Of a DNA stretch of 64,000 bases, positions 1 to 64,000 are shown piece after piece. The position numbers and the translations under genes are program-made. The stretch is taken from assembly GCF_000566685.1 (NCBI RefSeq), contig NZ_AZQN01000005.1, forward strand, positions 62,001 to 126,000, read 5' to 3'. Below the pieces are notes generated by a model, which saw only the letters and a program-made list of their open reading frames with translations, did not search any database and was not told the DNA's origin. This DNA is from Dyadobacter tibetensis Y620-1 (GTDB lineage: Bacteria > Bacteroidota > Bacteroidia > Cytophagales > Spirosomataceae). Position 1 is the first letter of the stretch; each line of letters starts with the position of its first letter.

Positions 1-2
1 AA

Positions 3-965
3 CAAGCAGTGGTATATGCAGACATCGTGCAGCCCATACTCGAAGCACGCTGTACCCAATGCCATAATTCATCGAAACAGAAAGGGGATCTGCGCATGGA
101 CGAATATGCTTTGCTGATGAAAGGGGGTGAAAATGGACAAATCATGGTCGTCGGAAAAAGTGCCGAGAGCGATATGATTAAACGCTGTCTACTGCCCGAA
201 AATGACGACAACCATATGCCTCCCAAAGGGAAACCACAGTTGACGCCCGATCAGATTACATTACTCTCCTGGTGGATTGATCAAGGCGCCCCTGCAGATA
301 AAAAAGTAGCGGAGCTGACGGTATCGGAACCCGTAAAGCCCCTTCTGGCTGCCCTCCAGGATGGGAGCGCCAGCCTTAAGGAAGCGGAATCAAGCCTTTC
401 GGCAATAGATGGTTTGGAGGTAAAGGCTGGAAATGAAGAAGCGATTCGGAAGCTTACCGAGGCGGGGCTAATTGTAAGAAGCCTTTCTGCCAATAATCAT
501 TTACTGGAGGTGAGTGCAGTGAATGCCTCAGGCTTTGATGACAAGCAAATGGCCCTTCTGCTGCCTCTGTCCGAGCAGATTACCTGGTTGAAGCTAGGCC
601 GTACGGCTCTAACGGATGCGGGACTGCAGCAGCTTTCAAAATTTAAAAATTTAAACAAATTGCATTTGGAATACACTGCAATTACAGATGCAGGCTTGTC
701 GGGATTAAAAGGACTCCCAAGGTTGGAATATATGAATTTGGTAGGGACCAATATTACGGACGAAGGTCTTAAAGTTGCCCTGACGGTCAAGAATCTCAGA
801 TCCGTATATGTATGGCAAACCAAGGTAAGCGAGGAAGGGGTGAAGGCGCAGCGCAAAGCCTTTCCCAAAATTAATATCAATAATGGTATGACCGAGGCAT
901 CCATTGCCGCCTTTGCCAAAGCCGGGGACTCTTTATATTCTGAGCTTTCTACGAAGACTAACTAG
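3..965 (+). CDS. c-type cytochrome domain/LRR protein, 5' truncated
   Basis: The reading frame is open to the left edge, so the N-terminus lies outside the window. A haem-c motif CTQCH follows the phrase YADIVQPILEARC, typical of the Planctomycete-type cytochrome c domain (PSCyt1 family), about 20 residues into the visible part. The C-terminal half holds about four leucine-rich repeats of roughly 24 residues with the phrase TDAGL. In Cytophagales such proteins usually carry N-terminal membrane segments and are thought to be envelope electron-transfer or carbohydrate-related proteins; that part cannot be seen here. The following TIM-barrel gene is in the same direction, 53 bp away, and may be cotranscribed. 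The family call is solid, the physiological role unknown. Confidence 0.75.
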   Translation, partial: QAVVYADIVQPILEARCTQCHNSSKQKGDLRMDEYALLMKGGENGQIMVVGKSAESDMIKRCLLPENDDNHMPPKGKPQLTPDQITLLSWWIDQGAPADKKVAELTVSEPVKPLLAALQDGSASLKEAESSLSAIDGLEVKAGNEEAIRKLTEAGLIVRSLSANNHLLEVSAVNASGFDDKQMALLLPLSEQITWLKLGRTALTDAGLQQLSKFKNLNKLHLEYTAITDAGLSGLKGLPRLEYMNLVGTNITDEGLKVALTVKNLRSVYVWQTKVSEEGVKAQRKAFPKININNGMTEASIAAFAKAGDSLYSELSTKTN

Positions 966-1018
966 CCAAGGATCCTCTTAAATAGTAGTGCCTTATTTTA
1001 TAATCTTAATCAGATAAA

Positions 1019-1939
1019 ATGGATCGTCGAAAATTCTTGAGTTCTGCTATGGCAGGAGGCGGTGTGCTCACCACCATGCAGGCCCTTAGTGCAGAAAATC
1101 CATTCATCCCGAAAGTAAAAGACAAGGGTAGCCTAAAGATTATGGGGACCAATTGGGGTTACAAAGGATCGGTAGATGCATTTTGTGCGGCGGCTAAGCA
1201 GGAAGGATACGATGGTATAGAGATGTGGTGGCAGTCGGGTGTTGAGAGAAAGAGGGAGCTATTTAATGCTATCAAAAAGTATGACTTAGAGATCGGCTAC
1301 CTCTGTGGAAGCCATGAGTCTGACTTTGAAAAGCACCTGGCAGGGTTTATAAAGGGTGTGGATGAGGCCAGTAGCCAATCCGAGCGAAGACCCTTGTATA
1401 TCAATTGCCATAGTGGAAGAGATTACTTTACCTTCGAACAAAATCAGGCAGTGATTGATCACACCCTGGAGGTAGCTGCCAAAACGGGCATACCTATCGC
1501 CCACGAAACACATCGTAGCCGCATGCTATTTGCCGCACATATCGCTCGCCAGTTTCTGGAGAAAAACCCGCAGATGAAAATTACTTTGGATATCTCTCAT
1601 TGGTGTAATGTTCATGAAAGCCTGCTCGCCGATCAGCCGGAGGCCGTAAAGCTGGCCCTGGAACGTACTGTGCATATACATGCAAGGGTAGGGCATCAGG
1701 AAGGGCCTCAGGTAAGCGATCCCCGGGCCCCCGAGTGGGCTACGGCTCTAAAGGCGCATCTTGACTGGTGGGATGCCGTGGCCGCCCATAGAATAGAGAA
1801 GGGGCTACCCCTTACCATACTAACTGAGTTTGGTCCACCGACCTATCTGCCCACTATGCCCTATACCAATCTACCTGTCGCCGATCAGTGGGGTATCAAT
1901 CTGCATATGATGCATTTGCTAAGGCGGCGTTATAGCTAG
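1019..1939 (+). CDS. Tat-exported sugar phosphate isomerase/epimerase-like TIM-barrel protein
   Basis: The N-terminus MDRRKFLSSAMAGGGVL is a twin-arginine type signal (RRKF followed by a hydrophobic stretch), so the 306-residue protein is probably exported folded. The body has the pattern of the xylose-isomerase-like AP endonuclease 2 family: YDGIEMWW, HETHRSR, LDISHW and a late EFGPP segment, with His, Asp and Glu residues suited to metal binding. It follows a haem-c/LRR protein in the same direction, a common pairing for secreted carbohydrate-processing genes in Bacteroidota. The substrate cannot be told from sequence. The start is fixed by the RR signal. Confidence 0.75.
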   Translation: MDRRKFLSSAMAGGGVLTTMQALSAENPFIPKVKDKGSLKIMGTNWGYKGSVDAFCAAAKQEGYDGIEMWWQSGVERKRELFNAIKKYDLEIGYLCGSHESDFEKHLAGFIKGVDEASSQSERRPLYINCHSGRDYFTFEQNQAVIDHTLEVAAKTGIPIAHETHRSRMLFAAHIARQFLEKNPQMKITLDISHWCNVHESLLADQPEAVKLALERTVHIHARVGHQEGPQVSDPRAPEWATALKAHLDWWDAVAAHRIEKGLPLTILTEFGPPTYLPTMPYTNLPVADQWGINLHMMHLLRRRYS

Positions 1940-1973
1940 AGTTAAGCCGGCTCTGGCAATAAGTAGGGCGTAC

Positions 1974-2459
1974 TCAGAGTTTTTTCTCCAGAACTGCCAA
2001 AATCTTTTGAAGCCCTAAAGCATCTTCCTGGGTAAAATCGGAGAGTTTATCGCTGTCAACATCCAGGATCATGGCTACTTCTCCTTTTGCATTGAAAACA
2101 GGGATTACAATTTCGGATTTGGAGTCAGAGCTACAGGCAATATGGCCGGGGAACTGATCTACATCTGGAACGATGATTGTCTGTTTTTGGCTATAAGCCG
2201 TACCACATACCCCTTTGCCGGGCTTGATGCGGGTGCAGGCGATGGGTCCTTGAAATGGCCCCAGTACCAGTTCGCCTTCTTTGGCAATATAAAAACCAAC
2301 CCAAAAAAACTGAAAGGCCTCTTTGAGAACAGCAGTAATATTGGCCAGGTTAGCGATCAGGTCGCTTTCATCGGAAATAAGCGCCTCTATCTGCGGGGTG
2401 ATGGCCTCATATACATATTTGCGTGCTTCCCCTTTAGGGATGATCAAGACTTCTGCCAT
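1974..2459 (-). CDS. msrC: free methionine-R-sulfoxide reductase (GAF-domain fRMsr)
   Basis: This is a single GAF domain that reduces free L-methionine-R-sulfoxide in the cytoplasm. The three cysteines of the family are present with the same spacing as in E. coli YebR: C75, C85 and C109 (10 and 24 residues apart), in ACTRIKPGKGVCG and GHIACSSDSKSEIV. I place the start at the internal Met of MAEVLIIPKGEA (161 residues), which matches the usual family N-terminus. A longer reading to 2540 adds 27 residues that do not look like the family. It is divergent from purU. Confidence 0.88.
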   Translation of the reverse strand: MAEVLIIPKGEARKYVYEAITPQIEALISDESDLIANLANITAVLKEAFQFFWVGFYIAKEGELVLGPFQGPIACTRIKPGKGVCGTAYSQKQTIIVPDVDQFPGHIACSSDSKSEIVIPVFNAKGEVAMILDVDSDKLSDFTQEDALGLQKILAVLEKKL

Positions 2460-2665
2460 TCTATTTGGTTCGTTGGTTAATGGATGAAATGCCAACAAGT
2501 ATTCTAATGAAAAAGTTACATAATTTCCATTCTGTTCCATAGGGGGCTGGGCCCTCCAGAAAATAATCGTTCGGTGCCAGGTAAGGAATATTTTTTTTTG
2601 TTGTTCACTTTGCCCAAGAAAAGCCGTTAATTCGTAGGTATAACCCGTTTACTATCAATTTTGAA

Positions 2666-3499
2666 ATGGCAGAGCAGCATATATTACTCATGGATGGCCC
2701 CGATCATAAGGGTCTGATCTACCAGGTTACCCGCATCCTTTTCGAGCATAATCAGAATATCCTTCGCAACGATGAATACGTAAGTCCTTCCGGTTATTTC
2801 TTTATGCGTACCGCTTTTAGCGGTGAGATAAATCCGCAGCTACTCCTGCAGGAACTGCAACGGCAACTGCCTGAAGGCCTCAACCTGCGCATTAATCCCC
2901 GCAAGAAGAAAGATATTGTCTTGTTGGTCACAAAGGAGCACCATTGTTTAGGGGATCTGCTCCTGCGTTACGCTTTTGATGAGCTGGATGCCAATATATT
3001 GGCCGTGGTGAGTAATTATAATATCCTGCAACCACTGGTGAGCAAATTCGGTATTCCCTTCCATTTTGTATCTCATGAGAATCGGAGCAGAGAAGAACAT
3101 GAAGAGGCGATCTTAAGGACAATGGATGTCTATCGCCCCGAATTTCTCGTATTAGCGAAATATATGCGAATTATTACTCCTTCTTTTGTAGCGAAGTACC
3201 CCAATAGAATCATCAATATACACCATTCCTTTCTTCCTGCTTTTATTGGTGCCAATCCTTATCGCCAGGCATACGAGCGGGGGGTCAAAATTATTGGAGC
3301 CACAGCACATTTCGTAAATAATGATCTTGACGAAGGACCAATTATTGCGCAGGATGTGAAAGCAGTGGACCATAGGCAAACGGCCTCCGATATGGCTACA
3401 CTTGGCAAGGAAACTGAGAAAAGTGTGCTTTCTAAGGCGTTGAAGCTTGTTTTTAACGACCGGGTTTTCATCCACCAAAACCGAACCATAATTCTATAG
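2666..3499 (+). CDS. purU: formyltetrahydrofolate deformylase
   Basis: PurU hydrolyses 10-formyl-THF to formate and THF, feeding formate to purine synthesis and balancing one-carbon pools. The 277-residue protein has an N-terminal ACT domain (LLMDGPDHKGLIYQVTRIL) and a C-terminal formyltransferase domain with INIHHSFLPAF and DLDEGPIIAQDV, which hold the conserved His and Asp. Length fits the family. An intrinsic terminator follows directly, so it ends its transcript. The start ATG at 2666 begins right before the ACT domain. Confidence 0.93.
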   Translation: MAEQHILLMDGPDHKGLIYQVTRILFEHNQNILRNDEYVSPSGYFFMRTAFSGEINPQLLLQELQRQLPEGLNLRINPRKKKDIVLLVTKEHHCLGDLLLRYAFDELDANILAVVSNYNILQPLVSKFGIPFHFVSHENRSREEHEEAILRTMDVYRPEFLVLAKYMRIITPSFVAKYPNRIINIHHSFLPAFIGANPYRQAYERGVKIIGATAHFVNNDLDEGPIIAQDVKAVDHRQTASDMATLGKETEKSVLSKALKLVFNDRVFIHQNRTIIL

Positions 3500-3506
3500 G
3501 CACAAA

Positions 3507-3541
3507 AAAAAGCCCTTAGTCAGAATCACCGAGGGCTTTTT
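3507..3541 (+). terminator. intrinsic terminator after purU
   Basis: AAAAAGCCCT (3507-3516) pairs perfectly with AGGGCTTTTT (3532-3541) around a 15-nt loop. The T run lies in the plus direction, with an A run on the other side, so it could also serve the minus-strand leuA transcript ending at 3630. Confidence 0.85.
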
Positions 3542-3629
3542 GTAATCTGATGGATGTTATTGAATACGTAATGTTACAAAAATATATTCAAAACATCAAA
3601 TTCATTTTCAGGAGGTTAACGCACCCGTT

Positions 3630-4784
3630 CTAAACGGAAGCGAAGGCTTTGCTCAGCGCTACCAAGTCGGCGTCGTTGACTTCCTTCTTGATATCTGCTA
3701 CTTCAAGGAATCGCGAATATAGTTCATCTACGGCCGCCTTTTCATAGGAGAAGCCCAATAGTTCGAGGCGGTGCTTCAGGGCGTGTCGTCCGCTCCGGGC
3801 CGTAAGTACTATGTCCGACTTATCAACACCAACATCCTGAGGGTTCATAATCTCGTAATTCAGGTTGTGCTTCAAGAATCCATCCTGGTGTATTCCTGAT
3901 GAATGCGCAAAGGCGTTCCGCCCCACAATGGCCTTATTAGCCTGGATAGGCATACGCATCATTTTGGAGACCAGCTGGCTAGTGGGATATATTTCTTTGG
4001 TATTGATAGCCGTTTCCAGGCCCATTTCGGGGTGCACCTTCAATGCCATCACCACTTCTTCTAAAGAAGTATTTCCTGCCCGCTCTCCAATCCCATTCAA
4101 AGTCACCTCTACCTGTCGTGCACCCTGGCTAATCCCCGCTAAAGAGTTGGCTGTAGCCAGTCCAAGGTCGTTATGGCAATGTATGGATATAATGGCCTTG
4201 TGAATATTGCTTACATTTTCGAAGATATACTTGATTTTTCCACCGTATTCCTCTGGAAGACAATAGCCTGTAGTGTCCGGGATGTTCACCACAGTCGCAC
4301 CGGCTCCAATGACAGCCTCCACCAGCTGGGCAAGGAATGCAAGGTCGGCACGGCCCGCATCTTCACAGTAAAACTCTACATCTTCAACCTTGCTTTTTGC
4401 ATACTTGGTTGCGGCAATAGCCCGTTCGATTATCTTTTCACGGGTGGTGTTGAATTTGTGCTGTATATGAATGTCGGAAGAACCAATTCCGGTATGGATA
4501 CGGCCTCTTTTTGCATATTGTAGGGCATCGGCTGCAGCGTCGATATCCCCAGTAACGGCCCTGGACAGTGCGCATATTATAGGTTCTCTTACCGCTTTGG
4601 AAATTTCTACCACTGAACGAAAATCACCAGGGCTTGAAACCGGAAAGCCGGCTTCGATCACGTCAACACCCAGCTTTTCGAGTTGCCTGGCTACAATGAC
4701 TTTTTCATCGGTGGTTAACTGGCTGCCGGGCACCTGCTCGCCATCTCTTAAGGTGGTATCGAAGATTTGAACTCTCTGACTCAT
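3630..4784 (-). CDS. leuA: 2-isopropylmalate synthase, short form lacking the regulatory domain
   Basis: LeuA condenses 2-oxoisovalerate with acetyl-CoA, the committed step to leucine. The 384-residue protein begins with the DRE-TIM motif [13 protein letters not shown] and has the metal-site phrase [15 protein letters not shown] and GIGERAGN. It ends about where the catalytic part and linker end, so the C-terminal leucine-binding (LeuA dimer) domain of E. coli LeuA, which is about 520 residues, is absent. Lack of leucine feedback is therefore likely (inference). It is separated from leuB by a 275-bp spacer with its own promoter, leader peptide and terminator, so leucine control seems to act at transcription. 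A longer paralogue with the regulatory domain lies at 6180-7697. Confidence 0.92.
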
Positions 4785-4843
4785 TGCTGGGTATGGTGAA
4801 TATGTAATGGTATAACTAATTTACTAAATTTCTAGGGCAATAT

Positions 4844-4875
4844 AAAACCCTTTCTGTAATAAGAGAAAGGGTTTT
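4844..4875 (-). terminator. leuA attenuator terminator hairpin (3:4)
   Basis: In the minus direction AAAACCCTTTCT pairs perfectly over 12 bp with AGAAAGGGTTTT around an 8-nt loop, followed by TTTTATATT. It lies between the leader peptide and leuA. An upstream segment, GAGGAAGG (positions 4902-4895), can pair with the 5' arm (CCTTTCTC, 4870-4863) over 8 bp with one G-U, giving the antiterminator. Confidence 0.85.
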
Positions 4876-4906
4876 AGGACGAATCATAACGGCACCTTCC
4901 TCTGGA

Positions 4907-4957
4907 TTAACCCAGATTGAGCAGAAGGTAATATGGTTGTGAATCGGCGTATTTCAT
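4907..4957 (-). CDS. leu leader peptide, 16 aa (MKYADSQPYYLLLNLG)
   Basis: This is a 17-codon reading frame with four Leu codons in its last six residues (CTT CTG CTC, then CTG). Leucine shortage would stall the ribosome on the LLL run. The Leu-codon region contains ACCTTC (4929-4924), which pairs with GAAGGT (4899-4894). That is the same segment needed for the antiterminator, so a stalled ribosome would release it. The terminator lies 31 nt after the stop codon. The leader peptide fits all requirements of classical amino-acid attenuation, but translation has not been shown. Confidence 0.8.
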   Translation of the reverse strand: MKYADSQPYYLLLNLG

Positions 4958-4971
4958 TACTAAAGTCGTTT

Positions 4972-4983
4972 GCGAAATTTCGC
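4972..4983. promoter_or_regulatory. perfect palindrome GCGAAATTTCGC upstream of leu leader
   Basis: This 12-bp perfect palindrome lies 14 nt before the leader ATG and 19 nt after the CTTTG of the proposed -7 box. The same palindrome with the same 19-nt spacing occurs upstream of ilvD. The symmetric form with an AAATTT centre resembles sites of Lrp/AsnC-type regulators, but the binding protein is unknown. Its place within the predicted transcript also allows an RNA hairpin, GCGA/TCGC with an AATT loop. Confidence 0.6.
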
Positions 4984-5002
4984 TGTATGCGATTTTCTTC
5001 TG

Positions 5003-5033
5003 CAAAGAAAGCATAAGTTTTATTTCAAACAAA
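5003..5033 (-). promoter_or_regulatory. putative leuA promoter
   Basis: On the minus strand TTTG (5033-5030), 19 nt, then TTTCTTTG (5010-5003) match the Bacteroidota pattern TTTG-N19-TAnnTTTG with one mismatch in the -7 box. Transcription would start near 4997 and include the palindrome and leader peptide. Confidence 0.55.
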
Positions 5034-5044
5034 TATTCTTTGGC

Positions 5045-5059
5045 AAAACTTCGATAAAT
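5045..5059 (-). promoter_or_regulatory. 15-mer shared with the ilvD upstream region
   Basis: ATTTATCGAAGTTTT (minus strand) abuts the leuB stop codon and recurs exactly at 22833-22847 upstream of ilvD in the same orientation, in both cases above the proposed -33 box. It may be an activator site. Confidence 0.4.
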
Positions 5060-6130
5060 TTACAGTCGTTTTAACAATTCTTCTCCAGCAGCTTGGGTGT
5101 TTAGTATTTTTTCCTCAGCTGTAGTAGCATCTGCGATGTCGCGAGTTCTGTAACCATCTTTAAGCAAACGATCTACCGCATCAATAATGGCGTTGGATTC
5201 TTCTTTCAGGCCGAAGGATATATCCAGCAACAGAGCTGCTGAAAGCACAGAGGCTAGCGGGTTGGCCACCCCTTTACCCGTAATATCGTGGGCCGATCCG
5301 TGGATAGGTTCGTATACGCCAGTCCCATCGCCGATTGAGGCCGATGCCAGCATGCCCATTGACCCGGCGATCTGGCTGGCTTCGTCTGTGAGAATATCGC
5401 CAAAAAGGTTGGCTGTTACCACAACGTCAAAACGTTTTGGATCCTTGATCAACATCATGGCCGCAGCGTCTACAAACATATGTTCTACCGTAACATCTGG
5501 GTATTCTGTTGCAACTGCCTGGACTACTTCTCTCCAAAGGCGGCTCGTTTCTAGAACGTTGGCTTTGTCGACCGAGCAGAGCTTCTTGCCGCGAGTCTGT
5601 GCGGCTTCAAATGCCTTGCGTGCAATGCGCTCCACCTCAAATTTGCTGTATTCGGCCAGGTCGTAGGCCGTATCCCCATCATTTTTGCGCCCTTTTTCTC
5701 CAAAATAGATATCTCCGGTTAGCTCGCGGAAGAATAAAATATCCGAACCTCTTAAGATTTCGGGCTTGATAGAAGAGGCTGCCAAAAGCTCATCAAAAAG
5801 TTTGATAGGACGAAGATTAGCATAAAGGCCCAGCTCCTTACGCATTTTCAGAAGTCCCTGCTCAGGACGAACCTTAGCAGAGGGGTCGTTATCGTACTTA
5901 GGATGTCCCACTGCGCCAAACAGGACGGCGTCAGAAGCACGCATTTTTTCAAGTGTTTCGTCTGGTAGCGGGTTCCCCGTTGCTTCTATGGCTACATGGC
6001 CGATAAGCGCTTCGTCATAGGTGAATTCGTGACCGAATTTTTCGGCGATACGCTCTAATACAAGCTTTCCTACTTCTGTTACTTCTTGTCCAATCCCGTC
6101 GCCAGGTACGATTAATATGTGCTTTTTCAT
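5060..6130 (-). CDS. leuB: 3-isopropylmalate dehydrogenase
   Basis: LeuB oxidises and decarboxylates 3-isopropylmalate with NAD+ to 4-methyl-2-oxopentanoate. The 356 residues show the whole-family pattern: GDGIGQEVTE at the N-terminus, LRGSDILFFRELTGDIYFG (substrate Arg and Tyr), VDAAAMMLI, NLFGDILTDEASQI with the metal-binding Asp residues, and GVYEPIHGSAHDITGKGVANP for NAD+. The length is standard. It starts 49 bp after the second isopropylmalate-synthase gene in the same operon and is separated from leuA by the attenuator spacer. Confidence 0.95.
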   Translation of the reverse strand: MKKHILIVPGDGIGQEVTEVGKLVLERIAEKFGHEFTYDEALIGHVAIEATGNPLPDETLEKMRASDAVLFGAVGHPKYDNDPSAKVRPEQGLLKMRKELGLYANLRPIKLFDELLAASSIKPEILRGSDILFFRELTGDIYFGEKGRKNDGDTAYDLAEYSKFEVERIARKAFEAAQTRGKKLCSVDKANVLETSRLWREVVQAVATEYPDVTVEHMFVDAAAMMLIKDPKRFDVVVTANLFGDILTDEASQIAGSMGMLASASIGDGTGVYEPIHGSAHDITGKGVANPLASVLSAALLLDISFGLKEESNAIIDAVDRLLKDGYRTRDIADATTAEEKILNTQAAGEELLKRL

Positions 6131-6179
6131 TGGTTTGATTAAAAATGAATGTCGCTCAGGGAGCGATTGCTGTTATGAA

Positions 6180-7697
6180 TTAAATGATATTTAACATTTT
6201 CTGAGTGGCCTTAATGGCCGATACGGTCTGATCTGAATCCAGTCCGCGGGTTTTGGTCTCTTTGCCTTTGATGCTCCAAGTAATAATAGTTTCGCAGAGG
6301 GCATCAGTCTTTCCTCCTGGTGGGATGCGTACGGCATAGTCCACGAGCATGGGTAGTTCAATTCCTTTCTTACAATAAACCTTTTTAAGGGCATTCATAA
6401 AGGCATCATACTGTCCGTCGCCCTGAGCGATCTCCTGAAAGAGTTCATCTCCAAAGCTGATTTGTACCGTAGCCGAGGGTTTTAGGTTTTTAGAGTGGGT
6501 GAGCACATAATTCTGAACCACCACTTTTTCTTCTATGGCACTGCTGTCCAGGACATCGGAAATGATATAGGGTAGGTCTTCTGGAGTCACCACCTCTTTC
6601 TTGTCTCCGAGCTCGATGATGCGCTGGGTGACTTTCTTTAGGTCGCTGTCGGTGAGTGTGATACCCAGGTCTTTCAGGTTGTTTTCGATATTGGCCTTTC
6701 CAGAAGTTTTCCCTAGGGCATATAAGCGCGTACGTCCAAAGCGCTCGGGCATAAGCTTGCTGAAATAGAGATTGTTTTTCTTATCTCCATCGGCATGTAT
6801 GCCCGCTGTCTGAGTAAATACACTCTCGCCTGTAATGGGCTTGTTAGAAGGTATACGAATCCCCGAAAAGTTCTCGATCAGCTTGCTGATGGAATACAGG
6901 GATTTTTCTACTACCGAGGTTTCTATTTCGGGCATAAAGTCCTTGATCACAGCAATCGCACTCGCTAGGGGGGCGTTGCCCGCTCTTTCGCCCATGCCGT
7001 TCACCGTGAGGTGCAGGCCTTGCACCCCTGCTCTGATGGCCTCCATAGTATTGGCCGTGCCCAGATCGTAATCGTTATGCGCATGAAACTCAAAATGAGT
7101 ACCTGGATAACGATCGACGACGGCTTTCGTATATTCGTAAGCCTCTTTTGGGGTGAGTATTCCCAGGGTGTCCGGAAGCAATATCCGCTTTACCGGCTGG
7201 GTGGTCAGGAAGTCCAAAGCGGCGAATACATACTCAGGGGAGCTGCGCATGCCGTTGCTCCAGTCTTCCAGATACACGTTGCAGGTGATATCGTTGGACT
7301 GTGCCAAGGCGATCACGCCTGTGATATCGGCGAAATGCTCCTCAGGAGACTTTTTGAGTTGATACTTCAGGTGATTTAGCGAGCCTTTGGTCAACAGGTT
7401 CATTACCTTGGCGCCAGTGCCCAGCATCCACTCGATAGACTGCCGGCCATCTACAAAGGTAAGCACTTCTATTTTGTCCAGGAAACCGTGGTCCTTGGCC
7501 CAGTCTGTGATTTTTTTTACCGCCTGAAACTCTCCTTCAGAAACCCGGGCCGAAGCCACTTCTATGCGATCGACTTTCACTTCCTGTAGTAGAAGCTGGG
7601 CGATCGTCAGTTTTTCGGATGCGGAAAACGATACTGCGCTGGTTTGTTCCCCATCGCGCAGGGTCGTATCCATAATTTCTATATAGCGTCTATTCAT
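6180..7697 (-). CDS. second isopropylmalate/citramalate synthase-like enzyme with regulatory domain
   Basis: A DRE-TIM acyltransferase starts with [22 protein letters not shown] and carries FEFHAHNDYDLGTANT and GMGERAGNAPLA. The last ~120 residues (from LKPSATVQISFGDELF) form a LeuA allosteric dimer domain, which leuA here lacks. It could be a leucine-inhibited isopropylmalate synthase, an (R)-citramalate synthase for isoleucine, or a regulatory paralogue; the sequence does not decide. I choose the start at MNRRYIEIMDTT (505 residues), because the upstream Met at 7712 lies inside a repeat block. It is encoded between leuD and leuB. Confidence 0.8.
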   Translation of the reverse strand: MNRRYIEIMDTTLRDGEQTSAVSFSASEKLTIAQLLLQEVKVDRIEVASARVSEGEFQAVKKITDWAKDHGFLDKIEVLTFVDGRQSIEWMLGTGAKVMNLLTKGSLNHLKYQLKKSPEEHFADITGVIALAQSNDITCNVYLEDWSNGMRSSPEYVFAALDFLTTQPVKRILLPDTLGILTPKEAYEYTKAVVDRYPGTHFEFHAHNDYDLGTANTMEAIRAGVQGLHLTVNGMGERAGNAPLASAIAVIKDFMPEIETSVVEKSLYSISKLIENFSGIRIPSNKPITGESVFTQTAGIHADGDKKNNLYFSKLMPERFGRTRLYALGKTSGKANIENNLKDLGITLTDSDLKKVTQRIIELGDKKEVVTPEDLPYIISDVLDSSAIEEKVVVQNYVLTHSKNLKPSATVQISFGDELFQEIAQGDGQYDAFMNALKKVYCKKGIELPMLVDYAVRIPPGGKTDALCETIITWSIKGKETKTRGLDSDQTVSAIKATQKMLNII

Positions 7698-7702
7698 GAG
7701 GA

Positions 7703-7773
7703 TGCCGGCCATCGGCCGAAGGCTATCGGCCAGCGGTAAGGTACCGACAGCCGACAGCCGAATGCCGATAGCC
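7703..7773. repeat. GGCTATCGGC-type repeat cluster R1
   Basis: Variants of a 10-mer of the form GGCnnTCGGC fill the leuD to synthase spacer: GGCCATCGGC, GGCTATCGGC (7721-7730) and, inverted, GCCGACAGCC, GCCGAATGCC and GCCGATAGCC (7764-7773). The two outer copies of GGCTATCGGC/GCCGATAGCC can form a 10-bp stem. Related clusters lie on both sides of the four-helix-bundle gene at 8380-8420 and 8857-8886. Confidence 0.75.
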
Positions 7774-7775
7774 TT

Positions 7776-8372
7776 TTAGTATATTCTTTGGGTTTCGAAC
7801 TGTTGGATATCTTCCTTCATCGCCTGTAGGTAGTCGATGTCGTCGAAGCCATTCATCATATTGTGCTTCTTATATCCATTGATATCGAAGGATTCCGACT
7901 CGCCGGTAGCCACAATGCTGATGGTTTGCTGCTCCAGATTTACCTCCAGCTCCGCTTTAGGATCGGCTTCGATGGCAAGGAAAATTTTGTTCAAAAATTC
8001 TGGGCTCACCTGTACCGGAAGAATACCGATGTTCAGGGAGTTTCCTTTGAAGATATCGGCAAAGAAGCTCGATACCACACAACGGAAGCCATAGTCATAG
8101 ATGGCCCATGCGGCATGCTCACGACTCGACCCGCTGCCGAAGTTATGACCCCCTACAAGAATTTTCCCCGAATAAATCGGGTTATTGAGCACGAAGTCCG
8201 CCTTGGGCGTATCGTCGCCATTATAGCGCCAGTCTCTAAACAGATTGTCGCCAAAGCCTTCCCGGGTGGTAGCTTTCAGGAATCGAGCCGGGATAATCTG
8301 GTCGGTGTCTACGTTCTCTATAGGAAGCGGCACCGCCGTACTTTTAAGTGTTGTGAATTTATCGTAAGCCAT
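7776..8372 (-). CDS. leuD: 3-isopropylmalate dehydratase small subunit
   Basis: LeuD provides the swivel domain of isopropylmalate isomerase with LeuC. Family phrases are [35 protein letters not shown] and [17 protein letters not shown]. The start is placed at [12 protein letters not shown] (198 residues), typical for the family; the longer reading to 8405 would translate the adjacent repeat block. LeuC and LeuD are normally adjacent; here they are separated by about 510 bp holding a four-helix-bundle gene and repeats. Confidence 0.94.
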
Positions 8373-8379
8373 ATATGTG

Positions 8380-8420
8380 GGCTTTCGGCTAACGGCTTTC
8401 GGCATTCAACGGCCTGGCTG
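8380..8420. repeat. GGCTTTCGGC-type repeat cluster R2
   Basis: Units GGCTTTCGGC, GGCTAACGGC and GGCTTTCGGC overlap by their shared GGC, followed by ATTC and ACGGCC, between the leuD start and the 3' end of the four-helix-bundle gene. They are the same degenerate unit as R1 and R3. Confidence 0.65.
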
Positions 8421-8780
8421 TTAGTCTACAGCGTTTAATTTTTTAATTAATTGATATAACTGTTTTTTAATGGATACAATTTCTGCTTGAATGCTGTCGT
8501 AAATTTCTGTTGACATGTAACCCAAGTCTTTCGCTAGATACGTGAGATATTCTACCTCCTGGCATGACCCGTAAGATATTCCTAAATATCGAGCAAAATC
8601 CTTTTCGCTTATTTTTGCGCAGCCTTCGCTAATGTTAGTCGGAATCGAAATAACAGCTCTTCTTAATTGAGATATTAATCCAAATCTTTCCTCACTAGGA
8701 AACTCTTTAGTGATGTTATAGAGACTCAGAACGAGCTGATGACTCTGTTCCCATACATGATAGTTCCTAAAATTTCTCAT
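8421..8780 (-). CDS. four-helix bundle protein (23S rRNA-intervening-sequence protein family)
   Basis: The 119-residue protein matches the TIGR02436 family: FRNYHVWEQSHQLVLSLYNI, FGLISQLRRAVISIPTNISEG (the most conserved part) and a final helix ending QLYQLIKKLN. Members fold as four-helix bundles, form pentamers, occur in intervening sequences of spirochaete 23S rRNA genes, and are related to the Avd protein of diversity-generating retroelements. No rRNA or reverse transcriptase is nearby. The gene is clearly richer in A+T than leuC and leuD and is flanked on both sides by GGCTATCGGC-type repeats, suggesting a small mobile cassette inserted in the leucine operon (inference). Function unknown. 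Confidence 0.85.
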   Translation of the reverse strand: MRNFRNYHVWEQSHQLVLSLYNITKEFPSEERFGLISQLRRAVISIPTNISEGCAKISEKDFARYLGISYGSCQEVEYLTYLAKDLGYMSTEIYDSIQAEIVSIKKQLYQLIKKLNAVD

Positions 8781-8856
8781 CGGAGAGGGGGTTAAAAGAT
8801 TGCTGCTCCCAGATTACTAATCAACCTGCCGATCTGACTATTGACTACCAAAAGTT

Positions 8857-8886
8857 GACGGCCGATAGCCTTTAGCCGACGGCCGC
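8857..8886. repeat. GGCTATCGGC-type repeat cluster R3
   Basis: GACGGCCGATAGCC followed by TTTAGCCGACGGCCGC, inverted copies of the unit seen in R1 and R2, runs into the leuC stop codon. It marks the upstream side of the four-helix-bundle cassette. Confidence 0.6.
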
Positions 8887-10289
8887 TACATCAACTCCCT
8901 AGGATCCGTCACTACGCCGGTTACGGCTGCTGCGGCGGCTACTAGGGGGCTGGCCAAAAGGGTGCGTGCTCCCGGACCTTGGCGGCCTTCGAAGTTACGG
9001 TTAGAGGTACTTACCGCATATTTTCCAGCCGGAATCTTGTCGTCGTTCATGGCTAAACATGCCGAACAACCTGGCTGACGTAGGGAGAACCCTGCCTCGG
9101 TAAGGATGTCTAAAATTCCTTCTTCTTTGATCTGCGCCTCTACCACATGCGAGCCAGGTACGATCCAGGCCGTTACATGCTCGGCTTTTTTGCGACCTTT
9201 CACAATGGAAGCGAAGGCACGGAAATCTTCGATACGACCATTGGTGCAGCTACCAATGAATACATAATCGATTCTCTTGCCCAACATCGATTCGTTCTCA
9301 TGGAAGCCCATGTAATTCAGCGATTTTTCATAGGTAGCTTTTCCACTTCCCAAGTTTTCTCCTGAAGGAATCTGATTGGTGATGCCCTGACCCATACCCG
9401 GATTTGTTCCGAAGGTAATCATCGGCTCTATGTCAGCTGCGTTAAAAGTGTATTCCTTGTCGAAGGTGGCGTCAGCATCGGTTTTCAATGTTTTCCAGTA
9501 AGCAAGGGCTTCATCCCATTTCTCACCTTTAGGAGCATATTCACGCCCTTCTATATAGTCAAAAGTGGTTTGGTCGGGGGCGATCATACCACCCCGTGCA
9601 CCCATTTCGATGCTCATGTTACAAACCGTCATACGCCCTTCCATGCTCATGTTCTCAAACACATCGCCAGCATATTCCACAAAATAACCCGTAGCTCCCG
9701 CCGTGGTCAATTGGGAAATAATATACAGGGTAACATCTTTGGCGGTAACGCCTTTTCCTAGAATACCATTTACATTCACCCGCATCTTTTTGGGCTTGGG
9801 CTGCATGATACACTGAGATGAAAGCACCATCTCTACTTCGGAAGTACCAATACCAAAGGCAATTGCGCCGAAAGCTCCGTGGGTAGAAGTATGGGAGTCT
9901 CCACAAACGATGGTCATACCGGGGAGGGTGATGCCGTTTTCAGGCCCTACCACGTGAACGATACCATTCTGTGCATGGCCCAGTCCCCAGTGAGAAATAC
10001 CATGCTTGGCAGAGTTCTCTTCCAAAGCCTTCAGCTGATTGGCCGAAAGAGGATCCTGAACAGGAAGGTGTTGGTTGATGGTGGGGGTATTATGATCGGC
10101 CGTTGCGAAGGTGCGCTCTGGATACATCACGCCGACATTTCTATTTTTTAGGCCAAGAAATGCTACCGGACTCGTTACTTCATGGATAAAGTGACGGTCG
10201 ATGAAAAATACATCGGGACCATCCTGGATCTGACGAACCACGTGGGCATCCCACACTTTGTCGAACAGGGTACTTGCTTGCTTACTCAT
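8886..10289 (-). CDS. leuC: 3-isopropylmalate dehydratase large subunit
   Basis: LeuC carries the [4Fe-4S] cluster of isopropylmalate isomerase. Cluster cysteines are visible in FIGSCTNGR and [38 protein letters not shown] and [17 protein letters not shown] are further aconitase-family phrases. I take the start at [16 protein letters not shown] (467 residues); upstream in-frame residues overlap a small reading frame and are not family-like. It is the first gene of the leucine cluster. Confidence 0.95.
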
Positions 10290-10315
10290 ATTTTTTATAG
10301 ATAAATTTTTCGCCA

Positions 10316-10366
10316 TTAATAGCTCCCAGACCATGCCCATTCCCCCCGAGGGAGGAATCTGTTCAT
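10316..10366 (-). other. short upstream reading frame before leuC (16 aa)
   Basis: ATG to TAA encodes [16 protein letters not shown], 26 nt before the leuC ATG. A possible -7 element, ATTACTTTG, ends 19 nt upstream (10386). It has the same length as the leu and ilv leaders but only one Leu codon, and no terminator follows, so it does not look like an attenuator of the same kind. Translation is unproven. Confidence 0.35.
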
Positions 10367-10674
10367 AGAAAAGGAATTAACACTACAAAGTAATGGATAT
10401 TCCCTGGTTTTAGGATAACGTTAAAAGTTCAAAAAATAGCGATTTTGGTTTTTTTATGGGGACTGGGCGGGGATTGGTATTTTCAGGATGGAGACAGCGT
10501 CGAACCCCTCCCGAATAAAAGACTGAAAAGCAAGCAGCAGTGAAGCAGCCCCAGCAGTATATATGCCGTTGGTGGAGAGTTACTTGGAGGTTTAAACTAT
10601 TGGTAACTTAGAGCATCGGTCTCAAACTATATATTCAATCCTAGTCTTTACAAGCGATAGAAATCAAACTACCA
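10367..10674. other. intergenic region between leuC and the helicase gene
   Basis: It holds the possible leuC promoter near 10386-10420 and no reading frame that resembles a gene. A half-site TAGCGATTTT, similar to half of the leu/ilv palindrome, is at 10437-10446. Composition shifts to AT-rich towards the helicase gene. Confidence 0.5.
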
Positions 10675-13600
10675 CTAGACACCGTTTTTATGTTCATCAC
10701 GAGAGGGTTCAAGAATTTTTATAAACTCACCAACAACTCTCATTTCGGCACCATTTTCTTCATTAATAATAATGTCTTTATATGAGTTATCATATGAATT
10801 GGGTCGTAATATAACAGACGTGTGTTCCCAGCTGTCTTCTAAAATTACTTTCTCACTTGAATAAGTTTTGATAGTAAATGCAGAGTTAAAATCTTGGTCA
10901 CGAAAATCTATATTTTCGACTAAAACAATTTTTCCATTTCTACTTCCTCCCCTGTAAGGTTTAAATAAGCAAATTGAATTATTGGGGATTACACGGTTCA
11001 TGGACTCTCCGACTATTTTGCACGCGAAATAGTCATTATCATGACGAATGCTTTCTGGACCTTCAATGAATGTAAACTCTTTTGCCGATTGCATTTCGCT
11101 GAATGACCCAGCAGCTGCATAAAAGTCATATAGGGGAACGGGATTGTTTAATTTATGTTCTAAATTCTGAGCAATATTCCGCTGTGTATTATTAACTCGA
11201 ATATTTTGTGAAGAATATGATGCATCTCCTTTCTGCTCCAAATAGTTGAACATATTAATGGCAACTGGATTGGCCAAATTGAATCGAATTTTTACAACAG
11301 GAATTTGTTTACCGTTATTATCTTTCATTGAGGTTTGTTCGACCTGATCTAATGCTGGACTTACCTCACCCATATAATAAAAGTCGACACCTTCATCATT
11401 ATTTTTCTTGATGAATAGAGGCAGTCTAATTGGTCCATTATGACCCAATATAGATTGAACGTCTTTGCTTTCAATTTTTCGATTAGATTTTGACATCCAA
11501 TCGAACTCACGGTTGTTTACAAATTTATCCTCATATTTTGTTGACTCAGAAATATGCTCTTCCTTATGATAATTTACGAAAATTGGACAATGTGAGTTGT
11601 CTTGACTAACTAAGTAACCTCCAACGTTTTGCGCTATAGGATTTTCGCGTGCATTCAATATTCTAAACACATCTTTACGAGAGTACTTCCTATAAAGTAC
11701 AAATCCATTCTGCCAACTCTCGAGTACAAAAGATTTATCGAATTGATGTATGGAGTATTTGGTGGAGTCTAGAAGGAAATTTTTAAAAGTGTCCTCCCCT
11801 AAGTGTGATAAAAACTGACTAGACAATATAAACTTGCCGTCTTCAACCTTCAAAATATCTAAATCATAAACATCTTTTATAGAAAGCATTTTACCTCCTT
11901 TCTTCTCCCTAGTAAACTCAAAATTCAAATTAAGAACGCATGAGTTGATGGTTTCTTCAGATGTGTAGTACTTATACTTTGTAAAAACTTCTTCTTGTAA
12001 TTCTTTTACAGATAGACTGTGTGATTCTATTAATAATTTGATGATCAAGCTTTCCTCAACTCTTTTAGAATTATTGATTTCTTTAGAGAATAACGATAAC
12101 AATTTAACCTGCTGCTGAGATAAATTGGAGATGAGATCGCTCTCCACTTTGATAACAAACTGGTAATACGAACCGGAATAATTAACGTAGAGATAAGGGT
12201 CTCGTGAACCGTGCTCTATAAAGTCCATCATCATTGGAATCCTGCCTAACTTAAATTTCAAAAGCTGATAATCCTTTCTCAAATCAGACCACAGCTGCAT
12301 GTTAGCAGTATCAATGGATTGAAAGATTTTTTCTTTCGTAATCTTATCAAAATTAATGGTAGATGCTCCAGGAAGCATCCTACTACCTTCAGTAATTAAT
12401 TTCCTGAGAGTATCTTTGTTATAGGAGGTGTCACCATACAGTGCAATTGGTATTAGGTAATTCGTATCATAATTTCCGATGAAATCAATGACCGTTAAAT
12501 ACCCTTTTCCCTCAGTTTTTCTTAATCCTCTGCCTAGTTGTTGGATAAAAACGATTGCAGATGCTGTAGGTCGAAGCATGATAATCTGGTTGATTTTAGG
12601 AATATCAATTCCTTCATTGAAAATATCGACCGTAAAAATATAATCTAGCTTTTCTCTTAAATCCTCCGATTCTAATTTTTCAATAGCGATAGCTCTTTCT
12701 TCGGCAGAGCTATCGCCTGTCAAAGCAACAGTTTTATAGCCTTTTAAGTTGAACAAAGCGGATAGTGCTATGGCTTCCTGTTTTCTTGAGCAAAAAACCA
12801 GTCCTCTGGTAATACCATTGTCACTTCCATAGAACTTCGCCTGCTCAATGATTCTGTCAACTCTTTCAGTTGAAACTAATAGATTAAAGTCTGAAAAATT
12901 TTCAATCACCTTGTTGTTAACAACCAAGTCGGTGACTCCATAATAGTGAAAGGAACTCAACATGTCCTCTTCCATTGCTCTATTTAGCCTGATTTCGTAA
13001 GCAATAGTATGGTCAAATAAATGGAATATGTCATTTCCATCCGTCCGCTCAGGCGTGGCTGTCATCCCCAGAAGAAACTTTGGTTCAAAGTGTTTTATCA
13101 ATCGTATGTAAGAATCAGCACCGGACCGATGGGTTTCATCAATGATGAGGTAATCAAAATGCGTTTTTGAGAAGTATTGGAGGTTGGAAGGCTTTGAAAT
13201 AGTTTGGATGGTTGTAAATATAAAATCAGACTCTAAATCCCTTTTATCGCCAGAAAACAAACCCATCGTTTTATTTTCCCCAAAAACATTTCGGAATGTT
13301 TTTAATGAATCTTGAGCAATTGTTAATCTATGAACTACAAACAAAAGTCTTTTCGGATTTAAGGCCTTGGCATCGAATGCTGATAAATAGGTTTTGCCTG
13401 TTCCTGTTGCAGAAATTATTAACGCTTTATTCTTTTTCTTCGCACGCAGATTTAGAAGATTTTTTAATGCTTCCGACTGCATTGAGTTTGGTATTATTAA
13501 AGTTGAAGGATCAACCAATCTCTCCTGCTCAGGGCGATTATTTAAAATCGATTGCTTTTGGAATATGTCTTCATATGACGCTATAAACTCGGAATTTACC

Positions 13601-14145
13601 GGAATACCATTTTCGAAATCTAACTGAAACTCGTGAAGAACCTTTTCAACAAGTCCACTTTCATCTAATGCAGAAACTTTAATATTCCATTCTTTATTAG
13701 TTGATAATGCCTGGGCTGTTAAATTGCTACTCCCAACGATTAGATTATAATACTCTTCGCTCCGGAAGATGTATCCTTTTGCATGAACATTCCCAGATGT
13801 TGCAATTCTTAAATCTATATTTTTGAATTGAATTAACCTTTTTAAGGCTTCAGGCTGAGTGAAATTTAAATATTGAGAAACTAAAATTTTACCACTTATA
13901 CCTCGATCTTCGAGCTGCTTCAGCTGGTTAATTATGGTGGCAATGCCACTTGTAGTTACAAAGGCTACAGATATTAAAAACTGATTACAGTTTTCTAGTT
14001 CGTGAATTATGGTTGAAAGAACTTTTTTTGGGGGATTCTTCTGGTTTACAAGAAGCTCCGGTTGGTAATCATAATTAGATAAAATGGATTTATCCACGAA
14101 ACCCGTATGTAGGCTATTCGTGAATATTTGTGTTAACTTATCCAT
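10675..14145 (-). CDS. PLD nuclease - SF2 helicase - DUF3427 - S24 peptidase-like protein
   Basis: This 1156-residue protein has several parts in order. Residues ~40-190 are an HKD (phospholipase D-like) nuclease with H121-A-K123 and GSSN at 138-141. Residues ~215-590 are an SF2 helicase with Walker A ATGTGKT (246-252), DETH (336-339), TATP near 363 and GRGLRKTEGKG. A DUF3427-like region follows. The C-terminus (~1030-1150) is a LexA/S24-like domain with Ser in VGESMN (S1048) and a possible dyad Lys in TIKTY (K1093). PLD-helicase-DUF3427 proteins are suspected defence nucleases; the S24 tail suggests self-cleavage or regulation (inference). It overlaps the upstream Nudix gene by 8 bp, so the two are translationally coupled. 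The region is much AT-richer than the leu and ilv genes, consistent with transfer. Confidence 0.85.
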   Translation of the reverse strand: MDKLTQIFTNSLHTGFVDKSILSNYDYQPELLVNQKNPPKKVLSTIIHELENCNQFLISVAFVTTSGIATIINQLKQLEDRGISGKILVSQYLNFTQPEALKRLIQFKNIDLRIATSGNVHAKGYIFRSEEYYNLIVGSSNLTAQALSTNKEWNIKVSALDESGLVEKVLHEFQLDFENGIPVNSEFIASYEDIFQKQSILNNRPEQERLVDPSTLIIPNSMQSEALKNLLNLRAKKKNKALIISATGTGKTYLSAFDAKALNPKRLLFVVHRLTIAQDSLKTFRNVFGENKTMGLFSGDKRDLESDFIFTTIQTISKPSNLQYFSKTHFDYLIIDETHRSGADSYIRLIKHFEPKFLLGMTATPERTDGNDIFHLFDHTIAYEIRLNRAMEEDMLSSFHYYGVTDLVVNNKVIENFSDFNLLVSTERVDRIIEQAKFYGSDNGITRGLVFCSRKQEAIALSALFNLKGYKTVALTGDSSAEERAIAIEKLESEDLREKLDYIFTVDIFNEGIDIPKINQIIMLRPTASAIVFIQQLGRGLRKTEGKGYLTVIDFIGNYDTNYLIPIALYGDTSYNKDTLRKLITEGSRMLPGASTINFDKITKEKIFQSIDTANMQLWSDLRKDYQLLKFKLGRIPMMMDFIEHGSRDPYLYVNYSGSYYQFVIKVESDLISNLSQQQVKLLSLFSKEINNSKRVEESLIIKLLIESHSLSVKELQEEVFTKYKYYTSEETINSCVLNLNFEFTREKKGGKMLSIKDVYDLDILKVEDGKFILSSQFLSHLGEDTFKNFLLDSTKYSIHQFDKSFVLESWQNGFVLYRKYSRKDVFRILNARENPIAQNVGGYLVSQDNSHCPIFVNYHKEEHISESTKYEDKFVNNREFDWMSKSNRKIESKDVQSILGHNGPIRLPLFIKKNNDEGVDFYYMGEVSPALDQVEQTSMKDNNGKQIPVVKIRFNLANPVAINMFNYLEQKGDASYSSQNIRVNNTQRNIAQNLEHKLNNPVPLYDFYAAAGSFSEMQSAKEFTFIEGPESIRHDNDYFACKIVGESMNRVIPNNSICLFKPYRGGSRNGKIVLVENIDFRDQDFNSAFTIKTYSSEKVILEDSWEHTSVILRPNSYDNSYKDIIINEENGAEMRVVGEFIKILEPSRDEHKNGV

Positions 14146-14533
14146 TTATTACCAACTTATTCACTATCGGTAGGTCCGCAGCTGCCCAATCCAACTTTTT
14201 GAGATCAGAGATACCTAGCCATTTGCAATCTATATGCTCTATAAGTGTGAGTTCCCGTGTTTCAGCTTCACAAATAAAACCGTGCATTGTCAGTTCGAAA
14301 TCTGGGTATTCATGTTCCACCGTAAGGAATAGGGACTTAATATTTATTGAGATGTTCAACTCTTCTGACAACTCTCGATGTAAAGCTGCCTCTTTTGATT
14401 CTCCATCTTCAATTTTCCCTCCGGGAAATTCAAACTTCTCAGAAATATAAAGAAATTTGTTTTTCGGCCTTTGAACACATAGAATCAGATCTTTATAGTA
14501 TACTATTCCTGCAACAACTTCAATTTTCTTCAT
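14138..14533 (-). CDS. Nudix (MutT-like) nucleoside triphosphate pyrophosphohydrolase
   Basis: The 131-residue protein has the complete Nudix box GX5EX7REUXEEXGU-like at GGKIEDGESKEAALHRELSEEL, after VVAGIVYYKDLILCVQRP. It resembles MutT/CTP pyrophosphohydrolases that remove (d)NTPs, including oxidised or modified ones. It overlaps the helicase gene by 8 bp and precedes it on the same strand, so the pair is an operon and the Nudix enzyme probably supports the system, perhaps by altering the pool of modified nucleotides (inference). A second Nudix protein at 34385-34807 is in an unrelated context. Confidence 0.9.
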   Translation of the reverse strand: MKKIEVVAGIVYYKDLILCVQRPKNKFLYISEKFEFPGGKIEDGESKEAALHRELSEELNISINIKSLFLTVEHEYPDFELTMHGFICEAETRELTLIEHIDCKWLGISDLKKLDWAAADLPIVNKLVING

Positions 14534-15181
14534 TATTTCTATTTAATCCGGTATCTGGTAACTACTTTATTTCTCGAGTCTCTAGGTGTCTAGGTACCCC
14601 CACTTTATTTGGTAACGAACTATGCTTCGCATGTTTTGAGCACTTTAAACTCGTAGAAATTGGTCATTTCAACTCCCACGATCGCTACTTTTAGAATCCT
14701 TTTCTAAAAGTTTCCATTTCCTTTATTCTAACCGAATTCCCAACAAATATACACTTGGATTTTTATTTTGATATATATTGATTAGCCTTAGTCACTGGTT
14801 ATTATCTAATATGGCTCCGTCCAGAGCTAAAATGGAAATTTCATAGCATGGGTCTTCCTTTAGATTTTAAATAGATAAAACTCTTATATTAATGCCCTGT
14901 ATTTTCAATTAATTAAAGCCTTCCCATTTCTATCACGGTTATTCCTATCAACTAAAAAATGAAAAGTTGAGACGTAAAGGAGATAAGAGGGAATGTTCTC
15001 AGACTTATTAGATCTGAAAGAAGCTAATCAATTATATATTGAATATCTATTCTTGTTTGCACATACATGTTTTACCATGGTAGTAATATGTACAAGGTAG
15101 TTTTGCGACTTCTTAGCCTGATAATAAACTGTTGAAAGATCATCTGGAAATATATATATTGAGATTGTTTTTACTGTATCT
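14534..15181. other. AT-rich intergenic region upstream of the Nudix-helicase operon
   Basis: No plausible gene was seen over about 650 bp. On the minus strand TATATTTG (14751-14744) matches the -7 consensus TAnnTTTG, giving a possible promoter with a long 5' leader. An inverted repeat ACTTTTAG/CTAAAAGT (14687-14694, 14704-14711) lies just downstream and could be an operator or a hairpin. The rest is featureless by eye. Confidence 0.45.
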
Positions 15182-16027
15182 TCACCTCCTCTTCGGCGTT
15201 CTGCCAAATTTTTCTTTATAGGTCTTTATAAAATGGGAGACGCTTTCGTAGCCTATTTCGGCTCCTATTTCCGATACATTTTTTGGGCTGTTACGGAGCA
15301 GGAAATCGGCGTAGTCGAGGCGTTTGTTTTTGAGCCATAGGGCCGGGGAGGTGCTGAACTCTTCCTGAAAGTCGCGCTTGAATACCGACAGGCTACGGCC
15401 CGAAAGCTTGGCGAGCTCCGCCAGGGTAAGGGGCTTGAGGTAATAGCTGTTCATCAGAAACGACAAGTCTACCTTTTCCCCCTTATGTAGTCCGTATAGG
15501 ATGGAGCGCAACTGTCGGGAGGGCTCCAGCTCCAGCAGGTGCAGGAGTAGTTCCTGAAATTTGAGCCTCAAAAAATGATTCTTAAGCTCCTCTCTGGAGT
15601 GGAAGTAGGGGAAGATAGACTGGATGAATTTCTCAAAATTGTCGTCCGACTGCAGTAGCAGAATAGGATACTGACTGTGTGCCTGTTCGTTTTCGGCGCT
15701 GAAGAGCTCGGGATGCAGGCTGACAAACTCTTTCAATAATTTTTCGTCAAAAAAAAATACTAGACTTTTATAGGCCTCGTTGATCGACTCCGACATGAGG
15801 TAGAAGCCCCGCTGGACGAAGAGGATATCCCCCTTTTGTACATGTACTTCCTGGGTTGGGCTGGTAAATTTTTTCTCCCCTTCCAACACCACTATAACCG
15901 CATGTTCCTCGAAAAACACATCGTATTTGGAGGGGTAAATTTCGTTGCGATAGGCCACAAAGGTCATGTCCTGAATCTTGAGAGATTCAAATTCCTGGGC
16001 GCTGATATCGGAGGGGACGCGGAGCAT
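15182..16027 (-). CDS. AraC-family transcriptional regulator
   Basis: The 281-residue protein has an N-terminal cupin-like sensing domain (VVLEGEKKFTSPTQEVHVQKGDILFV) and a C-terminal double helix-turn-helix: LTLAELAKLSGRSLSVFKRDFQEEF and NVSEIGAEIGYESVSHFIKTYKEKFGRTP. It begins 9 bp after ilvA in the same direction, so it is probably cotranscribed at the end of the ilv operon. The ligand is unknown; a role in branched-chain amino acid control is possible from position only. Confidence 0.9.
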   Translation of the reverse strand: MLRVPSDISAQEFESLKIQDMTFVAYRNEIYPSKYDVFFEEHAVIVVLEGEKKFTSPTQEVHVQKGDILFVQRGFYLMSESINEAYKSLVFFFDEKLLKEFVSLHPELFSAENEQAHSQYPILLLQSDDNFEKFIQSIFPYFHSREELKNHFLRLKFQELLLHLLELEPSRQLRSILYGLHKGEKVDLSFLMNSYYLKPLTLAELAKLSGRSLSVFKRDFQEEFSTSPALWLKNKRLDYADFLLRNSPKNVSEIGAEIGYESVSHFIKTYKEKFGRTPKRR

Positions 16028-16036
16028 GCAGGCAAT

Positions 16037-17290
16037 TTACACTAAAAACTGAAACAAATCGGGTTGGTCATTTAGGTATTCATATACGATTTTGGCTTCG
16101 TCCATACGTGCGAGCAGGGGTTGGAAATCTTCCCGGTTTTTTAGTTCTATTCCTACCAGGGCGGGGCCTTGTTCTCTGCTGGTTTTCTTGACATATTCGA
16201 AGCGGGCCACGTCGTCGTTGGGACCCAGCACGTTGAGAAATTCCCGGAAGGCGCCAGAGCGCTGGGGGAACCGGATGATGAAATAGTGCTTCAGTCCCTC
16301 GAAAAGCATGGAGCGCTCTTTGATCTCCTCGGTACGGGTGATGTCGTTATTCCCTCCGCTGATGAGCAATACCACATTCTTGCCTTTTATTTCTTCTCTG
16401 ATCTGGTCCAGGGCCGCCACGGTGAGGGCTCCTGCTGGTTCGGCCACAATGGCCTCTTCGTTATAGAGCTGCAGGATCGAAGAGCATACCCGGCCTTCAG
16501 GAATCAGTATGATCTTTTCAAGGCTTTTGCTGCATACCTGGAAAGTGATGTCGCCAGCACGGCGCACGGCGGCTCCGTCTACAAACTTATCGATATGCTC
16601 CAGGGTTACCACTTGTCCGGCGGCTAGGGAGTCGTGCATGGTGGGGGAGCCTAGTGGTTCCACGCCTATGAGTTTGGTCTGAGGGGAGAGCTGCTTAAAT
16701 ACAGTAGAAATGCCTGAGGCCAGCCCGCCACCGCCTATGGCCATCAGCAGATAGTCGATGTTAAAATCGGCATCTTTAAAAATTTCCAGTCCGACGGTCC
16801 CCTGGCCCTCTATGACCTGCAGGTCGTCGAAGGGGTGAACGAAGACGGCGTTCGTGGCTTCGCGGTAGTCCATTGAGGCATGGTAAGCATCGTCGTAGGT
16901 ATCACCCACCAGGTGGATTTCTATCCATTCTTTTCCAAACAAGCGTACCTGTTTCACCTTTTGGGCCGGGGTGGTGGTAGGCATGAAAATGGCTCCTTTT
17001 ACCTGCATTTTCTGGCAGGCATAGGCGACGCCCTGGGCGTGGTTGCCGGCGCTGGCGCATACCACTCCTTCTGCCAGCTGCTGCATGCTCAAACTAGCCA
17101 TTTTGTTATAGGCTCCGCGTATTTTGTAGGAGCGAACGGTTTGCAAATCCTCCCTTTTCAGGTAGACATTGGCTTGATATTGCTCGGAAAGATGCTGGTT
17201 GTGCAGCAGTGGGGTATGGTTGATCACTCCCCGAAGTCGCTCGGCGGCCTTAAAGATATGGTCCAGGGATGGGCTGTTATTGGTTTTCAT
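16037..17290 (-). CDS. ilvA: threonine ammonia-lyase (threonine dehydratase), biosynthetic
   Basis: IlvA deaminates threonine to 2-oxobutanoate, the first step to isoleucine. The PLP lysine is in VRSYKIRGAYN (K56 from the chosen ATG), the phosphate loop is AIGGGGLASG and SGGNNDIT lies near the end of the fold. The last ~90 residues (FEGLKHYFIIRFPQRSGAFREFL) form one ACT-like allosteric domain. The start ATG at 17290 is preferred over an in-frame TTG twelve bases upstream. A terminator-like hairpin ends about 11 nt before the start. Confidence 0.94.
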   Translation of the reverse strand: MKTNNSPSLDHIFKAAERLRGVINHTPLLHNQHLSEQYQANVYLKREDLQTVRSYKIRGAYNKMASLSMQQLAEGVVCASAGNHAQGVAYACQKMQVKGAIFMPTTTPAQKVKQVRLFGKEWIEIHLVGDTYDDAYHASMDYREATNAVFVHPFDDLQVIEGQGTVGLEIFKDADFNIDYLLMAIGGGGLASGISTVFKQLSPQTKLIGVEPLGSPTMHDSLAAGQVVTLEHIDKFVDGAAVRRAGDITFQVCSKSLEKIILIPEGRVCSSILQLYNEEAIVAEPAGALTVAALDQIREEIKGKNVVLLISGGNNDITRTEEIKERSMLFEGLKHYFIIRFPQRSGAFREFLNVLGPNDDVARFEYVKKTSREQGPALVGIELKNREDFQPLLARMDEAKIVYEYLNDQPDLFQFLV

Positions 17291-17305
17291 GGTATGAAGC
17301 AAAAA

Positions 17306-17329
17306 GGCCTTACGGGAAACCGTAAAGCC
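17306..17329 (-). terminator. terminator-like hairpin just upstream of ilvA
   Basis: In the minus direction GGCTTTACGG, loop TTTC, CCGTAAGGCC (9 of 10 pairs) is followed by TTTTT. Its position between ilvC and ilvA suggests partial termination within the operon. A leader peptide is not visible. Confidence 0.6.
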
Positions 17330-17345
17330 AATTTATTTAAATAAT

Positions 17346-17371
17346 CCTGCAGCAGATTGAGCTGCTACAGG
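17346..17371 (-). other. stem-loop downstream of ilvC
   Basis: CCTGTAGCAG and CTGCTGCAGG (minus strand) pair over 10 bp with one G-U around a 6-nt loop. No T run follows directly. It may be an mRNA 3' stabiliser or processing site between ilvC and ilvA. Confidence 0.5.
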
Positions 17372-17384
17372 AACGATGATATGC

Positions 17385-18431
17385 TTAGTTATTCTCAGGA
17401 CGTAGGCTACGTACTGTTTTACCAGCTCTCCACATTTCAGACTCGCGAAGTTCGGCCAGCTCCTCTTCCAGCTTCACTCGGTAGTCAGGCTGAGAGTTGC
17501 GGGTAATCGAAATTTTGGCTTCGTTACCAGTCTTCACAGAATTGTAAAGTTGTTCGAAAACAGGCTTGGTAGCGTCACGGAAAGGCTTCCACCAGTCCAG
17601 GGCACCACGCTGAGCGGTAGTAGAACAGTTGGCATACATCCAGTCCATTCCGTTTTCGGCTACTAGAGGCATCAACGATTGAGTCAATTCTTCAACTGTC
17701 TCGTTAAATGCTTCCGATGGCGAGTGACCATTCGTGCGCAATACTTCATATTGAGCTGCGAAGATTCCCTGGATGGCACCCATCAAAGTACCACGCTCAC
17801 CTGTAAGGTCAGAAGTTACTTCGCGGTAGAAATCGGTTTCGAAAAGGTAACCAGAACCTACGCCGATACCCATGGCGATACATTTTTCGCGGGCTTTGCC
17901 AGTAGCATCCTGGAAGATAGCGAAAGAAGAGTTCAATCCTTTGCCCTCTACGAACAGACGACGAAGAGATGTTCCTGATCCTTTGGGAGCTACCAAGAAT
18001 ACATCTACGTCTGCTGGAGGAACGATACCTGTTTGATCTTTGTAGGTAGCGCCGAATCCATGCGAGAAGTAAAGGGCTTTTCCTGGAGTAAGGTGTTTCT
18101 TAACGGTAGGCCACAATTCAATTTGTGCTGCGTCAGAAAGAAGGTAGCAAATGATGCTTCCTTTAGAAAGAGCTTCTTCGATTTCGAAAAGAGTTTCACC
18201 AGGAACGAAACCGTCTGCTACTGCTTTGTCCCATGACTTACCGCCTTTACGCTGGCCAACAATTACGTTAAAACCGTTATCACGCATGTTTAGGCTTTGG
18301 CCTGGGCCCTGTACACCATATCCGATTACGGCGATGGTTTCAGTAGAAAGAATTTCACGCGCTTTCTCTAATGGGAACTCTTCACGGGTTACTACTTCTT
18401 CTTCGACCCCGCCGAAATTTAATTTTGCCAT
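17385..18431 (-). CDS. ilvC: ketol-acid reductoisomerase
   Basis: IlvC isomerises and reduces acetolactate or acetohydroxybutyrate with NAD(P)H and Mg2+. The Rossmann motif is IGYGVQGPGQSLNMRDNG, a variant of the classical GYGSQGHAQ form, followed by VGQRKGGKSW. Metal-ligand regions are SDLTGERGTLMGA and a later EELTQSLMPLV. The 348 residues fit the short (class I) form. It sits 63 bp after ilvN in the operon. Confidence 0.95.
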   Translation of the reverse strand: MAKLNFGGVEEEVVTREEFPLEKAREILSTETIAVIGYGVQGPGQSLNMRDNGFNVIVGQRKGGKSWDKAVADGFVPGETLFEIEEALSKGSIICYLLSDAAQIELWPTVKKHLTPGKALYFSHGFGATYKDQTGIVPPADVDVFLVAPKGSGTSLRRLFVEGKGLNSSFAIFQDATGKAREKCIAMGIGVGSGYLFETDFYREVTSDLTGERGTLMGAIQGIFAAQYEVLRTNGHSPSEAFNETVEELTQSLMPLVAENGMDWMYANCSTTAQRGALDWWKPFRDATKPVFEQLYNSVKTGNEAKISITRNSQPDYRVKLEEELAELRESEMWRAGKTVRSLRPENN

Positions 18432-18494
18432 TGGTTATTGATTGAATTATTGATTACTAATGAATTAAAAAACAATACTACTAAAAAATGCTTA

Positions 18495-19028
18495 CTACTG
18501 AATATATTCCCAGTTGGCCTCTGGCAGGTAGTCTACCAGTGTTTGGGGCGATTTGCTGACTGCCACCCTTCCCGAGCGTACAAACTCCAGGATGCCATGG
18601 GGCTTGATATAATCGAAAAATTCGAAAATTTCCTCTTCGGAGCCTGTTTTTTGAATAATGACATAGTTCAAATGCCAGTATACCACCCACGCTTTATGGA
18701 CTTTGTTGATGGTTTCGATATCGATGGGTTTGGCATCGATAGGGGTTGGGATTTTAAACAGGGCAATTTCATTGAAAGCGATGTCCTCGTTCAGGTACCC
18801 AAACACGGCCAGAACCTCGATGACTTTGCGTATCTGGCGAACCAGCTTCTCCACCGCTTCCCGGGAATCGTGGTGAATCACTATGGTAAAACGTGATATT
18901 CCTTTACGCTCGGTTTCCGATACGGTTAGGCTTTCTATATTGATGCGTCTACGGGTGAGAATGGTGGTGATTTTATTCAAAATCCCAAAGGTATTCTCAG
19001 TAAATACACATATGGTGTAGGTAGTCAT
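18495..19028 (-). CDS. ilvN: acetolactate synthase small (regulatory) subunit
   Basis: The 177-residue protein starts with an ACT domain, YTICVFTENTFGILNKITTIL, and IESLTVSETERKGISRFTIV, which binds valine in known homologues and tunes the large subunit. A C-terminal extension (EEIFEFFDYIKPHGILEFVRSGRVAVSK) is typical for IlvH/IlvN. It lies 61 bp after ilvB. The symbol ilvN or ilvH is a naming choice. Confidence 0.94.
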   Translation of the reverse strand: MTTYTICVFTENTFGILNKITTILTRRRINIESLTVSETERKGISRFTIVIHHDSREAVEKLVRQIRKVIEVLAVFGYLNEDIAFNEIALFKIPTPIDAKPIDIETINKVHKAWVVYWHLNYVIIQKTGSEEEIFEFFDYIKPHGILEFVRSGRVAVSKSPQTLVDYLPEANWEYIQ

Positions 19029-19089
19029 GTTGTTCTTGAATAATTATTGAAAATACTGAAGAGTAAGCCGTTATGGCATTCACTTCTGT

Positions 19090-20850
19090 CTATTCCAGTC
19101 TGATTTCCGAAACGCTGGCACCGGTAGGCACCATAGGAAATACATTTTCTTCTTTTTCCACCAATACTTCCAGCAGATAAGGCTTATCTGACGCAATCAT
19201 GGTATCGATTGAGGCCTGCAGGTCTTCGCGGTTTGCACAAGTATGTCCGTCGATACCAAAACCTTTAGCGATGGTGATAAAATCGGGGTTCTGCAGCTCT
19301 ACAAAGGAATAACGCTTTTCAAAGAACAGCTGCTGCCACTGCCTTACCATCCCCAGATAATTGTTGTTGAGGATAATAATTTTCACCGGAAGCCCACTTT
19401 GCGCAATGGTGCCAAGCTCTTGGAGCGTCATCTGAAAACATCCGTCGCCAATAATGGCCACAACCTCACGGTCGGGCGCACCCACTTTAGCGCCAAAGGC
19501 GGCTGGAAGTGCGTAGCCCATGGTGCCTAGCCCTCCGGAAGTAATAAATGAGTTGGCTTTTTTGAATTGGTAGTACCTGGCCGTCATCATCTGGTGCTGG
19601 CCTACATCGGCCACCATAATCGCCTCGCCATTGGTTTTATCGGAGAGTTTGCGAATTACCTCAGCCATTTTTATTTTTTCAGTGTCACCCGAAAGTTCTG
19701 GCGTGGTAATCTTCTCAAACTCCTCTTGTTCATATTTCTTAAACTCCGAGCGCCATTCCGAATGATCATTTTTATTCACCAAGGGAAGGAGCTGTTGCAA
19801 AACAATTTTTGCATCCCCAACTACTGGTGCCTCCGTCTTCATGATTTTGTTGATTTCGGCGGGATCAATCTCAATATGGACCACTTTAGCCTGTCGGGCA
19901 TACCGGCTCAGGTCGCCGGTTACCCGGTCGTCGAAACGCATGCCTACGGCAATGATGACGTCACACTGATTGGTAAGCACATTGGTGCCATAGTTGCCAT
20001 GCATTCCTAGCCAGCCTACATAATTAGGATGATCTACTGATACCGAAGACAAACCTAATAGGGTCGATGCCGCTGGTACATCTGTTTTCTCGATAAATTG
20101 CAGTAACTCTTCTTCTGCTTTGGCGATATTCACACCGTGACCAAAGAATAGGAATGGCTTTTTGGCCTCGTTAATGAGCTTTGCCGCGACCTGAATCTGA
20201 TCCGCTTTTGGGGCTAGCCGAGGGTGGTAGCTCAACAGTTTTTCACATTTCTTATAATTGAATGGCTTGCTCAGGAGCTCGTTCTGTGCATTTTTGGTAA
20301 TGTCGATCAACACAGGTCCTGGACGTCCGGACTTGGCAATATAAAATGCCTTGGCCATGATTTCAGGTATCTCGTCGGCGCGGGTTATCTGGTAGTTCCA
20401 TTTGGTGATCGGGATAGTGATACCAATGATATCGGTTTCCTGAAAAGCATCGGTACCCAGCAAGCTGGCGGCTACCTGACCTACAATACAAACCATAGGC
20501 GTGGAATCGATGATGGCATCGGCAATTCCAGTTACTAAGTTGGTCGCGCCTGGACCCGATGTTGCCAAACAAACCCCAACTTTTCCGGTAGTTCGGGCGA
20601 AGCCTTCAGCCGCATGGGAAGCGCCCTGTTCGTGGCGTACCAATATATGGTTCACTCGGTCTTGGTAGTCATATATGGCGTCATAGACGGGCATAATGGC
20701 ACCACCAGGATATCCAAATATGGTTTCTACTCCCTCGTGAATCAGCGCCTGGATCACGGCATGTGAGCCATTGATTAATTCGGGGGTGGTGGACGCTACG
20801 GCTTGTGGGTCCATTTCGGCTACGGCTGTTTGTTTTTCATTAAATTCCAT
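19090..20850 (-). CDS. ilvB: acetolactate synthase large (catalytic) subunit
   Basis: This ThDP- and FAD-dependent enzyme condenses two pyruvates, or pyruvate and 2-oxobutanoate. Visible motifs are the catalytic Glu in RHEQGASHAAEGFART, ATSGPGATNLVTGIADA, and the ThDP-Mg motif GDGCFQMTLQEL ... ILNNNYLGMVRQWQ. It has 586 residues, standard for the family. It begins 52 bp after ilvD, in the operon with ilvN and ilvC. Confidence 0.96.
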   Translation of the reverse strand: MEFNEKQTAVAEMDPQAVASTTPELINGSHAVIQALIHEGVETIFGYPGGAIMPVYDAIYDYQDRVNHILVRHEQGASHAAEGFARTTGKVGVCLATSGPGATNLVTGIADAIIDSTPMVCIVGQVAASLLGTDAFQETDIIGITIPITKWNYQITRADEIPEIMAKAFYIAKSGRPGPVLIDITKNAQNELLSKPFNYKKCEKLLSYHPRLAPKADQIQVAAKLINEAKKPFLFFGHGVNIAKAEEELLQFIEKTDVPAASTLLGLSSVSVDHPNYVGWLGMHGNYGTNVLTNQCDVIIAVGMRFDDRVTGDLSRYARQAKVVHIEIDPAEINKIMKTEAPVVGDAKIVLQQLLPLVNKNDHSEWRSEFKKYEQEEFEKITTPELSGDTEKIKMAEVIRKLSDKTNGEAIMVADVGQHQMMTARYYQFKKANSFITSGGLGTMGYALPAAFGAKVGAPDREVVAIIGDGCFQMTLQELGTIAQSGLPVKIIILNNNYLGMVRQWQQLFFEKRYSFVELQNPDFITIAKGFGIDGHTCANREDLQASIDTMIASDKPYLLEVLVEKEENVFPMVPTGASVSEIRLE

Positions 20851-20902
20851 GACTCGTATATTGATTAGTCTGATGAATTTTCAAGATATTATATCAAAGG
20901 GG

Positions 20903-22591
20903 CTATGCCTCGTCAGTTACACAGCCTTCGCTGGCCGACTTGACGGTGCGTATATAACGCCCTAGCATCCCTTTGGTGAATTTGGGCTCGGGCTGAACCC
21001 AAGCGGCCTTTCTTTGGGCTAATTCTTCGTCGGACACATGGAGCTTTAATTCCCGGGTGTCTGCGTCGATGGTGATAAGGTCTCCGTCTTTTACCAGGGC
21101 AATGGGGCCACCATCGAATGCTTCGGGGCAGATATGTCCTACCACAAAGCCATGGGTACCTCCCGAGAATCGGCCGTCGGTAATTAAAGCGATCTTATCG
21201 CCCAGGCCTGCGCCCATAACGGCGGAAGTAGGCTTAAGCATTTCCGACATGCCTGGGCCCCCTTTTGGCCCGGCATTCCGAATTACGACTACCTGCCCTT
21301 CTTTAATCTCTCCTTTGGCCAGGGCGTCGATAATCTCCGATTCGTGCTCGCAAATCTTCGCTATTCCTTCGAAGCGCATGCCCTCTTTACCAGTGATTTT
21401 GGCCACCGAGCCTTCTGGAGCCAGATTGCCGTAAAGGACCTGAATATGTCCCGAAGGCTTGATCGCCTTCTCTATAGGGAATACAATTTTTTGAGCTTCG
21501 AAATCCAGGGAAGGAACATCAGCCAGGTTTTCTGCCACAGTCTTTCCTGTTACGGTAATACAGTCGCCATGAATTAACCCCTTTCCGAATAGATACTTCA
21601 TCACGGCTGGTACGCCTCCTATTTCCAGCATATCTTCCATGTAATATTTGCCGCTAGGTTTCAAGTCGGCAATAAATGGGACGCGATCTGAAATGGTCTG
21701 GATGTCGTCTAAGGTAAGCGGAATTCCCGCAGCACGGGCGATAGCCAGGTAGTGCAGGGTAGCGTTTGTAGAGCCGCCCAGGGCCATGACCACTGTCAAG
21801 GCATTTTCTAAGGATTTACGGGTAATGATCTCCTTAGGGGTAATATTAAGTTCCAGAAGTTTTTTCATGGCATGGCCAATCTTGCGGCACTCCTCTTTCT
21901 TGCCCTCGTGGGTGGCAGGGTAGCTGCTTCCAAAAGGAAGGCTTAGGCCCATGGCTTCAATAGAAGAGGCCATGGTGTTGGCAGTATACATCCCGCCGCA
22001 GGCCCCCTGCCCGGGGATAGAGTTCTGAATTACTCCTTTAAAGTCTTCGTCGGAGATATTATTGGCAAATTTTTGGCCTAAAGCTTCAAATGCCGATACG
22101 ATATCTAGTTTTTTCCCTTTATAATGTCCGGAACGAATGGTTCCACCATATACCATAATGGCGGGACGGCCGATACGCGCCATGGCCATAATGGCGCCAG
22201 GCATGTTTTTGTCGCAGCCTACCACGGCGATTACGCCATCGTACCACTGAGCAGAAACTACGGTTTCGATCGAGTCGGCAATGATGTCGCGGCTGGGTAG
22301 GGAGAAACGCATCCCATCGTTACCATTGGTCATCCCATCGGATACGCCTATGGTGTTAAATATTAGCCCTATCATATCATTATCGGCCTGAACCCCCTGC
22401 TTGACATACACGGAAAGTCCATTTAGATGCATGTTACAGGGGTTGCCCTCATAGCCTGTGCTGGCGATGCCGATCTGGGGCTTGGCAAAATCTTCTTCCT
22501 TTAGACCAATGCCGTATAGCATGGCCTGTGCTGCTGGATTGGTGACTTCCTGTGTAAGGGTCTTTGAAAACTTATTTAATTCGTTCGCCAT
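20903..22591 (-). CDS. ilvD: dihydroxy-acid dehydratase
   Basis: IlvD dehydrates the dihydroxy acids to the 2-oxo acids of valine and isoleucine. Three conserved cysteines for the Fe-S cluster are seen: C52 (GNPCNMH), C126 ([10 protein letters not shown]) and C198 ([13 protein letters not shown]). [19 protein letters not shown] near the C-terminus carries the active-site Ser. The length of 562 is standard. It is the first gene of the ilv operon and is preceded by the attenuator and palindrome-promoter region. Confidence 0.96.
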
Positions 22592-22618
22592 GGTTTATGA
22601 ATAGGATAAAAATAAAAA

Positions 22619-22646
22619 CACCTCAGTCGCCGTGGTGAGTGAGGTG
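22619..22646 (-). terminator. ilvD attenuator terminator hairpin
   Basis: In the minus direction CACCTCA, a 14-nt loop and TGAGGTG form a 7-bp stem followed by TTTTTATTTTT. It lies between the leader peptide and ilvD. GTGAGTG (22676-22670) can pair with CACTCAC (22641-22635), which spans the 5' arm and loop, as antiterminator. Confidence 0.82.
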
Positions 22647-22672
22647 CAGGTATATGATATAAGCCTTCCCAC

Positions 22673-22723
22673 TCACGCTTGTGGCGTGACTACGAGTAGT
22701 AGGTGTGGGATAATGATCTGCAT
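22673..22723 (-). CDS. ilv leader peptide, 16 aa (MQIIIPHLLLVVTPQA)
   Basis: A 17-codon frame has eight regulatory codons: Ile x3, Leu x3 and Val x2 in MQIIIPHLLLVV, exactly the three products of the pathway. Downstream TCACGC pairs with GCGTGA around CACAA, and TCCCAC with GTGGGA outside it. Both pairings sequester the GTGAGTG segment needed for the antiterminator, so stalling at the Ile, Leu or Val codons should favour readthrough. This is a textbook attenuator architecture; translation is not proven. Confidence 0.85.
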   Translation of the reverse strand: MQIIIPHLLLVVTPQA

Positions 22724-22745
22724 TTCTAAGCGTAATTTTAATTGG

Positions 22746-22761
22746 TAGCGAAATTTCGCTA
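22746..22761. promoter_or_regulatory. 16-bp perfect palindrome TAGCGAAATTTCGCTA upstream of ilv leader
   Basis: The core GCGAAATTTCGC (22748-22759) is identical to the one upstream of the leu leader and sits at the same distance, 19 nt, from the CTTTG of the proposed -7 box. Here the symmetry extends to 16 bp. It is a candidate operator for a dimeric regulator of both units, or a 5' RNA element. Confidence 0.65.
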
Positions 22762-22778
22762 TTCTGTGTTTGCTGTTA

Positions 22779-22810
22779 CAAAGTAGGGAGGTAACTTTTT
22801 ATTTTCCAAA
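22779..22810 (-). promoter_or_regulatory. putative ilvD promoter
   Basis: On the minus strand TTTG (22810-22807), 20 nt, then CTACTTTG (22786-22779) resembles the Bacteroidota promoter. The CTTTG-to-palindrome distance equals that at leuA. The transcript would include the palindrome, the leader peptide and the attenuator. Confidence 0.55.
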
Positions 22811-22832
22811 TAATAAAGGAATTTTTTGATTG

Positions 22833-22847
22833 AAAACTTCGATAAAT
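22833..22847 (-). promoter_or_regulatory. 15-mer shared with the leuA upstream region
   Basis: ATTTATCGAAGTTTT (minus strand) is identical to 5045-5059. It is 12 bp further from the -7 box than at leuA, close to one helical turn, as expected if it binds a protein on the same face of the DNA. Confidence 0.4.
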
Positions 22848-22919
22848 ACCAAATGATTATGAATAGGAGGATGGTTTAAGGAAAAGAATTAATTTTGTTT
22901 TCTTAAATCATCAGAGACT

Positions 22920-23723
22920 ATGCTAACAACAGAATCGAGCTCAAAATATAATGATCTTGAGAAAATGTCGGTCAGCGACATTATACATTCCATCAACCAG
23001 GAAGATGAAACCGTTCCCGGGGCGGTGCGCAGGGCCTTGCCGCAGATCGAGGCACTAATTAGCCAGATAGAGCCCCGGATGAAAGCCGGGGGCCGGATAT
23101 TCTATATAGGGGCCGGCACCAGTGGCCGGCTGGGAATATTGGATGCATCCGAGTGTCCTCCCACATTCGGGGTGTCACCAGGCCTGGTTGTAGGCCTTAT
23201 CGCCGGGGGCGACCATGCCATCCGCAACGCAGTAGAAAATGCAGAGGACGATTGGAACCAAGCCTGGATCGATCTTCAGGCCTATAAGCCTACTGCTCAA
23301 GATACCCTTATAGGTATTGCAGCTTCGGGGCGTACTCCTTATGTGATCGGGGGGCTCAATGAGGCTCAGAAGGCAGGTATGCTTACCGGCTGTGTAGTCT
23401 GTAATCAGGGCTCGGCTGTGGCCATGGCGGCCCAATATCCCGTTGAAGTGGTGGTAGGTCCAGAGTTTTTAACGGGAAGTACCCGTATGAAATCGGGAAC
23501 GGCACAGAAACTGGTCCTTAATATGATTACTACAGCGGCCATGATTCGCCTGGGGAAGGTGAAAGGAAATAAGATGGTGGACATGCAGCTGACCAATGAA
23601 AAGTTGGTAGGAAGGGCTATCGGGATGATTATTGACGAGCTCGATGTCTCTCCCGACGAGGCGGCGTCACTCTTAGATGAGCATGGGAGTGTCAGAGCCG
23701 CTATAGAGGCCGTCCGCAAATAA
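22920..23723 (+). CDS. murQ: N-acetylmuramic acid 6-phosphate etherase
   Basis: MurQ splits the lactyl ether of MurNAc-6-phosphate to give GlcNAc-6-phosphate in peptidoglycan recycling. The 267-residue protein shows the SIS domain with GAGTSGRLGILDASECPPTFG, IAASGRTPYVIGGL and GPEFLTGSTRMKSGTAQKLVLNM, all MurQ signatures. The start ATG at 22920 gives the usual N-terminus. It is divergent from ilvD and ends at a bidirectional terminator. Confidence 0.93.
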   Translation: MLTTESSSKYNDLEKMSVSDIIHSINQEDETVPGAVRRALPQIEALISQIEPRMKAGGRIFYIGAGTSGRLGILDASECPPTFGVSPGLVVGLIAGGDHAIRNAVENAEDDWNQAWIDLQAYKPTAQDTLIGIAASGRTPYVIGGLNEAQKAGMLTGCVVCNQGSAVAMAAQYPVEVVVGPEFLTGSTRMKSGTAQKLVLNMITTAAMIRLGKVKGNKMVDMQLTNEKLVGRAIGMIIDELDVSPDEAASLLDEHGSVRAAIEAVRK

Positions 23724-23744
23724 AGATGCATTTCTGAATAAAGC

Positions 23745-23781
23745 CAGAAGGCCGCTACCTGAAATAGGTGTCGGCCTTCTG
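23745..23781. terminator. bidirectional terminator between murQ and MDR gene
   Basis: CAGAAGGCCG (23745-23754) pairs perfectly with CGGCCTTCTG (23772-23781), extended inside by ACCT/AGGT. It sits between two converging genes. Confidence 0.8.
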
Positions 23782-23783
23782 TA

Positions 23784-24794
23784 TTATATGGTTAGTACGA
23801 TTTTGCCGAATTGTTGACCCGACTGCATATATTGAAGTGCAGCTTCAGCCTCTTCCAAAGGAAACATCCGGTCGATGATGGGCGTGATACGATGCTGAGT
23901 AATTAAGGCAATCATATCGGCAAATTCTGCTTCGGTGCCCATGGTCGTGCCTAAAATATTAAGTTGTTTAAAGAATACCTTGGCGGGGACAATATTGGTA
24001 ATATTTCCACTGCCTCCCCCATAAAAGCAGATCCGTCCTCCAGGAGCGGCTAGCCCTATCAGGTGTGCAAATCCCGCACCACCGGCGCTATCGATGATCA
24101 CATTAAAATACCCGGTCTTGGGTCCTTTCGTTTTTACAAGAAGGTCTCGGTACCAGGTTGGATTTTTGTAATTGATGCCTCCTTTGGCACCCATTTCCAT
24201 AACCCTGGCTATTTTTTCCTCCGAGCCGGAGGTTACCCATACCTCCGCACCCGAAGCGATAGCCATCTGTACGACCAAAAGGGCCACCCCACCCCCTGCA
24301 CCAGTTACCAAAACCTTATCCGCAGGTGAGAAACCGGCCCGGGAGAAAAGTGCCCGGTATCCAGTAAGGCCTGCCAAAGGCAGGGCCGCGGCTTGCTCAA
24401 AGCTAAGATGAACCGGTTTCCTGACCAGATAGCGTGCCTCTACCTTCAGATATTCGGCAAAAGTCCCGGCGTCGGGCATACCCAGAATCTTATGGTTTGC
24501 CGAATAATAGGCCGGGTTATCTCCCCATTGGTGTGAGGGGTTGATCATTACTTCTTGATTTAGCCAGCTGTTAGCCACACCTTTGCCTAGCTCACAGACC
24601 ACCCCAGCCCCATCGGAGCCCATTACCAAAGGGGTGGTAATCCGGGGGTATAAACCCTTCTGAATCCATAGGTCCCGGTGATTAAGGGCGGCGGCATTGA
24701 GACGGATAAGTACTTCCCCTGGCAAAGGTTCTGGCCTGCCTATCGTTTGTAGCTGCAGAGGCTCTCCTACCTTATCAAGTACTGCGGCTTTCAT
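23784..24794 (-). CDS. zinc-type alcohol dehydrogenase-like (MDR superfamily) oxidoreductase
   Basis: The 336-residue medium-chain dehydrogenase/reductase has a GroES-like N-terminal domain (LIRLNAAALNHRDLWIQKG, GSDGAGVVCELG) and a nucleotide-binding domain with VLVTGAGGGVALLVVQMA. The glycine pattern and lack of structural-zinc cysteines fit a quinone-reductase-like branch. The substrate is unknown. Confidence 0.85.
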   Translation of the reverse strand: MKAAVLDKVGEPLQLQTIGRPEPLPGEVLIRLNAAALNHRDLWIQKGLYPRITTPLVMGSDGAGVVCELGKGVANSWLNQEVMINPSHQWGDNPAYYSANHKILGMPDAGTFAEYLKVEARYLVRKPVHLSFEQAAALPLAGLTGYRALFSRAGFSPADKVLVTGAGGGVALLVVQMAIASGAEVWVTSGSEEKIARVMEMGAKGGINYKNPTWYRDLLVKTKGPKTGYFNVIIDSAGGAGFAHLIGLAAPGGRICFYGGGSGNITNIVPAKVFFKQLNILGTTMGTEAEFADMIALITQHRITPIIDRMFPLEEAEAALQYMQSGQQFGKIVLTI

Positions 24795-24935
24795 AGCTAG
24801 TTTATTTTAAGGTCCTGATTAAAGATACAAATTAAACTTTATACTAGGGCGAAGTCCATAAAATTCGTGATGCTTATTGTCACCAATTAATTAAGAATTG
24901 GTATATTAGGGGTAATCAGTGTATTTAACACCTCT

Positions 24936-25574
24936 ATGACTTCTAATAATAATTCTATTGCTGTAATCTTTGATGATCATCAAATGTTTGCGGAGACTTT
25001 ATCGGCATTATTGGAGCGTTTGGGAATTTTTTCGATCTGTAAATATTTTACTGAAGAAAAAGCTCTGCTTAGCTTCTTTCTTAAGGAAGGAGAAACACAT
25101 CAACTATTTTTTTTCGTTGACTATTATTTGCAGGATAAGCATACCCTTCCGATAATCAACGATGCGCGTAGATTGAATAAGAATATTTTTATTATCGTGG
25201 TCAGCAGTGTCACGGATCCTTTGTCAATACAAAATATACTTTCTCTTAAGCCCGATGGTTTTCTCAGTAAAAGCAGTGGGGTGAGTGAAATTTTAGAATG
25301 TATCAGGATATTAGAGGGGAAGGAGCAGTATATCAGCCCCCTTATTAAGGAGTATATTCAGGACACGGATGCGCAGGTATCTTCCACCTTTACCGTCCGG
25401 GAGATCGAAATGTTAATTTATTTTAATCAAGGTTATTCAATCGCCGAAACTGCCGAGAAGGCCCATCTTAGCAAGCATACCATTGTGGCGCATCGCAGAC
25501 GTATGATGGAAAAATCGGGATGTAAGTCCATAGGAGAATTATTAGCTTATGCTCGAAAGCGAGCCATTATATAG
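24936..25574 (+). CDS. LuxR/NarL-family response regulator
   Basis: The receiver domain spans residues ~8-125 with acidic pocket D13/D14, phospho-acceptor D62 (FFVDYYLQD), S90-S91 near the switch Ser/Thr position and K112. A LuxR-type helix-turn-helix covers residues ~148-205 (FTVREIEMLIYFNQGYSIAE, HLSKHTIVAHRRRMMEKSG). The gene runs towards the histidine kinase gene and overlaps its 3' end by 8 bp, so the two are convergent rather than in an operon. Confidence 0.9.
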   Translation: MTSNNNSIAVIFDDHQMFAETLSALLERLGIFSICKYFTEEKALLSFFLKEGETHQLFFFVDYYLQDKHTLPIINDARRLNKNIFIIVVSSVTDPLSIQNILSLKPDGFLSKSSGVSEILECIRILEGKEQYISPLIKEYIQDTDAQVSSTFTVREIEMLIYFNQGYSIAETAEKAHLSKHTIVAHRRRMMEKSGCKSIGELLAYARKRAII

Positions 25575-27654
25575 TATTTGAATCTGCAGAACCCGGTACT
25601 GGGGTTATGGGGAATGAGCAAATAATGCTAGTTCCTTTCCTTTTGTTGCCTGTCAGTTGAAATTGCCCCCCTAGGGAGTGCATACGGTCCTGAATGGAGT
25701 GAAGTCCCAAGGATTTCGGATTGTTTTTTTGTTTGAAACCTTTACCATTATCACTGACTTCAAGGATAAGCTGATCGAACTCATCGTATAAGAGAATTTC
25801 AACTTCTGTTGCAGCCGCATGTTTAATAATATTGGTAATGGATTCTTTCAAAATCAACAGTATAGTCTTTCGTACTTCGGCTGTTAGCCGAATTCCCACA
25901 ATCGAGCTATCGGTATTTAATTTGATTCGAGTTCCGGAGAATAAAATATGGGCTTGATCAACAATTTTTTTCCAAAAGTCATCACTGTTTTCTTCCCAAT
26001 ACAGATTCTGTGATTTTTCTCTGACACGGTTGTAGCTTTCTTTCAGCATATCGAGCACCTTCAGGGTTTGTTGGCGGCTATCGGCCATGCCGGGTTGAAA
26101 GGCCAGCATTTGGAGATAATTCAAACTTGCCGCAATAGAAGCTGAAAAATCGTCGTGCAGGTCTTTTGCTATCATCTTCCTTTCCTGAGCCCGGGCATCG
26201 CTGACTTCGGTGAGCTTTAGTGCCATCATGGTATCGAACTGTTTTACTATTTTCTCGGTGTTTTTTCGAGAGTTTCTATAGCGAAAAAGTAGAACTGAGA
26301 TGATAATCGTCACTAGTATCAACACCAATAAAGAAATCATGGTTATTCTACGCTGACGGGTTTCCAGATCCATGATCTGCTTTTTCCGCTGATTTATCTG
26401 GTAGATTCTGTCTATCTCCAGGCCCCTTCCTTGCAAGTCCAGCAAGGCTCGTTGCCTGACATGATCCAGTAGTTGTTGTTGATATTCTATCGCTTTGTCC
26501 AGGTTATTGTTTTGACGTTCCTCCATAATCAACTCCTCTAACACCTGTACGAGGACGTCGTCTGTAAGTTTTGAAAAGTCTAAATTTTCCAAGACGATGT
26601 CTGCTAATTTTTCTTCCCCTAGTTGTTTAAGACTTAATATTTTATAAGCCATAGCGTCTCCATAGTTATCGCGTGTATTCAACAGTGGGAATAAATGCTG
26701 AGCCGAGTCGATACAGGCTATGACCCGGCTCCACTGACCCTGGGCGAAATATAGTCCTGCCAAGGTGATATAGGAATCTACATTCTGAGGAAGGTTTGAA
26801 TTGGCATTTTCAGCTTTAATATTAGCATGCATGGAAAGAATACTGTCTGACCAAGCCTTTTGAGCCGTGTCTCTATATTTGTCCAGGTAAGATAACTGCC
26901 GGCATTGTAAGATATAGGCCCGCTGTCGTGAGGTCCAGGCATCATAAGGTTCATTTTTTATGGCCGTCCAAGCGCTATCGTAATGCGCCAAAGCCAGATC
27001 GGAAAGCCTCAGGTTTCCTGCCAATCCCGCCAATGATGTATGAATAGAAGACTTATTTTTAGGTAAATTTCTGGTTTTGGCAATTTCCATTGATTGTTCC
27101 AAGGTATGATAGGCATCAATATGTTTATCCAGGGTCTTAAAAAAATGAGCCTTATAGAGGTATACATTAGGAAGATAGAATATGGGTTGGTACGAACTAT
27201 TCGAGAATCTCGAGATAAACAAATCAACATATTGAATTCCTAATCTTGATTGGAATTGCGAAACACTTTTAGAAGCAGCATCGCCTTCTACGGTATTTCG
27301 ATTGTACTCCCTTGCGAAATATAAATATCTACAAATGGTATGAAGATATTTATATTGGCTGGAGGAGGGGAATGAGTCTAGTTTTTTTGCGAAGGAATAG
27401 CAAATCTCATCTGTAGTAGCGCGCATTTCCGGAGACCAGTCGTGGTAATCGAAAGCGTATCTCAATATCTTGTTCGTTTCTTCAGCACTCAGGTTCATTT
27501 TATCCTGAGGACGAAGGCTATCGGGCAGGGCTGAATAATAATCCTGTGGGATTTGAGCGATGCATAAGGCCTGTGCTACCAAAGCCATGATACTACTCAG
27601 GCATAGGCTGTACAGGGACTTCTTTATTTTTATTTGTGACTTGGCCTTGAACAT
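25567..27654 (-). CDS. TPR-containing sensor histidine kinase (HisKA_3/NarX-type)
   Basis: A 695-residue protein has a signal/anchor segment (LCLSSIMALVAQALCIA), a long periplasmic region with TPR-like helices (~70-420), one membrane helix (~437-458), a HisKA_3 dimerisation helix with H500 in ERKMIAKDLHDD, and an HATPase_c domain (ITNIIKHAAA, VSDNGKGF, SLGLHSIQDRMHSLGG). This class phosphorylates LuxR-type regulators, so the converging neighbour is the likely partner. Signal unknown. Confidence 0.9.
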   Translation of the reverse strand: MFKAKSQIKIKKSLYSLCLSSIMALVAQALCIAQIPQDYYSALPDSLRPQDKMNLSAEETNKILRYAFDYHDWSPEMRATTDEICYSFAKKLDSFPSSSQYKYLHTICRYLYFAREYNRNTVEGDAASKSVSQFQSRLGIQYVDLFISRFSNSSYQPIFYLPNVYLYKAHFFKTLDKHIDAYHTLEQSMEIAKTRNLPKNKSSIHTSLAGLAGNLRLSDLALAHYDSAWTAIKNEPYDAWTSRQRAYILQCRQLSYLDKYRDTAQKAWSDSILSMHANIKAENANSNLPQNVDSYITLAGLYFAQGQWSRVIACIDSAQHLFPLLNTRDNYGDAMAYKILSLKQLGEEKLADIVLENLDFSKLTDDVLVQVLEELIMEERQNNNLDKAIEYQQQLLDHVRQRALLDLQGRGLEIDRIYQINQRKKQIMDLETRQRRITMISLLVLILVTIIISVLLFRYRNSRKNTEKIVKQFDTMMALKLTEVSDARAQERKMIAKDLHDDFSASIAASLNYLQMLAFQPGMADSRQQTLKVLDMLKESYNRVREKSQNLYWEENSDDFWKKIVDQAHILFSGTRIKLNTDSSIVGIRLTAEVRKTILLILKESITNIIKHAAATEVEILLYDEFDQLILEVSDNGKGFKQKNNPKSLGLHSIQDRMHSLGGQFQLTGNKRKGTSIICSFPITPVPGSADSNTI

Positions 27655-28065
27655 AGAATTTCCTTCATGACAGGATTCAGTTTGGAATATTGAACAAAGG
27701 GATATGCAAATACGAAAATTATTAAATTCCTATCCGAATGTAATCGTTCCTGATTCCTTGAGCGTATAGCCTTAATATAAGTAGTATTTTTTAAAATACG
27801 AGTAAACAGAATTCTCTGGTGGAAGTCCTGGTAGGCTCTCCTCCGATGATATTTATTTAGATGTGGAAGGATGGAAAAGGTCTCCAAACTAAAATCCTAA
27901 TAGTCAGATTTAATTTTAAGCAGTAAGTTGCTATTCTTTAAATATGGTTCATTGAAATATCTGTCAGGCTTATTGCTATGACCAACCACAAAAAACCCTT
28001 AGCAGTAACCGTTAAGTGTTTTGAGAAACGGGTGATGCTAAGGGCCAAAATAGAACTAAATCTGA
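27655..28065. other. intergenic region between histidine kinase and NIPSNAP genes
   Basis: Apart from the NIPSNAP terminator at 27996-28044, I see no gene-like frame. The 27655-27760 part presumably holds the kinase promoter, but no clear TAnnTTTG match stands out. Confidence 0.45.
27996..28044 (-). terminator. intrinsic terminator after the NIPSNAP gene
   Basis: CCCTTAGCA and TGCTAAGGG form a 9-bp perfect stem. In the minus direction it ends in TTTTTTGTGG. Confidence 0.75.
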
Positions 28066-28851
28066 TTAGATGTCAGAGTATTCGGTGGGGTAAAGAAATT
28101 TTTGGATATTTTTTGAAACATTATTCTGGTACTGAGGCTGGACTTTAAGCTTCGACCATTCATCATCGGCGCTAAAAGATTTCCAATGCGCATCCCTTGA
28201 GGCCTTATCTTCAAAAGTGGTCATGTACATCAGGTTGGGCATGGTTTTACCGGCCACCACTTCCCCGTAGAACACCGCATTGAAACCCAGCCTATCGAAA
28301 ATACCTACTTCGTTTCCATCATTAAACATCTGCACCTTATTACGGTGTATTTTTTCGGTCTGGCTTTCATAGCTGCGGAGCTCATAGATACGGTCGGCTT
28401 TAGCGCCTTTGAGGGCGGGTAGCCGCATCATAGGATGTTTTACAAAGGCCTTTAAAAGAGTCGTTTCAATGCGCTCGTAAGGTGGGTTGGTGTAGACGGC
28501 ATCGATATAATCCTTGCCTGAGGAAAGATACATTTGATCTTTTTCCAGGCTTTGGTTCAAGTTAACTAGCTGATCCAGGGACTTAAAAGGAGTAAGCACA
28601 TAGATCTGCTTATCTGACAGGGAATCGGCGGAAACAGGTTTGAAGACACCCACATTTTTAATTCCTGCACGGTGCATGGCTGGGATATAGGCATCTTTCA
28701 AATACTTTTCCACACGCTGGCCCTGCTCGCTGTTCTTGATCTGGTAAATTTTTATTTCGTAAAATTCTTTCTTCTGAGCATGCGCCCAGGATACAGTAAC
28801 CGCTAGAAATAGGATGAGCGCCACAAACGGCTTGAAAATGGAAATAGACAT
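28066..28851 (-). CDS. secreted NIPSNAP-family protein
   Basis: The 261-residue protein starts with a signal peptide (ending ...VSWAHAQ) and has two ferredoxin-like NIPSNAP domains: FYEIKIYQIKNSEQGQRVEKY and RIYELRSYESQTEKIHRNKVQM. Such double-domain exported proteins are common in Cytophagales. The role of the family is unknown; binding of small molecules or haem has been suggested for relatives. Confidence 0.85.
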   Translation of the reverse strand: MSISIFKPFVALILFLAVTVSWAHAQKKEFYEIKIYQIKNSEQGQRVEKYLKDAYIPAMHRAGIKNVGVFKPVSADSLSDKQIYVLTPFKSLDQLVNLNQSLEKDQMYLSSGKDYIDAVYTNPPYERIETTLLKAFVKHPMMRLPALKGAKADRIYELRSYESQTEKIHRNKVQMFNDGNEVGIFDRLGFNAVFYGEVVAGKTMPNLMYMTTFEDKASRDAHWKSFSADDEWSKLKVQPQYQNNVSKNIQKFLYPTEYSDI

Positions 28852-28954
28852 ATCAGATCGAAATAATTGTGATGAGTATTGATAACCTAGTTATAAGACC
28901 TGATAGGCCATGCTCTACCCTTATTGCGACACAAAGATTCTCATTAAATTCCTA

Positions 28955-29983
28955 TTAAAATTTTGGGCAGGACAACTCACGTTTCCTGGCTTTGGAGCGT
29001 CGTTGTTTGGGAGAAAGGGGTTCGAATACGTAGGAAAGAGAGATTTCGTGCGCTCCTCCACTGCTGGCACCCAGCGACGATATGGTGAGGTCGTAGCTAT
29101 ATCCAATCGAAAACTTATCTTGCCTGAAGCCTGCTAGCAGAATTAAAGCCTCATGATTGTTGATGCCTGCCTCGTACTTTTTGAAGGGAAGCCCTCTGTA
29201 CCAGGCGCCCAGAACCAAGGGTTCCAGAGTGACATACATCCCCAGATCTAGCTGATCGTATTTTCCCTGTTTTTTGTAAAGAATGGCGGGAGAGATGGTT
29301 TTTTCTTTGTCTATCTCATTCCCTAGGAAAGTGTACCCGGCAAAAGGTATGCGAAGACCAGCCTGCAAACTAGCCTTGACGGGTAGGCGGGCCTCCACAT
29401 TGGAGAAGGCCTGATTGGGACGGTTGAGATGGTGAGCCGAGATACCCGCCCAGTACCAGTCCGAATAAATCATCATTCCCGCTGAAAAGTCGGCATAGAT
29501 TACATTGGGGCCACCCTGGGCAAAGGGGTCGCCGGAGGGATTCCCCGTAAGGCCTCCATTGTCGAACTGATCGCCAAAGGTAAGTCCATAGTAGTCAAGG
29601 GTTCGGGAGGCAACGCCCCCCTGTACGCCCATCCGCAGGGAAGTGAATTCATCAATGCCTATCTGGTAGGAGTATTGCAATGCGGCTTCAGTAGACTTAA
29701 GATTACCAAGTCCCTGGCTGTCCATTGTTACCAATACACCCAGTCCACTGTTATAATTGGGTAAAAAAACATCTGCTCCAACAGTGGTTGTCACGAAGTT
29801 TGCCGAAAGAGAAGGCCATTGATTGCGATAATTAATGGTAGCGCGAGGTGCTAACGCCCCACCGGCTAAAGCGGGGTTAAGGTATAGGGGATTGGCATAA
29901 AACTGAGAAAATTGGGGGTCCTGGCTCCAACCTTTCACCGTGATAAGTGTCAATAAAATCAGTAAGAGTACTTTCTTGAACAT
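28955..29983 (-). CDS. PorP/SprF-family type IX secretion membrane protein
   Basis: The 342-residue protein has a signal peptide and the family opening QDPQFSQFYANPLYLNPALAGG, followed by alternating beta strands of an outer-membrane barrel. PorP/SprF proteins act with particular type IX substrates whose C-termini are type B, and are needed for their attachment or export. The divergently encoded 966-residue protein at 30215 ends in a type B domain, so it is the probable partner. Confidence 0.93.
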   Translation of the reverse strand: MFKKVLLLILLTLITVKGWSQDPQFSQFYANPLYLNPALAGGALAPRATINYRNQWPSLSANFVTTTVGADVFLPNYNSGLGVLVTMDSQGLGNLKSTEAALQYSYQIGIDEFTSLRMGVQGGVASRTLDYYGLTFGDQFDNGGLTGNPSGDPFAQGGPNVIYADFSAGMMIYSDWYWAGISAHHLNRPNQAFSNVEARLPVKASLQAGLRIPFAGYTFLGNEIDKEKTISPAILYKKQGKYDQLDLGMYVTLEPLVLGAWYRGLPFKKYEAGINNHEALILLAGFRQDKFSIGYSYDLTISSLGASSGGAHEISLSYVFEPLSPKQRRSKARKRELSCPKF

Positions 29984-30214
29984 AGGGTAACGTATTGCGA
30001 ACTGTATAGTGAGGTATCTTTAGAAAGAACAAACTAAGACAATTTGAATATGAATATCACAAATTATCAGCAATTTGCGTACAATTAATTAAATATGACT
30101 TATTATTTACACTTACGAGCTGCAAAATTAAAACCTCTAAATTTCGTTAGAAGCTTAGAAAAAGGCTGCATAAGGGATTTGGTATATCAGGGGCGCTTGA
30201 AATAGTAACGAAAC

Positions 30215-33115
30215 ATGGGTGAAATTTATATCACATATCGACAAGATTTTTTCAAACTCCTCATTCTGATGATTTTGTCGATAGGTAGTGCTCAGGCTCA
30301 GTTTGTAATTAGTGAAACTTGTGTGCCTAGTCCATACTGTGCCGAAAATGGGACTGTGTTTAGTGATATGGCTGGAAGTACCGCTACTGGTTGGCTTTGG
30401 ACATTTAGTAATGGACAAAGCGCAACTACTCGTAGTACCATTCAACCTTTTATAACTCCAGGGAAATATTCAGCGACTCTTACCAGAACATTCGCAGATG
30501 GCTCTTCGACCACAGAAACCCAAAGTTTTACAATTGGCACGCTTCCTCCCGATTTTACGAACTGGGAAATAGAGAAGACCATTTGCCCAGGAGAAATTCT
30601 TGAATTGGACCCATACAAGGGCTCTACACCTCCGCCGGGCGCCACTTATCTATGGGCCCCAAATGGAGAAACTACTCAAACTATACAAGTGGATAAGTCG
30701 GATTGCTACTCAGTTCAAGTTACAATATTGAATGATCCTAATGACCCGAATAGTGCATGTACATTGGAGAATTTAATCAATGTAAACGTTTGTCAAGAAC
30801 CAGCTAATCAACAAGGTGCAAAATGGTTCTTTGGTGAAAATGCCGGTTTAGATTTCAGTAATTCCCCTCCAACTCCTATTACAGATGGGAAACTTAATAC
30901 GCCAGAGGGCACCTCTTCTATTTCCAATACCAAAGGCGATTTAATGTTTTACTCTGACGGAATCAGTGTTTTCGACAAAGATGGTAATGTTATGCCTTGT
31001 AGTTCCGGCCCATGCCAGCCCTTGCCGGGAAGTCCCACTTCGACCCAGTCAGTTCTTATCGTACCTCAGCCAACGTGTAAAGGATGCGAATATTTGTACA
31101 ATGTATTTACCACCTCAGAAATAAATGGCACTAAGTTGCTTACCGTTAGTACCGTTGATATGCGTCAAAACTCTGGCAATGGTGCAATTATCTCTCAAAA
31201 TACGACATTGCAGCAGCCTACGACTGAGCGTTTGGCATCTGTAAGAAATGATGCTGATAGTAGTTATTGGATAATTTCTCATGATTCGGGTACCAATCTT
31301 TTTCGAATTTTTCATTCAACAACCGCAGGGTTGATTGAAACAGGAACTCAAGCTCTAGGTATGGCTCATGATACACCGGAAAAAGGGGAAGGTTATATGA
31401 AGTTTTCTAGCAGCCCAAATAGCAATGGCGAAAGGCTGTTAGCGATAGTTATTCCGGGCCCACCAAATAATTATGTAGAAATATTTACTTTTAATGATGA
31501 GACTGGGGTTTTGACTTTCAACAGGACGCTAGACTTAGGTCCTGCGCCACCAAAGGCATATGGCGTGGAATTTTCTCCGGATGGTGAGAAGCTCTTTGTT
31601 TCCTTTCAAGGAGATGGTACCGAGCCTTCTTCCTTACGACAATATGATATTACTATTGCGGATGACCAATCGGTTGTAGATTTAGCGGAGGTTCTGGATA
31701 CTTCTCCTACGGAGAAATATGGAGCGCTACAATTGGCCGGTGATGGTAAAATATATATGGCCATAGAAGGTAGTACAAGTCTTGCTGTTATTGGTGATCC
31801 TAATGGGGGCCAAATAGCAGGGGTAGATTATGAAAGAGTTGGCGTGCAACTTGGAGGAAAAAAATCTCAACTAGGCCTGCCCAATATGGTTGCAAACTTC
31901 AGTCAACAAAGTTCGGGATCAGGTTTTCAGGCTGAGGGATTTTGTACAGGAGTCCCTACTTCCTTCGAAGCAGGTCCTATTTGCGACCCACTTGAGGATA
32001 TATCCTATGTTTGGGATTTTGGTGATGGGACCGTTATGCCCAGTAAAGATGCCCAAATCGATCATACTTATACCGCTCCAGGAAATTATACCGTTACACT
32101 GACCCAAACAAATCAATGTACTGTGGTAACGACAAGTCAGGTCATTACTATTTATGAGACTCCGTTACCAATCTCCTTACCTGATATAATCGAAGTACTC
32201 TGCGATGATGAAACTTTATTAGATATGGGAGTAGTGGCAAATGGCTATGTCTGGATCTTTAACGGAAAAGTTGTTGGGAGAGGGAAAACGTTAAATGTTA
32301 AAAAAAATCAACAAGGGAAATATGTGGCTATTGCTTATAACGATCCTGATGCAAATTGCTATTCCGAAAAAGTAATTGACGTATTTTTTCGTACTGTTGC
32401 ACCATTCGATCTGGGGCCTGACTTGGCAATCTGCCGGAATACAACTGAAACCATCTTAGCTCCAGGAAATTCATGGGCAAGCTATTTATGGAACACTGGA
32501 GCAACATCCTCCTCTATTATTGTTAGCCAAGCGGGTAATTACGAGGTTGAGGTTACAGATAGAAATGGTTGTAAGGCAAAAGACAATATTCTAGTAACGG
32601 AATTACCATTTCCTAAGACAAATTTGCTACCCCAATATTTTATTTGTTTTCCTGACAAGCAGACATTATCCTTAGATGCTACGGGTACTAATATTGTTGA
32701 ATATAGTTGGACTCCAACTGGTTCTAAGTCTCCAATCATTACTGTGGATGAGGCAGGTATTTATGAAGTTACATTGAAAAATACATCTGGATGTTTGGCT
32801 ACAGAGAAAATTGAGGCAGTAGAGCAGTGCGAGCCCCGATTCTTTATTCCTGATGCCTTTACTCCTGACGGGCAGGGGCAAAATGAAACGCTGGAGGTAT
32901 TCGGGGCATACTTCAAAAATTTTACCATACGGATTTACAATCGCTGGGGAGAAGTAATCTTTGCTTCTGATGATTATGAGAACAAATGGGATGGCACTTA
33001 TAAGGGGTTAATGGTGCAACCCGGGGCATATCCCTATGTGATTACCTATGAGGCCCTGTATTTCCCCGACAGAGCTCCGGTGGTGAAACGTGGGTCGGTG
33101 ATGCTCATTCGCTAG
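30215..33115 (+). CDS. large PKD-domain exported protein with type B (gliding-associated) C-terminus
   Basis: A signal peptide (FFKLLILMILSIGSAQAQ) is followed by Ig/PKD-like domains, a middle beta-propeller-like section (residues ~200-570; ISNTKGDLMFYSDGISVFD), a further PKD domain (YVWDFGDGTVMPSKDAQIDH), and a final ~90 residues starting FFIPDAFTPDGQGQNETLEV with IRIYNRWGEVIF and KWDGTYKG, the type B sorting (CHU_C, TIGR04131) signature. It should be exported by type IX secretion and fixed on the surface with the help of the divergent PorP/SprF protein. Function beyond adhesion or motility-like roles is unknown. Confidence 0.9.
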   Translation: MGEIYITYRQDFFKLLILMILSIGSAQAQFVISETCVPSPYCAENGTVFSDMAGSTATGWLWTFSNGQSATTRSTIQPFITPGKYSATLTRTFADGSSTTETQSFTIGTLPPDFTNWEIEKTICPGEILELDPYKGSTPPPGATYLWAPNGETTQTIQVDKSDCYSVQVTILNDPNDPNSACTLENLINVNVCQEPANQQGAKWFFGENAGLDFSNSPPTPITDGKLNTPEGTSSISNTKGDLMFYSDGISVFDKDGNVMPCSSGPCQPLPGSPTSTQSVLIVPQPTCKGCEYLYNVFTTSEINGTKLLTVSTVDMRQNSGNGAIISQNTTLQQPTTERLASVRNDADSSYWIISHDSGTNLFRIFHSTTAGLIETGTQALGMAHDTPEKGEGYMKFSSSPNSNGERLLAIVIPGPPNNYVEIFTFNDETGVLTFNRTLDLGPAPPKAYGVEFSPDGEKLFVSFQGDGTEPSSLRQYDITIADDQSVVDLAEVLDTSPTEKYGALQLAGDGKIYMAIEGSTSLAVIGDPNGGQIAGVDYERVGVQLGGKKSQLGLPNMVANFSQQSSGSGFQAEGFCTGVPTSFEAGPICDPLEDISYVWDFGDGTVMPSKDAQIDHTYTAPGNYTVTLTQTNQCTVVTTSQVITIYETPLPISLPDIIEVLCDDETLLDMGVVANGYVWIFNGKVVGRGKTLNVKKNQQGKYVAIAYNDPDANCYSEKVIDVFFRTVAPFDLGPDLAICRNTTETILAPGNSWASYLWNTGATSSSIIVSQAGNYEVEVTDRNGCKAKDNILVTELPFPKTNLLPQYFICFPDKQTLSLDATGTNIVEYSWTPTGSKSPIITVDEAGIYEVTLKNTSGCLATEKIEAVEQCEPRFFIPDAFTPDGQGQNETLEVFGAYFKNFTIRIYNRWGEVIFASDDYENKWDGTYKGLMVQPGAYPYVITYEALYFPDRAPVVKRGSVMLIR

Positions 33116-33194
33116 AAGCTGGGTAATACCGGAAAATTAGGTTATTTTTGAGCCTTAAAGGGCACTGTTTGCCCTGCTATTAACAGTGAAGTGT

Positions 33195-34220
33195 ATGCGC
33201 CAAGACTATCTGTCGGGAGATAAAGAAAATTTATCCAATACGGAGAAGGAAATAGAAAAGGCTTTACGGCCTCTGACCTTCGATGATTTTGCCGGACAGG
33301 ATAAGATATTAGAGAACTTAAAGATATTCGTTCAGGCTGCCCGCCAAAGGGGCGATGCCCTGGATCACGTGTTGCTGCACGGCCCTCCCGGTCTGGGCAA
33401 AACAACCCTTTCCAATATTGTCGCCAACGAATTGGGGGCAGGTATCAAGATCACATCCGGGCCCGTCTTGGACAAGCCCAGTGATCTGGCAGGTTTGCTC
33501 ACCAACCTTCAGGAACATGATGTACTGTTTATCGATGAGATCCACCGGCTCAATCCCATCGTTGAAGAATATCTGTATTCGGCTATGGAGGACTATAAGA
33601 TCGATATCATGCTCGATAGTGGCCCCAATGCGCGGAGTATACAGATAGGCCTGAATCCGTTTACCCTGATAGGCGCCACCACCAGAGCCGGAATGCTTAC
33701 CTCTCCCTTGAGAGCTCGTTTCGGTATCAATGCGCGGTTGGAATATTATGATGCCGTGTTGCTAGCGAAAATACTCAAGCGCTCGGCGGCTATTTTGGAT
33801 ACACCTATGAATGATGAAGCGGCCTATGAAATTGCCCGTAGGAGTAGGGGTACCCCCCGCATCGCCAATAACCTCTTGCGTAGAACCCGGGATTTTGCCC
33901 AGGTGAAAGGCGACGGAAGCATCACGGTAGAGATCGCTGAAATAGCCCTGAAGGCCCTGGATGTAGATCAGAATGGCCTGGATGAGATGGACAACAGGAT
34001 ACTAACGACCATCGTGGAGAAATTTAAGGGAGGGCCTGTTGGCCTTTCTACCATAGCTACCGCCTGTGGTGAAGAAGCAGAAACCATTGAAGAGGTCTAC
34101 GAGCCTTTTCTGATTAAGGAGGGGTATATGAAGCGTACCTCCCGAGGCAGGGAGGTTACTGAAAAAGCTTTCCGTCACCTGGGTGTTTTGCCCCGACACA
34201 GGGCGGGAGAGTTGTTTTAG
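33195..34220 (+). CDS. ruvB: Holliday junction branch migration DNA helicase RuvB
   Basis: RuvB is the AAA+ motor that drives branch migration with RuvA. Motifs are [14 protein letters not shown], Walker [10 protein letters not shown], Walker [10 protein letters not shown], sensor [18 protein letters not shown], and the winged-helix end [22 protein letters not shown] place the start at ATG 33195 (341 residues); an in-frame GTG is 9 bases upstream. Confidence 0.96.
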
Positions 34221-34349
34221 CAGGCTATCTGCCAGGAGGCTATGCCCCGTTAATAATTTTTTCTACCCCGGTTCTGTAATTCCTGTTAGCGGGTAATACA
34301 GGAACGTCTTACCTAACATCTACTTAACATTTTATTCAAATAGTTATCG

Positions 34350-34357
34350 TACTTTTG
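34350..34357 (+). promoter_or_regulatory. -7 promoter element before the second Nudix gene
   Basis: TACTTTTG matches the Bacteroidota -7 consensus TAnnTTTG exactly and ends 27 nt before the ATG at 34385. This rules out the longer reading frame from 34355, whose start would lie inside the box. Confidence 0.6.
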
Positions 34358-34384
34358 CGGAGAATTTTGCCTGAACGTCTCCAC

Positions 34385-34807
34385 ATGGATACAATTTGTC
34401 CTATAAAATTAGTTGTTAGAGTGCCCTGCGCCATTATTGAACACGATGGTCTGGTGCTGGCTGCTCAGCGTAGCGCCCATCTTTCTTTTCCCTTAAAATG
34501 GGAGTTTCCAGGTGGGAAGCAGGAGAAGTACGAAAACGACGAGCAGACACTGGATCGGGAAATACGGGAGGAATTGGATGTGGAAGTCTCCATCATCCAC
34601 AAATTACCAGATACCGTGAAGGACCAGGGTTGGCGCGAGATCGTACTCGTTCCCTTTGTATGCCGGCTCAAAACCTTTGAAATGACACTTTCGGAGCACG
34701 AGAAAATTCTTTGGCTGCATCCCGACAACCTCGGCGAATTGGATTGGACCGAGGGCGACTGGGATATTATACAGAGTTACCGGGAATACTTATCGATTAA
34801 ACAATAG
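34385..34807 (+). CDS. Nudix hydrolase, 8-oxo-dGTP/CTP pyrophosphohydrolase-like
   Basis: The 140-residue protein (from MDTICPIKLVVR) has a complete Nudix box beginning GGKQEKYENDEQTLDREIR and continuing EELDV, and the phrase FPLKWEFPGGK typical of (deoxy)nucleoside triphosphate pyrophosphohydrolases such as MutT/NudG. It probably cleans the nucleotide pool. It overlaps the convergent dihydroorotase gene by 18 bp at the 3' end. Confidence 0.88.
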   Translation: MDTICPIKLVVRVPCAIIEHDGLVLAAQRSAHLSFPLKWEFPGGKQEKYENDEQTLDREIREELDVEVSIIHKLPDTVKDQGWREIVLVPFVCRLKTFEMTLSEHEKILWLHPDNLGELDWTEGDWDIIQSYREYLSIKQ

Positions 34808-36151
34808 TCTTTTGCCCTTCTGAGACATATCGAAGCGGCCATTTTCATAGGCGAGATGCCCCGACACAAAGGTATGGGTCACCGCAGCTTGAAAGGTGGT
34901 CTCCTCAAATGGCGACCAGCCACATTGGGCATGCAGGCTCTCTGCCGTAACGGTAGTTTGTGCCTGCAAGTCTACCAGTACCAAGTCAGCCCAGTAGCCT
35001 TCCCTGATATATCCTCTTTCGGCAATCTGAAAGCAATCGGCCACGGCATGTGTCATCTTCTCTACGGCCGTTTCTAAGGTTATTTTTCCCTGACGGCTCA
35101 TTTCTAACATAACATTCAGAGAATGTTGTACCAAAGGAAGTCCTGCCGGTGCCTGCCAGTAAGACTGGTTTTTCTCTGTAGCGGTATGGGGGGCATGGTC
35201 GGTGGCAATCACATCGATACGGCCATCCAATAGCGCTTGTAAGATAAGGGCCTTGTGATGCGGAGCTTTAATGGCCGGGTTGCACTTAATTTTCGTTCCT
35301 AAGGTTTTATAGTCTTCCGAATCAAACCATAGATGGTGCACACATGCTTCAGAGGTAATGCGCTTTTCAGAACCATCGGCCCTAAGTATCTTACCGTCTT
35401 TCCGGGTCCCAATCTCGAATAGGGAAACTTCGTCGCCGGTGGAAATATGCAGGATATGAAGGCGGGTTCCATGCTTACGTGCCAAGTCGCTGGCAAAGCG
35501 TGACGAAGTGAGGCAGGCTTCTTCGTTGCGGATTAGCGCATGGATGTCATAGGGAACGTTATCCCCATACATTTCCTTGAAGTGCTCCATACGCTTGCGC
35601 ACAGTAGGCTCGTCTTCGCAGTGGGTTGCAATCAGGGTGGGAGCGTTAGCAAAGAGTTTTTCCAACACTTCAGGGGCATCTACTAGCATATTGCCCGTAG
35701 AAGATCCCATGAACACCTTAATGCCACAAATTTTGGAAATATCCGTTTTCATGACCTGATCATAATTATCATTGGACGCCCCCATAAAGAAAGAGTAATT
35801 GGCTACCGAAGTTCTGGCAGCTATTTCATACTTATCTTCCAGCAGGCCTTGGGTAAGCGTGTTGGGTACGGTATTGGGCATTTCCATAAATGAAGTTACC
35901 CCCCCCGCTACAGCAGCCCTCGCTTCCGATTCTATGCAGGCTTTATGGGTGAGTCCAGGCTCGCGGAAATGTACCTGATCGTCGATTACGCCCGGTAGCA
36001 GATGTAAGCCTTTGGCGTCGATGATCCGGTCGGCCTCCATATGTTGCAAATCTTTTCCTATTCTGAGTATTCGTCCATCACTGATTAGTACGTCCGACTC
36101 TTTTGTTGTATTTTCATTAACGACTAAGGCGTTCAGAATAAGCGTTTTCAT
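34790..36151 (-). CDS. pyrC: dihydroorotase (amidohydrolase)
   Basis: The enzyme closes carbamoyl-aspartate to dihydroorotate in pyrimidine synthesis. I begin at MKTLILNALVVNENTT (453 residues); the frame extends 85 codons further but without family likeness. The metal site includes GVIDDQVHFREPG, KVFMGSSTGN (possible carboxylated Lys), IATHCED, LHILHISTGDE and IATDHAPHT. In the first motif Gln stands where many dihydroorotases have the first His of HxH; I believe this variant is usual in Bacteroidota but could not check. A catalytically altered paralogue cannot be ruled out. Confidence 0.85.
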   Translation of the reverse strand: MKTLILNALVVNENTTKESDVLISDGRILRIGKDLQHMEADRIIDAKGLHLLPGVIDDQVHFREPGLTHKACIESEARAAVAGGVTSFMEMPNTVPNTLTQGLLEDKYEIAARTSVANYSFFMGASNDNYDQVMKTDISKICGIKVFMGSSTGNMLVDAPEVLEKLFANAPTLIATHCEDEPTVRKRMEHFKEMYGDNVPYDIHALIRNEEACLTSSRFASDLARKHGTRLHILHISTGDEVSLFEIGTRKDGKILRADGSEKRITSEACVHHLWFDSEDYKTLGTKIKCNPAIKAPHHKALILQALLDGRIDVIATDHAPHTATEKNQSYWQAPAGLPLVQHSLNVMLEMSRQGKITLETAVEKMTHAVADCFQIAERGYIREGYWADLVLVDLQAQTTVTAESLHAQCGWSPFEETTFQAAVTHTFVSGHLAYENGRFDMSQKGKRLLFNR

Positions 36152-36226
36152 AGGGGCCAGTTGGTTTTTTACGGCTACAAAGGTATTCAGCGAAAATTTA
36201 TAAGCACCAATATAAACCCTTAAATT

Positions 36227-36919
36227 ATGAAATGGCAAGATATTTGGTCCGATTTTGTGGATTTGCTGTTTCCTCGCTGCTGTGAAGCTTGTGATATTCC
36301 TTTGGTAGGAAATGAAGCACTGATCTGTACCGCCTGCCGGATTAGTTTGCCTAGGGTAGGTCCTGGCAGTCTGTATGCCGAGCAAGCGAGCAACCGCTTT
36401 CTCCATATCCCGGAGGTGAAAAGTGCCGGTGCTTTTCTTCTATTCGCCAAACGAGGAAAGACGCAAAGATTGCTGCATGCGCTCAAATATCGTGGGGCTA
36501 AGGATTTGGGGATCGCCATTGGGCGAATGTTCGGGGAGGAGATGCTCCTGAATGGGGAGATGCCTCCCGTGACCCTTATCGTAAGCGTACCCTTGCATGC
36601 TCGAAAACGTAGACAAAGAGGATATAATCAGAGCGAATTGATTGCTGAAGGCATTTCCCAGGCCATAGGGGTTCCTTGGTCGGCAGAGCTGCTGGTACGC
36701 CGAAAATTTACGGAAACGCAGACGGGAAAAGACAGGCTGGAACGAAGAGAAAACGTAGAAGGGGTATTTGAAATAGGGAATTTTCAGGACTGTAAAGAGG
36801 TAATGCTCGTTGACGATGTGCTGACGACAGGAGCTACCCTAGAGGCCTGTGTACTCGTGCTTGTTGCAGCGGGGGTAAAAAAAGTCCATATTCGGACACT
36901 TGCTATGGCCCAGCATTAA
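36227..36919 (+). CDS. ComF-family amidophosphoribosyltransferase-like protein
   Basis: The 230-residue protein has an N-terminal Cys-rich zinc motif (CCEACDIPL ... CTACR) and a C-terminal PRTase fold with VMLVDDVLTTGATLE, VPLHARKRRQRGYNQSELIA and FTETQTGKDRLERRENV. ComF is associated with DNA uptake in competent bacteria but is widespread. It is divergent from dihydroorotase, 75 bp from its start. Confidence 0.92.
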   Translation: MKWQDIWSDFVDLLFPRCCEACDIPLVGNEALICTACRISLPRVGPGSLYAEQASNRFLHIPEVKSAGAFLLFAKRGKTQRLLHALKYRGAKDLGIAIGRMFGEEMLLNGEMPPVTLIVSVPLHARKRRQRGYNQSELIAEGISQAIGVPWSAELLVRRKFTETQTGKDRLERRENVEGVFEIGNFQDCKEVMLVDDVLTTGATLEACVLVLVAAGVKKVHIRTLAMAQH

Positions 36920-36940
36920 TAATGAAGGGTTGTTATAAAG

Positions 36941-36976
36941 AAAAAAGGCAATTACCTCAGGTAATCGCCTTTTTTC
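36941..36976. terminator. bidirectional terminator between comF and gldJ genes
   Basis: AAAAAAGGC, then ATTACC/GGTAAT, then GCCTTTTTT form a long stem with A and T runs on both sides. It lies between converging genes. Confidence 0.88.
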
Positions 36977-36993
36977 TTCGGTTTTTTAAACCA

Positions 36994-38247
36994 TTATTTA
37001 TGACTTCCTGTAGCGATCATGGCGCAGCGGAAACCTACCATGGCAGTAGAAGAATCCTGTGCCATATAACGGCGCGTACCAGGAGATAACCAGTAGGCCA
37101 CGTCGGCCCATGATCCTCCTTTGTAAACGCGGAGTTCATCGTTTACCAGAGAGTTATTATTTTTTGTGTCGTAATTTTTAGCCTGATCCTGGTATCCATC
37201 TCTACGGAAAGAATTCAGATCATTTACGTCACTATTCGATAAGGGGCGGTAAACATCATATACCCACTCACTCACATTTCCTGCCATGTCATATAAACCA
37301 ACGTCGTTGGGAGGATAGGAACGTATTTCCTGGGTGATGATTGCTCCGTCATTAGACTTCCCGGCAATACCGGCATAATCACCAGGCCCCCGCTTGAAGT
37401 TAGCAAGCATGGTTCCTTGCTTCCGGCCACGTGGCTGGCGCATGGTAGAGCCATCCCATGGGTAAATTCTTGAATTAGATTGATTTTCGTCTGAGTATTG
37501 GGTGCCAATCATAGCCATGGCTGCATATTCAAATTCCGCTTCAGTTGGAAGGCGGTAAGGAGGCATGACGTATCCACTCTCAATAGTTTGAGCTGGAGCC
37601 ATTCCCGCACTGGCCACTTCGGCTTCAGCAGTAGCTTCCTTCTTTTTCTTGCCAAAGGAGATTCCCTTTTTGTTCCCTGCACTCTGTCCCTTAGAATTGT
37701 TGGCCATTTGTACTGCCTGAGTACGCCAGTTACAATAATCGTTGGCTTGTACCCACGATACCCCTACTACAGGATAGAGTCGGAAACCAGGATGACGCAA
37801 ATACATAGTTACATAGGAATCGTTGAAAGAGAGCTCGTTGAACCAGACGGTGGTGTCGGGCAAAGCCTTACTATAAAACTCCTCTGAAGAGTCTCGCTGC
37901 ACGGCGTTCAGATATTCCAAATAATGGACGTTGGCAACCTCAGTTTGATCCATATAAAAAGACTGAATACTTACCGTACGCTTGGGGTTGTCGCGACGCA
38001 TCATCACTTCTTCCTCCAAGGACCCCATGGTAAAGCGCCCTCCTTCTATATATACCAAATCTGGACCAGCAGGCAGTGCTTTATATTGCTTAACCTGAAA
38101 TCCATCTTTGCCGTTATATGCCAAACCCGTTTTGGAGCTCGTTTTACCTGGCTTCAAACTGGTTGGCTTCTTATTTTTACTACAGGAAGTAGCCGCTAAT
38201 AAGACAATCAGAATCAGCGTGATTGACCGGATACCCATCTTATGCAT
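36994..38247 (-). CDS. gldJ: gliding motility/type IX secretion lipoprotein GldJ (SUMF1 domain)
   Basis: After a lipoprotein signal ending LLAATSC the protein has a formylglycine-generating-enzyme (SUMF1) fold: LVYIEGGRFTMGSLEEEV, VSIQSFYMDQTEVANVHYLEYL, YRLPTEAEFEYAAMA, ANFKRGPGDYAGIAGKSNDGA, DVGLYDMAGNVSEWVYDVYRPL. These phrases fit GldJ better than GldK. GldJ stabilises GldK and the type IX motor/ring complex. Met at 38247 or 38238 are both possible starts. Confidence 0.85.
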   Translation of the reverse strand: MHKMGIRSITLILIVLLAATSCSKNKKPTSLKPGKTSSKTGLAYNGKDGFQVKQYKALPAGPDLVYIEGGRFTMGSLEEEVMMRRDNPKRTVSIQSFYMDQTEVANVHYLEYLNAVQRDSSEEFYSKALPDTTVWFNELSFNDSYVTMYLRHPGFRLYPVVGVSWVQANDYCNWRTQAVQMANNSKGQSAGNKKGISFGKKKKEATAEAEVASAGMAPAQTIESGYVMPPYRLPTEAEFEYAAMAMIGTQYSDENQSNSRIYPWDGSTMRQPRGRKQGTMLANFKRGPGDYAGIAGKSNDGAIITQEIRSYPPNDVGLYDMAGNVSEWVYDVYRPLSNSDVNDLNSFRRDGYQDQAKNYDTKNNNSLVNDELRVYKGGSWADVAYWLSPGTRRYMAQDSSTAMVGFRCAMIATGSHK

Positions 38248-38349
38248 GCAAATCATTGCTTTAAAGTGACTTAAGTGTTTCTTAATTATATAGTATGTCA
38301 AATGGCAAATGTATGAAATCAATCGCAATTAATTTCTTTTCAAAATTGA

Positions 38350-41300
38350 TTAACTCGTCATTTCTATTAGAATTGTCCGCGCTTGTTCAATATTTTTTAC
38401 GTTTTCACAGGTTAGTATCAGCTTGCCCTTTGAATCTTTCAGCGAACTCACCTTGGGGTAGGTCTTTATATAATCGATTACCTTACCAAACTTGGCCGAC
38501 TGAAAAAATGCATCGTTCTGCGAAGTAACGAAGTATCCTTTTAAAGTATTGTTTTTCAGGGTTAGTTTTTCCATGTACAGGCTTTCGGCCTCCCAGCGCA
38601 GCCGCACCATTTTCAAAAGATCCTGAACCTCAAGGGGGATGGGGCCGAAACGATCGAGAATTTCTTCTTCAAATTTAGAGAGTTCGTCCTCGGTTTTAAT
38701 GTTGTCCAGTCGTGTATACAACGAAAGTCTTTCCGAAATATTCTTTACGTAGCCATCTGGAATCAAAGTAGCGGCGTCCGTTTCAATCTGGCAGTCCGGG
38801 ATTAACTTCTGGGGAAGGGCCATAGTAGAAGCGAACAAATCCTTGAATTCATTGTTTTTTAGCTCCTGAACGGCTTCATCTAGCATTTTATGGTAAAGTT
38901 CGTAGCCCAGATCATTCACAAATCCACTTTGCTCGGCACCCAATAAATTTCCTGCTCCCCGAATATCCAAGTCGCGCATAGCTACTTTAAATCCGTCGCC
39001 CAGGTCGGAGAATTCTTCCAGAGTCTGTAGCCTCTTGCGCGATTCGCTGGCCAGTGTCGACATGGATGGAGTCAGCAGATAGCAAAAGGCCTTGCGATTG
39101 GATCGGCCTACTCTACCGCGCATCTGGTGCAGGTCGGACATGCCAAACATATGAGCCGAATTGATAATGATGGTGTTGGCATTCGGAATATCGATGCCCG
39201 ACTCAATGATATTGGTCGATACCAATATGTCATATTCCCCTTCAATGAAATTGACCATCACCTTTTCAAGTTTATCCCCATCCATCTGCCCATGAGCCAC
39301 GCCAATGCGGACATCAGGGACCAGGCGCATGATAATGTTGGCAATAGACTCGATATCGCCCACCCGGTTGTGTACAAAAAATACCTGACCTCCCCGCTGA
39401 ATCTCATAACTGATGGCATCGCGGATAAATTCTTCACTGAAGCTATGAACTTCTGTAGTGACCGGTTGGCGGTTGGGGGGAGGGGTGGCAATGACCGACA
39501 AGTCTCTAGCTCCCATCAATGAAAAATGTAGTGTTCGTGGGATCGGAGTGGCTGTCAGGGTGAGCACATCTACGTTTACACGCATTTCCTTTAACCTATC
39601 CTTCGCCTTTACCCCAAACTTTTGCTCCTCATCGACAATCAGCAGACCCAGATCTTTAAAATGAACATCCTTATTTAATATCCGGTGTGTCCCTATCAGA
39701 ATGTCTATTTTCCCTTCGGCAGCCTCTTTCAAGGTCGCTTTGATCTCCTTAGTAGTCTTAAAACGGTTGATGTAACCAACGGTAGCGGGGAAGTCTGAAA
39801 GTCGTTCGCTGAAGGTTTTAAAATGCTGCATGGCCAAGATAGTAGTAGGTACCAGCACGGCCACTTGTTTACTGTCGCAAACGGCCTTAAAGGCAGCCCG
39901 GATGGCGATTTCAGTTTTACCAAAGCCCACATCGCCACATACCAGTCTATCCATCGGATGGGCCTTTTCCATATCCCCTTTTACATCTGCCGTTGCTGTA
40001 GCCTGATCCGGGGTATCCTCGTAGAGGAACGATGATTCCAGCTCCGCCTGAAGGTAATTGTCAAGAGAATATTGAAAGCCTGGGGCCTGTCTTCGCTTGG
40101 CATACAGAGAAATCAGCTCATGAGCAATGTCCTTTAACTGTTTTTTTACCCTGCTTTTTTTGGCTTCCCAGTCTCCAGAGCCTAACTTGCTCATAGCAGG
40201 GGGTGTGCCTTCCTTACCGGTATATTTTGCTATTTTGTGTAAGTTGTGAACACTCACATACAAAAGGTCATTATCGCGATATATGAGTCGAATGGCCTCC
40301 TGTTCCTTTCCATTAACATCTTTCCGCTCCAGACCAGCGAAGCGCCCTATACCATAGTCTACATGGGTGACAAAGTCTCCAGGTTGGAGGGTTTTGAGCT
40401 CCTTTAGGGTTATGGCCTTTGTTTTGCTAAACTTATCTTTTAGCTTGTATTTAAAAAAGCGTGCGAATATCTGATGGTCGGTATAACAGGCAATCTTAAG
40501 GTTTTCGTCTAAAAAGCCCTCCCGAAGAGAGACGTGCATGGGTCGGAACTTAACGAAGGGATCCAGATCTTCGAAAATCCGCTCCAGCCGATCGAGCTGT
40601 TTGGGTTGCTCGGAGGCTATAATACTAATATATCCTTTGGATTGGTTCTCGTTAAGGTCGTCCATCAGCCGCTTGAAATCCTTGTTGAAGGAGGGCTGGG
40701 GTTTGGTGCTATAAGGAAGTTTATATTCCGTTTTGAAATAAAAACGCTTCCCAAATTCGACCGTATTAAAGGTTTTTACCTGATTGAGAAATCCACGACG
40801 AGTTTCAAACAAATCCTGGGGGTCCGAAACAATTTGTACGCCTCCACCCGTAACCTCTAGCAGGGCTTTCTCTGCCTTTTCAAGATTACTTTCGATCACC
40901 TCAAGCGTCAGCTCCATGTCCTTGATCCACAGCGTAGCTTTGTTGCCTACAAAGTTCAAGAAAGATTCCCGAGTTTCATTGACCAGCTTTTGCTGAATAT
41001 CCGGCACAATATTGACCAGGGGTACCGATTTACTGGAAAGCTGGGTGTCAGGGTCGAAGGGACGGATGCTCTCTACCTCATCTCCAAAGAGTTCGATGCG
41101 GAAAGGTTGCTCATTGGCATAGGAAAAAACATCGATGATTCCTCCACGGACTGAGAATTGGCCTGCTTCAAATACGAAGTCGGTGATTTCGAAGTCATAA
41201 CTATTTAAGAATTCAGTAAGAAAACTAGGGTCCAGCCGCTCCCCAACTTTCACCTGAAAAGTATTCGCTAAGAGGCTTTTTTTATTGATTACTTTTTCAG

Positions 41301-41697
41301 AGAGCGCTTCTGGATAGGTGACGATCTGGAAGGCATCAGGCTTGGGTACATTGAGTTTATTGAGGATTTCTCCTCGCATCAGTACGTTAGCATTGTCTAC
41401 CTCTTCATAATGATAGGGGCGCTTGTAGGAGGTGGGGTAAAATAATACCTCATTTTCCCCCATCAGGTTTTGCAGGTCGTTTTGGAAATAGGCAGCTTCC
41501 TCACGGTCGCTAAGAATATAAAGAGCTGGAGCGGGCTTCTTTTTTTGAATGGCTGCGCATATCACCGCATCCACACTGCCCACTAGTCCTTTAATCTGTA
41601 GGTGGGTCGCTTCGTCTTTTTTGATAGACATCTGGGATACCAAGCTATCCAGGTAGCTGTCGCCCGCATACAGTTTTAATAAGTCTTGAACTTCCAA
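38350..41697 (-). CDS. mfd: transcription-repair coupling factor Mfd
   Basis: The 1115-residue protein removes stalled RNA polymerase and recruits UvrA. Order: UvrB-like N-terminal part, CarD-like RNA polymerase interaction domain (LQPGDFVTHVDYGIGRFAGLE), helicase with Walker A CGDVGFGKTEIAIRAAFKA, DEEQ box IVDEEQKFGVKAKDRLKEM, TLTATPIPRTLHF, QMRGRVGRSNRKAF, and a C-terminal TRCF domain. Length is typical. Confidence 0.96.
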   Translation of the reverse strand: MEVQDLLKLYAGDSYLDSLVSQMSIKKDEATHLQIKGLVGSVDAVICAAIQKKKPAPALYILSDREEAAYFQNDLQNLMGENEVLFYPTSYKRPYHYEEVDNANVLMRGEILNKLNVPKPDAFQIVTYPEALSEKVINKKSLLANTFQVKVGERLDPSFLTEFLNSYDFEITDFVFEAGQFSVRGGIIDVFSYANEQPFRIELFGDEVESIRPFDPDTQLSSKSVPLVNIVPDIQQKLVNETRESFLNFVGNKATLWIKDMELTLEVIESNLEKAEKALLEVTGGGVQIVSDPQDLFETRRGFLNQVKTFNTVEFGKRFYFKTEYKLPYSTKPQPSFNKDFKRLMDDLNENQSKGYISIIASEQPKQLDRLERIFEDLDPFVKFRPMHVSLREGFLDENLKIACYTDHQIFARFFKYKLKDKFSKTKAITLKELKTLQPGDFVTHVDYGIGRFAGLERKDVNGKEQEAIRLIYRDNDLLYVSVHNLHKIAKYTGKEGTPPAMSKLGSGDWEAKKSRVKKQLKDIAHELISLYAKRRQAPGFQYSLDNYLQAELESSFLYEDTPDQATATADVKGDMEKAHPMDRLVCGDVGFGKTEIAIRAAFKAVCDSKQVAVLVPTTILAMQHFKTFSERLSDFPATVGYINRFKTTKEIKATLKEAAEGKIDILIGTHRILNKDVHFKDLGLLIVDEEQKFGVKAKDRLKEMRVNVDVLTLTATPIPRTLHFSLMGARDLSVIATPPPNRQPVTTEVHSFSEEFIRDAISYEIQRGGQVFFVHNRVGDIESIANIIMRLVPDVRIGVAHGQMDGDKLEKVMVNFIEGEYDILVSTNIIESGIDIPNANTIIINSAHMFGMSDLHQMRGRVGRSNRKAFCYLLTPSMSTLASESRKRLQTLEEFSDLGDGFKVAMRDLDIRGAGNLLGAEQSGFVNDLGYELYHKMLDEAVQELKNNEFKDLFASTMALPQKLIPDCQIETDAATLIPDGYVKNISERLSLYTRLDNIKTEDELSKFEEEILDRFGPIPLEVQDLLKMVRLRWEAESLYMEKLTLKNNTLKGYFVTSQNDAFFQSAKFGKVIDYIKTYPKVSSLKDSKGKLILTCENVKNIEQARTILIEMTS

Positions 41698-41930
41698 TGA
41701 AATAGTTATTTAGTCTGGGTAGCCCTTTTGGAAGGACTACTATTCGATGGCTTAATGAAATGGAATGGTAATTTTCTTGGGATAAGTTTGTTTCTATCCA
41801 AACAGAAAAAGCCGTATCTGGTTCGTTTCCAGACCGGCATTATTTGTAACAACGAAATCGCTTTCCTTGTTCCTCCGCAAAAATAGGGGTAAAAAAAATG
41901 CGTACAAAGCTTCGGCGCTGTCACTCAATT

Positions 41931-42521
41931 TTATTTTAACAGACTCACTACATCCTGGGGGAAAAGTTTATCGCTGAGCTCTTCGCAGCCGCCTTGAAGA
42001 CCACTTTTGAAGGCCTCTGTCTTAGCATGGGGCTCTCCATGGACGCTTCCCTCCGCCTGAAATGAAACCTTTTGCAAAACCTGATCATTCAGTGCCAAGC
42101 TGGCTTGCATATGGAAAAGGGATTGAAAGGCTTGTGTTTTGGGCATTTGGGAGGTTGGCGTAGGACCCTCGACTGCCTTCCAGCGGGCTTCTACCTGGAG
42201 TACTTGCATAACCAGCCCCTGGGTAGGGGGCAAGTCTACAAAGTATATGGTTCGGAAGTTCTGGGAGAGGGTTGCTGAAAGGGCGTCTTGTAAGGTCATG
42301 CGAAATGAGCGAACTTTTAGCTTAGAGGGTCCGTCTGCTGCTATCCATAGCTCATCGCTGATTTCAGATCCTAAAACTACATAAATAGGACTTTCTTTTT
42401 TCGTAGGAAAAGGTTTGGCATTAGGGCTGATTACGAAATGGTCGAGTGGTCTACTGCTTCCACAGCCCATGGCGAGAGCCAGGGTTAGTACCATCATAAT
42501 ATGGGCGAAAAATATTTTCAT
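41931..42521 (-). CDS. lipoprotein of unknown function
   Basis: From MKIFFAHIMMVLTLALAMGC (lipobox ALAMGC) the mature part is ~178 residues with a beta-rich composition and no recognised motif (YVVLGSEISDELWIAADG, TIYFVDLPPTQGLVMQVLQVEARW). The Cys after the hydrophobic stretch supports export and lipidation. It is divergent from pnuC. I do not recognise the family. Confidence 0.7.
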   Translation of the reverse strand: MKIFFAHIMMVLTLALAMGCGSSRPLDHFVISPNAKPFPTKKESPIYVVLGSEISDELWIAADGPSKLKVRSFRMTLQDALSATLSQNFRTIYFVDLPPTQGLVMQVLQVEARWKAVEGPTPTSQMPKTQAFQSLFHMQASLALNDQVLQKVSFQAEGSVHGEPHAKTEAFKSGLQGGCEELSDKLFPQDVVSLLK

Positions 42522-42633
42522 GCCGAGGGGGATTTCCAATAAAGATGAAAAAAACTGTTGAAAAATGAAAGCATGGCTAATCACTCGGTAATGGTTATCT
42601 TAGCGCAGAAATGAATGAAGGCCCTTATTTAGA

Positions 42634-43266
42634 ATGTACGGACTCGCAATTTTTGATTTTTTGATCGATTGGTTAAATCAATCGATTACTTTTCTACAGT
42701 TTACCACGAGTCCGCTCGAAATCCTTGGCTTTGTTACCGGGGCTATCTGTGTTTATCTGAATACGAGGCAGAATGTTCTGGGGTGGTTCTTTGGCATTGT
42801 TAATGCCCTGCTTTATGCTTTGGTATTTTGGCAAGTACAGCTTTACGCCGATATGGGGTTGCAGGGGTACTACTTTCTTACGAGTATCTATGGTTGGTAT
42901 ATGTGGACTTATGGAGGCAAAAGTCACGAAGGCGTCAGGGTCAGCAGGACTCCAATCCGGCTATATGGCCTTTTTGGTATGTTATTCCTGGCCTTTACCC
43001 TACTGTGGGGGTACCTGCTGGAGACCTTTACCGACGCCAGTCTGTCGTATGTCGACTCAGGACTGACCATATCCAGCCTGATTGCTCAATGGATGATGGC
43101 CCGTAAGTATTTGGAAAACTGGCTCCTTTGGATTGCGGCTGATGCCTGCTATATGGCGATGTACTGGTACAAAGGATTACAACTTACCGCATTGCTATAT
43201 TTGGTATTCCTAGTCTTAGCAGTAATGGGATACCTGAACTGGAGAAAAGATCTGAGGTTACCATGA
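42634..43266 (+). CDS. pnuC: nicotinamide riboside transporter PnuC
   Basis: The 210-residue integral membrane protein (about seven helices) has SPLEILGFVTGAICVYLNTRQNVLGW and YYFLTSIYGWYMW, followed by a WxxA-type NR-binding region (NWLLWIAADACYMAMYWYKG). PnuC imports nicotinamide riboside by facilitated diffusion coupled to phosphorylation. It converges on the barstar gene, 26 bp away. Confidence 0.9.
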   Translation: MYGLAIFDFLIDWLNQSITFLQFTTSPLEILGFVTGAICVYLNTRQNVLGWFFGIVNALLYALVFWQVQLYADMGLQGYYFLTSIYGWYMWTYGGKSHEGVRVSRTPIRLYGLFGMLFLAFTLLWGYLLETFTDASLSYVDSGLTISSLIAQWMMARKYLENWLLWIAADACYMAMYWYKGLQLTALLYLVFLVLAVMGYLNWRKDLRLP

Positions 43267-43292
43267 CATTTAAAGATTAGTCTTTCGCAAGC

Positions 43293-43733
43293 TTATAACT
43301 CTCCAAAAGGAATTTCCTGCTCTTCCAAAAGTGTGCGTATTCTTGGTGTATCCTCCAGAATAATTTTGAGTTCTTTTTTTGCAACACCCTCTTCTTCGTC
43401 CATCCACTTCCAATCTTCGGCTGTGGCATCCATTATATCGATAATGGTGAGTACCTTATCTGTAGATTTTTCTTGGGAAAGCCAGTCGTTGGCATTCGAA
43501 ATGACCAGGATCACTTGTTCCTGGTCTATCCAGTCCAAATCATTTAGCATCTCATCCAAGGCATCAAGGTTAGCTCCACTTTCTTCAGGAAATTGAAGTG
43601 CAACAGCGATTGTCTCGAAAAAAGCCTTGGAATGGGTTGCCTTCTTTCCATCCAGCCGGCCAATGAAAGCATTGGGGAAAAAGGTATTAGCTGTATCTGG
43701 ATTTTTTGTCAATAAAAAATGGGTCTTTTTCAT
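43293..43733 (-). CDS. barstar-like ribonuclease inhibitor
   Basis: The 146-residue acidic protein has the barstar hallmark GANLDALDEMLNDLDWI, matching YGENLDALWDCL of Bacillus barstar, and a beta strand EQVILVISNANDWL. Barstars bind and block barnase-type RNases in the cytoplasm. It lies 116 bp downstream of a barnase-like gene on the same strand, making the pair very likely functional partners. Confidence 0.85.
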   Translation of the reverse strand: MKKTHFLLTKNPDTANTFFPNAFIGRLDGKKATHSKAFFETIAVALQFPEESGANLDALDEMLNDLDWIDQEQVILVISNANDWLSQEKSTDKVLTIIDIMDATAEDWKWMDEEEGVAKKELKIILEDTPRIRTLLEEQEIPFGEL

Positions 43734-43849
43734 TCCCTAGAATGGTTGCTGGTTTTGAGTTGTATGCTGCGCAAATATAAAATGTTAATCAGAAAGTCGA
43801 AGGGATACAGTCAAAGAAATCGAGAATACTCTGCTTTCTAAGCTCCTGA

Positions 43850-44278
43850 TCATGGAATTTCCACGAAAGTTTCATAATGGTCCTGGGTGTACCATGCCCG
43901 GAGATTCTTGCTCGTTACGAGGCGCTGGGCCCCTCGGTTTTTTCCAGGCACCTTGGGATTTACATCCCATTCTTTGTACTGCATGGGCCTACCCTGTTGA
44001 TCCGTAAGTGGAAGGCGCTTTTCAAAATTTCCAAATCGCCGCCCACCTATATAGCCGTCCGGGGCCCGATCGTGGGTGCGTACATACGCCAGCACCTTAA
44101 GCACCTTGGAGGGGATGGCAGGGCTGCGCTTGTTGGCTACTATATCTTGTTGGGTTTTGGAAATGCCATTGATCTGTGTATGGTCTGCACTTTTGTCGGA
44201 GAAGCAGGCGGAGACCCCGAGTCCTAAAAATAACAGGAGCCAGAAAAAATTGGGAATCGCGATTCTTTTCTTTTTCAT
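43850..44278 (-). CDS. barnase-family (N1/T1-type) ribonuclease lipoprotein
   Basis: From MKKKRIAIPN the protein has a lipobox (LGVSAC, Cys25) and a C-terminal ~80-residue RNase domain: DGYIGGRRFGNFEKRLPL, KEWDVNP, GAQRLVTSKN, TQDHYETFVEI. The catalytic set of barnase (E73, R83/R87, H102) corresponds to E103, R115/R119 and H134, with the same 15-residue Arg-His spacing. Domain length is standard, so it looks active. The export signal implies it acts outside the cytoplasm or on other cells; the adjacent barstar would protect the producer. Confidence 0.88.
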   Translation of the reverse strand: MKKKRIAIPNFFWLLLFLGLGVSACFSDKSADHTQINGISKTQQDIVANKRSPAIPSKVLKVLAYVRTHDRAPDGYIGGRRFGNFEKRLPLTDQQGRPMQYKEWDVNPKVPGKNRGAQRLVTSKNLRAWYTQDHYETFVEIP

Positions 44279-44356
44279 ACTAGTCAAAATGAAGTTCAAA
44301 ATTAAAAGGAGGCCATTCATCTCACGAATAAAAAGCAAAGATCATAATATATAAAA

Positions 44357-44389
44357 ACCCCGAAACATATTCATAATACGCTCCGGGGT
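44357..44389 (-). terminator. terminator after the small ferredoxin-like gene
   Basis: ACCCCG and CGGGGT form a 6-bp stem with a long loop. In the minus direction TTTTTATATATT follows. Confidence 0.6.
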
Positions 44390-44442
44390 CTTCTAAAAAT
44401 CACTTGAAAAATAGGGGTTAAATGAACCAGAGCACTTCGTCC

Positions 44443-44739
44443 CTAATTCAGAGAAAACATAGGAAGCCGCAGCGCCACCACGTTATTGAACATAAGTTTG
44501 CTGATTTTTGGGTCCATAAAGTCAATAAGTGGAAACTCCGAAATAACAGACATCACTTCAAATTCACTCTCCCCCCGAACCACACACCAGAGTTTGGAAT
44601 AATCATCGGATAGGGCATAGGACATTAGTTGCCCCTGTTCCATCATCTCATTGATCTTCTTCTTCTGGGCTGGTATCTTTCCTGTAAATTCCTCCGACAT
44701 CACGGCCGGAAGCATTATTTCAACCATGTATTGGCTCAT
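44443..44739 (-). CDS. muconolactone-isomerase-like small protein
   Basis: The 98-residue protein looks like a dimeric alpha-beta barrel (ferredoxin-like): MSQYMVEIMLPAVMSEEFTG at the N-terminus, a helix with AQKKKINEMMEQG, strand KLWCVVRGESEFEVMSVI. It resembles the muconolactone isomerase fold family, but no catabolic cluster is near, so the activity is unknown. Confidence 0.6.
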   Translation of the reverse strand: MSQYMVEIMLPAVMSEEFTGKIPAQKKKINEMMEQGQLMSYALSDDYSKLWCVVRGESEFEVMSVISEFPLIDFMDPKISKLMFNNVVALRLPMFSLN

Positions 44740-44934
44740 GATACGATAGAGGTTAGGTGAAAAAAATATTACCCTGGCTTTATCTGCTCGCCTTCTAAGT
44801 AAAAGGATTCCGGCTTAATAATAGTTCCGAAGCCCTTCAAAGGTGTACATAGATACGAATAAGATTTTATTTTCAAACAATTCCAACTAATTTCTTGTTC
44901 GAATTGTCATGCTATAGTACGATAAGTAAAAGAT

Positions 44935-45585
44935 ATGTCGGAAGTAGCGTTGACAGAAATATCGGAAGCCATAGATGGTAACTTATTGATTAACCGAACG
45001 AAGCACCCCTTAATACTTCGGATGACCTTTGATGAAAAAGAATTGGTAAGAGGTTGTAAACAACGCGACCGACTGGCCCAAAAACAACTTTATGAGGTTT
45101 TTGGAGGGAAGTTGTTTGCCATCAGTTTACGATATACTAAAAATAGAACAGATGCTGAAGATGTATTACAAGAGGCTTTTATAAAAATATATGAACATAT
45201 AGGATCATTCAGAAATGATGCACCCCTGGAATACTGGCTGCGGTCGGTATTGGTTAATACGGCTCTCAATCATCTGAGGAAGCAGAAACCTTGGAAGGAG
45301 TTTACAGATTTGGATGGGCATGAGAATGGATTGGCAGACGGAAATGTGACGCTGGGTAATTTTCAGCACGAGCAGCTGCTGGAGATGGTTAGAGAGTTGC
45401 CGACCGGTTGCCAGACAATCTTTAACCTCTATGCCATTGAAGGTTATCAACATAACGAGATCGCCGAAAAATTAGGAATATCGGAGGGTACCTCCAAGTC
45501 CCAGTATGCCAGGGCGAGAGGACTTCTTCAACAAAAATTAAATAAAGAAAATCGATTGGACAATGAAACCATCCGAAAAAAATAA
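44935..45585 (+). CDS. ECF RNA polymerase sigma factor
   Basis: The 216-residue protein has sigma region 2 (LYEVFGGKLFAISLRYTKNRTDAEDVLQEAFIKIYEHI) and region 4 (ELPTGCQTIFNLYAIEGYQHNEIAEKLGISEGTSKSQYARARGLLQQ). An internal Met at 45022 could also be the start. Its 3' end overlaps the next gene by 23 bp, so the two are coupled and the next protein is the likely anti-sigma/effector. Confidence 0.93.
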   Translation: MSEVALTEISEAIDGNLLINRTKHPLILRMTFDEKELVRGCKQRDRLAQKQLYEVFGGKLFAISLRYTKNRTDAEDVLQEAFIKIYEHIGSFRNDAPLEYWLRSVLVNTALNHLRKQKPWKEFTDLDGHENGLADGNVTLGNFQHEQLLEMVRELPTGCQTIFNLYAIEGYQHNEIAEKLGISEGTSKSQYARARGLLQQKLNKENRLDNETIRKK

Positions 45586-47113
45586 CTTTGAAGCGCAGTG
45601 GAAGCGTGCCCTCGAGGACGCTTCGGTACCGCCTCCAAAATCGGTTTGGGACGGTATAGAGACGAGGCTTGATGAGGAAGACCGAAAAATTATTCCTCTT
45701 GCTTGGTGGCAAACACCCCGACTCTTGCTAGTTGCTGCGTCTATAGCTGCCCTGCTGGTCGTGGGGGGCGGGGTATGGTACAACAGTCTGGAACCCGATG
45801 TGGTAGGTCATGACATAGCCTTGCAGAACAACGATGCCAAGAGAATTGAACAACCTTCAACGAGCATTTCGTCAGAGGCGGTTCCTCAGGCCCCTGCAGA
45901 TCGGACGGATACCCAGGCGGAAACTTCAAATAAGGATTCCTTTCCAACCAGTGCTATAACCAATGTTCCCCAGCCAGAGCAAGCCTTAGCCCGGCACACA
46001 CCTACTGCTGAGCAGGTTCCGCAAGCCTTATTAGATAAGAACCTCGCAGATCGTAGGCTCAATACTAAGAATCCAGGAAGGACGGTCCCGGACGACTTAC
46101 AGGCTGGAAGGAGTTCACTGGCTTTGGGTGAGAAGGGTAGTTCGGGAAATGCGATGCAAAGGCTGGCTGGCGAATCGCCCATGGCAAACCAGCAGAGAGG
46201 GGATGCCCTGTTGGCACAGAACCAAAGAGTACTGGAGGCTAGCATGTTAGAAATTAGGCCTGCTAAGGAAGCCGAGGTGCTGATGCAGAAGCGTTATGTA
46301 TTTTTTAAGCCCGATATGCCCGATGAACCCATACTTCTGGCGAGCTCTGGAAGGGAATATTATGCGGGTATCAGCTTTATGCCGGCTTCTTTCAATCCTA
46401 ACCTTAAGGTAGTGTCGGCTCCAGAATCCTATAGAAGCATGTCCTATGCTAGTCAGAGTGCAGTGACGGGAGGTAGTAAGTCAGGGGCTTCCTACGCCTT
46501 TCAAACGCAAGGAGGGGTAAAGCTGTCCAAACACTGGTCCGTAGAAATGGGAATCAGCTACCTACAAGGCAATTCGGTATATGAAGGCGGCGGCTATCTG
46601 TTGAATGCAGCCTCTACCAATCTGTCGGCTAATGTAGTGGAGTCGGCCATTGCTGATGTGAGCAAGTCGTCGGGTGATAAAGTTTATAATTCGCCTAATC
46701 ATACCTTGACCATGGAGAATACAAATAAAATGTATATCAACATCAGCAAGGATATATCCAATAATTACCGCTATATGCAGCTACCCTTGCAGGCGGGCTA
46801 TACCCTTAATCCAGAAGGGAAATGGAACTATGCCATACTAGGTGGGGTAATGACGAACTTTTTCCTTAGCAATGAGCTCGAATCGTCAACGGGATCGGTT
46901 ATCACGACCAAGGCAAGTGATCAGGTTTACCGCTCAGTTAACTTAGCGGCCACCACGGGGCTGCGAATACAATACCAGCTTTCGGAGAAATGGCGGGCTA
47001 ATCTGACCGGTTCTTACCAGCAGAGCCTGACGCCTGGGTTGCATAGCCACGTAAGCCTGCAGTCGAAACCCAATTTGTATGGCATAGGCTGGGGCGTGCG
47101 ATATAGTTTCTAA
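45563..47113 (+). CDS. membrane-anchored putative anti-sigma protein fused to outer-membrane-type beta-barrel
   Basis: Residues 1-45 (FEAQWKRALEDASVPPPKSVWDGIETRLDEE) form the soluble N-terminal part, followed by one membrane helix (~54-70, LLLVAASIAALLVVGGGVWY), a low-complexity linker to ~270 and a C-terminal beta-strand region of OmpA/porin-like type (GGVKLSKHWSVEMGISYL, LPLQAGYTLNPEGKWNYAILGG) ending YGIGWGVRYSF. The cytoplasmic end beside the sigma gene suggests it restrains that sigma factor (inference). This architecture is common in Cytophagales but poorly studied. Confidence 0.8.
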   Translation: MKPSEKNNFEAQWKRALEDASVPPPKSVWDGIETRLDEEDRKIIPLAWWQTPRLLLVAASIAALLVVGGGVWYNSLEPDVVGHDIALQNNDAKRIEQPSTSISSEAVPQAPADRTDTQAETSNKDSFPTSAITNVPQPEQALARHTPTAEQVPQALLDKNLADRRLNTKNPGRTVPDDLQAGRSSLALGEKGSSGNAMQRLAGESPMANQQRGDALLAQNQRVLEASMLEIRPAKEAEVLMQKRYVFFKPDMPDEPILLASSGREYYAGISFMPASFNPNLKVVSAPESYRSMSYASQSAVTGGSKSGASYAFQTQGGVKLSKHWSVEMGISYLQGNSVYEGGGYLLNAASTNLSANVVESAIADVSKSSGDKVYNSPNHTLTMENTNKMYINISKDISNNYRYMQLPLQAGYTLNPEGKWNYAILGGVMTNFFLSNELESSTGSVITTKASDQVYRSVNLAATTGLRIQYQLSEKWRANLTGSYQQSLTPGLHSHVSLQSKPNLYGIGWGVRYSF

Positions 47114-47197
47114 AATGAATTTAGTCTTTGGAGGATGCCTGGGAGAAGACTGCCCATGCCTAGCCATGATATTATTTCTTTTAACCATTTATTAGCC

Positions 47198-48436
47198 ATG
47201 AAAACTGAAATCTTAAAACGTATCTCTATCCCTGTTCTAGCCATGGGACTTATGGTGAGTTGTATCAACGATGACCTGCCACCGGGCGGTGATGTAAAGC
47301 CGATTGTCATTCCCGAGAAAATTGCTAAAGGGAGCGGTGAGTTTGCCTTTGATTTTTTTAAAAATCTGCAAGCCTCCCAACCCGCTACGGACAATCTTTT
47401 TGTATCGCCCCTAAGCCTTCATATGGCGATGGGTATGTTGCTCAATGGTGCCGATGGTCAGACGGCTACAGAAATAAAGAACAGTCTGAAAATGGAGGAA
47501 GTAACCCTCAAAGACCTCAATCAGACCTATTATACCTTGTTGCGGGATCTACCTAATGCCGACGGAAGCGTTAAATTAGGACTAGCCAATTCGATGTGGC
47601 ATAAGCAAGCATTTCAGGTCAAAGCAGATTATAGTAGCACACTAAAACAGGTATTTAAGGCCGATGTTACTGGCCTACCCTTTGATGCCACTGCGGTGGG
47701 TAAAATCAATCAATGGGCCTCTGACAAAACCAATAAAAAAATTGAAAAAGTCTTGGATACCATTGAGCCCGATCAGGTGATGTTCTTGCTTAATGCCCTT
47801 TATTTTAAGGGTAGCTGGCAAAGTAGATTTGAAACAAAAAATACGGCAGATACACCCTTCAATAAGGAAGATGGGACGAGCAGTCCGTTGAAAATGATGT
47901 TCCAGGAAGGAACGTATAAGGCTACATCGAACGATAGCTATAAGGCCCTTCAGCTACCCTATGGGAAGGGTCAGTTCAATATGACCATTATTCTGCCCAA
48001 TGGGGGGCGTAAGATCGGTGAGGTGATGAATGAGATGACCTTTGCCAAGTGGGAAGCCCTTCAGAACAGTGGGCTAAAGGCCACCAAGGTCAAGGTGGGC
48101 CTGCCTAAGTTCACGCTGAAACGAAGTGTGAACCTTAATTCTACGCTCAAGCAAATGGGGATCCAAAAAGTGTTTCAGGAGCTAGCCGATCTCTCCAAAA
48201 TTAACGATACAGATCCCCTTAAGGTAAGTTTTGTTAAGCAAGATGCCTACCTGGGTTTGGATGAAGAAGGAACGGAGGCCGCTGCCGTCACCACCATCGG
48301 GGTGGTTTTGACTAGCGTCGATCCAAATACGATGCAGTTTATCTGTAATCAACCCTTTGGCTTGGTGATTAGTGAAAAGACCTCCAATACCATTTTGTTT
48401 ATGGGCCGGATCATGAATCCTGCTGCTACGCAATAA
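47198..48436 (+). CDS. serpin-family protease inhibitor lipoprotein
   Basis: A lipoprotein signal ends LAMGLMVSC; the body is a complete serpin fold (412 residues): NLFVSPLSLHMAMGMLLNGADGQT, VMFLLNALYFKGSW, a hinge DEEGTEAAAVTTIGVV and the end PFGLVISEKTSNTILFMGRIMNP. The Gly-Thr-Glu-Ala-Ala-Ala hinge is as in inhibitory serpins, with a predicted reactive bond near Leu-Thr-Ser. It is anchored outside the cytoplasm and may protect surface proteins or inhibit host or predator proteases (inference). The start at 47198 is fixed by the signal. Confidence 0.9.
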   Translation: MKTEILKRISIPVLAMGLMVSCINDDLPPGGDVKPIVIPEKIAKGSGEFAFDFFKNLQASQPATDNLFVSPLSLHMAMGMLLNGADGQTATEIKNSLKMEEVTLKDLNQTYYTLLRDLPNADGSVKLGLANSMWHKQAFQVKADYSSTLKQVFKADVTGLPFDATAVGKINQWASDKTNKKIEKVLDTIEPDQVMFLLNALYFKGSWQSRFETKNTADTPFNKEDGTSSPLKMMFQEGTYKATSNDSYKALQLPYGKGQFNMTIILPNGGRKIGEVMNEMTFAKWEALQNSGLKATKVKVGLPKFTLKRSVNLNSTLKQMGIQKVFQELADLSKINDTDPLKVSFVKQDAYLGLDEEGTEAAAVTTIGVVLTSVDPNTMQFICNQPFGLVISEKTSNTILFMGRIMNPAATQ

Positions 48437-48473
48437 GTAGTTTATATGCAGGAAGTAAGAAATTAAAGATTAG

Positions 48474-48495
48474 AACGCCGGTTTCGGCTGGCGTT
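48474..48495 (+). terminator. first hairpin of tandem terminator after serpin gene
   Basis: AACGCC and GGCGTT pair around a 10-nt loop; the T run after it is short (TTT). It precedes the stronger hairpin at 48507. Confidence 0.5.
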
Positions 48496-48506
48496 TGGGG
48501 TGCGTT

Positions 48507-48546
48507 ATCGTTCGGAGGTTTTACTTCCGAACGATTTTGTTTTTAA
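48507..48546 (+). terminator. intrinsic terminator after serpin gene
   Basis: ATCGTTCGGA (48507-48516) pairs perfectly with TCCGAACGAT (48526-48535), followed by TTTGTTTTT. Confidence 0.85.
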
Positions 48547-48783
48547 GAGCCTGTTTCGCAATAAGCCGATAAAAGATTTATCCTAAGGGGGGCTGGAGCG
48601 GTGATCAATTTTTATGACGGGCTAGGCTATCCTGTGATGAACTACCCCTGAGCTATTTGCCCTGTATGGCTCAATAAAACCGACGACAAATGCCTTTCTG
48701 AATGATCGGCATAAGCTCCGATGTATTTTTTTGATGACATCAGCAGGAGGGGGCGGAACAGTAGGAGCTCTTTTTTAGGGGCT

Positions 48784-49932
48784 CTAGGCAGGAGAAAGCG
48801 TTCCGATGGCCTGTATGGTTTGAGAGGGCATTATTTTTGAAACGGTTCCGTTTCCGTAGGCCTCGATGGCATTGATAAAAATATTATCACCCTTCATATA
48901 CCAGTTCCTAAATTGAGCGGATTGATCCTTATGTTTCGGTAAATACGCCATGAATAGGGATAAGTCAAAGGTAGTGGCTGCCACACCAGCTCCAGAATTT
49001 ACACCATCGAGCGCATTACATTCTTGTTCAAAATGCTGTGGTACGGGAACCATCATAACAGGTTTACCCAAATACATGGCTTCACATACTGACTCAAAAC
49101 CAGCTGTAGTCACCAGTCCTTTGCAGGTTGCCAGAAGCTGCAGGTATTTGGTCGCATCGATTTGGCGAAAAATAAGGTTAGGGTTATGCTGCACGAGTTC
49201 TGGAGCCGCGGCATTATCCCAGAAGCACTGAAGTTTTACTTCAGTATGCCGGGCATGCCAGCTGATGATCTGTTTGCTAAGACTATGATGGGTCATATAT
49301 ACCAGAAAAAAGTCCTCGTCTTTGGGTTTTAGTTCTCGTACAGCCTTACGAAGTAGAGGGGGCACCACCATATTCTTTCCGACATTAGCTTGGGGAAAGG
49401 ATCGGAAAGAGAGTGAAAGTTTCTTTTTACAGAGCCATGATGTCGCTTCCGTATTGAAATTGATTAGCCATCTGTCCACTTTGCTGTTTGGTGGGAAGGT
49501 AAAAAGCGGATGCTGTAATAAATATTGATGGGCAATGCAGACCATGGGGATCTTGGTACCGTAACGTAGGTTATACAAGCCCCCATATATTTCATAGAAG
49601 TTGATCAGCAGATCAGGTTCCAGGGACTGGATGGTCTGATGTATTTTTCTGAGGCTGCTGAGGTAGCGAGGTAAGGCCGCTAGGTGTGTGCGTAGTGTCC
49701 TGGAGAGATTTAGCCCGCCCCCGTCACTATTATAGATAATATTTGGGGCATCATGTAAAAAAACTGGTGCGCCTATTTCTTTTTTGAAAAAGGCAGGCAC
49801 TGTCCGACCTTCCGACTGCCCAACCAGGGCACCTACCACCTCATGTCCCGCTTCTGTTAAGATTTGTCCCAGTGAAATGGCTTGGGTCAGATGTCCTTTT
49901 CCTTCTCCCTGTACTAAAAAAACGATGCGCAT
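48784..49932 (-). CDS. glycosyltransferase (GT28/UDP-glycosyltransferase-like)
   Basis: The 382-residue protein has an N-terminal FLVQGEGKGHLTQAISLGQIL Rossmann start and a C-terminal half with GLVTTAGFESVCEAMYLGKPVMMVPVPQHFEQECNA, the donor-binding pattern of GT-B glycosyltransferases. The acceptor is unknown. It starts 3 bp before the end of the metallophosphatase gene's coding region on the same strand, so the pair forms an operon, possibly in glycolipid synthesis. Confidence 0.82.
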   Translation of the reverse strand: MRIVFLVQGEGKGHLTQAISLGQILTEAGHEVVGALVGQSEGRTVPAFFKKEIGAPVFLHDAPNIIYNSDGGGLNLSRTLRTHLAALPRYLSSLRKIHQTIQSLEPDLLINFYEIYGGLYNLRYGTKIPMVCIAHQYLLQHPLFTFPPNSKVDRWLINFNTEATSWLCKKKLSLSFRSFPQANVGKNMVVPPLLRKAVRELKPKDEDFFLVYMTHHSLSKQIISWHARHTEVKLQCFWDNAAAPELVQHNPNLIFRQIDATKYLQLLATCKGLVTTAGFESVCEAMYLGKPVMMVPVPQHFEQECNALDGVNSGAGVAATTFDLSLFMAYLPKHKDQSAQFRNWYMKGDNIFINAIEAYGNGTVSKIMPSQTIQAIGTLSPA

Positions 49933-49935
49933 TTT

Positions 49936-50799
49936 CTATCCTAGTCGTTTATTTTGTTTAGGCATTAAACCTGTGAAGGCTACCTGCTTGTCTACTACCC
50001 GGAAACCCGTTTCTCTAAATGGGGCATCTACTTCACTCTTGCGCTCATCTTCCAGCACTTCGTTATAATAAAGCAGATTCCAGTTTCCATCATGGTCCTC
50101 TACCAAAGCACTAAGGGTCTCTACCCAGTCGCCCGAGTTCATATACATAATCCCATCTATCTCACGAATGGCTGGCTGGTGAATATGCCCGCAGATTATG
50201 CCATCGCAACCCCTAGAGCGAGCTAGTTCGGTGAGTTTTTCTTCAAAATCCGACATATAGTTTACAGCAAACTTGACCGATGACTTTATCTTTTGTGATA
50301 GTGAGAAATAAGGTAAGCCCCTCCACGATCGGTATTTATTATATTGCTTGTTTACCCATAATAGGAAGGTATAACCTATGTCGCCAAGGTATGCCAGCCA
50401 TTTTAGGTGTGTGGTGATGGAGTCGAAAACATCTCCATGGGTTACATAGAACCGTTGATCACCTGAGTTAAGAATATAGTCTTTGCGTATCTGAAATAGT
50501 TTTCCCAATCGTAAAGGGAGTATCTGGTCAAGAAAATCGTCATGGTTGCCTCGAAGGTATATTACCTTGGTATTGTTCTGTTCAATCATCCGCAGCACCC
50601 TTTTGAAAAATAAGGTGTGCTTGCGCTTCCAAACGCCATATTTCTTTAGCTGCCAGGCATCAATAATGTCGCCATTCAGTATGAGTTTTTTACAGCTGTA
50701 CCTTTTAAGAAAAGCGGTGACCTCTTCGGCCTTCGACCCACTCGTTCCCAGGTGGATATCTGAAATAATGATTGTCCTAAAGTCTGTTTTCTCTGCCAT
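49936..50799 (-). CDS. LpxH-like metallophosphatase (UDP-2,3-diacylglucosamine diphosphatase-like)
   Basis: The calcineurin-like fold is clear: IISDIHLGTSGSKAEEV (DxH), NGDIIDAWQ (GDxxD), LRGNHDDFLDQIL (GNHD), VTHGDVFDS and GHIHQPAIREIDG (GHxH). The 287-residue length and the N-terminal metal motifs fit the LpxH/LpxI-type lipid A group or related UDP-glucose-glycolipid phosphatases. It is upstream of the glycosyltransferase gene in an operon. Confidence 0.82.
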   Translation of the reverse strand: MAEKTDFRTIIISDIHLGTSGSKAEEVTAFLKRYSCKKLILNGDIIDAWQLKKYGVWKRKHTLFFKRVLRMIEQNNTKVIYLRGNHDDFLDQILPLRLGKLFQIRKDYILNSGDQRFYVTHGDVFDSITTHLKWLAYLGDIGYTFLLWVNKQYNKYRSWRGLPYFSLSQKIKSSVKFAVNYMSDFEEKLTELARSRGCDGIICGHIHQPAIREIDGIMYMNSGDWVETLSALVEDHDGNWNLLYYNEVLEDERKSEVDAPFRETGFRVVDKQVAFTGLMPKQNKRLG

Positions 50800-50959
50800 G
50801 ATACAAATGTTCACTTTTTATATTACCTAGGTGTTACTGGCAGATTATCAGATGGTTAATAAATTGTAGAAAACATTTTAAATCAACTCTGACTTTTATT
50901 AATTTGTCATACAAATAGCTCCCTGATATCTTGATTATTTTTATATATTTGAAGCACAC

Positions 50960-52408
50960 ATGAGTATACTACCTATGAAGTATTTTTGGACATTTCTAGT
51001 TTTAATTTTCGGTCATCAGAGTTTTGGGCAGCAGGTTTATAACCTTCATGAGGTAGAACAGCAGGCAGCTCCCCCAGCAGGTATGGGGCAACTTGAGGAA
51101 TACCTTCAGGCCAATCTCCAGTTACCAATAGCCTTAGCGGCGAAGGGACTAAATGGTAGGGTATTTGTTCAAGGTATTATTGAGCCCGACGGGAGCATGT
51201 CTGATCTTCAGGTGCTGCGGTCTATTGCCCCTGAGGTGGATAAGGAGGTTATGCGAATCCTAAGCTTGTTCAGGGCCTGGAAACCCGCTATGAAAGGAGG
51301 AAGTCCTGTCCGGCAGAAACTCGTTTATCCCGCTCAGATACGTACCGAAGCGAACCCGGGATATGATGCCCAAGAAGAAGTGCTGCTGGAATATTTTAAT
51401 AAAAAACAGGTAGCGACCCAAATAGCATCGGAGATAGAATATCGCAATTATATCCCGGTAGATGCGCTAGGTCATGCAAGAGGGGAGTTGCTTTTCCAAA
51501 AAAAGAAAGGCGACCAATGGAAAACTATAGTAACGGTACCTTTTTCTGGTACTGAGACATGGATAAAGTTGGCGGGACCTAAAGGTGCCGACTCGTTGCA
51601 GGCTATCGTTACGAGTACTAAAGGAAGCAACGCCAACTCAGTTTATGAAAAAGTCATCCGTACGCCGGAGGGACGAATTATAGCATTTGAGCTATATGAG
51701 GGGAATAAATCGATACCTCAAGTAGCACGGTATTATTATGCTCATGGGGGTATCAGGCAGTCATTGCAGCTTGGGGAGTCCATAGGGCAAAAAACTGATT
51801 GGTATCCGAACGGACAAATTCGTAGTATTATTCAGTTCGAGCCCGAGAGTGGTAAGGGTCCTACCATCCTTTCAAACTGGGCAGAGGACGGTCGACCCTT
51901 GGTTGTCAATGGGGAAGGTTCGGCTATCTTGGCTGGCCTCCCTCGTGAGGGGGCCTGGGTATTCGACTCAGGAATGGTAAAGGATGGAAAGCAGGAAGGG
52001 CTCTGGTCGGGGCGTTTGGCTGATAGTACTACGATATATGAGGAAGAATATATTGCAGGGAGTCTGCAAAGTGGAACAGACCATCTTCAGAATTATACCA
52101 CCTACCTCCAGACGGAAGGTAGCCGCCCACCACAATTTAAAGGTGGTCTGATGGCTATGTATCAATTTATGGCGAATAGTTTTTACTTTCCTGGTACTCG
52201 TCCCAAAGGCAGAGTGGTTACTTCTTTTATAGTCCAGCCGGATGGATCTATCAAAGATTTGAAGGTGTTGAAAGGTATTGGCACCGAGGCCGACAAAGAG
52301 GCCTTACGTGTCATAGGTCTCATGGATGGGAAGTGGGACCCTGCTCTATATAAGGGACGTTCCATCGCCTCTCCTATGTCTATTCCTGTTAATTTTCAAG
52401 CAGAGTAA
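50960..52408 (+). CDS. TonB C-terminal domain protein, two copies with MORN-like middle
   Basis: A signal peptide (FWTFLVLIFGHQSFGQ) is followed by a TonB C-terminal-like domain (residues ~45-130; IIEPDGSMSDLQVLRSI), a middle with MORN-like phrases (KTDWYPNGQIRSIIQFEPESGKG, DGKQEGLWSGRL), and a second TonB-C domain (~395-480; FIVQPDGSIKDLKVLKGIGTEADKEALRVI). There is no transmembrane ExbB/D-interacting helix beyond the signal, so it is not an ordinary TonB. The function is unknown; it may bind TonB-dependent receptors from the periplasm. Confidence 0.75.
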   Translation: MSILPMKYFWTFLVLIFGHQSFGQQVYNLHEVEQQAAPPAGMGQLEEYLQANLQLPIALAAKGLNGRVFVQGIIEPDGSMSDLQVLRSIAPEVDKEVMRILSLFRAWKPAMKGGSPVRQKLVYPAQIRTEANPGYDAQEEVLLEYFNKKQVATQIASEIEYRNYIPVDALGHARGELLFQKKKGDQWKTIVTVPFSGTETWIKLAGPKGADSLQAIVTSTKGSNANSVYEKVIRTPEGRIIAFELYEGNKSIPQVARYYYAHGGIRQSLQLGESIGQKTDWYPNGQIRSIIQFEPESGKGPTILSNWAEDGRPLVVNGEGSAILAGLPREGAWVFDSGMVKDGKQEGLWSGRLADSTTIYEEEYIAGSLQSGTDHLQNYTTYLQTEGSRPPQFKGGLMAMYQFMANSFYFPGTRPKGRVVTSFIVQPDGSIKDLKVLKGIGTEADKEALRVIGLMDGKWDPALYKGRSIASPMSIPVNFQAE

Positions 52409-52498
52409 CGAAAGGTCTCAATGAGTAAGTCGGATCATGGAGGCCTATCAGGTCCGTAATCGTCCGACCATAGAGGCTTTGATAGCGGATGAGCCTAT

Positions 52499-55400
52499 TT
52501 ATTCCTTTACTAGTTTCAGGCTTTTCTCGTAGTTTTCTGCTGATAAGCGGTATAGAAAAATTCCGGCTGGAAGGCTCGTAGCTTCCAGAGGGAAGTTGTG
52601 CCATCCTTTTTCAATATGCCCCGCTATGAAGGTATGTATCACCATTCCTTGCCTATTCATCAGTTCTAGTCTGATATTTTGCGGAGATGGAATATATAAT
52701 CCGATTTTTGTTGAGGTCTGTACCGGGTTAGGGAAGTTTTGCAGGAGCGTAATTTCTTCCGGAAATTCTATAGAAATAGCCTGCGGCTCGGATACACCCG
52801 TACACCCAGCCGAATTGGTGCTTCGCAATGTATAATTGCCATCCTGAAAAGCGGTAAGCTTCGTATGCGTTTCTCCTGCTAATTCCTGGCCATCCCGCAT
52901 CCACTGATAGGCATTCCCATAGCTTGCTGGTGAGGCGAATAGCTGTATAGAATGTTGGTTACGCTGCCCCAGGGCCACTACTGGCTTTTCTTCCTTAGAT
53001 ATTGTAAAAGAAGTACTTTTAGGACTCCAGATTTCTGGATGCTCCAGCACGGTTCTGATGCGGTATGACCCGGTTGCGACGTCTTTAGGGAGAAGGAAAG
53101 TATTCTGCCCTGCTTTGGTCCTGACGGGAGGGAGTGTGATAGCGCCTGTTTCAAGACCTGCAAAAGTAGTAGGAATATTTTCTGGCTCTCTGATAAGCTC
53201 TAAATGCAGGTTTGCATTCTTGGGCAATGTAGAGTTACTGGTGTGTTCAATTAATACTTGTTCCCCTCCACAATAGCTGGATGGTGGGCTATATCGCTGA
53301 ATATTATCTTCTTCAAACTGGTGTATGTCCCCACCCGCTGTGAGGATAAGTAGCTTATTTTGAAAGAAAGTAAGATCGAAAGGTTCCCTGAAAAAGGCTA
53401 GGCCATCCCGATAGGCAATAATCTGGTTAGGGCTGGCTTTCAGCAGCGCATACTCTACAACCTTACTACCTTCGAAGCGATAACTGGCCATCCATATATT
53501 TCCCAAACTATCCAATATGAGCTTTTGGATGGGATAGGAGGATAGTCCGGGTACCTCCTCCCATGCTGCACCTCCACTTCTCAACTTACTAACACCCCAG
53601 TCTCCATAGGCGTAGGCATGGCCTGAAAGATCTATTGTCAGTCCTTTCAGACCACGCCATTGATTTAATATTGGTTTTTGATGCCATTTTCCCTGATCAT
53701 ATTGCCATACTCCTCCTTCTTCCATAACGACCCAAATGGTATTGCCTCCTTGGGCAAGCACCAACACCTGGTCGGATTTCAGAATATGCTTTCCATAGAA
53801 TTGCCATACCCCATTCTGAAAATGAGCCACCCCTCGGGTAGACGTGCCGAAAAACAGATGCTCATTTTCTATAACTACGGCTGAGGAAAGACCGTGGCTG
53901 TATAGGTCCTTTGGAGGAGGGTAAGTTTTAAAATGATCACCATTTTTCCAGGTAACCGTATAGTTATGGTCGATGGTATAAGTTTCTCCTTTATTCGTTG
54001 CAACGAATCGACGAAGATAGTCTGGAGACTTCCCTTTGGTACTCCTGACTGTAGTAGGTTTCCAGTTCAAGGCATCTGTACTGGAGTAATATCCCCGATT
54101 ATTGGTAAAGACGTAAAGCTGGTCTTGGGTTTTGAAAAAATAGCAGGGAGAAAAATCGGGCCCATAGGAGCTTGTGGGTAGCGGGCTGGAAGCAACCGAA
54201 CCAAGATATTGAAATCGTTGATCTTTCCAGCCCGTAAGGAAGCTTGTACTGTCCCACCCGGTGTAGGTTCCAGCTGCATAGCGCATCCTGGTTCTGGCAT
54301 AATAACGGGTATGCTCCGAAAGAATAGGTTTAAACAATACTTTATTGGTATGATAGTCATGCACTTTATTAATGTCTATGGAATCGGAAAACACGATATT
54401 TTTGAAGCTATTATCCGTTGCAATTTCCATGCTCTGTTGGTGGCCTCTCTGGAGTGCTGGTTGGAACAAAGTGGTAGCAATAAGGGGAGTGCTGGTATTT
54501 TCTGAGAGCATGTTGCCCTCCCAGAAGCTCCCATTCCATGGATTATTTAGCGTAGTACCCTCGCTCCATTGACTCCAATTAGCATCATTTCCAAGCCGTA
54601 TCTTAATGGAATACCAGCCGTAGAGTGGCATACTTAGTGGCAGAATAAAAGTTTGCTTCCCATCCCCCTCTATCTGACGGTCATATGTAAAATATTGTTT
54701 AGGGTTGTTAAGGTTGAGAATCATTAGCTGGTAACGATCAGCTTCTATATAGGGAGCAAACCACCCCGTAACAAGGCCTTTATTAGTCAGATTTATATTG
54801 TTCAGCACTGGCGGCACCGTGTTCGGCGAGAATGGTAGGACAGAGAAGCTGAAGTTTTTTGACCAGAGACTTGTACCACTTACATTAATAATACGATACC
54901 GGGCATAATAAGTGCCTGATCCCAGCCCTGTAGACTGATATATGGACTGACCCAGGAGGGTGTCGGTGGCTAACGAGGTAAATTCAGAATTGCGAGCAAT
55001 CTGTAATTGATATTCCCGGGCTCCATCCGCTGGCTTCCAATGCATAATGGGTCGGTTAGAACTTTTTTCCTGATTGTTTATAATGGTTAGGTCACCTGTC
55101 TGAAGTATTCCAATAAGCGGTTTAAGCTTAAAATCAGGATAAATCTTACCCTCAGCTTGGGCGCGCATAATATTTTGGCATAAGGGATGAAACTGCATGA
55201 TAGAACGGCAATACGACATGATGGTTCCATTGGTATATTCTTTGAAATTGCTCTGGCAGGCATTATCGTCCCCTTCCACGAGTTCGCAATAGTCGATAGG
55301 GCCTCCTGGCCAGCTGCAACTATGTGTATGGGGAGAACCTAGGGTATGGCCTAGCTCATGAGCCAGAATATCCACTGACAAGTCTGGGCTACCGGGGCCT

Positions 55401-55918
55401 GGAAAATTGGAAGTTGCCATTCGGGTTCCTCCATAAAACCATCCACTCCGTACTGATAGACTTATTACAGCATCTCGTACCTCTTTTCTGTTCATGTTCC
55501 AGTAAGTAAGCACGTTGGTATAAAAATCCATGTCCGAAGCCAGCATGTAAGGCTCCGGTTTCTTCCAAATTAGAATGGAACTTACCGTTAATTTAATGCG
55601 TACATCTCTCTGGAATATCTGGGAAGCCTTCTCTATGAATTCGTTAGCTACAAGTTTGATCTTCGTGGTATCTCCACTATATAATAGATAGGTCTGATAA
55701 TTGATATCGAGTGCCAGGCGATATTCAAGAAGTTCCTGACTGGCCACCCGAGCCGAGCTTAAGTCGTTCTTGACGGTATAAGTTCTTAAGGTTGCTGCAG
55801 TTAAAGCGTCGTCGGTTCCACAGTGGGGAAGAGGAAGTTGGGCGCATGCCCATTCAGATCCCACAATAAGGAATAGGATTAAGCTGACGCATACCCGGAT
55901 GGTGTTAGCAGCATTCAT
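52499..55918 (-). CDS. type IX secreted metzincin-type metalloprotease with propeller and Ig domains
   Basis: A 1139-residue exported protein has a signal peptide, a reprolysin-like catalytic domain (zinc motif H187-E-L-G-H191-TLGSP-H197 and Met-turn M234 in GTIMSYC), fibronectin/Ig-like segments, a beta-propeller-like repeat region (~600-880), an Ig-like segment near 1000 and a type A sorting domain at the end (LLQNFPNPVQTSTKIGLYIP ... SLPAGIFLYRLS). It is probably surface-attached or secreted. The substrate is unknown. Confidence 0.88.
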   Translation of the reverse strand: MNAANTIRVCVSLILFLIVGSEWACAQLPLPHCGTDDALTAATLRTYTVKNDLSSARVASQELLEYRLALDINYQTYLLYSGDTTKIKLVANEFIEKASQIFQRDVRIKLTVSSILIWKKPEPYMLASDMDFYTNVLTYWNMNRKEVRDAVISLSVRSGWFYGGTRMATSNFPGPGSPDLSVDILAHELGHTLGSPHTHSCSWPGGPIDYCELVEGDDNACQSNFKEYTNGTIMSYCRSIMQFHPLCQNIMRAQAEGKIYPDFKLKPLIGILQTGDLTIINNQEKSSNRPIMHWKPADGAREYQLQIARNSEFTSLATDTLLGQSIYQSTGLGSGTYYARYRIINVSGTSLWSKNFSFSVLPFSPNTVPPVLNNINLTNKGLVTGWFAPYIEADRYQLMILNLNNPKQYFTYDRQIEGDGKQTFILPLSMPLYGWYSIKIRLGNDANWSQWSEGTTLNNPWNGSFWEGNMLSENTSTPLIATTLFQPALQRGHQQSMEIATDNSFKNIVFSDSIDINKVHDYHTNKVLFKPILSEHTRYYARTRMRYAAGTYTGWDSTSFLTGWKDQRFQYLGSVASSPLPTSSYGPDFSPCYFFKTQDQLYVFTNNRGYYSSTDALNWKPTTVRSTKGKSPDYLRRFVATNKGETYTIDHNYTVTWKNGDHFKTYPPPKDLYSHGLSSAVVIENEHLFFGTSTRGVAHFQNGVWQFYGKHILKSDQVLVLAQGGNTIWVVMEEGGVWQYDQGKWHQKPILNQWRGLKGLTIDLSGHAYAYGDWGVSKLRSGGAAWEEVPGLSSYPIQKLILDSLGNIWMASYRFEGSKVVEYALLKASPNQIIAYRDGLAFFREPFDLTFFQNKLLILTAGGDIHQFEEDNIQRYSPPSSYCGGEQVLIEHTSNSTLPKNANLHLELIREPENIPTTFAGLETGAITLPPVRTKAGQNTFLLPKDVATGSYRIRTVLEHPEIWSPKSTSFTISKEEKPVVALGQRNQHSIQLFASPASYGNAYQWMRDGQELAGETHTKLTAFQDGNYTLRSTNSAGCTGVSEPQAISIEFPEEITLLQNFPNPVQTSTKIGLYIPSPQNIRLELMNRQGMVIHTFIAGHIEKGWHNFPLEATSLPAGIFLYRLSAENYEKSLKLVKE

Positions 55919-56354
55919 TTTAAAGGGTCGTTGAGGTAGGATTTACATTTCAGATATAAGTTACGAAATTAGTTAATTAAAATTGAGAGAATTGAGCTAT
56001 CGGTCAAGTTAATATGATATTTACAGGTAATCATCTAGATGGTTACGTATAAACGTATATTTTAAGTACAAATTATTTGTAGAACAGAGGGCAGTGCTTT
56101 CTGCTTTACCTGCCTAATATAGATCCGTAAGGCTAGGTAAGGAGCTGTAGCTCACATTGTATAGGAGTACTAATGGAAAGGAGAGCTGTGCTGCCCTTAT
56201 CCGGCTCTGTTCACACTGTAAGAAATTCTATAATGTAAAATTTGTTGAGAATTAAGGGAGGCAGAAGGATTCACCTGAACAGATAAATGCCCCCGGGGAG
56301 GCATGTGTGAGCAGGCCTCTCCGGGGGCAGATTTACTATTATATTCCAGATTTA
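55919..56354. other. intergenic region upstream of the metzincin gene
   Basis: The only feature I can support is the hairpin at 56289-56328, which serves the minus-strand gene starting further right. The left part should contain the metzincin promoter, but no strong match stands out. Confidence 0.45.
56289..56328 (-). terminator. strong hairpin after the type IX protein at 56355
   Basis: GCCCCCGGGGAGGC and GCCTCTCCGGGGGC pair over 14 bp with one G-T. The downstream run in the minus direction is only ATTTATC, so it may be a weak terminator or mRNA end stabiliser. Confidence 0.65.
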
Positions 56355-57965
56355 CTAATTTACTTTTAGGACCTTGAAGTTGCTGTAAGTACCATTGGCA
56401 TATATGGTTTTTATGATATAGGTTCCTGTAGGAAATGCCCTTACGTCAATTCCGTTTTCAAGGATTTCCTGGCTTTTAGAGGATTGAAAAACGACGGTTC
56501 CTTTAACATTATAGATCATTATTCCCTTAAGCTGAGCGGGATCAATAGGTTCTGCCTTAGAATCCATAATTGATAGACGGTCGCTGGTCGGATTGGGGAA
56601 AAAGGCCAGTTGAAGGCTATTTTCGCTTAAGCCTACATAAGCAAGCCGACTATAGGTGTAAGTAAAGTCCCTATCAATCATTTTAAGCCGGTAATATTGC
56701 TTCCCTGCCCCTGGTTTTGTATCAGTATAGGTGTAGCTTGTAGACACATTTGTAGTGCCTGTGGCCGCAACCGTGGCGATAGGAGACCAATCTTTGGCGT
56801 TGGGGCTCCTCTGAATTTCAAAACGATCGGCATTAATTTCCTCAGAGGTTGTCCAGGATAGCTGTACCACATTTTGACTTTCAAGGGCAGCAGTAAATCT
56901 TACCAGGGTTACTGGCAAGGCGGTGCTAACATTGGCCTTGGTAAGGTAAGAAGCGGGGCTGTTAGCCGAAGCGGGAATGCTGACCGCCGCAAGATCCTGA
57001 AGTGATGAGCCCGGCACTGGAGTTACGCCGGTTGTAAGTGTAGCTGGCAGTGCGCTTTCTTCAGTGGTGGTAGACCAGGCTGAGCCGTCATACTGTGTGA
57101 CAAAATGGGGATCTGCCGAATCGAAGGGTGGGGTATCATTGGCCACCAAGTGCTGCAAAGCCACGGTAGTGCTGGCTGGGGCGTCAGCATAGACATGCCA
57201 GGTGCGTTGTGGGCCTCCAGCCAGTAATGCCTCGTTGGAAGTGCTAGCAGTATAATCCTGAACACTGACATGATAGTTGCCGCTGCCCGTCAGCTGAGCC
57301 GGGGTATAGTTCCCATCGGAAATTCCTATGGGGAAGACAAACCCTGCAGATGCGTCCATTTTTACCATATGGCTCTGTATACTATTGTTGGTAATCACCA
57401 TTCTGTTGGGACGGTAATTGCTGATAGAGGCATTTTCATCGAAGACAAAATCTCCGGTTACGCCCGAAGTCGAGTCCAGCCATACATCTGCTCCGTCGGT
57501 ATTAAGATTAAAGTCCTTTCCGATTTTAAGGGTACTAGCGGTCAGATCATTGCTCCAGCCAGCTGCGGCCAGGCTTGGATCTAGAGCGACATTTTTAATT
57601 TCCATCCCTTGATTATTATCATGAACGATGTTCACATCGATAAAAATATTATTGTTTCCATCGATATTAGTCGCCCCTGCGCTTCCTCCTACGTCAGTGG
57701 GGTTATGGAAGACAATGTTTCCCGTTCCGTTGATAATCGCCTGTGGACTGATCCAAACGTATTTACTATATACATTCCAGACACCATCTACGGTAATATT
57801 GGCATCGGGGCCTATATAGAGAGTTTCGGCCAAAGATGTTCGGGTGCCTCCTATGTATCGCGATGAGTTTTCGGTGTTACTACTTCCGGGCATTTGGGCA
57901 AAAGCCGATGATCCTGCTAGCAAGGCAATACAGGAAAGGAGTATGTGTAATTTCCTTTGCTTCAT
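56355..57965 (-). CDS. type IX secreted protein with type A sorting domain
   Basis: From MKQRKLHILLSCIALLAGSSAFAQ (signal) the 536-residue protein has a beta-rich passenger, a fibronectin III-like domain (~360-455: LVRFTAALESQNVVQLSWTTSEEINADRFEIQRS) and a C-terminal type A sorting domain (LAFFPNPTSDRLSIMDSK ... FPTGTYIIKTIYANGTYSNFKVLKV). It starts 34 bp after the tail-fibre-like gene, presumably in one operon. Function unknown. Confidence 0.85.
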   Translation of the reverse strand: MKQRKLHILLSCIALLAGSSAFAQMPGSSNTENSSRYIGGTRTSLAETLYIGPDANITVDGVWNVYSKYVWISPQAIINGTGNIVFHNPTDVGGSAGATNIDGNNNIFIDVNIVHDNNQGMEIKNVALDPSLAAAGWSNDLTASTLKIGKDFNLNTDGADVWLDSTSGVTGDFVFDENASISNYRPNRMVITNNSIQSHMVKMDASAGFVFPIGISDGNYTPAQLTGSGNYHVSVQDYTASTSNEALLAGGPQRTWHVYADAPASTTVALQHLVANDTPPFDSADPHFVTQYDGSAWSTTTEESALPATLTTGVTPVPGSSLQDLAAVSIPASANSPASYLTKANVSTALPVTLVRFTAALESQNVVQLSWTTSEEINADRFEIQRSPNAKDWSPIATVAATGTTNVSTSYTYTDTKPGAGKQYYRLKMIDRDFTYTYSRLAYVGLSENSLQLAFFPNPTSDRLSIMDSKAEPIDPAQLKGIMIYNVKGTVVFQSSKSQEILENGIDVRAFPTGTYIIKTIYANGTYSNFKVLKVN

Positions 57966-57999
57966 GATGATGAATAGATTTTGACATGCTGAATAGACA

Positions 58000-59583
58000 T
58001 TATTTTTTCTCAAGGAGCTTTTCCAATCTTTCGATTCTAGCTTTTAGTTCCTGATTTTCCTTTACCAATGCCTGAATGGCAATCATGTTTATTCCGTCGA
58101 AATCTGCTTGGTTAATGCTGTCGTCGACACCGATATTACCGATATCATCCTTGCCAAATGCGGCATAGAAGTCTTCGGCCATAGGGCCATAATGGCGGAG
58201 TTTGGTTTTGTCCTGGCCCTTATAATTCCAAGTGGTCAGTTCCAGGTCCGAAATTTTAGCAAGGACAGCTTTACCATCAACCGGTAGGAAATTTTCTTTT
58301 AGGCTTTTGCTTGACATCACGGACCAAGCGTTAGCCCCGGCATCGAGCTTTGCACCGATATTGCTGACGCTTTGAGCCTGGGTCATAAAGCGGAAGCCTC
58401 CTTGAAACCGGGCTGTCAACTGATAATCGGCATTGCTGGATACATTATTCCCTAACACCAATGAGTTAGCATGGGTCACGCTGGTAGAATTCCCTATAGA
58501 AATGGCATCATTGGCGTCTACTCCGGTACTGGCACCGTTGCCTATTGCCACCGATCTGATTCCAGCGGCTACAGATCCACTTCCAAATGCTGTGGAAGTG
58601 ATCCCGTTGGCCCGGGTTTGATAGCCAAACGCGGTAGAGAAAAGTCCATTAGCAATTGTTTCTGATCCGAAAGCTGTCGCGGTTTGCCCATTGGCTATTG
58701 TTTCAGCCCCAAATGCTGTTGAAGAAACGCCATTGGCACGGGTATCATACCCAAAGGCTGTGCTTCTCATTTCGGTGGCCCGAGATAGATAACCAAAAGC
58801 GAATGAAGATTCTCCACTAGCTACTGTTTCATTGCCCATAGCGGTAGCCCTTATGCCGGAGGCCAGAGAATTAAGTCCTAGAGCGGTGGAATTGGCATTA
58901 GTCGCTCTACTGTTAAAGCCGAGTGCCGTGGATCTGTCACCTGAGGCTACTGTGCTATAACCCATCGCTATACTGTTGTTTCCGCTAGCTATATTTTCAA
59001 AACCACTGGAAATAGAATTAGACCCTGACGATATATTGGAAGTTCCAAATGATGCAGAGTTATCACCTACGACGCCTAGAGGGTTATTTCCTCCCCGTAT
59101 AGCGCCTTGTACGTGCAAAGTCGCTGCACCGTAAACATTATTGCGGCCTATTGCCACTGTGCCCATTTGGTAAATATTCTGGTTGTTCAGCGTTGCCGAG
59201 GCAGTTCCGCCTTGTACATTCCAAGGCTCTACGTAGCTCGAAGAGGACTTGGTGGCTACCCAGCCCGTTCCATCCCAATAATATAGTCCAATACCGCCTG
59301 GGATAATAGGATAGTTCGTGGTTCCGGTAATGGAGGGGTTGATGTTATAAACTGTATATCCTCCGCTAGTAGGAGCGGCTCCATTGAGCCCCCAGGTCGT
59401 GGTAGCTGCTAGCGAAATGCGTGTGAGGAGTAATGCCCGATTATTGCTCTCTAGGTCTAGTAGAGCACCACTTTTAGGTACACTGGACGTTCCGGTTACA
59501 GTTCCGTCTTTAATCTTGTCCTGTGCTAATGCTAAAGGGCCAAATAGTGCCGCTCCAATAAATAAGGGAATAAATTTTTTCAT
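58000..59583 (-). CDS. YadA-head-repeat protein with S74 intramolecular chaperone domain
   Basis: A signal peptide (FIPLFIGAALFGPLALA) is followed by an N-terminal domain, then about 11 YadA-like head repeats of 14 residues (~200-350; e.g. SRATEMRSTAFGYD), a stretch with NSLVLGNNV, and an S74-type endosialidase chaperone domain (~422-527) with MSSKSLKENF holding the Ser-Lys region and a C-terminal coiled coil (ALVKENQELKARIERLEKLL). S74 domains trimerise phage tail fibres and then cleave themselves. Here it is on a bacterial exported protein upstream of a type IX protein. Confidence 0.85.
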   Translation of the reverse strand: MKKFIPLFIGAALFGPLALAQDKIKDGTVTGTSSVPKSGALLDLESNNRALLLTRISLAATTTWGLNGAAPTSGGYTVYNINPSITGTTNYPIIPGGIGLYYWDGTGWVATKSSSSYVEPWNVQGGTASATLNNQNIYQMGTVAIGRNNVYGAATLHVQGAIRGGNNPLGVVGDNSASFGTSNISSGSNSISSGFENIASGNNSIAMGYSTVASGDRSTALGFNSRATNANSTALGLNSLASGIRATAMGNETVASGESSFAFGYLSRATEMRSTAFGYDTRANGVSSTAFGAETIANGQTATAFGSETIANGLFSTAFGYQTRANGITSTAFGSGSVAAGIRSVAIGNGASTGVDANDAISIGNSTSVTHANSLVLGNNVSSNADYQLTARFQGGFRFMTQAQSVSNIGAKLDAGANAWSVMSSKSLKENFLPVDGKAVLAKISDLELTTWNYKGQDKTKLRHYGPMAEDFYAAFGKDDIGNIGVDDSINQADFDGINMIAIQALVKENQELKARIERLEKLLEKK

Positions 59584-60966
59584 TTTAAATTGATTTAGTG
59601 TGGCCTTGTTTAAGTTTAATGATGTGACATACAGTAATGATAGTGCTTCCCTAGCTCCGATTTTTTCGATGTTTATTAATTCGTGTCCTATGGTATCATT
59701 TATTAGGCCTTCTTTAAAGTATACCTATACGACTAGGGTACTGACGTAGACTTTGTTTGAAAGTATCGAATTTTTATCCCAAAAAACTTGAATTTATTTG
59801 CTAGATCAATAAACTATATTTTGTAGTAGAATAACCTTTTATTTGATTACTATAGTTTATATTTTTTTAGATCAATCATAGTACTGTAAAAATTCTACTA
59901 AATACTTTAGGGTTGAATATAAAATTTACTGACAATGAATTTACTGTGATGTCGTCTGATTTTATTCTACTATTACTTGAATTGGTTTGTATATCAGTTG
60001 AAATTATTAGCTTTAAGATTTCTGTGAGAACTACTTATATGTAAATAGATGATAATCAAAGTTTTATAAGGGAGATAGGGCATCACATAATGGATTGATT
60101 AAGTTTGTATGATGCTGGATGAAAAGCATATTTTAAAATGCACATTTATTTTTTTGAATTTAGACCAACTATAGAAAAATTACTATGAAAGTGATATTTA
60201 CGTTCTATGGCTGCTATTGTTTAAAATATTTATGGCCAATTACTGCTATAGCAAATGCATAAGGAACATTTTTAATCAGAATAAAGCGGACAGAATCCGT
60301 TAAAGGGCCATTTTATTAGCACTGAATTTTTCCTGCGAAATGCTGAGTGGTCTCATATATAAATGTGCTTTAGGTGCTCATCAGGTGTGTACTGTGAAGT
60401 TTCATCCACTGTGCTGGAAGTAGTGTATGGAGGCCGTCTATACTATTTCTGTTCCGGCCCCAGCTGTCAATCCGATAGATTCTACTCCCGAATTAGACGG
60501 TTAAATATAATTTTAACGAATGGCAAAAAACCGACATCTGACCTATGGGTCCGGAATGGTTAGATTGGCGGATTTAAGATCTTTGTGGTCGGCCTTCAAA
60601 ATCGCGGTAATGTCTTTAATATGAAATTACTGTCCACCTGGTGAAACATGAGATAGGGAGTGATGACCACCCTTTGAAAGAAGATGGTTAAAAGTCAAAC
60701 AGTGAATTTCTATCGCAAATTAAAATAGGACATTTAAAGGTAGCAGGGGGAAAGGTTACCTTAATTTTAGTTTACTTTTAATTATCCATTTAACCTATAT
60801 TTTGCTTTGAGTGAGCAACTTTATGCTCGGGAAAGAAGGGAAAATAATGGACGTATAGTGTAATTCATTTAATACCTTTCATTGTCAATCGATTTCGGAA
60901 ATTGACGACCAATGTATTAACATTGTACTTTAATATGTGGTCCAACTATTCACTAAGCTTTTATTT
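59584..60966. other. long AT-rich non-coding stretch upstream of DPP-IV
   Basis: About 1.38 kb without a credible gene. TAGTAGAATAA (59824-59834) and its inverse TTATTCTACTA (59962-59972) plus a third ATTCTACTA (59892-59900) form scattered repeats. A GC-richer patch (60380-60490) holds a 25-codon frame from 60427 that might be the debris of a gene. The promoter for DPP-IV should lie near the end. Confidence 0.4.
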
Positions 60967-63150
60967 ATGAAAATAGTACCTAAACTCATTCTTTTACTCT
61001 TTTTCTCCTGCCAGGTTCTGGCCCAGGTTCCTGCCAACTTTCAATGGCTTCCAGATGGCTCGGGATACAGAGATGTTCAGGATGGAGAAATTGTTCAGGT
61101 AAGCATGCCTTCTGGAGAGCAGAAGATTCTGGTCGGTAAATTGTTACTTACCCCTGGTGTCACCGGAGCGTCGCTCCCTATCCGGAGTTATACCATGACA
61201 GCCTCTGGCGACAAGGCGCTGATTTATACCAACACTCGGCGGGTATGGCGCTACGACACCCGGGGCGATTACTGGGTGGCCGATTTGCAGGGCAAAACGC
61301 TAAAGCAACTGGGCAAAGGGCTACCTGAGTCCTCGCTTATGTTTGCCAAATTCTCGCCTGATGGTAAAAAGGTTGCCTATGTAAGCAAGCATAATGTCTA
61401 TGCGGAAGACCTCGCTACGGGCAAGATTACACAACTTACCAAGGATGGTACCGATCGGATTATCAATGGTACTTTCGATTGGGTATATGAAGAGGAGTTT
61501 GACTGTCGCGATGGTTTCCGATGGAGCGACGACAGCAAAGAGATCGCCTATTGGCAACTCGATGCACGGAAAATTCGTAATTTTCTGATGATCAATAATA
61601 CGGATTCGATCTATTCATTTAACATTCCGGTGGAATACCCGAAGGTAGGAGAGACCCCATCACCTTACCGCATCGGAGTCGTCTCTGCAGAGGGAGGCAA
61701 TACTAGTTGGATGGACATTCCGGGAGATCCCCAAAATACTTATTTGCCTCGAATGGAATGGTCGGGGAAGCCTGACGAACTGGTGGTTCAACAGCTAAAC
61801 AGAAAACAGAATCGAAGCGATCTGATGTATGTAAATACGAAAACCGGGAAGGCCAAAACTTTTTATAGTGAAACAGATGAAGCCTGGATCGATATTAAAA
61901 GTCGCTGGGACAACGATCCGGTAGGTTGGGATTGGATCGCCGGTGGCAAGGAATTTCTGTGGGTAAGCGAAAAAGACGGCTGGAGGCATACCTATAGGGT
62001 GAGTCGTGATGGTAAAAAGGAGACCCTTATCACCAAAGGTAATTTCGATATGATTGAGCCTGTTCGCATCGACGAAAAAAATAATATTTATTATTTTATG
62101 GCATCTCCCGAAAATGCAACTCAGAGTTATTTATATAAGACCTCTCTGGACGGAAAGGGCCAGCCAGTGCGTGTCACTCCGGCCGAGTTGAGTGGAACCC
62201 ATCGCTATGATATCTCCCCGGCAGGGAAGTATGCTATTCATCACTTTTCTAACGCAAAAACGTTGCCGATGATGGAGTGGATTTCATTGCCTAACCATAA
62301 GGCAGTGGATGCAAACAGCTCTATTGCCAGCAATATGGATAAGGTAAATGCCGCAAAGACCAATATTGAGTTTTTTAGGGTGACTACCGCCGAAGGAGTA
62401 GAGGTAGATGCCTGGATGGTTAAACCCAGTAATTTCGATCCCAACAAGAAATATCCCATCGTATATATGGTATATGGCGAACCCGCCAGTAGTACTGTAA
62501 AAGATACGTATGGAACGGGGCGAAATCGCCTTTATGAGGGAAGCATGGCCGACGATGGCTATATCTATGCTTCCATGGACAATCGCGGAACCCCCTCTCC
62601 TAAAGGAAGGGCATGGAGGAAGGCTATTTACCGTAACATAGGGCGAATCAATATTCGTGATATGGCTGGAACTGCTACGGCCATGTTTGAAAAGTTTCCT
62701 TTTATCGATAGCAGCCGTGTAGCCGTTCATGGATGGAGCGGAGGTGGATCTTCGACACTTAACTTACTTTTCCAATATCCTAAAATATTTAAGACGGGTA
62801 TTTCGGTGGCAGCTGTTGGGAATCAGCTTACTTATGATAACATCTATCAGGAACGTTATATGGGGATACCCCAGGAAAACAGGGAGGACTTTGTAAAGGG
62901 TTCTCCAGTGACCCACGCCAGTAATCTGGTAGGTAATTTGCTATATATTCATGGTACGGGCGATGATAACGTACATTATCAAAATGCCGAAATGTTGCTT
63001 AATGAGCTCATTAAACATGATAAAGTTTTTCAATTTATGGCTTACCCCAATCGCTCTCACAGCATTTCGGAAGGGGCGGGTACCAGCAAGCATTTGCGTA
63101 CCCTCTGTACGGAATATCTCAAAAGAAATTGCCCTCCTGGAGGCCGTTAA
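60967..63150 (+). CDS. dipeptidyl peptidase IV (S9B family prolyl peptidase)
   Basis: From MKIVPKLILLLFFSCQVLAQ (signal) the 727-residue protein has an N-terminal beta-propeller and a C-terminal alpha/beta hydrolase with the nucleophile VHGWSGGGSSTL, acid IHGTGDDNVHYQNAE and His in NRSHSI. It also has the Glu pair EEEFD near residue 180 that binds the substrate N-terminus in DPP-IV. It cleaves X-Pro dipeptides from peptides in the periplasm or at the cell surface. A terminator follows. Confidence 0.93.
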   Translation: MKIVPKLILLLFFSCQVLAQVPANFQWLPDGSGYRDVQDGEIVQVSMPSGEQKILVGKLLLTPGVTGASLPIRSYTMTASGDKALIYTNTRRVWRYDTRGDYWVADLQGKTLKQLGKGLPESSLMFAKFSPDGKKVAYVSKHNVYAEDLATGKITQLTKDGTDRIINGTFDWVYEEEFDCRDGFRWSDDSKEIAYWQLDARKIRNFLMINNTDSIYSFNIPVEYPKVGETPSPYRIGVVSAEGGNTSWMDIPGDPQNTYLPRMEWSGKPDELVVQQLNRKQNRSDLMYVNTKTGKAKTFYSETDEAWIDIKSRWDNDPVGWDWIAGGKEFLWVSEKDGWRHTYRVSRDGKKETLITKGNFDMIEPVRIDEKNNIYYFMASPENATQSYLYKTSLDGKGQPVRVTPAELSGTHRYDISPAGKYAIHHFSNAKTLPMMEWISLPNHKAVDANSSIASNMDKVNAAKTNIEFFRVTTAEGVEVDAWMVKPSNFDPNKKYPIVYMVYGEPASSTVKDTYGTGRNRLYEGSMADDGYIYASMDNRGTPSPKGRAWRKAIYRNIGRINIRDMAGTATAMFEKFPFIDSSRVAVHGWSGGGSSTLNLLFQYPKIFKTGISVAAVGNQLTYDNIYQERYMGIPQENREDFVKGSPVTHASNLVGNLLYIHGTGDDNVHYQNAEMLLNELIKHDKVFQFMAYPNRSHSISEGAGTSKHLRTLCTEYLKRNCPPGGR

Positions 63151-63180
63151 ATGGTGTGGCCAAACTGTAGTGAATATAAA

Positions 63181-63218
63181 AAAGAACCCTCTGGCTACTG
63201 AATGCCAGGGGGTTCTTT
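63181..63218 (+). terminator. intrinsic terminator after DPP-IV
   Basis: AAAGAACCCTCTGGC and GCCAGGGGGTTCTTT pair over 15 bp with one T-G, with A and T tracts at the ends. Confidence 0.85.
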
Positions 63219-63331
63219 CGGTTATTCTCCAGTCCTTTCGTTCGGAAAGATTTCAGGATTTTGCTGAGCATAATGTCATAGCGTTAGCCAGGGTTGCCCA
63301 TTAGAAAAGCTATCTCTACTTCAAAACATTT

Positions 63332-63712
63332 TTATCGGTGATACGCTACTCTGCTGTTACGTTGATTTCTTTCAAACGCCTGTAATCGATCATATTGTTT
63401 CGGACTCAATACGGCGATCATTTCCTTTTGTTTTTGATTTTCTAATCTTTCAAACTTACCGCCGACATTACGGCCTTTACTTTGAAGGTTATCATATTTT
63501 TTTTCAATACTCCGTATCTGTATTTCCTGCTTACGGCTTAGATTGACGATTCGGTCCAGGCGTTCGGCACTGTATAGGTCAGGGTAATGTACAGCTGGTT
63601 GAGCGACTTGGATGGTATGTTTCTGGATTACTACCTTGGAGGTGCGCTGAGCAAAACTGGTTCCTACACTTAAGAAGGTCATAGCGGCGATGGCGAAAAT
63701 GGTCTTTTTCAT
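63332..63712 (-). CDS. small secreted protein, Spy/CpxP-like
   Basis: A signal peptide (MKKTIFAIAAMTFLSVGTSFA) precedes a mainly helical ~105-residue basic domain (LDRIVNLSRKQEIQIRSIEKKYDNLQ, MIAVLSPKQYDRLQAFE). The helical repeat and LSPKQYDRLQ phrase are reminiscent of Spy/LTXXQ stress proteins, but identity cannot be proven by eye. Confidence 0.65.
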   Translation of the reverse strand: MKKTIFAIAAMTFLSVGTSFAQRTSKVVIQKHTIQVAQPAVHYPDLYSAERLDRIVNLSRKQEIQIRSIEKKYDNLQSKGRNVGGKFERLENQKQKEMIAVLSPKQYDRLQAFERNQRNSRVAYHR

Positions 63713-64000
63713 GGCTCAAAAAATTTAAATGATTGGTTCGTCTATGTTGATTAGAACTCATAAACGGATCCAAGTTTAAACCGAACGATTTCTAATCTAT
63801 CACTTAGCCAGTTCTCTCGACCAATTGTCCTTTAGAATCGACATATAGTTTTTAGGAGGCAAGGTTTTGTTGCTTTGCCGATGACCGAGGTGTCCAGTAC
63901 AGCTACGGCATTTCGACACGCGCTCTCGGGCCCTGCATGCTCGGTAATAGCTGGGTTAATGGTTTTTTCAAAAAAGACTTCGATCCGTGCTTAACCTTAA

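Follow-up and report, generated by a model that had tools for sequence, protein, structure and literature searches.

The attenuators of the enterobacterial ilvGMEDA, ilvBN and leu operons are built from a leader open reading frame (ORF) with runs of regulatory codons, overlapping 1:2, 2:3 and 3:4 helices and an intrinsic terminator before the first structural gene, and in ilv the sensing is multivalent. In Firmicutes, ilv and leu operons are under the control of T-boxes.

A 2010 paper stated that no leader peptides were known beyond Proteobacteria and Actinobacteria, except for a new case in Firmicutes (PMC2965389). For Bacteroidota, the main text of a study on Flavobacterium psychrophilum provides strong clues that attenuation by leader peptides takes place ahead of amino acid operons (PMC9723704). 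A further relevant system is RamB of Paracoccus denitrificans, a regulator of the ScfR family that has CoA esters as ligands and acts from the region between ramB and ms to control malate synthase (PMC10370305).

The window analysed here (the whole stretch of 64,000 nucleotides) carries an ilvDBNCA operon that is very probably controlled by a ribosome-mediated attenuator of the trp/ilv/leu class, together with a palindrome that probably serves a RamB-like regulator as operator, as judged from comparative sequence analysis and folding models. The preliminary description of the locus had proposed an Ile-Leu-Val attenuator before ilvD that provides a multivalent signal, and conservation, in-frame codon content, helices and folding with a ribosome mask all agree with this, so that a multivalent ribosome-mediated attenuator is well supported as the best reading of the leader. 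A search of the open-access literature turned up neither this attenuator nor a branched-chain regulon of a RamB-like protein.

The ilvDBNCA leader and its helices

The operon lies on the minus strand, and NCBIfam models confirm the gene order that had been given for it, namely ilvD (dihydroxy-acid dehydratase, 20903-22591), ilvB (acetolactate synthase large subunit, 19090-20850), ilvN (acetolactate synthase small subunit, 18495-19028), ilvC (ketol-acid reductoisomerase, 17385-18431) and ilvA (threonine ammonia-lyase, 16037-17302). The gene of an AraC-type regulator (15182-16027, minus strand) begins 9 nt past ilvA and is possibly part of the same operon. Upstream of ilvD, a -33-like box TTTG (22807-22810) and a conserved -7-like box TACTTTG (22779-22785; TAATTTG in most relatives), both on the minus strand, suggest a Bacteroidota-type promoter, and the pattern TTTGGAAAATAAAAAG...TANTTTG is conserved across the genus. 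A sigma-70 promoter scan was uninformative at the locus, as expected for Bacteroidota.

The element as a whole also lies on the minus strand, which had previously been left unstated. Its leader ORF, MQIIIPHLLLVVTPQA (22673-22723), is read as 51 nt with the ATG at 22723 and the TGA at 22675-22673, and it does code for all three branched-chain amino acids in runs, as had been claimed. Taken alone this ORF is weak evidence, because the window contains 280 ATG ORFs with lengths of 13-18 codons, and 5 of these (~2%) have an Ile/Leu/Val content as high. It is conservation, rather than the ORF by itself, that argues strongly for an element as opposed to chance. The genus sample consisted of the window genome and G001-G024 (25 genomes), in 23 of which the element stands before ilvD, and 29 distinct ilv leaders were aligned as the base of the codon, covariation and folding tests. 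Close relatives were checked for a loss of the codon runs for Ile, Leu and Val, which was not seen: all three amino acids are present in every one of the 29 leaders (one of which, L024, has just four such codons), and they make up 52.5% of the codons in frame vs 13.1% and 9.6% in the two other frames. The peptide sequence varies between leaders and the Ile/Leu/Val content is preserved. There are two stop positions, either a TAG shortly upstream of GCGTGAGTG or a TGA within it, and the alignment contains compensating indels that preserve stop position and frame. The locus therefore has the short ORF with runs of pathway amino acid codons that is typical of attenuators, with its translation being predicted. 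In relatives, ilv leaders are 48-54 nt long (66 or 72 nt when counted from the first in-frame ATG) and the leaders of leuA are mostly 48-54 nt. The identical 51-nt length of both, to which the preliminary description drew attention, is correct for the window genome and is not a conserved feature; since both lengths vary among relatives, the equality looks incidental.

The pairings proposed for the RNA downstream can all be located on the minus strand. The 1:2 (pause) hairpin (22667-22710) has an outer helix of TCCCAC (22710-22705) with GTGGGA (22672-22667) and an inner helix of TCACGC (22689-22684) with GCGTGA (22678-22673). Strand 2, the 5' arm of the antiterminator (GTGAGTGGG, 22668-22676), overlaps the leader stop codon, and its GTGAGTG (22676-22670) pairs with CACTCAC (22641-22635) in strand 3 (CACCTCACTCAC, 22635-22646), which is common to antiterminator and terminator. 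The T-rich terminator is formed by CACCTCACTC (22646-22637) and GACTGAGGTG (22628-22619), with one C-C mismatch in the window copy, and a T-run at 22618-22606, so that strand 4 and its tail occupy 22606-22628, stem and T-run together 22646-22606, and a predicted intrinsic terminator precedes the first gene of the cognate operon (ilvD starts at 22591). A simple terminator scan did not call it because of the mismatch and the loop length. The folding energy of the 131-nt leader is -36.4 kcal/mol, compared with a mean of -23.1 for shuffled sequences (z -4.05), none of 200 shuffles being as stable.

Covariation analysis, a check that had been suggested for this locus across Cytophagales, gives a different picture for different helices. 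In the 1:2 hairpin the inner helix is paired in 100% of cells over the 29 leaders, and in the outer helix both sides have changed, for example AU/GU/GC at one pair and UA/AU/GC at another. There are 17 cells with both sides changed vs 9.1 in shuffles, and the covariation of 0.227 (0.177 in shuffles) was reached by none of 500 shuffles, all of which also fell below the hairpin in cells paired; this signal is strong, though not proof, as kinship of the sequences can produce it. The antiterminator and terminator, on the other hand, are paired in 99.6% and 97.2% of cells respectively, vs 34-57% with the partners slid, and are near-invariant within the genus. Such invariance is expected, because strand 3 must pair with two partners, and this tight constraint means that covariation of these two helices comes mainly from comparison between genera. 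The sequences are different in Arundinibacter, Rhabdobacter, Telluribacter, an Emticicia-like MAG, Arcicella and more distant Bacteroidota, and, as read off with no statistics and one Arcicella case apart, antiterminator and terminator are still complementary (e.g. the antiterminators GUGUGAG/CUCACAC and GUAUGAG/CUCAUAC), with the first antiterminator arm starting at or near the leader stop across these genera. The three mutually exclusive helices (1:2, 2:3 and 3:4) are thus all present, and each of them is conserved or covarying.

Ribosome position, rival readings and loss of the attenuator

The effect of ribosome position was computed by folding the leaders up to strand 3 while keeping ribosome-covered bases unpaired, which represents the equilibrium fold of a truncated RNA and not its kinetics. 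In the window copy, an A site at Ile3-5 gives a predicted antiterminator probability of 0.74-0.83; the value is 0.84-0.99 for Leu8-10 and 0.99 for Val11-12, and it drops to 0.00 when the ribosome is at the last codons or the stop, or is absent. Over the 29 leaders the mean at the stop is 0.00-0.02 for footprint edges of 10-14 nt and the mean without a ribosome is 0.45, so basal termination without translation would not be uniform among leaders. In this computation, then, the stall position decides between antiterminator and terminator. When the entire leader is folded at equilibrium the antiterminator wins at some stall sites only, and the attenuator model therefore needs co-transcriptional order.

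The proposed course of events is as follows. With an ample supply of charged tRNA for each of Ile, Leu and Val, the ribosome would reach the stop and cover strand 2, and the 3:4 terminator would form. A shortage of any one of them would make the ribosome stall in a codon run and block the 1:2 hairpin, whereupon strand 2 could pair with strand 3 and RNA polymerase would read through. In the case of no translation at all, the 1:2 hairpin would form and transcription would end. The palindrome between promoter and leader, as a putative operator of a RamB-like regulator common to ilvD and leuA, would add control of initiation.

A second leader of this type precedes leuA (2-isopropylmalate synthase, 3630-4784, minus strand; NCBIfam NF002086, above cut-off). 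It consists of the Leu-rich, 51-nt leader ORF MKYADSQPYYLLLNLG (4907-4957), an antiterminator partner AGAGGAAGG directly past the leader stop and a terminator AAAACCCTTTCTCTTATTACAGAAAGGGTTTTATATT (4838-4875), all on the minus strand, and in computation it behaves like the ilv leader. The stretch 4838-4984 (minus strand) has the same layout of promoter, palindrome, leader and terminator as the ilv locus, and this layout is found in the genus. A search revealed no leader upstream of leuC or between leuC and leuD. A short ORF between the latter two (~8423-8780, minus strand) resembles, by eye, a four-helix-bundle protein. A LeuA-like protein (6180-7712, minus strand) scores best against the citramalate synthase CimA of Leptospira, below the cut-off; a CimA-like gene near an operon that contains ilvA would make for two possible routes to 2-oxobutanoate.

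Two other readings of the element have to be weighed against attenuation. The hairpin with its T-run could be a plain terminator or a processing hairpin, and the Ile/Leu/Val-rich ORF a product of chance, as the ~2% of short window ATG ORFs with matching content would allow. Yet that content is held in frame only and in 29 of 29 leaders, stop position and frame survive by compensating indels, the overlap of strand 2 with the stop is preserved across genera and the leu operon is headed by a Leu-rich leader arranged in this way, all of which makes this reading very improbable. It is more improbable still that the region is not a translated leader but a riboswitch (a T-box or other) that binds a ligand or a tRNA. 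The T-box control of ilv and leu operons in Firmicutes gives this idea some appeal, but what is conserved here is a reading frame, and the Rfam covariance models, for T-boxes as for other cis-regulatory families, gave no match at gathering scores and only implausible ones at relaxed scores.

The ribosome-mediated attenuator, as the preferred reading, has also been gained or lost repeatedly, with at least 5 changes of state on an ilvD tree of 46 rows. Two lineages in separate clades of Dyadobacter have, by sequence comparison, independently lost it: the ilvD loci L003 (genome G009, matching a D. luticola record, L098) and L025 (genome G014, strain CY323, L118) retain promoter and palindrome, and the leader-terminator block is gone. 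Both genomes retain a leuA attenuator (L079, L077). There is no attenuator before ilvD in Spirosoma, Rudanella, Fibrella, Fibrivirga, Lacihabitans and Jiulongibacter. Ile/Val-rich leaders with matching terminators were seen before ilvD at L150, L157, L168, L169, L170 and L171, which are records from Flavobacteriaceae, other distant Bacteroidota and Ignavibacteriae.

A palindrome before ilvD and leuA and its candidate regulator

The preliminary description missed a conserved palindrome, AGCGAAATTTCGCT (22747-22760), which lies between promoter and leader and is shared with leuA, where the second copy (AGCGAAATTTCGCA on the minus strand, 4971-4984) precedes the leader. These two are the only sites with at most one mismatch in the 5.3 Mb genome. 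The form common to both is AGCGAAATTTCGC(T/A), and the pair recurs throughout the genus. All 25 ilv sites have the palindrome 18 nt past the -7-like TTTG; among the leu sites there are 21 counts of this spacing, a few alternative choices of TTTG give 17 or 21, and the window leuA copy is 18 nt from its own TTTG box. The spacing is 18 in Spirosoma and 21 in relatives from Emticicia, Arcicella and Lacihabitans. The arms are near-invariant and only the two centre bases vary, among A and T. Moreover, the palindrome is retained without an attenuator in Spirosoma, Fibrella, Lacihabitans and the two Dyadobacter losses. Fixed spacing, invariant arms and such retention point to a DNA operator, probably common to ilvD and leuA. 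Pairs of palindromes 241-242 nt apart occur at L228, L250 and L270, where they lie before ilvD, and at sites in G215 and G221, and two sites 120-121 nt apart precede malate synthase in G058, G087, G113 and G154; looping or paired operators are possible in these cases.

A search of 194 genomes of the order gave 124 occurrences of the pattern AGCGAANNTTCGCT vs 33 of a reversed control pattern. Outside the family the sites precede genes for malate synthase, pckA, citrate synthase and an XRE protein with an IrrE-like domain, and tblastn with ilv and leu proteins found no matches around the order-wide sites (a positive control worked). The XRE/IrrE protein, of which the G032 homologue displays the helix-turn-helix and the IrrE N-terminal-like domain of ScfR/RamB-like regulators, matches the RamB equivalog model NF038139 with an E-value of 7e-14 and 51.3 bits, far under the NCBIfam cut-off of 700, and is therefore named RamB-like only. 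The window genome has one copy (G000:C4:146041-147456), with 46% identity to the G032 homologue over residues 3-477 of 478. Site and regulator occur together in 63 genomes, the regulator alone in 7, the site alone in 13 and neither in 111, an association with a Fisher p of 1.1e-29, or 9e-11 when stratified by family (CMH), although these values overstate certainty because the genomes are not independent. The reversed control showed no association with the regulator in the same 194 genomes, and the association within families would be hard to explain by shared descent alone. At the family level, 30 loci were chosen by tool (20 more, hand-picked partly for ilvD-leuA-like spacing, are left out of the proportions): 10 are before ilvD, 4 before leuA, 2 before pckA and 9 elsewhere, and 5 are beside a RamB-like gene, of which 2 are common to malate synthase and 2 to pckA. 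In several families, Spirosomataceae among them, a site lies directly before the regulator gene itself. The Dyadobacter RamB-like gene has no palindrome in front, and autoregulation is thus not conserved in that genus.

That the palindrome is an RNA hairpin of the attenuator rather than a DNA operator is quite improbable. It does lie downstream of the putative promoter, could form a 5-bp hairpin and is called terminator-like on the plus strand by a simple scan; its arms, however, show near-invariance in place of covariation, it persists where the attenuator is absent, it recurs between divergent genes unconnected with attenuation, and it co-occurs with a DNA-binding protein. A more serious alternative, if still a rather unlikely one, is that it is the operator of some other regulator, with the RamB-like gene a correlated passenger. 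The Dyadobacter gene without a site in front and the 13 genomes in which the site is present and the regulator was not detected would fit this, but the association holds within families and is not shown by the reversed control, and the sites directly before regulator genes in several families also speak for the RamB-like protein. A link between operator and RamB-like regulator is thus preferred by a modest balance of probability: in Spirosomataceae an ScfR-type regulator may bind AGCGAANNTTCGCT before ilvD and leuA and set initiation according to carbon or acyl-CoA status, while the attenuators would set read-through according to charged tRNA, and lineages that lost the attenuator would keep the first layer only.

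Comparison with known systems

The ilv attenuator, as far as comparative sequence evidence goes, is real and of an ordinary kind. It shares with enterobacterial ilvGMEDA, ilvBN and leu the codon-run leader, the overlapping helices, the terminator and, by prediction, the multivalent sensing, this likeness being one of architecture, with no relation in sequence expected. The Dyadobacter leader peptide is shorter (15-17 aa as a rule), a Bacteroidota-type promoter and the palindrome lie upstream, and the gene order is D-B-N-C-A. Attenuation of branched-chain amino acid genes by leader peptides outside Proteobacteria is likewise described for ilvBNC of Corynebacterium glutamicum and for other actinobacterial leaders (PMC11857589, PMC1262725), in another phylum and with hairpins that are not homologous as far as tested. 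Within the same phylum, amino acid biosynthesis operons of Flavobacterium psychrophilum are preceded by short peptides and structured 5' regions, which the main text of that study treats in general terms only, without reference to this operon, to a covariation test or to a codon test (PMC9723704). For Bacteroidota, on which the open-access literature gives general hints only, the present locus offers an attenuator of branched-chain amino acid synthesis that is well supported and resolved to the sequence, and the two natural deletion lineages provide a comparison for it.

The proposed link between operator and regulator appears to be new and is the less expected part of the two. The RamB-like protein has the same XRE helix-turn-helix and IrrE-like domain as RamB/ScfR of P. 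denitrificans (PMC10370305) and C. glutamicum (PMC4448153), and in related Cytophagales families its gene and the malate synthase gene diverge from a region that contains the motif, in the manner of ramB/ms of P. denitrificans. The Cytophagales site is a single palindrome and differs from the published RamB motif and from a pair of boxes spaced by 18 bp, and in Spirosomataceae the putative targets include ilvD and leuA, which makes motif and regulator a testable pair that may connect branched-chain amino acid synthesis with the control of central carbon metabolism.
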